This document shows, piece by piece, positions 1 through 14,683 of a stretch of DNA of 14,683 nt. The notes beneath the pieces are model-generated. The model saw only the letters and a program-made list of their open reading frames with translations. It was not told the origin of the DNA and did not search any database. The stretch is from Bacteroidota bacterium. Lineage in GTDB: Bacteria > Bacteroidota > Bacteroidia > Flavobacteriales > Flavobacteriaceae. Made by a program: the position numbers and the translations under genes. The stretch is taken from NCBI GenBank assembly GCA_947468985.1, contig CANINJ010000013.1, positions 1-14,683 on the forward strand, read 5' to 3'. Each line of letters begins with the position of its first letter. Position 1 is the stretch's first letter.

Positions 1-1
1 G

Positions 2-76
2 GTAAATGGACAAATGTACCCATTGAAAAATGGTGCCTATAATCCATTAGCATTGGTTTCTGTTAGCGGAATGTAA
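2..76 (+). CDS. 3' end of an unidentified upstream gene (partial)
   Basis: An open frame runs in from the left edge and stops at TAA 74-76. It gives 24 residues ending in ALVSVSGM, one base before the ATG of the next gene. The tight spacing suggests co-transcription with the DUF5675 gene. The fragment is too short to assign a family, and codon 1 may not be in the true frame. Confidence 0.45.
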   Translation, partial: VNGQMYPLKNGAYNPLALVSVSGM

Positions 77-77
77 G

Positions 78-479
78 ATGGTTTTAGTGTTGAATAGGAC
101 TTATTTTCCTGAAGGAACGCAAGGTGTTTTAGAATGGAACGGCACATTGATTTGTTATACCATCGAATTGCCTTGGTTGGGAAACCAACGGCGAATTTCT
201 TGTATTCCTGAGGGAGAATATATTTTACGGAAGCGGTTTAGCCCAAAATTAAAATGGCACTTTCTATTGATGGATGTTCCGGGAAGAGATTTAATATTGA
301 TTCACCCGGCAAATGATGCCAAATTAGAATTATTGGGTTGTATTGCGCCTGTAACGGTTTACACTGGAATTGGAAAAGGAAGTGCTTCACGGAAAGCGAT
401 GACAGAATTAAGAAAAATAGTTTTTCCATTATTGGAAAAAAATGAACAAGTTGTTTTAGTGATAACGAGCAAAAAGTAA
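78..479 (+). CDS. DUF5675 family protein
   Basis: This 133-residue protein has no signal peptide or membrane segment. Seen: an N-terminal strand pattern (LVLNRTYFPEGTQGVL), a central IPEGEY motif, then GRDLILIHPANDAKLELLGCI and a late GKGSASRKAM segment. That order of short motifs (IPxGxY, then a xxIHxGN-like stretch ending in GCI) is characteristic, from recall, of DUF5675, a small family of unknown biochemical activity common in Bacteroidota and phages. The gene starts one base after the preceding stop and is followed by small hydrophobic proteins, so it may belong to a phage-derived or lysis-like module; that role is inference. The ATG at 78 gives the full expected length. Family assignment is fairly sure, function unknown. 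Confidence 0.8.
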   Translation: MVLVLNRTYFPEGTQGVLEWNGTLICYTIELPWLGNQRRISCIPEGEYILRKRFSPKLKWHFLLMDVPGRDLILIHPANDAKLELLGCIAPVTVYTGIGKGSASRKAMTELRKIVFPLLEKNEQVVLVITSKK

Positions 480-481
480 TT

Positions 482-516
482 GTTTTCTTTTGTCTTGATA
501 CAAAAGAAACAAAAAA
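482..516 (+). terminator. Terminator-like hairpin after the DUF5675 gene
   Basis: GTTTTCTTTTG (482-492) and CAAAAGAAAC (501-510) pair across an 8-nt loop with one bulged T. The hairpin begins three bases after the stop codon. Because the arms are T- and A-rich it could act on either strand. From memory, a closely similar hairpin recurs between genes in Flavobacterium genomes, so it may also be a dispersed repeat; only the dyad itself is visible here. The rest of the gap to 679 holds no gene I can support. Confidence 0.55.
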
Positions 517-679
517 TCAAGTCATGGAATCCTCATCGGTCAAATAAGTTATTGAATGCTAAAAGAAAAAAAACTCGGCAAGCCTCAAACAGTTTTTCTT
601 TTTACGCATTCTTCTAACATTTGACACTCGATTCCGGATCCCTAGGACGAAAAAGTACAAACTAATAAAATTACGTATT

Positions 680-979
680 ATGAATATAGTAGATCGCGCG
701 AAAGCGCCCACACCGAAATTTTTTAGGATTTTGCGAAGTATAGGATTGGTTTTGTTGGCCATAAGCGGAACGATTATTGCCGCTCCTGTTGCGTTGCCTG
801 TTGCACTTGTTAGTGCTGCGGGATATGTTGCGGTTGCAGGTGGAGTGATTTCGGCGGTTAGCCAATTGACGAGTCCCTTAAATGGTGGTGATGAGACCCT
901 GAAACAAGTTCAGGGGAAAGACCGAGTTCAGGGTGACAAACGAGTTCAGGGAAAAGACTCTGAAATAAATTCAGAGTAA
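680..979 (+). CDS. Small hydrophobic (holin-like) membrane protein with a repeat-derived tail
   Basis: This 99-residue protein has a basic start containing APTPKFF and one long hydrophobic region at about residues 19-62. That region is Gly/Ala/Val-rich and probably forms two membrane segments. The tail from about residue 68 is hydrophilic. APTPKFF followed by a glycine-rich double hydrophobic stretch recalls small Bacteroidota proteins found near DUF5675 genes (recall only). The tail is unusual: residues 77-94 are three six-residue units (VQGKDR, VQGDKR, VQGKDS) encoded by an 18-bp tandem repeat. The next small membrane gene starts one base after this stop, so the two are probably co-translated. 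Function is unknown; a lysis or holin role is a guess from size and topology. Confidence 0.65.
   Translation: MNIVDRAKAPTPKFFRILRSIGLVLLAISGTIIAAPVALPVALVSAAGYVAVAGGVISAVSQLTSPLNGGDETLKQVQGKDRVQGDKRVQGKDSEINSE
897..961 (+). repeat. Palindromic repeat grown into an 18-bp tandem array inside a coding tail
   Basis: Three 18-bp units start at 908, 926 and 944, each beginning GTTCAGGG. The first forms a dyad with CCCTGAA at 897-903 (arms 897-903 and 909-915, loop ACAAG). The period is a multiple of three, so the reading frame stays open. The CCCTGAA...TTCAGGG dyad resembles a dispersed intergenic palindrome I recall from Bacteroidota; that identity is inference. Confidence 0.7.
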
Positions 980-1156
980 ATGGAGAATACTATTTCCCTT
1001 AGAACTGGAACTGCTGCAGGAACTTTATTGAGCATTTTGCCTAATTTATTTTCTGAAGATATAATAAAAACCATTGTTTTAGCAGCAATTGGAGCAACTG
1101 TAAGTTTTACAGTTTCGCTCTTATTGAAATGGATTATAAAATTTAAAAATAAATAA
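980..1156 (+). CDS. Small one- or two-helix membrane protein (58 aa)
   Basis: An ATG at 980, immediately after the previous TAA (977-979), opens a 58-codon frame ending at TAA 1154-1156. The protein begins MENTISLRTG, has a moderately hydrophobic stretch (residues 9-22) and a clear membrane helix at about residues 30-53 (IKTIVLAAIGATVSFTVSLL). It ends in a basic tail with several lysines. Support comes from the coupling to the upstream gene, the sensible topology with positive residues after the helix, and the hairpin right after the stop. I do not recognise a family. With its neighbour it makes a pair of small membrane proteins of holin-like size. Confidence 0.6.
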   Translation: MENTISLRTGTAAGTLLSILPNLFSEDIIKTIVLAAIGATVSFTVSLLLKWIIKFKNK

Positions 1157-1189
1157 TCCAGTTTTCGTGTGGTAACCTTTACTGGATTA
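1154..1189 (+). repeat. Inverted repeat overlapping a stop codon
   Basis: TAATCCAG (1154-1161) and CTGGATTA (1182-1189) are perfect 8-bp arms around a 20-nt loop that contains the palindrome GGTAACC. The left arm includes the stop codon of the 58-aa gene. It may be a 3' stabilising hairpin. Confidence 0.55.
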
Positions 1190-1195
1190 ACTAAG

Positions 1196-1225
1196 AAGCC
1201 TAGTCGAAAGATTAGGCTTTTATTG
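1196..1225 (+). terminator. Intrinsic terminator with GAAA tetraloop
   Basis: AAGCCTAGTC (1196-1205) pairs with GATTAGGCTT (1210-1219) around a GAAA loop. This is a 10-bp stem with one G-U pair, followed by a T-rich tract from 1218. It closes the plus-strand gene group that starts before the window. Confidence 0.8.
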
Positions 1226-1321
1226 TTGTTTAACCCTATTAAACTAAGGCTAGTTGACACTTAAGGATTTTTTTAAAATAACCAACTGAATCAGGTTATC
1301 AAAAAGGTATTAACAATATAC

Positions 1322-1362
1322 AAAAAAAACTAGTTGTGAGTTTTAACAAATGTTACGACTAG
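1322..1362 (-). terminator. Terminator downstream of dinD
   Basis: Read on the minus strand, CTAGTCGTAA and TCACAACTAG form an imperfect stem (1353-1362 with 1330-1339). It encloses a second small dyad, TAACA-AA-TGTTA (1344-1355). A run of eight T (1329-1322) follows. It lies just after the dinD stop. Confidence 0.65.
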
Positions 1363-1374
1363 GTGTGCTGTTCG

Positions 1375-2211
1375 TTATTTCTTCTTTTTATTTGATTTTA
1401 GTATTTTCTTTTCATCTCCATCTAGTTTGCGCTGTAATTTTTTCACATCTTCAGCAGCAGGAAGATTCTCAGGAATTATACCTCTTTTAGTTAACATTTG
1501 TCGAACAGCCAAATTATTATCAATGTGTTCTTTCTCTATTTTAGTTTGTCCTTTTAAATCTTTACTTTGAACATTTAAGCCAGTCATTTCAGCCGCTAAA
1601 TCTTTGGCTTTAATACTAATCGTTGGTAAGAAGTCAGCTAGTGGACGGCTATCGGGCATACCCATTTTTTTCTTTAGCATATAAGTATTTAGCCTAAATA
1701 GTGCTTGGTCGCCTTTACTTCGTATTAATGCAAATCCTTGGCTATCTACACCGCGTTCATACAGAATTCCAGATAGTTGTTTTTCCGTTTGGCTTAACTT
1801 TTCTCTTGCTTTGACACGTTCAAATTCTAGTAACCTTTGCTCAACCATCTCTGCTCTACGAGTTTGAACTGCGAAATAATTTTGAGCAAAAGCTATTTCT
1901 TCTTTACGGCTGTCTCCATTTTGGGCTATTAAATAGCATGCATATCTTGTTAATGCGATATCGTCAATTGGTCTTTCTGAATTTGAACCAATTTCAACCA
2001 TTTTCCTGATATCAGGAAAATGGTTTTCTATAGATTCCCCTGCATTTTTACACGCATCTTTTGCTTTCTGAATAACTTTTTCGAAATTTTCCCATTTGGA
2101 ATAGCCTAATAACTCTTGTAATTCTCGTGCACTCCAGCATTCAATCCCTTCAAGTTCTGAAGTGGCAGCTTCGAATTTTGAAAACAAATTCTTTATTTCT
2201 TCTGATTTCAT
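1375..2211 (-). CDS. dinD: DNA damage-inducible protein D (DinD)
   Basis: This 278-residue protein matches DinD. It has an N-terminal BRO-type region (IECWSARELQELLGYSKWENF, about residues 23-43), then HFPDIRKMVEIG (64-75), then LTRYACYLIAQNGDSRKEEIAFAQNYFAVQTRR, and a basic Lys-rich C-terminus. Length is typical of the family (about 275). In Escherichia coli, dinD is SOS-induced and its product inhibits RecA strand exchange; transfer of that role to this protein is by family. It is transcribed alone, with a TAnnTTTG-type -7 element upstream and a hairpin plus T8 downstream. A perfect 30-bp palindrome lies inside the gene. Its place at the head of small orphan genes fits accessory DNA. I saw no LexA-type operator that I could defend. 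Confidence 0.93.
   Translation of the reverse strand: MKSEEIKNLFSKFEAATSELEGIECWSARELQELLGYSKWENFEKVIQKAKDACKNAGESIENHFPDIRKMVEIGSNSERPIDDIALTRYACYLIAQNGDSRKEEIAFAQNYFAVQTRRAEMVEQRLLEFERVKAREKLSQTEKQLSGILYERGVDSQGFALIRSKGDQALFRLNTYMLKKKMGMPDSRPLADFLPTISIKAKDLAAEMTGLNVQSKDLKGQTKIEKEHIDNNLAVRQMLTKRGIIPENLPAAEDVKKLQRKLDGDEKKILKSNKKKK
1996..2025 (-). repeat. Perfect 30-bp palindrome in phase with dinD codons
   Basis: Each base from 1996 to 2010 pairs with its mirror from 2025 to 2011, with no mismatch and no loop (centre GAT|ATC). It covers exactly ten codons, residues 63-72 (NHFPDIRKMV), so codon n is the reverse complement of codon 11-n. Confidence 0.95.
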
Positions 2212-2230
2212 TTGTAAATATTTAAGATAT

Positions 2231-2238
2231 CAAATTTA
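2231..2238 (-). promoter_or_regulatory. -7 element of the dinD promoter
   Basis: Minus-strand TAAATTTG matches the Bacteroidota -7 consensus TAnnTTTG and lies 19 bp upstream of the dinD ATG. No good TTTG -33 box is visible at the expected distance, so the assignment is tentative. Confidence 0.45.
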
Positions 2239-2281
2239 CTATTTTTTATTGCACTCAGCTTAGTTTAGTTTTTAAATTGGT

Positions 2282-2345
2282 AAACTTCGTAACGACATAT
2301 TTTCCTATAAGATAAAATTTCTTGCGAAATAAAGATGTGAAGTTT
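2282..2345. repeat. Inverted repeats between dinD and the 78-aa gene
   Basis: AAACTTC (2282-2288) and GAAGTTT (2339-2345) flank a smaller perfect hairpin, ATTTC-TTGC-GAAAT (2317-2330). They sit downstream of the 78-aa gene and upstream of dinD. They could be a terminator for the former or part of a cassette-boundary structure. Confidence 0.45.
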
Positions 2346-2376
2346 GCACATTTTTCGCCATTTAATGAAACGGATG

Positions 2377-2613
2377 TTAGCGGCTGTCTTCTTTTGAATC
2401 CTCAATTGAAATACCAAATTCAGAAATAATTATTGTATAATAAACTTCTGGCTCTTTTGTAAGTCCGATTTGGTTCTTTACATTTAAAATTTGTTCAGTT
2501 GTTGGATAGTTTGAAAATACTTCGGGATTTGAATCAAAGTACTCTTTATTTACTAGTTTGCCCTTATGATGAGTTTCTGTTTTTATATACGAATGCTCAG
2601 GATATTGCGACAT
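2377..2613 (-). CDS. Hypothetical protein, 78 aa
   Basis: This soluble, slightly acidic 78-residue protein begins MSQYPEHSYIKTETHHKGKL and contains YFDSNPEVFSNYPTTEQIL. It ends in an acidic segment (EFGISIEDSKEDSR). There are no membrane segments, cysteines or motifs I recognise. It lies 40 bp downstream of the 92-aa gene on the same strand, so the two may share a transcript. The stop codon is embedded in CCGCTAACATCCG (minus strand), a CTAAC-type motif similar in style to the ends of gene cassettes. Function is unknown. Confidence 0.55.
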   Translation of the reverse strand: MSQYPEHSYIKTETHHKGKLVNKEYFDSNPEVFSNYPTTEQILNVKNQIGLTKEPEVYYTIIISEFGISIEDSKEDSR

Positions 2614-2653
2614 AATTTTAAATATTTAAGTTATTTATATTTCATTGAAGGTT

Positions 2654-2932
2654 TTAGAGTAACATTAAAGCACCAATTATATTCCATTTAAGAAAGGTTA
2701 ATTCAGGCGCATCTTCTGTTGATGTAATCCAACGCTTATTTCTTCTAACAATATTTAATTCACCATACAAACTATCCAATCCAATATCATTGAATTTTAT
2801 ATGGTAATTTTCGTTGTCTTTAGTTTCGGTTTTGATAACCTCAGCTGATGTTAGAAAATTATTTATTTCTTTCAAAAATGAATTTTCAGGATTGAAGCTT
2901 TCCTTCCAGAAAGTTATTTTGATTTTTTCCAT
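2654..2932 (-). CDS. Hypothetical protein, 92 aa
   Basis: This 92-residue soluble protein begins MEKIKITFWKESFNPENSFL. Alternating hydrophobic residues suggest a small alpha/beta fold, and the C-terminus is hydrophobic (LTFLKWNIIGALMLL), possibly a buried strand or helix. I recognise no family. It is the first gene after the GTTAG-type spacer at 2969-2978 and is followed 40 bp later by the 78-aa gene. An AT-rich leader (2933-2960) precedes the ATG, with no clear ribosome-binding site, as is usual in Bacteroidota. Small size and lack of relatives fit cassette-like cargo. Confidence 0.55.
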   Translation of the reverse strand: MEKIKITFWKESFNPENSFLKEINNFLTSAEVIKTETKDNENYHIKFNDIGLDSLYGELNIVRRNKRWITSTEDAPELTFLKWNIIGALMLL

Positions 2933-2968
2933 AATTTATTATTAGTTTACTTTTTGTTTCTCAATTCT

Positions 2969-3095
2969 GCAACTAACGTTCTCGCTCTACAGGGGGTTTG
3001 GGACTAAATTAAACCCTATTTTCAGATTTGCCAAATCATCCCAAATACAAAAATCATTTCCCATTAAGCCAATTACCCAAATCCGTTGTAGTTGC
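2969..3095. repeat. Long imperfect hairpin in spacer, cassette-boundary (attC-like) style
   Basis: GCAACTAACG (2969-2978) pairs with CGTTgtAGTTGC (3084-3095), leaving two extrahelical bases (lower case). Further in, TTTGGG (2997-3002) pairs with CCCAAA (3076-3081). Outer arms with unpaired bases and a long spacer resemble integron attC folding, but the core sequences do not match the attC consensus exactly and no integrase is in the window. Confidence 0.45.
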
Positions 3096-3096
3096 T

Positions 3097-3110
3097 GTTG
3101 TGTGTCGTTT
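3097..3110 (+). repeat. Inverted repeat flanking the 266-aa gene, left copy
   Basis: GTTGTGTGTCGTTT ends right at the stop codon of the 266-aa gene. The inverse copy at 3961-3974 matches at 13 of 14 positions, so the gene sits between inverted repeats. Confidence 0.65.
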
Positions 3111-3911
3111 CTATTCTTTTATGTCTATTTTTGGTACTATAGAAATCCCATCTGTTTTTAGATTATTACCGTAATCAGAAAGTATTTTGCCTATACTATT
3201 CTTGCCAATTGTTATGTTATTTTGGTTGTCCAATAAATTAAATGTTGAGCCACTCAAATATGAGGTTGAACCAAAAGGAAGGCTAGACATTTTAAGCCCA
3301 AGTTCATTTTCTTTGTCTTTGATTGTTTTTCGAAGATTTTTTATCATCTCTTTGTCAGATTGTTGTTCATTTTCTTTAGTTTTCAAATCCTCGTTTTTCT
3401 GTTCGATTTCTGCAAGTAAATCTAAAATGTCAACCTCTAGCGAATTTTGTTCTTTTAATTCCTCATTTACTATTTCGTTAAAATCGGCTTCTGAATTTTT
3501 AATCCCATTGTAAATCATTTCAAGATGGTTTTTAATTTCTTTCAAATACTGAACTGTCAGAGGTTCTTCTACTAAATCGATTTTTTCTTTTGTGATTTTT
3601 ATAAGTTTAACTATTGAAGTTAGGTTTCCTCTATTATGACGAATTGCCGTTTTTGCAATTTTTTTTTGATTAGCAGCGTTATCTGTTTGCCATCCCCAAA
3701 GAGATGTTTGTCTAGAAATATAAAAAGCTGCTAAAAGATTCAATACAACAAAAAGAATGTTAGTCCATATATTCTGATTTTCTGCTTTATCTGGGTTAGC
3801 AGAAAAAACAGTGTACGATATAATAATTAAAATGGAAATCGCGAAAAGCCCCCAATTAGTTAAAAAACTATATACTTTTCCAATATTAGTCGATTTTTTT
3901 TCTTCTGACAT
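3111..3911 (-). CDS. Membrane-anchored coiled-coil protein, unknown function
   Basis: This 266-residue protein has two N-terminal membrane segments (about residues 18-38, ending ISYTVFS, and 48-66, NILFVVLNLLAAFYI). A long helical region follows, with a strong coiled-coil stretch rich in Glu, Lys and Leu (about 145-205, e.g. LLAEIEQKNEDLKTKENEQQ). The tail is Ser/Asn-rich and low in charge. The short loop between the helices puts the bulk of the protein on one side of the membrane, probably the cytoplasm. I recognise no catalytic motif. It is flanked by 14-bp inverted repeats, suggesting one mobile unit. Anti-phage or stress roles are possible for such proteins, but the sequence does not show one. 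Confidence 0.65.
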   Translation of the reverse strand: MSEEKKSTNIGKVYSFLTNWGLFAISILIIISYTVFSANPDKAENQNIWTNILFVVLNLLAAFYISRQTSLWGWQTDNAANQKKIAKTAIRHNRGNLTSIVKLIKITKEKIDLVEEPLTVQYLKEIKNHLEMIYNGIKNSEADFNEIVNEELKEQNSLEVDILDLLAEIEQKNEDLKTKENEQQSDKEMIKNLRKTIKDKENELGLKMSSLPFGSTSYLSGSTFNLLDNQNNITIGKNSIGKILSDYGNNLKTDGISIVPKIDIKE

Positions 3912-4252
3912 AAATAATTTTTAAATTATAATTGATTATTGAATTCTCTTGATTCTCCTAAAATGACACACAACTAGTATATAGAAGCTACAAAGTAGCG
4001 CCTATAAACCCTATTTTGTGTAGATTATAGAAGGTTTGTTTCGCTTTTTTCATTTTCAAATGTAATCTTTTAAACTGGTTGTTTGGGATTTATTATTTCT
4101 TGCAATATCTCTGTAATTTTTCTTCGAATTTCGTTGATAAGTAGGATGTTTTTTTTTAGGGAATTGGGTTTCTTGTTGTTCCAGCTACCTATGAACTTTA
4201 ACTTAGTTTTTTAAACTTGTTGTTAGAGATTTTTATTGCTACGAAACTATGT
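3912..4252. other. Gene-less spacer with hairpins (341 bp)
   Basis: No gene is supported. The spacer holds the right inverted repeat (3961-3974) and a compact hairpin at 3980-4006 (TATAG, GCTAC, loop AAA, GTAGC, CTATA with a 2x2 internal loop). It also holds the 8-bp dyad TTGTTAGA (4220-4227)/TCTAACAA (4252-4259), which includes the stop of the next gene. A minus-strand TACATTTG (4057-4064) could be a -7 element for the 266-aa gene, but no -33 box accompanies it. Confidence 0.5.
3961..3974 (-). repeat. Inverted repeat flanking the 266-aa gene, right copy
   Basis: AAATGACACACAAC, the reverse complement (one mismatch) of 3097-3110. It lies about 50 bp upstream of the ATG. Confidence 0.65.
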
Positions 4253-4852
4253 CTAACAATTTTCTATTATACTTCTTAAGTCATGTTTTTCAGTTATTTG
4301 AAAATGGTTGTATTCGTCAAATATTTTTCCAAATAGGTCGTTATAAATTTTATTTGCAAGTATAGATAATTTTGTCAAATCTTCTATTTTAATTATATGT
4401 TCTTTTGGATTTGGATCTGTATGTGCAAATACTTCATCTCTCAAATCAATTATCTTTTCAATTGTTGTTTTGTTATATTCAATTTCTATAAGTAATTCAT
4501 TTACAGAATTTATAATTTCTTGCCGGCTTTTATAAACATTATTTGTTTTTGCTTTATTTTCCAAAAGTAACTTATTAATGTAAACATCAAGAGGTTCACT
4601 TTTGTATTGTCGGCATAGTTTTATAATATTTCTTTTTTGATTTTTATTATCTGAAAATAACTTGGCTAATTGAGTAATTAAAATAAAATTCTGCTGATAC
4701 CATAAATTAAGATATACGTCATGATGATTTACCATGAATTTTTTCGAGTTTGAGTGTTGTAAAATGTGTAAATTACTCATAGCTATATTAATATCAAATA
4801 ACACTGGATTCAAATCATTAGCCCAACTTCTTAATTCTAATTCCTTTATCAT
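4253..4852 (-). CDS. HEPN-like (AbiU2-type) protein
   Basis: This 199-residue protein is largely helical, with no membrane segment. Residues 137-148 read LRDEVFAHTDPN, where R138 and H144 form an R-x5-H motif at the end of a predicted helix. The LRDxxFAHxD form is typical of HEPN proteins of the AbiU2 kind, which include RNases and RNA-binding toxins. The position of the motif, about two-thirds into a ~200-residue helical protein, fits. Activity as an RNase is family inference only. It stands alone between dyad-rich spacers, with no partner antitoxin visible. The stop codon lies in an inverted repeat (4220-4259). It could alternatively be a non-toxic HEPN protein. Confidence 0.6.
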   Translation of the reverse strand: MIKELELRSWANDLNPVLFDINIAMSNLHILQHSNSKKFMVNHHDVYLNLWYQQNFILITQLAKLFSDNKNQKRNIIKLCRQYKSEPLDVYINKLLLENKAKTNNVYKSRQEIINSVNELLIEIEYNKTTIEKIIDLRDEVFAHTDPNPKEHIIKIEDLTKLSILANKIYNDLFGKIFDEYNHFQITEKHDLRSIIENC

Positions 4853-5083
4853 TATTTATACTCTTTAAGAATTAATTTGTTTTTTTGCGATAATTACCAC
4901 TAACAAGTGCTGGGCAATGTTACAAATTTCACTTAGCTGGAAGAAATTTGCTTCCTTTTTGGAAAGATGTATGCGTATATTCTCAAAATTTTTAAGGAAT
5001 TAATTAGATTGAGTTGTTTAGACCTAACTTTAAAATAAGCCAATAAAAACCAATTTACTAAAAACGACCTTGGCAGATTGTTT
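4853..5083. other. Gene-less spacer with CTAAC motif and hairpin
   Basis: No gene is supported. CACTAACAAGTGCTGGGCA lies at about 4898-4916, in the same place relative to its gene as the GCAACTAACG motif at 2969. A short hairpin GGAAG/CTTCC occurs at about 4939-4955, followed by T5 on the plus strand. Confidence 0.4.
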
Positions 5084-5683
5084 TTATTCTTCATTTTGAT
5101 ATTCGTTCGTATTCATATCGTGAATTAGCATATCATAGATGTCAGTTAATATATGTAATAGTAATATTATGAACTGAAAGCCAATAAAATAAGATGCAAA
5201 ATTAAAGAAACAATCAGAAATTTTATTTAAATATTCAACATATTCTTTCTTAAAAAAAAATTCTAAAATCACAAAGTTTAATTGAGAAAAAAACATTAAA
5301 CCAATTATAATTATTGACAGAACAATCGCATAACTTATTGAAGCTATTAATCTTTCAGAAAAATTTTTGTAATCTTTCGCATATTTATGAGTGGGCTCAT
5401 AGGTTGAATGCAACATTTTTTTTCTTTTTTCCATTTTATCAGAAACAACAATTAATAGATTAAAAAATAATCCTGCAAAAATTGAAATGCCTGTTATAAA
5501 ATATGTTATTGAATTTTCATTTAATAGTTGATTTAAACAAATCAATATTGTTGAAAGTAAAAATGGAATGCCGTAATAAAATAAATTTAGCTTAAGTTTA
5601 GACGAAATCAATTTTTCTCTATTATCATAATACAGAGAGTGAATTGCTTCCTTTCTAATATCTTTAAGTTTTAGTATTTTCAT
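5084..5683 (-). CDS. Four-helix membrane protein, partner of the 325-aa gene
   Basis: This 199-residue protein has four predicted membrane helices, at about residues 33-53, 60-81, 113-135 and 159-181. A basic loop (SDKMEKRKKML, then YEPTHKYAKDYKNF) lies between helices 2 and 3, and the tail is acidic. The basic N-terminus and basic central loop place both on the cytoplasmic side. Its ATG (5683-5681) shares one base with the TAA of the upstream gene (TAATG), so translation is probably coupled. Small multi-helix proteins paired with a soluble partner are common as membrane-disrupting effectors in defence systems (for example KwaA of Kiwa has a similar topology), but no sequence match to a known family is evident to me. 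Ion-channel or pore function is inference. Confidence 0.7.
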   Translation of the reverse strand: MKILKLKDIRKEAIHSLYYDNREKLISSKLKLNLFYYGIPFLLSTILICLNQLLNENSITYFITGISIFAGLFFNLLIVVSDKMEKRKKMLHSTYEPTHKYAKDYKNFSERLIASISYAIVLSIIIIGLMFFSQLNFVILEFFFKKEYVEYLNKISDCFFNFASYFIGFQFIILLLHILTDIYDMLIHDMNTNEYQNEE

Positions 5684-6660
5684 TAATAATTAATTTCAGT
5701 TTTCACTTTTTCCAATAACATATCAGTAAATTTAATTATTTCTTCTAAATTAGGTGTTTTATTTTCATTTGACACTTCTATTGGAAGGACAATAGTCGGT
5801 CTTATTTCAAATTTATCTTTAATTTTTGCGTGAGCTTTTCTACCATCTTCATCTTCGTAATAAAATTTAGTTTCATAATCATCTTCATTCTCTATACCCA
5901 ATTCTTTTAAATCTATACCAATCGGATTTTTTTTATTAAAACTTTCAAAGAAAGTTTTAATATTTTTCTTTTTTAATCCTTCAACACTTATTGTAACTCT
6001 CAATCCTTCAGAGTCTTCAAATGCTCGATTAAATTTTTTTCTTGAATCTCTATTTTCAATCGTACTTGTAAATGTAACTTTTTTTACTGAACTTCTTTTA
6101 ATATAACTTTCCCTTAATTCTGTTGGAATATGAATTATTTTTCTAAAAGATGCTCCATATTTAGCAAAAATACTTGTTAAAAATTCAATTAATATTGAAC
6201 CTATACTTCCAATACTATAACATTGAATCATTATTATTCCGACTTGACTATCTGGTGGCGTCCACATTTTAAAATAATATGGCAAAGATGCTAATTGTGT
6301 TTCCGAAATTTCACCTACAGTTTTTTCATTATCTAAAATATCATATATCTGATGTCCATAACCCGTATTTCCACCATTAATAATACCTTCGATTACACTT
6401 TTTCCATGTCTGTAATCTATATTAGTTGTGCTAATTCCTTTATTTTCTTCTTTATTTAGCCAAAATTTTTTGTGAAATTCATCCAAAATCATTCCGACAA
6501 ATCGTTTATATAATTCTTCGGGTTTTATAGTATGTGGATTTTCACCATTTTTTGAGAAATTTTTTCTGTAAAATTCATTAAAATTTAAAAAGTCTTCACG
6601 CTTGAATTTCTCATTTAAAGTGAATGTATAAATTGACAATTCTAAATTAATTTTAGCCAT
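5683..6660 (-). CDS. Soluble 325-aa protein of a two-gene operon, unknown family
   Basis: The protein starts MAKINLELSIYTFTL and has no membrane segment. A Gly-rich stretch occurs at residues 93-103 (IINGGNTGYGH), and GIIMIQCYSIGSIGS at 141-155 is the best candidate core motif. A basic region around 175-220 is followed by an acidic C-terminal third rich in Glu, Asp and Lys (ENEDDYETKFYYEDEDG). Its TAA overlaps the ATG of the membrane gene by one base, so the two are a unit. The long leader upstream carries a double ACGG element (6817-6842) shared with the peptide operon. I recall proteins with a similar GIIxxQxY...G core beside defence genes but cannot name the family. A sensor or regulator for the membrane partner is the simplest hypothesis. 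Kiwa KwaB (DUF4868) is a comparable partner by architecture, not visibly by sequence. Confidence 0.7.
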   Translation of the reverse strand: MAKINLELSIYTFTLNEKFKREDFLNFNEFYRKNFSKNGENPHTIKPEELYKRFVGMILDEFHKKFWLNKEENKGISTTNIDYRHGKSVIEGIINGGNTGYGHQIYDILDNEKTVGEISETQLASLPYYFKMWTPPDSQVGIIMIQCYSIGSIGSILIEFLTSIFAKYGASFRKIIHIPTELRESYIKRSSVKKVTFTSTIENRDSRKKFNRAFEDSEGLRVTISVEGLKKKNIKTFFESFNKKNPIGIDLKELGIENEDDYETKFYYEDEDGRKAHAKIKDKFEIRPTIVLPIEVSNENKTPNLEEIIKFTDMLLEKVKTEINY

Positions 6661-7089
6661 TTTTTATTATTTATTTTATTATTTTTTCTATTTTTTTACT
6701 TAAATTGTCTTCCAATTAAAGACATATCACCCTTATATCGGTGGGCTTTGTCTCACAAAAGTCAATCTTTATAATTTATTATAGCGCAATTTACTCTTTA
6801 AGAAATCCATTGAATTACGGTTTTTTTGGGTTTTTTTTACGGTTTATTTATAGGAATATTTTATGACAATACCTTTTTATAAAACCAAACCTAACTATAT
6901 AGCTAGAATTGTTTAGGAGAAATTTCCAATTACTAATTCTATTTTATAGTATTGTTTTAATTGAATTTCCTGATTTATTCAATTAACGAACACTATAAAA
7001 GATTCGCGAGTCAATGAGGGGATTTGTAAAAGTTAATTTTAGAAGTAAACAACAAACTTCAATCATTCTGTTGCCATTAATTTATGGAG
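6661..7089. other. Gene-less region upstream of the 325-aa gene (429 bp)
   Basis: No gene is supported. Very AT-rich, this is the leader of the 5084-6660 operon (from 6661 up) and the downstream region of the barrel gene (to 7089). The only distinct signal is the double ACGG element at 6815-6845. No convincing TAnnTTTG element was found. Confidence 0.5.
6815..6845 (-). promoter_or_regulatory. Double ACCGTAA element, copy 1
   Basis: On the plus strand TTACGGT occurs at 6815-6821 and again at 6837-6843, exactly 22 bp apart, with GGG midway (6828-6830) and T-runs between. Two helical turns between identical half-sites fits a dimeric regulator binding one face of the DNA. It lies about 155 bp upstream of the 325-aa gene. 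The same arrangement occurs at 11020-11050. Confidence 0.5.
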
Positions 7090-9723
7090 TCATTTGATTT
7101 TATATTCAACTGCAAAGCTTATATACCTGCCAAAAACAACGTTTTCATTCGTTGTGAAAAGTACTTGATTAAAATCTTTAGTTATAAATTTATTAGTATT
7201 TAAAAGATTTGATAAAATTAAATGAAGATTTAAATTTTTAATTTTTTTGCTAATTGAAATGTCTAAATTAGAAAAATTATTGTTATTACTGAAAAAGTAT
7301 ACATTTCTAAAAGTGCTCATGAATATCAAAGATTTATCTAAAAAATTTGTTTTTACAGTAAGGCTATTACTCAAAAATTCTAAATCATTTTTAAAATCAT
7401 TAAGATTATTTTTGAAAACAAATTTAGAAAATTTAGAAATAAAATTTAAATCAAAATTTCCTTTAAATTTAGTTTCGATTTTTAATCCAAATAAATATCG
7501 TTCCGAGAAGTTTTTTTTAATTTGATTGTTAAAAATAAAATCGGATTGATTATTTAAAATTTCGGGTTCAAATGTTATTTTAAAAGGGAAATTTTTAAAA
7601 TTTTTTATTAGTGTTGTTGAAAATGCGGTGTAACTTGAGGCCAACTGATCTGCTTTTTGAACAATCACATAATTTTCATAAAATTGATTATCTAAATTTT
7701 GTGCTTTTCCATATAATATCGCTGAATTTATTTCTAATTTATAATCTTTAAAAAGTTTAAAATACGTTAATGAAAAAGTGTCATTATAAGTAGGTGTCAA
7801 ATCAATGGAAGGTTCAAATACGATTTGAAAATTCGATAAATACAATCCATTAATAGTTTTTTCTAAAGAATATTTACTCAAATTTCTTGCTGCTATTAGT
7901 GTCATATTAGTAAATTCATTTGGCGAATAAACTACATTTATATTATACTGAAAATAATTTGCACTTATTTTATTATTTGGAAAATGTACTTGTGATAATT
8001 CTAAATTTGCATTAATTACAAACTTTACTATGGACTTTTGATAGTTGTAAAGTAAAGAATTTGAGTCATAATATAATTTTTGTTTAGGGTTTAGAAAATC
8101 AAAATTAGTATCTGTTGAATTAATTGAAATTTTATTATTATATAAAAAATTTGAATAATATTTAAAGCCAATGACATGATTCCCCCAATTTGTTTTTTGA
8201 ATTATTTTTAATTCAGTTATTAAATTTTGTTCTCTATTAAAACTTTTTTGATTAAAAAAAAATAAGGATTCAGATAATGATGAACCTAAAAAATTTGCTA
8301 AATTTAAGTCTGTCGTTTGCAAGTTATTGTCTATATTATAATTCTCATTTGAGAGTGAGACATTCGATATTAACCCCACTTTTTTACTAAAAACATATTC
8401 GAATGAATTGTTTAAATAGAAGTTGCTTGAATCGTATTTACTAGCAAAATCATTACTATTTTGATCTTTATTTTTGTTAACTAATTTGTTTTTGAACCAT
8501 GAATAGTTAAAGTCTATTTTTAATTTTATTTTATCAGAAGTATGTTTTAGTTGAATTTTGTTTTTTGAGTTGTATTCTATTTGTGTGTTATTTAAGTCAA
8601 TACTATTTATTAAATCATTGATATAATACTGATTAGTAAAACTTTGATTCTTAATAAAATGATAGTTATTAAAACTACCAATAAACAGATCAGTTTTTTC
8701 ATTTAAAGCATAATTTATAGACAATCCTAAAATTGAATTATCGTTTTGAATAAAATTATTAAAGCCATAAAGCTCATCGTTAAGACCTTTTCTCTTTTTC
8801 ACTTCATTATAATCAATTGGCAATAAAAACATTTTGGCATTGGCTTCTTCTCCAATATTTCGAATTTTCTCTAAAGTTATTTTATTGTTCCCAAAATTAC
8901 TATTCTCTTCAAATGCTTGAATATTAACTTTTTTATTAAGTGAAAAGAAATTTGAGTAACTACCAATTTTATAATTTTTTTGATAACCTACATTACCAAT
9001 TATGTTTCCAAAAAATGTTTTATTTAAATCTTCTTTTAGTTTAATGTCTAAAATAACGAATTTACCCTCATCAATCAGACTTTCTTTGAGCTTGTTGTTT
9101 TTTTCATCAAAACGAACTTCAATTTCCTTAATGTCATTTGGAGAAAGTGTTTTAGTAAGTAATGCACTTCCTAGATCTGAAACCTCCTTTCCATCAATTA
9201 TTACTTTTCGTATTATCTTTCCATTAACTTCTATCTCGCCGTTTGCTTGAATTTTGAATCCTTGAATTTTTGCTAATACTTGTTCTAAATTGTTATCATA
9301 TACATCTTTTAGTTTGTCAATGTTATAAATTATAGTGTCTTTTTTAACAATTATAGGAGGTTTTGATATAATTTTTATTTCTTTTAACTCTATAAAATCT
9401 GTAGTATTTAGTAAAATATTTAAATCAATTTGTTGTTTATTATCTGTTCCAACTACAATATTTTGATTGAATTTTACAAATCCAAATTTTGCTACCTCAA
9501 TAAGATAGATACCTTCCAATAATTGCTTTTCAATTTGAAAAAAACCTTTATTATCCGATTTTGTGAATTCAATTATTTTGTTATTCTCAAACAAAATCAC
9601 ATTAGCACTAGTTAAAGACGAATAGTTTTCATCCTTAACGGTACCTATTATTTTTGTTTGGGAAAAAGATAATATTGTTGAAAATGTCAACATAATGGAA
9701 AGAAATGTTCTGTTGTTATTCAT
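7090..9723 (-). CDS. Outer-membrane beta-barrel protein (TonB-receptor-like) with carboxypeptidase-regulatory domain
   Basis: This is an 877-residue protein. A signal peptide ends near LSFSQ (about residue 22). A carboxypeptidase-regulatory-like beta-sandwich follows (about 24-100: IIGTVKDENYSSLTSANVIL ... GFFQIEK ... GIYLIEVAKFGF). Next is a plug-like region (about 115-205, with VLAKIQGFKIQANGEIEVNG). The rest is a long barrel of alternating strands ending in FAVEYKIK. The ATG at 9723 is preferred over a TTG two codons earlier because it gives an ATGA overlap with the GLPGLI stop. Such barrels are repeatedly found beside GLPGLI genes in Bacteroidota. With the peptide gene upstream, import or export of that peptide across the outer membrane is a reasonable inference. 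No TonB box was identified with confidence. Confidence 0.88.
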   Translation of the reverse strand: MNNNRTFLSIMLTFSTILSFSQTKIIGTVKDENYSSLTSANVILFENNKIIEFTKSDNKGFFQIEKQLLEGIYLIEVAKFGFVKFNQNIVVGTDNKQQIDLNILLNTTDFIELKEIKIISKPPIIVKKDTIIYNIDKLKDVYDNNLEQVLAKIQGFKIQANGEIEVNGKIIRKVIIDGKEVSDLGSALLTKTLSPNDIKEIEVRFDEKNNKLKESLIDEGKFVILDIKLKEDLNKTFFGNIIGNVGYQKNYKIGSYSNFFSLNKKVNIQAFEENSNFGNNKITLEKIRNIGEEANAKMFLLPIDYNEVKKRKGLNDELYGFNNFIQNDNSILGLSINYALNEKTDLFIGSFNNYHFIKNQSFTNQYYINDLINSIDLNNTQIEYNSKNKIQLKHTSDKIKLKIDFNYSWFKNKLVNKNKDQNSNDFASKYDSSNFYLNNSFEYVFSKKVGLISNVSLSNENYNIDNNLQTTDLNLANFLGSSLSESLFFFNQKSFNREQNLITELKIIQKTNWGNHVIGFKYYSNFLYNNKISINSTDTNFDFLNPKQKLYYDSNSLLYNYQKSIVKFVINANLELSQVHFPNNKISANYFQYNINVVYSPNEFTNMTLIAARNLSKYSLEKTINGLYLSNFQIVFEPSIDLTPTYNDTFSLTYFKLFKDYKLEINSAILYGKAQNLDNQFYENYVIVQKADQLASSYTAFSTTLIKNFKNFPFKITFEPEILNNQSDFIFNNQIKKNFSERYLFGLKIETKFKGNFDLNFISKFSKFVFKNNLNDFKNDLEFLSNSLTVKTNFLDKSLIFMSTFRNVYFFSNNNNFSNLDISISKKIKNLNLHLILSNLLNTNKFITKDFNQVLFTTNENVVFGRYISFAVEYKIK

Positions 9724-10361
9724 CTCCAATATAGAATGTCTGATTTTATAATTTTTTTACCGTCATTTATATCTTTTAAAGATTCCGAAGTATCTAGTAC
9801 AATACTTTTTAGTCTGTACTTTGAATTACCTTTTTCATATTCGATTTCCAAAATTAAACCCGGTAAACCACCATATCTTGCAGGACCAGCTGAAATTGGT
9901 ATTTCCATGGTAAACCAAACTATTGCTTTACCTTGATAGTATGGATTGTCTTTTTTTAGCTCATACGATTCGGTTGTCGCTTTAATTGCCTTGTAGCCTG
10001 ATATGAATTTCGTTTCGTTAGTTATTTCCCATTTTGTTTCATTAAACCATTCTGAATTAACTAGTGTGCTACTTTCTAATTTTCGTTGCTCTTTATAGAG
10101 ATTTGTATTTAAATTGAGATTATTAATAAAAATATCCGCACCGATTTCAAATGTATTTCCATTTATTTCTTTCTTCTGTTTTTCTCTATTTGAATTATAT
10201 TGAGCAATTGAGTCTTTTATAATTAAAGTGTAGTCATTTAAAAAAACATCTTTCATTAAAGAGTGTGAATATACTATTTTAATGTTTTTTAAAATTTGTT
10301 TTTCTTGTCCAAAAAAAATGTTTGATACAACAAATAAGAATATTGATAGTTTGAGTTTCAT
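9720..10361 (-). CDS. GLPGLI family protein
   Basis: This 213-residue protein has a signal peptide (about residues 1-18, LSIFLFVVSNIFFG then QEKQ) and a secreted beta-rich body. It carries the diagnostic GGLPGLI at residues 164-170, followed by LEIEYEKG. The preceding stretch (AIVWFTMEIPISAGPARYG) is the typical lead into the motif. The family is Bacteroidota-specific and of unknown biochemical role, usually next to an outer-membrane beta-barrel gene, as here. The TGA overlaps the ATG of the barrel gene (ATGA), so the two are translationally coupled. A 62-bp gap with a strong hairpin separates it from the peptide gene upstream. The protein is shorter than many family members (often around 250), but the motif region and C-terminus look complete. 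Confidence 0.92.
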   Translation of the reverse strand: MKLKLSIFLFVVSNIFFGQEKQILKNIKIVYSHSLMKDVFLNDYTLIIKDSIAQYNSNREKQKKEINGNTFEIGADIFINNLNLNTNLYKEQRKLESSTLVNSEWFNETKWEITNETKFISGYKAIKATTESYELKKDNPYYQGKAIVWFTMEIPISAGPARYGGLPGLILEIEYEKGNSKYRLKSIVLDTSESLKDINDGKKIIKSDILYWR

Positions 10362-10389
10362 ATTATTTAATTTATTAATGAATGGTAAA

Positions 10390-10414
10390 ATAGGGCAATT
10401 ACAAATTGCCCTAT
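10390..10414 (-). terminator. Intra-operon hairpin after the peptide gene
   Basis: A perfect 11-bp stem (10390-10400 with 10404-10414; ATAGGGCAATT on the plus strand) with a 3-nt loop begins 9 nt after the peptide stop codon. On the minus strand it is followed by TTTTACC, a weak U tract. It probably terminates most transcripts or protects the peptide mRNA 3' end, letting the peptide be made in excess of GLPGLI and barrel. Confidence 0.75.
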
Positions 10415-10423
10415 CATTTTGAA

Positions 10424-10678
10424 TTAATATCCAGCTGCTATTAAAGCATCCAAACGCAAATCATTACAATTGCAAAACCAGCAAGACATACTAACGTCTC
10501 CGATCGTAACTGAACAATATATTGCATCATCTGCAACTTTTGTTTCAACTACCTTTTTAACTACTTCAGTTTTTACAGTTGTTGCAGTTTCTACCGGAAG
10601 TTTTTTGATTGGATCTCCAGGGTTTGCAAAACTTACAGTTCCTACTAACATAACTAAACCTAAGAATAGATTTTTCAT
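10424..10678 (-). CDS. Secreted four-cysteine peptide of a GLPGLI/barrel operon
   Basis: This 84-residue precursor has a signal peptide MKNLFLGLVMLVGTVSFA with an expected cut after A18. A Lys/Val/Thr/Glu linker spans residues 19-52. The C-terminal domain (53-84) has four cysteines, C55, C66, C69 and C71 (CWFCNC), and ends LIAAGY. Four cysteines in 17 residues could form two disulfides or bind a metal. I do not recognise a family. It is first in an operon with GLPGLI and an outer-membrane barrel, separated from them by a strong hairpin, as expected for a highly expressed small substrate. Bacteriocin, metallophore-like peptide or signalling peptide are all possible. Alternatively it is a small periplasmic protein with no link to the barrel. 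Confidence 0.75.
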   Translation of the reverse strand: MKNLFLGLVMLVGTVSFANPGDPIKKLPVETATTVKTEVVKKVVETKVADDAIYCSVTIGDVSMSCWFCNCNDLRLDALIAAGY

Positions 10679-10746
10679 TATAAATTGAAATTCCCAGTGC
10701 TTAATTGCTTATGGCTGCTGTTTATTGGAATTAAATTTTCCAGCCC

Positions 10747-10763
10747 GTGAACAAAAAGTTCAC
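10747..10763. promoter_or_regulatory. Perfect 6-5-6 dyad upstream of the peptide gene
   Basis: GTGAAC-AAAAA-GTTCAC lies 69 bp upstream of the peptide ATG. Its symmetry and 11-bp half-site spacing fit a dimeric repressor or activator site. It could instead form a small leader hairpin. Confidence 0.45.
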
Positions 10764-11019
10764 TATTTTAGAAAATTCATCTTATCTATAAAAATACTCG
10801 CGACTATTTTCAAAACACTATGAACTTCTACTCAATTTACTTTCATTCAACTTTCGAACGCTGAATTAAAGCAAGATTGTTTAACAAGAGATTTATTTAA
10901 ACTTATTTTAAGTAATAAGAAAAAAACAACATAATTCATTCAAATCATATTGATTGTAAATTTATTATCAATTACATTATTTATTTTATTGCAAATTACC
11001 TCTTAAGAATATCTGTATT

Positions 11020-11050
11020 TTACGGTGTTTTGGGCTTTTTTTTACGGTGT
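11020..11050 (-). promoter_or_regulatory. Double ACCGTAA element, copy 2
   Basis: TTACGGT occurs at 11020-11026 and 11042-11048, 22 bp apart, with GGG (11032-11034) between and T-runs around. Organisation and orientation are the same as at 6815-6845. It lies about 340 bp upstream of the peptide gene. Confidence 0.5.
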
Positions 11051-11114
11051 TTTATTTAATTTTTATATGCAGCTTTCGAAAAAATTTCTAATGAATTCAA
11101 GGACTTGACTGCGT

Positions 11115-11537
11115 TTACTTTCTGCAATAGCGGTATAAAATCACTTTTCGTAAATCGTTTATGAGGTTGATGTTTTGGTGAAATTGTTTTTCTTTTTGTT
11201 CCAAAAGTTTTAGTGCTGCAACATTTTTAAGATGCTCATTGTGTTCTGACATCATTAAACTGGCTTTTGGGTTGAACTCATTTTTGAAATCGGGAAGGCG
11301 CAAAAATGGGATTACAGAACCTACTAAAAATGGGTGCCAGAATTTTGTTTGCCATAAACTATAGGCAATGAAAAATAAGCTTTCTAAGTCTTCTTGGTTT
11401 TGCAAAATGATTACAAAACTGTTTGTGAAAGGCTCTTTTTGGGGCTTCCCGCTGTTCATCCCTTTGTTAAGTACAAACAAATGGGGTTTGGTGTAAACTG
11501 TTCCTAATCGGTGGGTTTTAATGATGAAATTTAGCAT
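11115..11537 (-). CDS. DUF6943-like mobile-element protein
   Basis: This 140-residue soluble protein begins MLNFIIKTHRLGTVYTKPH, then has LFVLNKGMNSGKPQKEPFTN and FWHPFLVGSVIPFLRLPDF. It ends in a basic helical segment. The combination NKGMNxGKPxxxP and HPFLxGSVIPFxR is, from memory, that of DUF6943, a family of unknown function found in Bacteroidota integrative and conjugative elements. Nothing in the sequence shows an enzymatic role. It stands alone, with the double ACGG element on one side and a long hairpin-rich non-coding region on the other. Its presence suggests that this part of the window belongs, or once belonged, to an integrative element. Confidence 0.65.
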   Translation of the reverse strand: MLNFIIKTHRLGTVYTKPHLFVLNKGMNSGKPQKEPFTNSFVIILQNQEDLESLFFIAYSLWQTKFWHPFLVGSVIPFLRLPDFKNEFNPKASLMMSEHNEHLKNVAALKLLEQKEKQFHQNINLINDLRKVILYRYCRK

Positions 11538-11678
11538 AACATTCGGCTTTAAAAATGGGTTAGATTTTCAATTTTCCGCAGGTTTTCTGATGAAATGCAA
11601 TAGTGCCTCGCAACTCTCAACCTATAAATTTTTTTAAAAGAAAAAAAAGAAAAAAAGAAAGCCATTCGTTCAAGTGTA

Positions 11679-11777
11679 AGGTTTCAAAAAAGCAGGTTTT
11701 TTTGAAAAAATACTACCCGAAAGGGTGGAGATTTTTTCAAAAACCCGTAGGGCTTGAACTTGCTTTTTTGTAAACCT
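11679..11777. repeat. 99-bp imperfect inverted repeat
   Basis: AGGTTT and CAAAAAAGCA (11679-11694) pair with TGCTTTTTTG and AAACCT (11761-11777). Inside them, GG-T-run-GAAAAAA (11695-11710) pairs with TTTTTTCAAAAACC (11732-11745). The apex is ACCC-GAAA-GGGT (11716-11727). An unpaired stretch, 11746-11760, lies on the right side. Confidence 0.7.
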
Positions 11778-11896
11778 GGAACTTACCTTTGCTCTCTTTT
11801 TTTTATTTTTTATTTTGAATATCCAAATCAAATGTTCTTGTTCAATCGGATTGAATACTGAAGTAATGATTGTTGAAATGGAAGATAGAGGTTCTT

Positions 11897-11985
11897 GGAA
11901 GTGTATCAATTTTTTGTAGATGGATGACTGAGTGTGATGAAAAAGAAAATGTGCTTTATCCATCTGAAAAATTGATACTCTTCCT
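11897..11985. repeat. Inverted repeat with 27-29-bp arms and 33-nt loop
   Basis: The left arm 11897-11925 starts GGAAGTGTATCAATTTTT and ends AGATGGAT. The right arm 11959-11985 is its near-perfect complement, starting ATCCATCT and ending CTCTTCC. They differ by one substitution and a small internal bulge. Confidence 0.75.
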
Positions 11986-11998
11986 TCTACTATTTGAT

Positions 11999-12083
11999 TT
12001 TTGAGGAGGCTGAAATTAATTATGAATTATAAAGTATGAATTATGAATTAGTGTGGTTATGGAACTAGGTAGCCTCTTCAAAA
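11999..12083. repeat. 13-bp inverted repeat enclosing an AT-rich loop
   Basis: TTTTGAGGAGGCT (11999-12011) and AGCCTCTTCAAAA (12071-12083) pair with one mismatch across 59 nt. The next comparable dyad, GGAAGTAATTG (12336-12346)/CAACTACTTCC (12407-12417), has a 60-nt loop of similar content. Confidence 0.6.
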
Positions 12084-12102
12084 AACAATGCAAACGCTTA
12101 CC
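12038..12102 (+). repeat. 65-bp module, copy A
   Basis: It starts GAATTATGAAT and ends in ACAATGCAA followed by CTTACC. It aligns along its length with 12355-12418, with equal spacing of shared blocks (GTTATG, CTT, CAATGCAA, CTT). Roughly two-thirds identical by eye. Confidence 0.55.
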
Positions 12103-12123
12103 GAGTGAAGTGGTAGCAGCTCA

Positions 12124-12315
12124 GAGCAAGGGTATCGATTTTTTATTTGCGTGTTGGGTTGTTTCTGATTGCTTTTATGAATAGCTGGTGCCTATAAACG
12201 TCGAATGTCGAAAGGCAGAAAGGATTGTACTAAGAAAAGATAAGGGCATCGGCTATTGTAAAAGCAATTACCACTGAGCGTGGTGGCAAATGAAAAATGA
12301 TACTCTTGCTGGCTC
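12124..12315. repeat. About 190-nt long imperfect hairpin
   Basis: The outer arms are 12124-12150 (GAGCAAGGGTATCG...ATTTGC) and 12286-12315 (GCAAATG...GATACTCTTGC). The inner arms are 12168-12192 (ATTGCTTTTATGAATAGC...TGCC) and 12245-12268 (GGCATCGGCTATT...AAAGCAAT). The two arm pairs are separated by a 17-nt internal segment on each side. The right one carries its own hairpin, ACCAC/GTGGT (about 12270-12284). Base changes between arms are mostly single mismatches, so the fold looks long-lived. Could be a structured RNA or a DNA cruciform. Confidence 0.65.
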
Positions 12316-12354
12316 TTTTGGTTTTGTGGGTGCCCGGAAGTAATTGTGAATTGA

Positions 12355-12418
12355 GAATTATGAATGTAGTTGTTATGAAAATGAAAAGGCACTTACAAAA
12401 GCAATGCAACTACTTCCC
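12355..12418 (+). repeat. 65-bp module, copy B
   Basis: Diverged second copy of 12038-12102, offset by 317 bp. It starts GAATTATGAAT and contains GCAATGCAA near its end. It lies within the loop and right arm of the GGAAGTAATTG dyad, as copy A does within its own dyad. Confidence 0.55.
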
Positions 12419-12433
12419 TATTTAAATACAAAG

Positions 12434-12544
12434 ATGCTAAAAACAGTTACCGTAAATGTTCGTAGAAGCAATTATGACCGTAACGTTTCTACTGAAATAC
12501 AGAACGTTGTTGAAGACAGTGGCGAAGGGTGGTGTTTTGAGTAG
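12434..12544 (+). CDS. Possible 36-aa small protein
   Basis: ATG 12434 to TAG 12542-12544 encodes a 36-residue peptide starting MLKTVTVNVRRSNYDRN and ending GEGWCFE. It has a sensible amino-acid mix and higher GC than the flanking AT-rich DNA. A plus-strand terminator lies 40 bp after the stop. I recognise no family and the frame could be chance. Confidence 0.25.
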   Translation: MLKTVTVNVRRSNYDRNVSTEIQNVVEDSGEGWCFE

Positions 12545-12585
12545 CCGGCCGGTGCGATGGAAGCTGCTCAAAAAGTTGCCCTAGA

Positions 12586-12621
12586 GCCACTGGCAAGCGC
12601 GTTGGGTGTGGCGGCTTTTTT
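12586..12621 (+). terminator. Intrinsic terminator
   Basis: GCCAC (12586-12590) pairs with GTGGC (12608-12612). GGC and a run of six T (12616-12621) follow. The 17-nt loop is long but GC-rich. It would end a plus-strand transcript crossing 12434-12544. Confidence 0.5.
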
Positions 12622-12700
12622 ACATAATGTTATTATGGTGCATGCGAGATTTTCTATAGTAGCAGGGTGTTTCTTAATGCACTATAATGCCACATTATGT
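12622..12700. repeat. Inverted repeat with 22-24-bp arms and 33-nt loop
   Basis: The left arm 12622-12643 (ACATAATGTTATTATGGTGC plus AT) pairs with 12677-12700 (ATGCACTATAATG...CATTATGT). There is a two-base indel and one mismatch. The loop, 33 nt, equals that of 11897-11985. Confidence 0.7.
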
Positions 12701-12730
12701 AACTAAGCTTGGGGGAAAAAATTACTGGCG

Positions 12731-12819
12731 CAAGTTGCGAAGCGTACGTGTTTTTTCTAAAAACTGTGCCAGTATTTTTTTTTGGAGCGTTGGGAAAGGA
12801 GGGGCAATTGGTATGTAAA
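12731..12819 (+). repeat. 89-bp direct repeat, copy 1 (downstream of Abi_2)
   Basis: It starts CAAGTTGCGAAGCGTACGTG and ends ATGTAAA, and matches 14036-14124 at 85 of 89 positions with no indels. It ends 56 bp past the stop codon of the Abi_2 gene. In this copy only, the sequence just before and inside it forms a hairpin: ACTGGCGCA (12724-12732) with TGTGCCAGT (12765-12773). Confidence 0.95.
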
Positions 12820-12875
12820 TCCTCTTTTTTGAAGTATATATTATTGCTTATCTGAATTAATATGATAATTTAAAA

Positions 12876-13778
12876 CTATTCTTTTATCCAAATTGGTTGT
12901 GTTCTCCAATTTTCTGGAAATCCCATTTTATGAATAGGAACGTTTGAAAATTCATCTATTAAATCATAAAACTTCCCTTTTATTGAACTATTTGGACTAA
13001 TAAACTCCAACGTGTAAATGACTAATGTAAATAATGAAAATAACTTAGCCCTTTGACTGTCCGACGGAGTATATGTTATTGGTGGATTTTTTAAGTTTTT
13101 TGGCCACAAATATTTTATTGTAATATTATTGTTCCACAACCTAGAGTGGTGAGCTATAACATTTCTTATTACAGTGGTTGCTTCTAAGAAACTAGAGAAA
13201 TCACTGTGAGAATTAAAGCCAAACTCTTGTGCTATTCTTGATTTTTCAGGTAATTGATGGTTTAAATTTTTATATAATTTAGACAACGACCCCATAGAAG
13301 CTACTTCAAGTGCTTTCCAAGCTTCTGGTAGTTCGTTTTTATGTTTTTTATTGTGCTCCTCAATAAATTGCTCCTTACTTCGCTTAATTTCATTACTTAA
13401 ATGACCTGCTATTGACATTTGATTTATTCCATCTGTAAAAATTGAATAATCTAAATACCATAAAGGACCATAAGCTAATGATAAATTATATATTAGTTTT
13501 GTTCTTAGTGCAACCTCAATTCTTTCTATTGCATCAAAAATTAGAAGTCTTAAATGTCTGTCGAAATTATATAAATCAATCACATCTTCGAAATAACTTT
13601 CCTCTTTGAATTTATGGTCAACTTTATCCGTTTGCATTTCCCACCAATATCCTTTTAATCGATAATAACTAATGTTATGAAGAAAATGAGGTACTGCTTC
13701 TTCATTACGAAACAACATCCCTCTTTCTTTTAGAAGTTCAATTTGTTGTGTTACTGTTTTAGGATCTTTACTTGCCAT
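12876..13778 (-). CDS. Abi_2 / AbiF-type abortive infection protein (HEPN)
   Basis: This 300-residue protein matches the Abi_2 (AbiD/AbiF) family. Seen: an N-terminal TVTQQIELLKERG helix, ISYYRLKGYWWEM (residues 36-48), LYNFDRHLRLLIFDAIERIE (69-88), and the catalytic-type HEPN motif RNVIAHHSRLW (R205-x4-H210). Length is typical. Family members confer abortive infection against phages; an RNase role follows from the intact HEPN motif. It has its own strong promoter (13842-13873) and a leader containing a hairpin followed by nine U just before the ATG. An 89-bp sequence follows it that also follows the neighbouring AbiEii gene. The 1,305-bp unit 12731-14035 thus looks like an inserted cassette. 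No separate antitoxin gene is visible. Confidence 0.92.
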   Translation of the reverse strand: MASKDPKTVTQQIELLKERGMLFRNEEAVPHFLHNISYYRLKGYWWEMQTDKVDHKFKEESYFEDVIDLYNFDRHLRLLIFDAIERIEVALRTKLIYNLSLAYGPLWYLDYSIFTDGINQMSIAGHLSNEIKRSKEQFIEEHNKKHKNELPEAWKALEVASMGSLSKLYKNLNHQLPEKSRIAQEFGFNSHSDFSSFLEATTVIRNVIAHHSRLWNNNITIKYLWPKNLKNPPITYTPSDSQRAKLFSLFTLVIYTLEFISPNSSIKGKFYDLIDEFSNVPIHKMGFPENWRTQPIWIKE

Positions 13779-13786
13779 ATAGATAT

Positions 13787-13835
13787 AAAAAAAAAGACCA
13801 GAAGGCTGTTCTTACGGGAAGCGCTACTGGTACGA
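13787..13835 (-). ncRNA. Short structured leader or small RNA ahead of Abi_2
   Basis: Between the predicted start of transcription (about 13835) and the ATG (13778) the minus strand reads ACCAG (13831-13827), an inner region, then CTGGT (13801-13797), C, A-free spacing of one base and T9 (13795-13787). The closing stem plus U9 resembles an intrinsic terminator. It would yield a stable RNA of about 48 nt, ending 8 bases before the Abi_2 start codon. An alternative pairing AGAA/TTCT competes for the same bases. It may be an attenuator or a small RNA that restrains the toxin. Confidence 0.5.
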
Positions 13836-13841
13836 TTAATG

Positions 13842-13873
13842 CAAATATACACACAACATTATAATTGACCAAA
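13842..13873 (-). promoter_or_regulatory. Bacteroidota-type promoter of Abi_2
   Basis: Minus-strand TTTG (13873-13870), 20 nt, TATATTTG (13849-13842). This matches the Bacteroidota consensus TTTG-N19-TAnnTTTG nearly exactly. It predicts a start near 13835. Confidence 0.8.
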
Positions 13874-13880
13874 CTTTTTA

Positions 13881-13898
13881 ACAATTAATCGTAATTGT
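13881..13898. promoter_or_regulatory. Operator-like dyad upstream of the Abi_2 promoter
   Basis: ACAATTA-ATCG-TAATTGT, a perfect 7-bp dyad, begins 8 bp upstream of the -33 box. The position fits an activator or repressor site. The remaining DNA to 14035 is AT-rich with no gene. Confidence 0.4.
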
Positions 13899-14035
13899 CA
13901 ATAGAAAAGTCTTTATTAATAGGGATTTACATTACTAAATAATTAATTTTAAATACAAATTTAATCATTTTTTTGAACTCAACAGATTAAGTTGATATTG
14001 TTTTGAAAGATCAAAATAAATTAATATCACTTAAA

Positions 14036-14124
14036 CAAGTTGCGAAGCGTACGTGTTTTTTCTAAAAACTGTGCCAGTAATTTTTTTTGGAGCGTTGGGA
14101 AAGGAGTGGGAATTGGAATGTAAA
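14036..14124 (+). repeat. 89-bp direct repeat, copy 2 (downstream of AbiEii)
   Basis: Same 89 bp as 12731-12819 with 4 substitutions. It ends 55 bp past the AbiEii stop. Its left neighbour lacks the ACTGGCG arm present beside copy 1, so the identity starts abruptly at CAAG. Confidence 0.95.
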
Positions 14125-14179
14125 GTGTTATTTACTATTAAATAATTAAAGACATTTTAATGAAAATAGATTTTAATAT

Positions 14180-14683
14180 CTATTTATGGTTAATTGGATA
14201 TAGAATGTTTTTTAATTTATCAAACGCTTCCTTGTGTTTATGAACAGGCATTTTTTCAAGATTTATCATTTTCCAAAGTACAGAAGGGAGATTAGCAATA
14301 ACAGTACTATTTTCCATTTCTAATAAATTCCAATCGGGAGTTTTGCTTTTGAAAGATAAAAGAAATTTCTTTTCATTGTCTGTCATTTGTGAATTGATTT
14401 GGTTAATTAAATTTTCTCTAGCTTCTACCAATTGTGCCAAAGGAACATCTACTTCTGCCATTTGTTTGAATTCGGTTTCGTAAATTTCGCTAATATCTTT
14501 TCTATTTGGAGCCAATAGTTCTGAGATTGGTCTTTGATGACTAATTAGAAATATTAAGAATGTTTTCCGTAAATTATCTGTTAAACCTTCCTTTTCGAGA
14601 AGAAATTTCACATCAAATAAATCTCTTGGATGTTGTCTGTCAAGAGCTGCACAGATTTTTCCTGCATATAAATCTGGTAGTGA
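14180..14683 (-). CDS. abiEii: AbiEii/AbiGii-type nucleotidyltransferase toxin, C-terminal part
   Basis: The frame is open to the right edge, so the gene starts outside the window; 167 residues are visible. The first ones read SLPDLYAGKICAALDRQH, then PRDLFDVKFLLEKEG. This is the conserved LYxGKxxAALxRxxPRDLFD block of AbiEii-type nucleotidyltransferases, including the family's conserved lysine and Asp/Arg residues. A GTG at 14609-14611 is internal (the V of FDVKF), not the start. The rest is the helical C-terminal region. AbiE systems are toxin-antitoxin pairs in which the toxin transfers nucleotides to RNA targets. The AbiEi antitoxin gene is expected just upstream, beyond the window. The stop is followed 55 bp later by the 89-bp repeat. 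Confidence 0.88.
   Translation of the reverse strand, partial: SLPDLYAGKICAALDRQHPRDLFDVKFLLEKEGLTDNLRKTFLIFLISHQRPISELLAPNRKDISEIYETEFKQMAEVDVPLAQLVEARENLINQINSQMTDNEKKFLLSFKSKTPDWNLLEMENSTVIANLPSVLWKMINLEKMPVHKHKEAFDKLKNILYPINHK

Follow-up and report, generated by a model that had tools for sequence, protein, structure and literature searches.

The 89-bp repeat found in the window, by which we mean the whole stretch of 14,683 nucleotides analysed here, is, judged from its alignment with related loci, the terminal part of a conserved non-coding block rich in hairpins (NC) on mobile Flavobacterium islands. Positions 11115-12829 comprise a DUF6943 gene and ~1.3 kb without a conserved gene, which together form one conserved block in many loci. 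In many relatives the block runs beyond the window's repeat into a further module whose right end is sharp. We label the portion containing the terminal hairpin A and the last ~83 bp B. We consider it reasonably probable that A is the 3′ module of a DUF6943-paired NC on integrase-bearing islands, that the right flank of the block serves as a cargo dock for anti-phage operons, and that the arrangement has relatives elsewhere in the order. The repeat and the genes beside it are:

12731-12819, forward strand: repeat copy 1, the end of NC (direct-repeat listing and alignment)
12874-13901, reverse strand: Abi_2 unit, the gene plus about 123 bp upstream (76-82% identical in seven other genomes of the genus, with edges near these positions)
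12876-13778, reverse strand: Abi_2 ORF (PF07751, 2e-54; PADLOC AbiD, 8.6e-73)
14036-14124, forward strand: repeat copy 2, shortened, with the left arm of the hairpin lost (direct repeat and fold comparison)
14180-14683, reverse strand: AbiEii ORF, truncated at its 5′ end by the window border (98.8% identity to locus L031 over 14036-14683)

The first-pass annotation had reported that one 89-bp sequence follows two unrelated abortive-infection genes at the same distance. The measurements behind this were confirmed by alignment: the two copies were identical at 85 of 89 positions with no indels (differing at repeat positions 45, 72, 75, and 82), and they end 56 and 55 bp from the stop codons of the Abi_2 and AbiEii ORFs, respectively. 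The spacers between stop and repeat were unlike each other, as claimed, matching at 21 of 55 positions. The repeat was the longest direct repeat listed in the window, far above chance, and two copies were found in the window's own genome (66% complete) at E ≤ 0.001. The 143-aa AbiEii piece had no Pfam match, and its name rests on the 98.8% identical, longer relative in L031. Folding also bore out the hairpin whose left arm was said to be missing at copy 2. In copy 1, the hairpin at 12714-12785 reached -22.7 kcal/mol (z -3.5), with an A-run before it and a T-run after it, and copy 2, in which the left arm is absent, folded at -10.4 kcal/mol (z -0.5), no better than shuffles.

The repeat was not confined to this locus. 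A 24-base pattern from A was found in 26 stretches of 21 genomes in a species-level genome collection, and the titles of these stretches named Flavobacterium (15), Flavobacteriaceae (6), Flavobacteriales (1), and Bacteroidetes (4). With a longer query, the 21 genomes contained from 1 to 12 element copies each. Within the window's genus, 116 of 398 genomes, its own among them, were hit by a query combining A and B; no more than two candidate places per genome were scored in searches of the genus. At the family level, the A query matched four of 397 evenly drawn genomes including the own one; the matches in the remaining three covered just 32 to 38 bases. Neither the repeat nor the A pattern was found in the plasmid and viral collections. 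Because the loci compared below were gathered by repeat searches, the presence of the repeat in them is given by construction, which does not apply to gene order and orientation. Two or more A-type copies occurred in 8 of 40 loci, the window among them, and two or more separate A/B pieces in 19 of 40 (three loci with one copy split by an insertion were not counted). Some A/B copies had no nearby NC (L067, L094, and L095 with L096).

NC is paired with the DUF6943 gene and contains the following features:

11115-11537, reverse strand: DUF6943 gene, partner of NC (PF22105, 1.1e-55; adjoins the block in relatives)
11560-12829, forward strand: NC, hairpin-rich non-coding block ending in A (about 67-92% identical in aligned stretches of relatives)
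11640-11790, forward strand: P1, the most widely conserved NC hairpin (alignment of 24; NC match in 24/25 DUF6943 loci of the order)
11760-11791, forward strand: promoter-like TTG-N20-TACCTTTG reading into NC (similar place in 13/26 sequences)
12517-12592, forward strand: P5 hairpin with strong covariation (helices 1 and 2, 11/27 pairs changed on both sides)
12613-12709, forward strand: P6 hairpin (helices 5 to 7)
12714-12785, no strand assigned: A hairpin of copy 1, consisting of A-run, stem, and T-run (helix 8, 8/16 pairs changed on both sides)

The consensus fold, the covariation, and the promoter-like motif suggest that NC is a candidate structured RNA of roughly 1 kb, probably transcribed and ending at A; it may instead act as a folded DNA strand. 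We read the TTG-N20-TACCTTTG sequence near the end of P1 as a promoter-like motif of Bacteroidota form. For the 25 aligned blocks, the consensus fold reached -180.6 kcal/mol on the forward and -110.7 kcal/mol on the reverse strand, compared with -1.1 kcal/mol after column shuffling (10 shuffles), a contrast that is overstated since such shuffling also destroys neighbour composition. Two further alignments contained 20 of the 25 blocks (without L081, L085, L097, L099, and L101) and 24 of them (without L101). Compensatory stem changes were assessed in the 3′ quarter of NC, where 25 of 80 pairs were changed on both sides (20 of the 25 sequences) and paired cells in the alignment amounted to 97.8%. 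The shuffled mean was 12.6 and none of 500 shuffles reached 25, although these shuffles leave the relatedness of the sequences in place; slid partners gave 5 to 9. The count of further pair types was unremarkable (51 vs. 47.7 shuffled, with 54 of 500 as high), and helices 3 and 4 contained no pairs changed on both sides. In L062, L066, and L074, the letters of the A hairpin were unrelated and a similar fold was kept. With its two runs, the A hairpin could terminate transcription from both sides. B, represented by the copy in L016, formed a weak hairpin (-9.3 kcal/mol, z -1.8) with a short T-run. A search of window positions 10500-14683 against Rfam gave nothing above the curated cut-off (best E 0.79). 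An extra long hairpin was observed inside the loop of the A hairpin in L084, L085, L099, and L101 (L009 and L023 are two of these places).

Across the order, 29 of 346 genomes and 17 of 104 genera contained DUF6943, one of these genomes with a match below the cut-off. The order search gave 38 matches, and 25 of them were retrieved as loci. In 24 of these 25, the window included, an NC match lay upstream of DUF6943, often limited to 25-40 bases in the first hairpin. Four loci from other genera had a B that was 83-87% identical, with a DUF6943 protein 35-37% identical to that of the window. Eight order-level loci had long flanks, and the genes past the block were again mostly convergent. The core of c2, DUF5675, and small membrane protein was found in three of the eight, all belonging to one other family. 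In the remaining five (L190-L194), a 213-aa ORF adjoined DUF6943 and c2 was absent; four of them carried B. The structure model of DUF6943 had a mean pLDDT of 67.8 and a long helix. In Flavobacterium psychrophilum, DUF6943 formed one protein cluster (P0240) on 219 contigs.

The genes on the left side of the block were mostly conserved, and those on the right side were variable and rich in anti-phage families. In most relatives, the left genes comprised c2 ('MARQKG'), DUF5675, and one or two genes for small membrane proteins; some had, further left, an integrase or an SNase-like gene. The corresponding features of the window are:

1-76, forward strand: 3′ end of a conserved 252-aa 'MARQKG' gene (c2b), left end of the island (overlap with contig C66)
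78-479, forward strand: DUF5675 gene, island core (PF18925, 2.1e-28; same place in relatives)
680-979, forward strand: small membrane protein, island core (in one cluster with 12 ORFs from relatives)

Contig C66 of the same genome shares 112 identical end bases with the start of the window and carries a tRNA 3′ fragment followed by the rest of c2b, and the island of the window was therefore assigned to the tRNA-fragment type. The genome is incomplete; the best candidate for the island integrase in it had 29% identity, so that no close one was detected, and the right end of the island was not found. A 19-base tRNA 3′ fragment stood exactly at the left end in 9 of 15 c2b-type stretches (L014 and L027 repeat two of these), and near variants were present in L066 and L088. 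SNase-type relatives did not contain the fragment. The whole tRNA was located beyond the cargo on the same contig and strand in genomes G414, G398, G397, and G403, and on other contigs in G404 and G412. Between tRNA-Ser(UGA) and the fragments, the former four genomes contained seven islands of 24 to 62 kb, and three of the four had two islands in tandem. In all seven islands, an integrase with Pfam domains of the tyrosine integrase family adjoined the tRNA-side border, and the other border was formed by c2-DUF5675-small membrane protein-DUF6943-NC-A/B. All seven thus possess the border tRNA 3′ repeats and the tyrosine integrase of a tRNA-integrated island. For the window's island, the left border alone was identified, through contig C66. 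A left att site resembling the end of B was not found at up to four mismatches.

Six islands were compared in gene content. All six shared a replication-initiator-like protein (named by eye, no Pfam match), five a protein with a weak AAA match, five an HTH_17 protein, and three RteC. Against PHROGs, the core genes matched models of unknown function, an endonuclease model, a weak lipoprotein model, or none. The small membrane protein at 680-979 had no PHROG match, and holin-like is our own label for it, given by eye without a family match. c2 had no Pfam match, and its structure model (mean pLDDT 46.4) was too poor for use. The islands of G403 and G398 (L139 and L143) carried RND efflux genes and a beta-lactamase-family domain protein as cargo unrelated to defence.

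The cargo on the right side was mostly oriented toward the block. The first ORF (≥80 aa) was convergent at 55 of 63 A/B right ends in 40 loci, the window included, right ends with a query end <130 being excluded. Because some right ends shared their first gene, the distinct first genes numbered 46, and 40 of these were convergent (p = 3.1e-7 against even odds). Convergence was general to the cargo beyond the first gene (148 of 176 cargo ORFs). The right end reached the fixed end of B in 36 of the 63 cases and stopped earlier in 27. The distance from the first convergent stop to the A/B end varied from about 0 to 370 bp across the 40 loci, so a fixed spacing was not supported, and the nearly equal 55 and 56 bp in the window are regarded as a coincidence. 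The proposal of a defence-gene array, in which each unit carries its own promoter and a common 3′ tail, was upheld in part, and the array itself largely so: unrelated defence-rich operons recur beside the element in many genomes, and the recurrence of the Abi_2 gene with about 123 bp upstream in seven other genomes of the genus indicates that units carry their own upstream region. A single universal tail was not supported, and one tail per unit only in part: the tails are A copies of varying extent or B, which many units carry, and copy 2 lacks the hairpin.

One hundred cargo proteins matched 363 PADLOC families, compared with 21 matched by 100 controls, these tallies counting redundant families rather than proteins. 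The cargo proteins were hand-picked from 146 cluster representatives, those dropped being mostly short or far from the dock, and the controls were the first 100 of 165 shuffled ORFs (<1300 aa) from 12 arbitrary stretches in five of the same genomes. At 1e-8, 10 of 20 first genes matched and the other 10 did not. The matched ones included AbiD (the window's Abi_2), AbiEii, an OLD/Gabija-like ATPase, and a DRT2-type reverse transcriptase; one of the ten was the window's own Abi_2, and another (L073:9468-10268) matched only helix-turn-helix and control proteins. The cargo is accordingly called anti-phage by PADLOC family name only. A two-gene unit, consisting of a 161-aa protein (PADLOC PDC-M04B) and a 236-aa protein that appeared DUF3800-like by eye, recurred directly after the B end in L062, L065, L074, L075, L078, L085, and L089. 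Inner cargo of the window at 4253-4852 and 1375-2211 comprised a HEPN AbiU2 match (weak, below cut-off) and a BRO-N protein. A second, diverged repeat was also observed in the window (6771-6848 vs. 10976-11053, 73% identical over 78 bp), with related copies in L021. Its copies lie 3′ of the operon 10678-7090 and just past the DUF6943 stop, respectively, and it may represent a further dock, opposite the first with respect to DUF6943.

The Abi_2 unit, whose edges lie near the stop codon and ~123 bp upstream of the gene, was found in 7 other genomes of the 398. In five of the seven relatives (L151-L155), an NC-type match was present within about 1.3 kb beyond the Abi_2 stop, mostly through its first hairpin, its 3′ part being different; L156 and L157 contained the unit without an NC match nearby. 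As five of the seven adjoin an NC-type block, the unit has, by its position in these loci, docked at equivalent places beside NC anchors of different variants. The 5′ region of Abi_2 contains a short element (13785-13840) that recurred in L151-L157 and, elsewhere, in L020, L071, L159, and L160. In comparison with genome G408, DUF6943-NC of the window was 88.5% identical and copy 2 with AbiEii was 98.8% identical, and the step in identity falls at the first base of copy 2, where the aligned stretch begins. The relative of copy 2 in G408 and L031 keeps the left arm of the hairpin, and in G408 other cargo precedes it.

The conserved core, the convergent, variable and defence-rich cargo, the covariation, the tRNA-Ser(UGA) borders of seven islands, and the repetition of A/B between units are evident in the loci compared, and we infer that the units probably moved by homologous and illegitimate recombination. 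Anti-phage operons would be acquired at the right flank of NC, mostly in the orientation convergent to the block. Incoming DNA would enter by homologous recombination through NC/A (or B) at one end and be joined through short or no homology at the other, and each acquisition could leave a shortened copy of the module between units. In the window, Abi_2 may have entered between NC-A and an older AbiEii unit, which would make copy 2 a hairpin-less remnant. Such exchange is suggested because the A copies show many right (133-245) and left edges and because copy 2, on the side facing Abi_2, is cut within the older hairpin.

A simpler explanation is that one homologous insertion of a single gene duplicated the flank at this locus, with nothing systematic behind it. 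Just two copies were found in the own genome, the relative of copy 2 in G408 retains its left arm, and the reading fits the right end of the Abi_2 unit here. It leaves the genus-wide pattern unexplained, since 19 of 40 loci contain two or more separate A/B pieces and the layout is repeated across many genomes; occurrence in multiple genomes largely refutes it, and we give it little credence. Slightly less credible still is the view that the modules are shared convergent terminators kept at operon ends by selection on expression. A is indeed a hairpin between an A-run and a T-run whose letters are replaceable with a similar fold, but conservation spans about 1.3 kb plus DUF6943, and B, whose hairpin is weak and T-run short, remains 83-87% identical where DUF6943 is only 35-37% identical. 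The common right end and variable left end of many copies would also be expected of reverse-transcribed RNA inserted at new sites, giving 3′-anchored, 5′-shortened copies. However, no reverse transcriptase was named among the core genes scanned, the one found was cargo of a single locus (L079), and many left edges cluster at the border of B, which makes this the least probable of the explanations.

Integron cassette arrays consist of gene units with a structured 3′ module, mostly in the same orientation, and integron attC sites contain RYYYAAC/GTTRRRY boxes. The present loci share with integrons the structured module on the 3′ side and the mostly uniform orientation. A and B might therefore be recombination sites of an integron-like site-specific cassette system, in which a gene plus one site moves as a circle through a recombinase. 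Fifteen of 20 B-only pieces start within 20 bp (query positions 187-206) and share one end point. Of the 63 right ends, 36 lie at the fixed B end with unrelated sequence after it, units mostly share one orientation, and the 161/236-aa unit is preceded by a complete AB in one species and by a B-only piece in a second. However, A copies start at many positions and also end at many (133-245), which differs from the fixed recombination point of integrons, and the hairpin was lost from copy 2. Furthermore, no attC-type boxes were detected in the two window copies, the AB of L016, or the B of L085, and the island integrase is at the opposite end, beside a tRNA fragment unlike B. We regard this system as unlikely. 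The clustered starts of the 15 B-only pieces, together with the cross-genus conservation of B, are more in keeping with B being a specific site than with sloppy recombination. It is conceivable, although we think it doubtful, that the Flavobacteriales possess a gene-capture platform unlike integrons, in which the dock is defined by the DUF6943 protein together with its ~1-kb structured RNA (or folded strand of DNA), with B providing specific sites for the gain, shuffling, and loss of defence cassettes. The reading preferred here is still that of a DUF6943-NC island with a cargo dock, whose units moved by homologous and illegitimate recombination.

OLE, GOLLD, and ROOL are large structured bacterial RNAs, and OLE has a partner protein. 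NC resembles them as a long, conserved, multi-hairpin non-coding candidate RNA, with a candidate partner protein where OLE has one. It differs in being tied to defence cargo, and it is a candidate RNA by sequence, with a best Rfam E of 0.79.

Among described systems, the DUF6943-NC islands come nearest to the defence hotspot of P4-like satellites. Excerpts of the work on these describe an anti-phage hotspot between psu and int, beside cos (PMC9122126). As far as that partial account goes, both are integrase-bearing elements with one cargo place and many unrelated defence systems, and the place of cos beside the cargo is taken here by NC as the conserved non-coding neighbour (PMC9122126). The other genes, the host group, and the att site differ, and the satellite nature belongs to the P4-like elements, whereas the islands here are read from sequence. 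In the excerpts, P4-like cargo occurs in either orientation, whereas here it has mostly one direction; several units arrayed with repeated modules, the structured block, and DUF6943 distinguish the present islands from the P4-like elements as described there. In Flavobacterium psychrophilum, partial texts report independent small transcripts with a median of 176 bp (PMC9723704) and clusters flanked by tRNA or transposons, together with restriction systems (PMC5808330). No paper naming DUF6943 was found among the papers searched, and no description of this layout was found in the titles and abstract beginnings among the best matches listed.

DUF6943, NC, A, and B would offer a handle for finding anti-phage operons in Flavobacteriales, including the unmatched ones at the same dock. 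They also raise the question of whether a structured RNA beside a defence dock may aid the exchange of cargo or the life cycle of the island.
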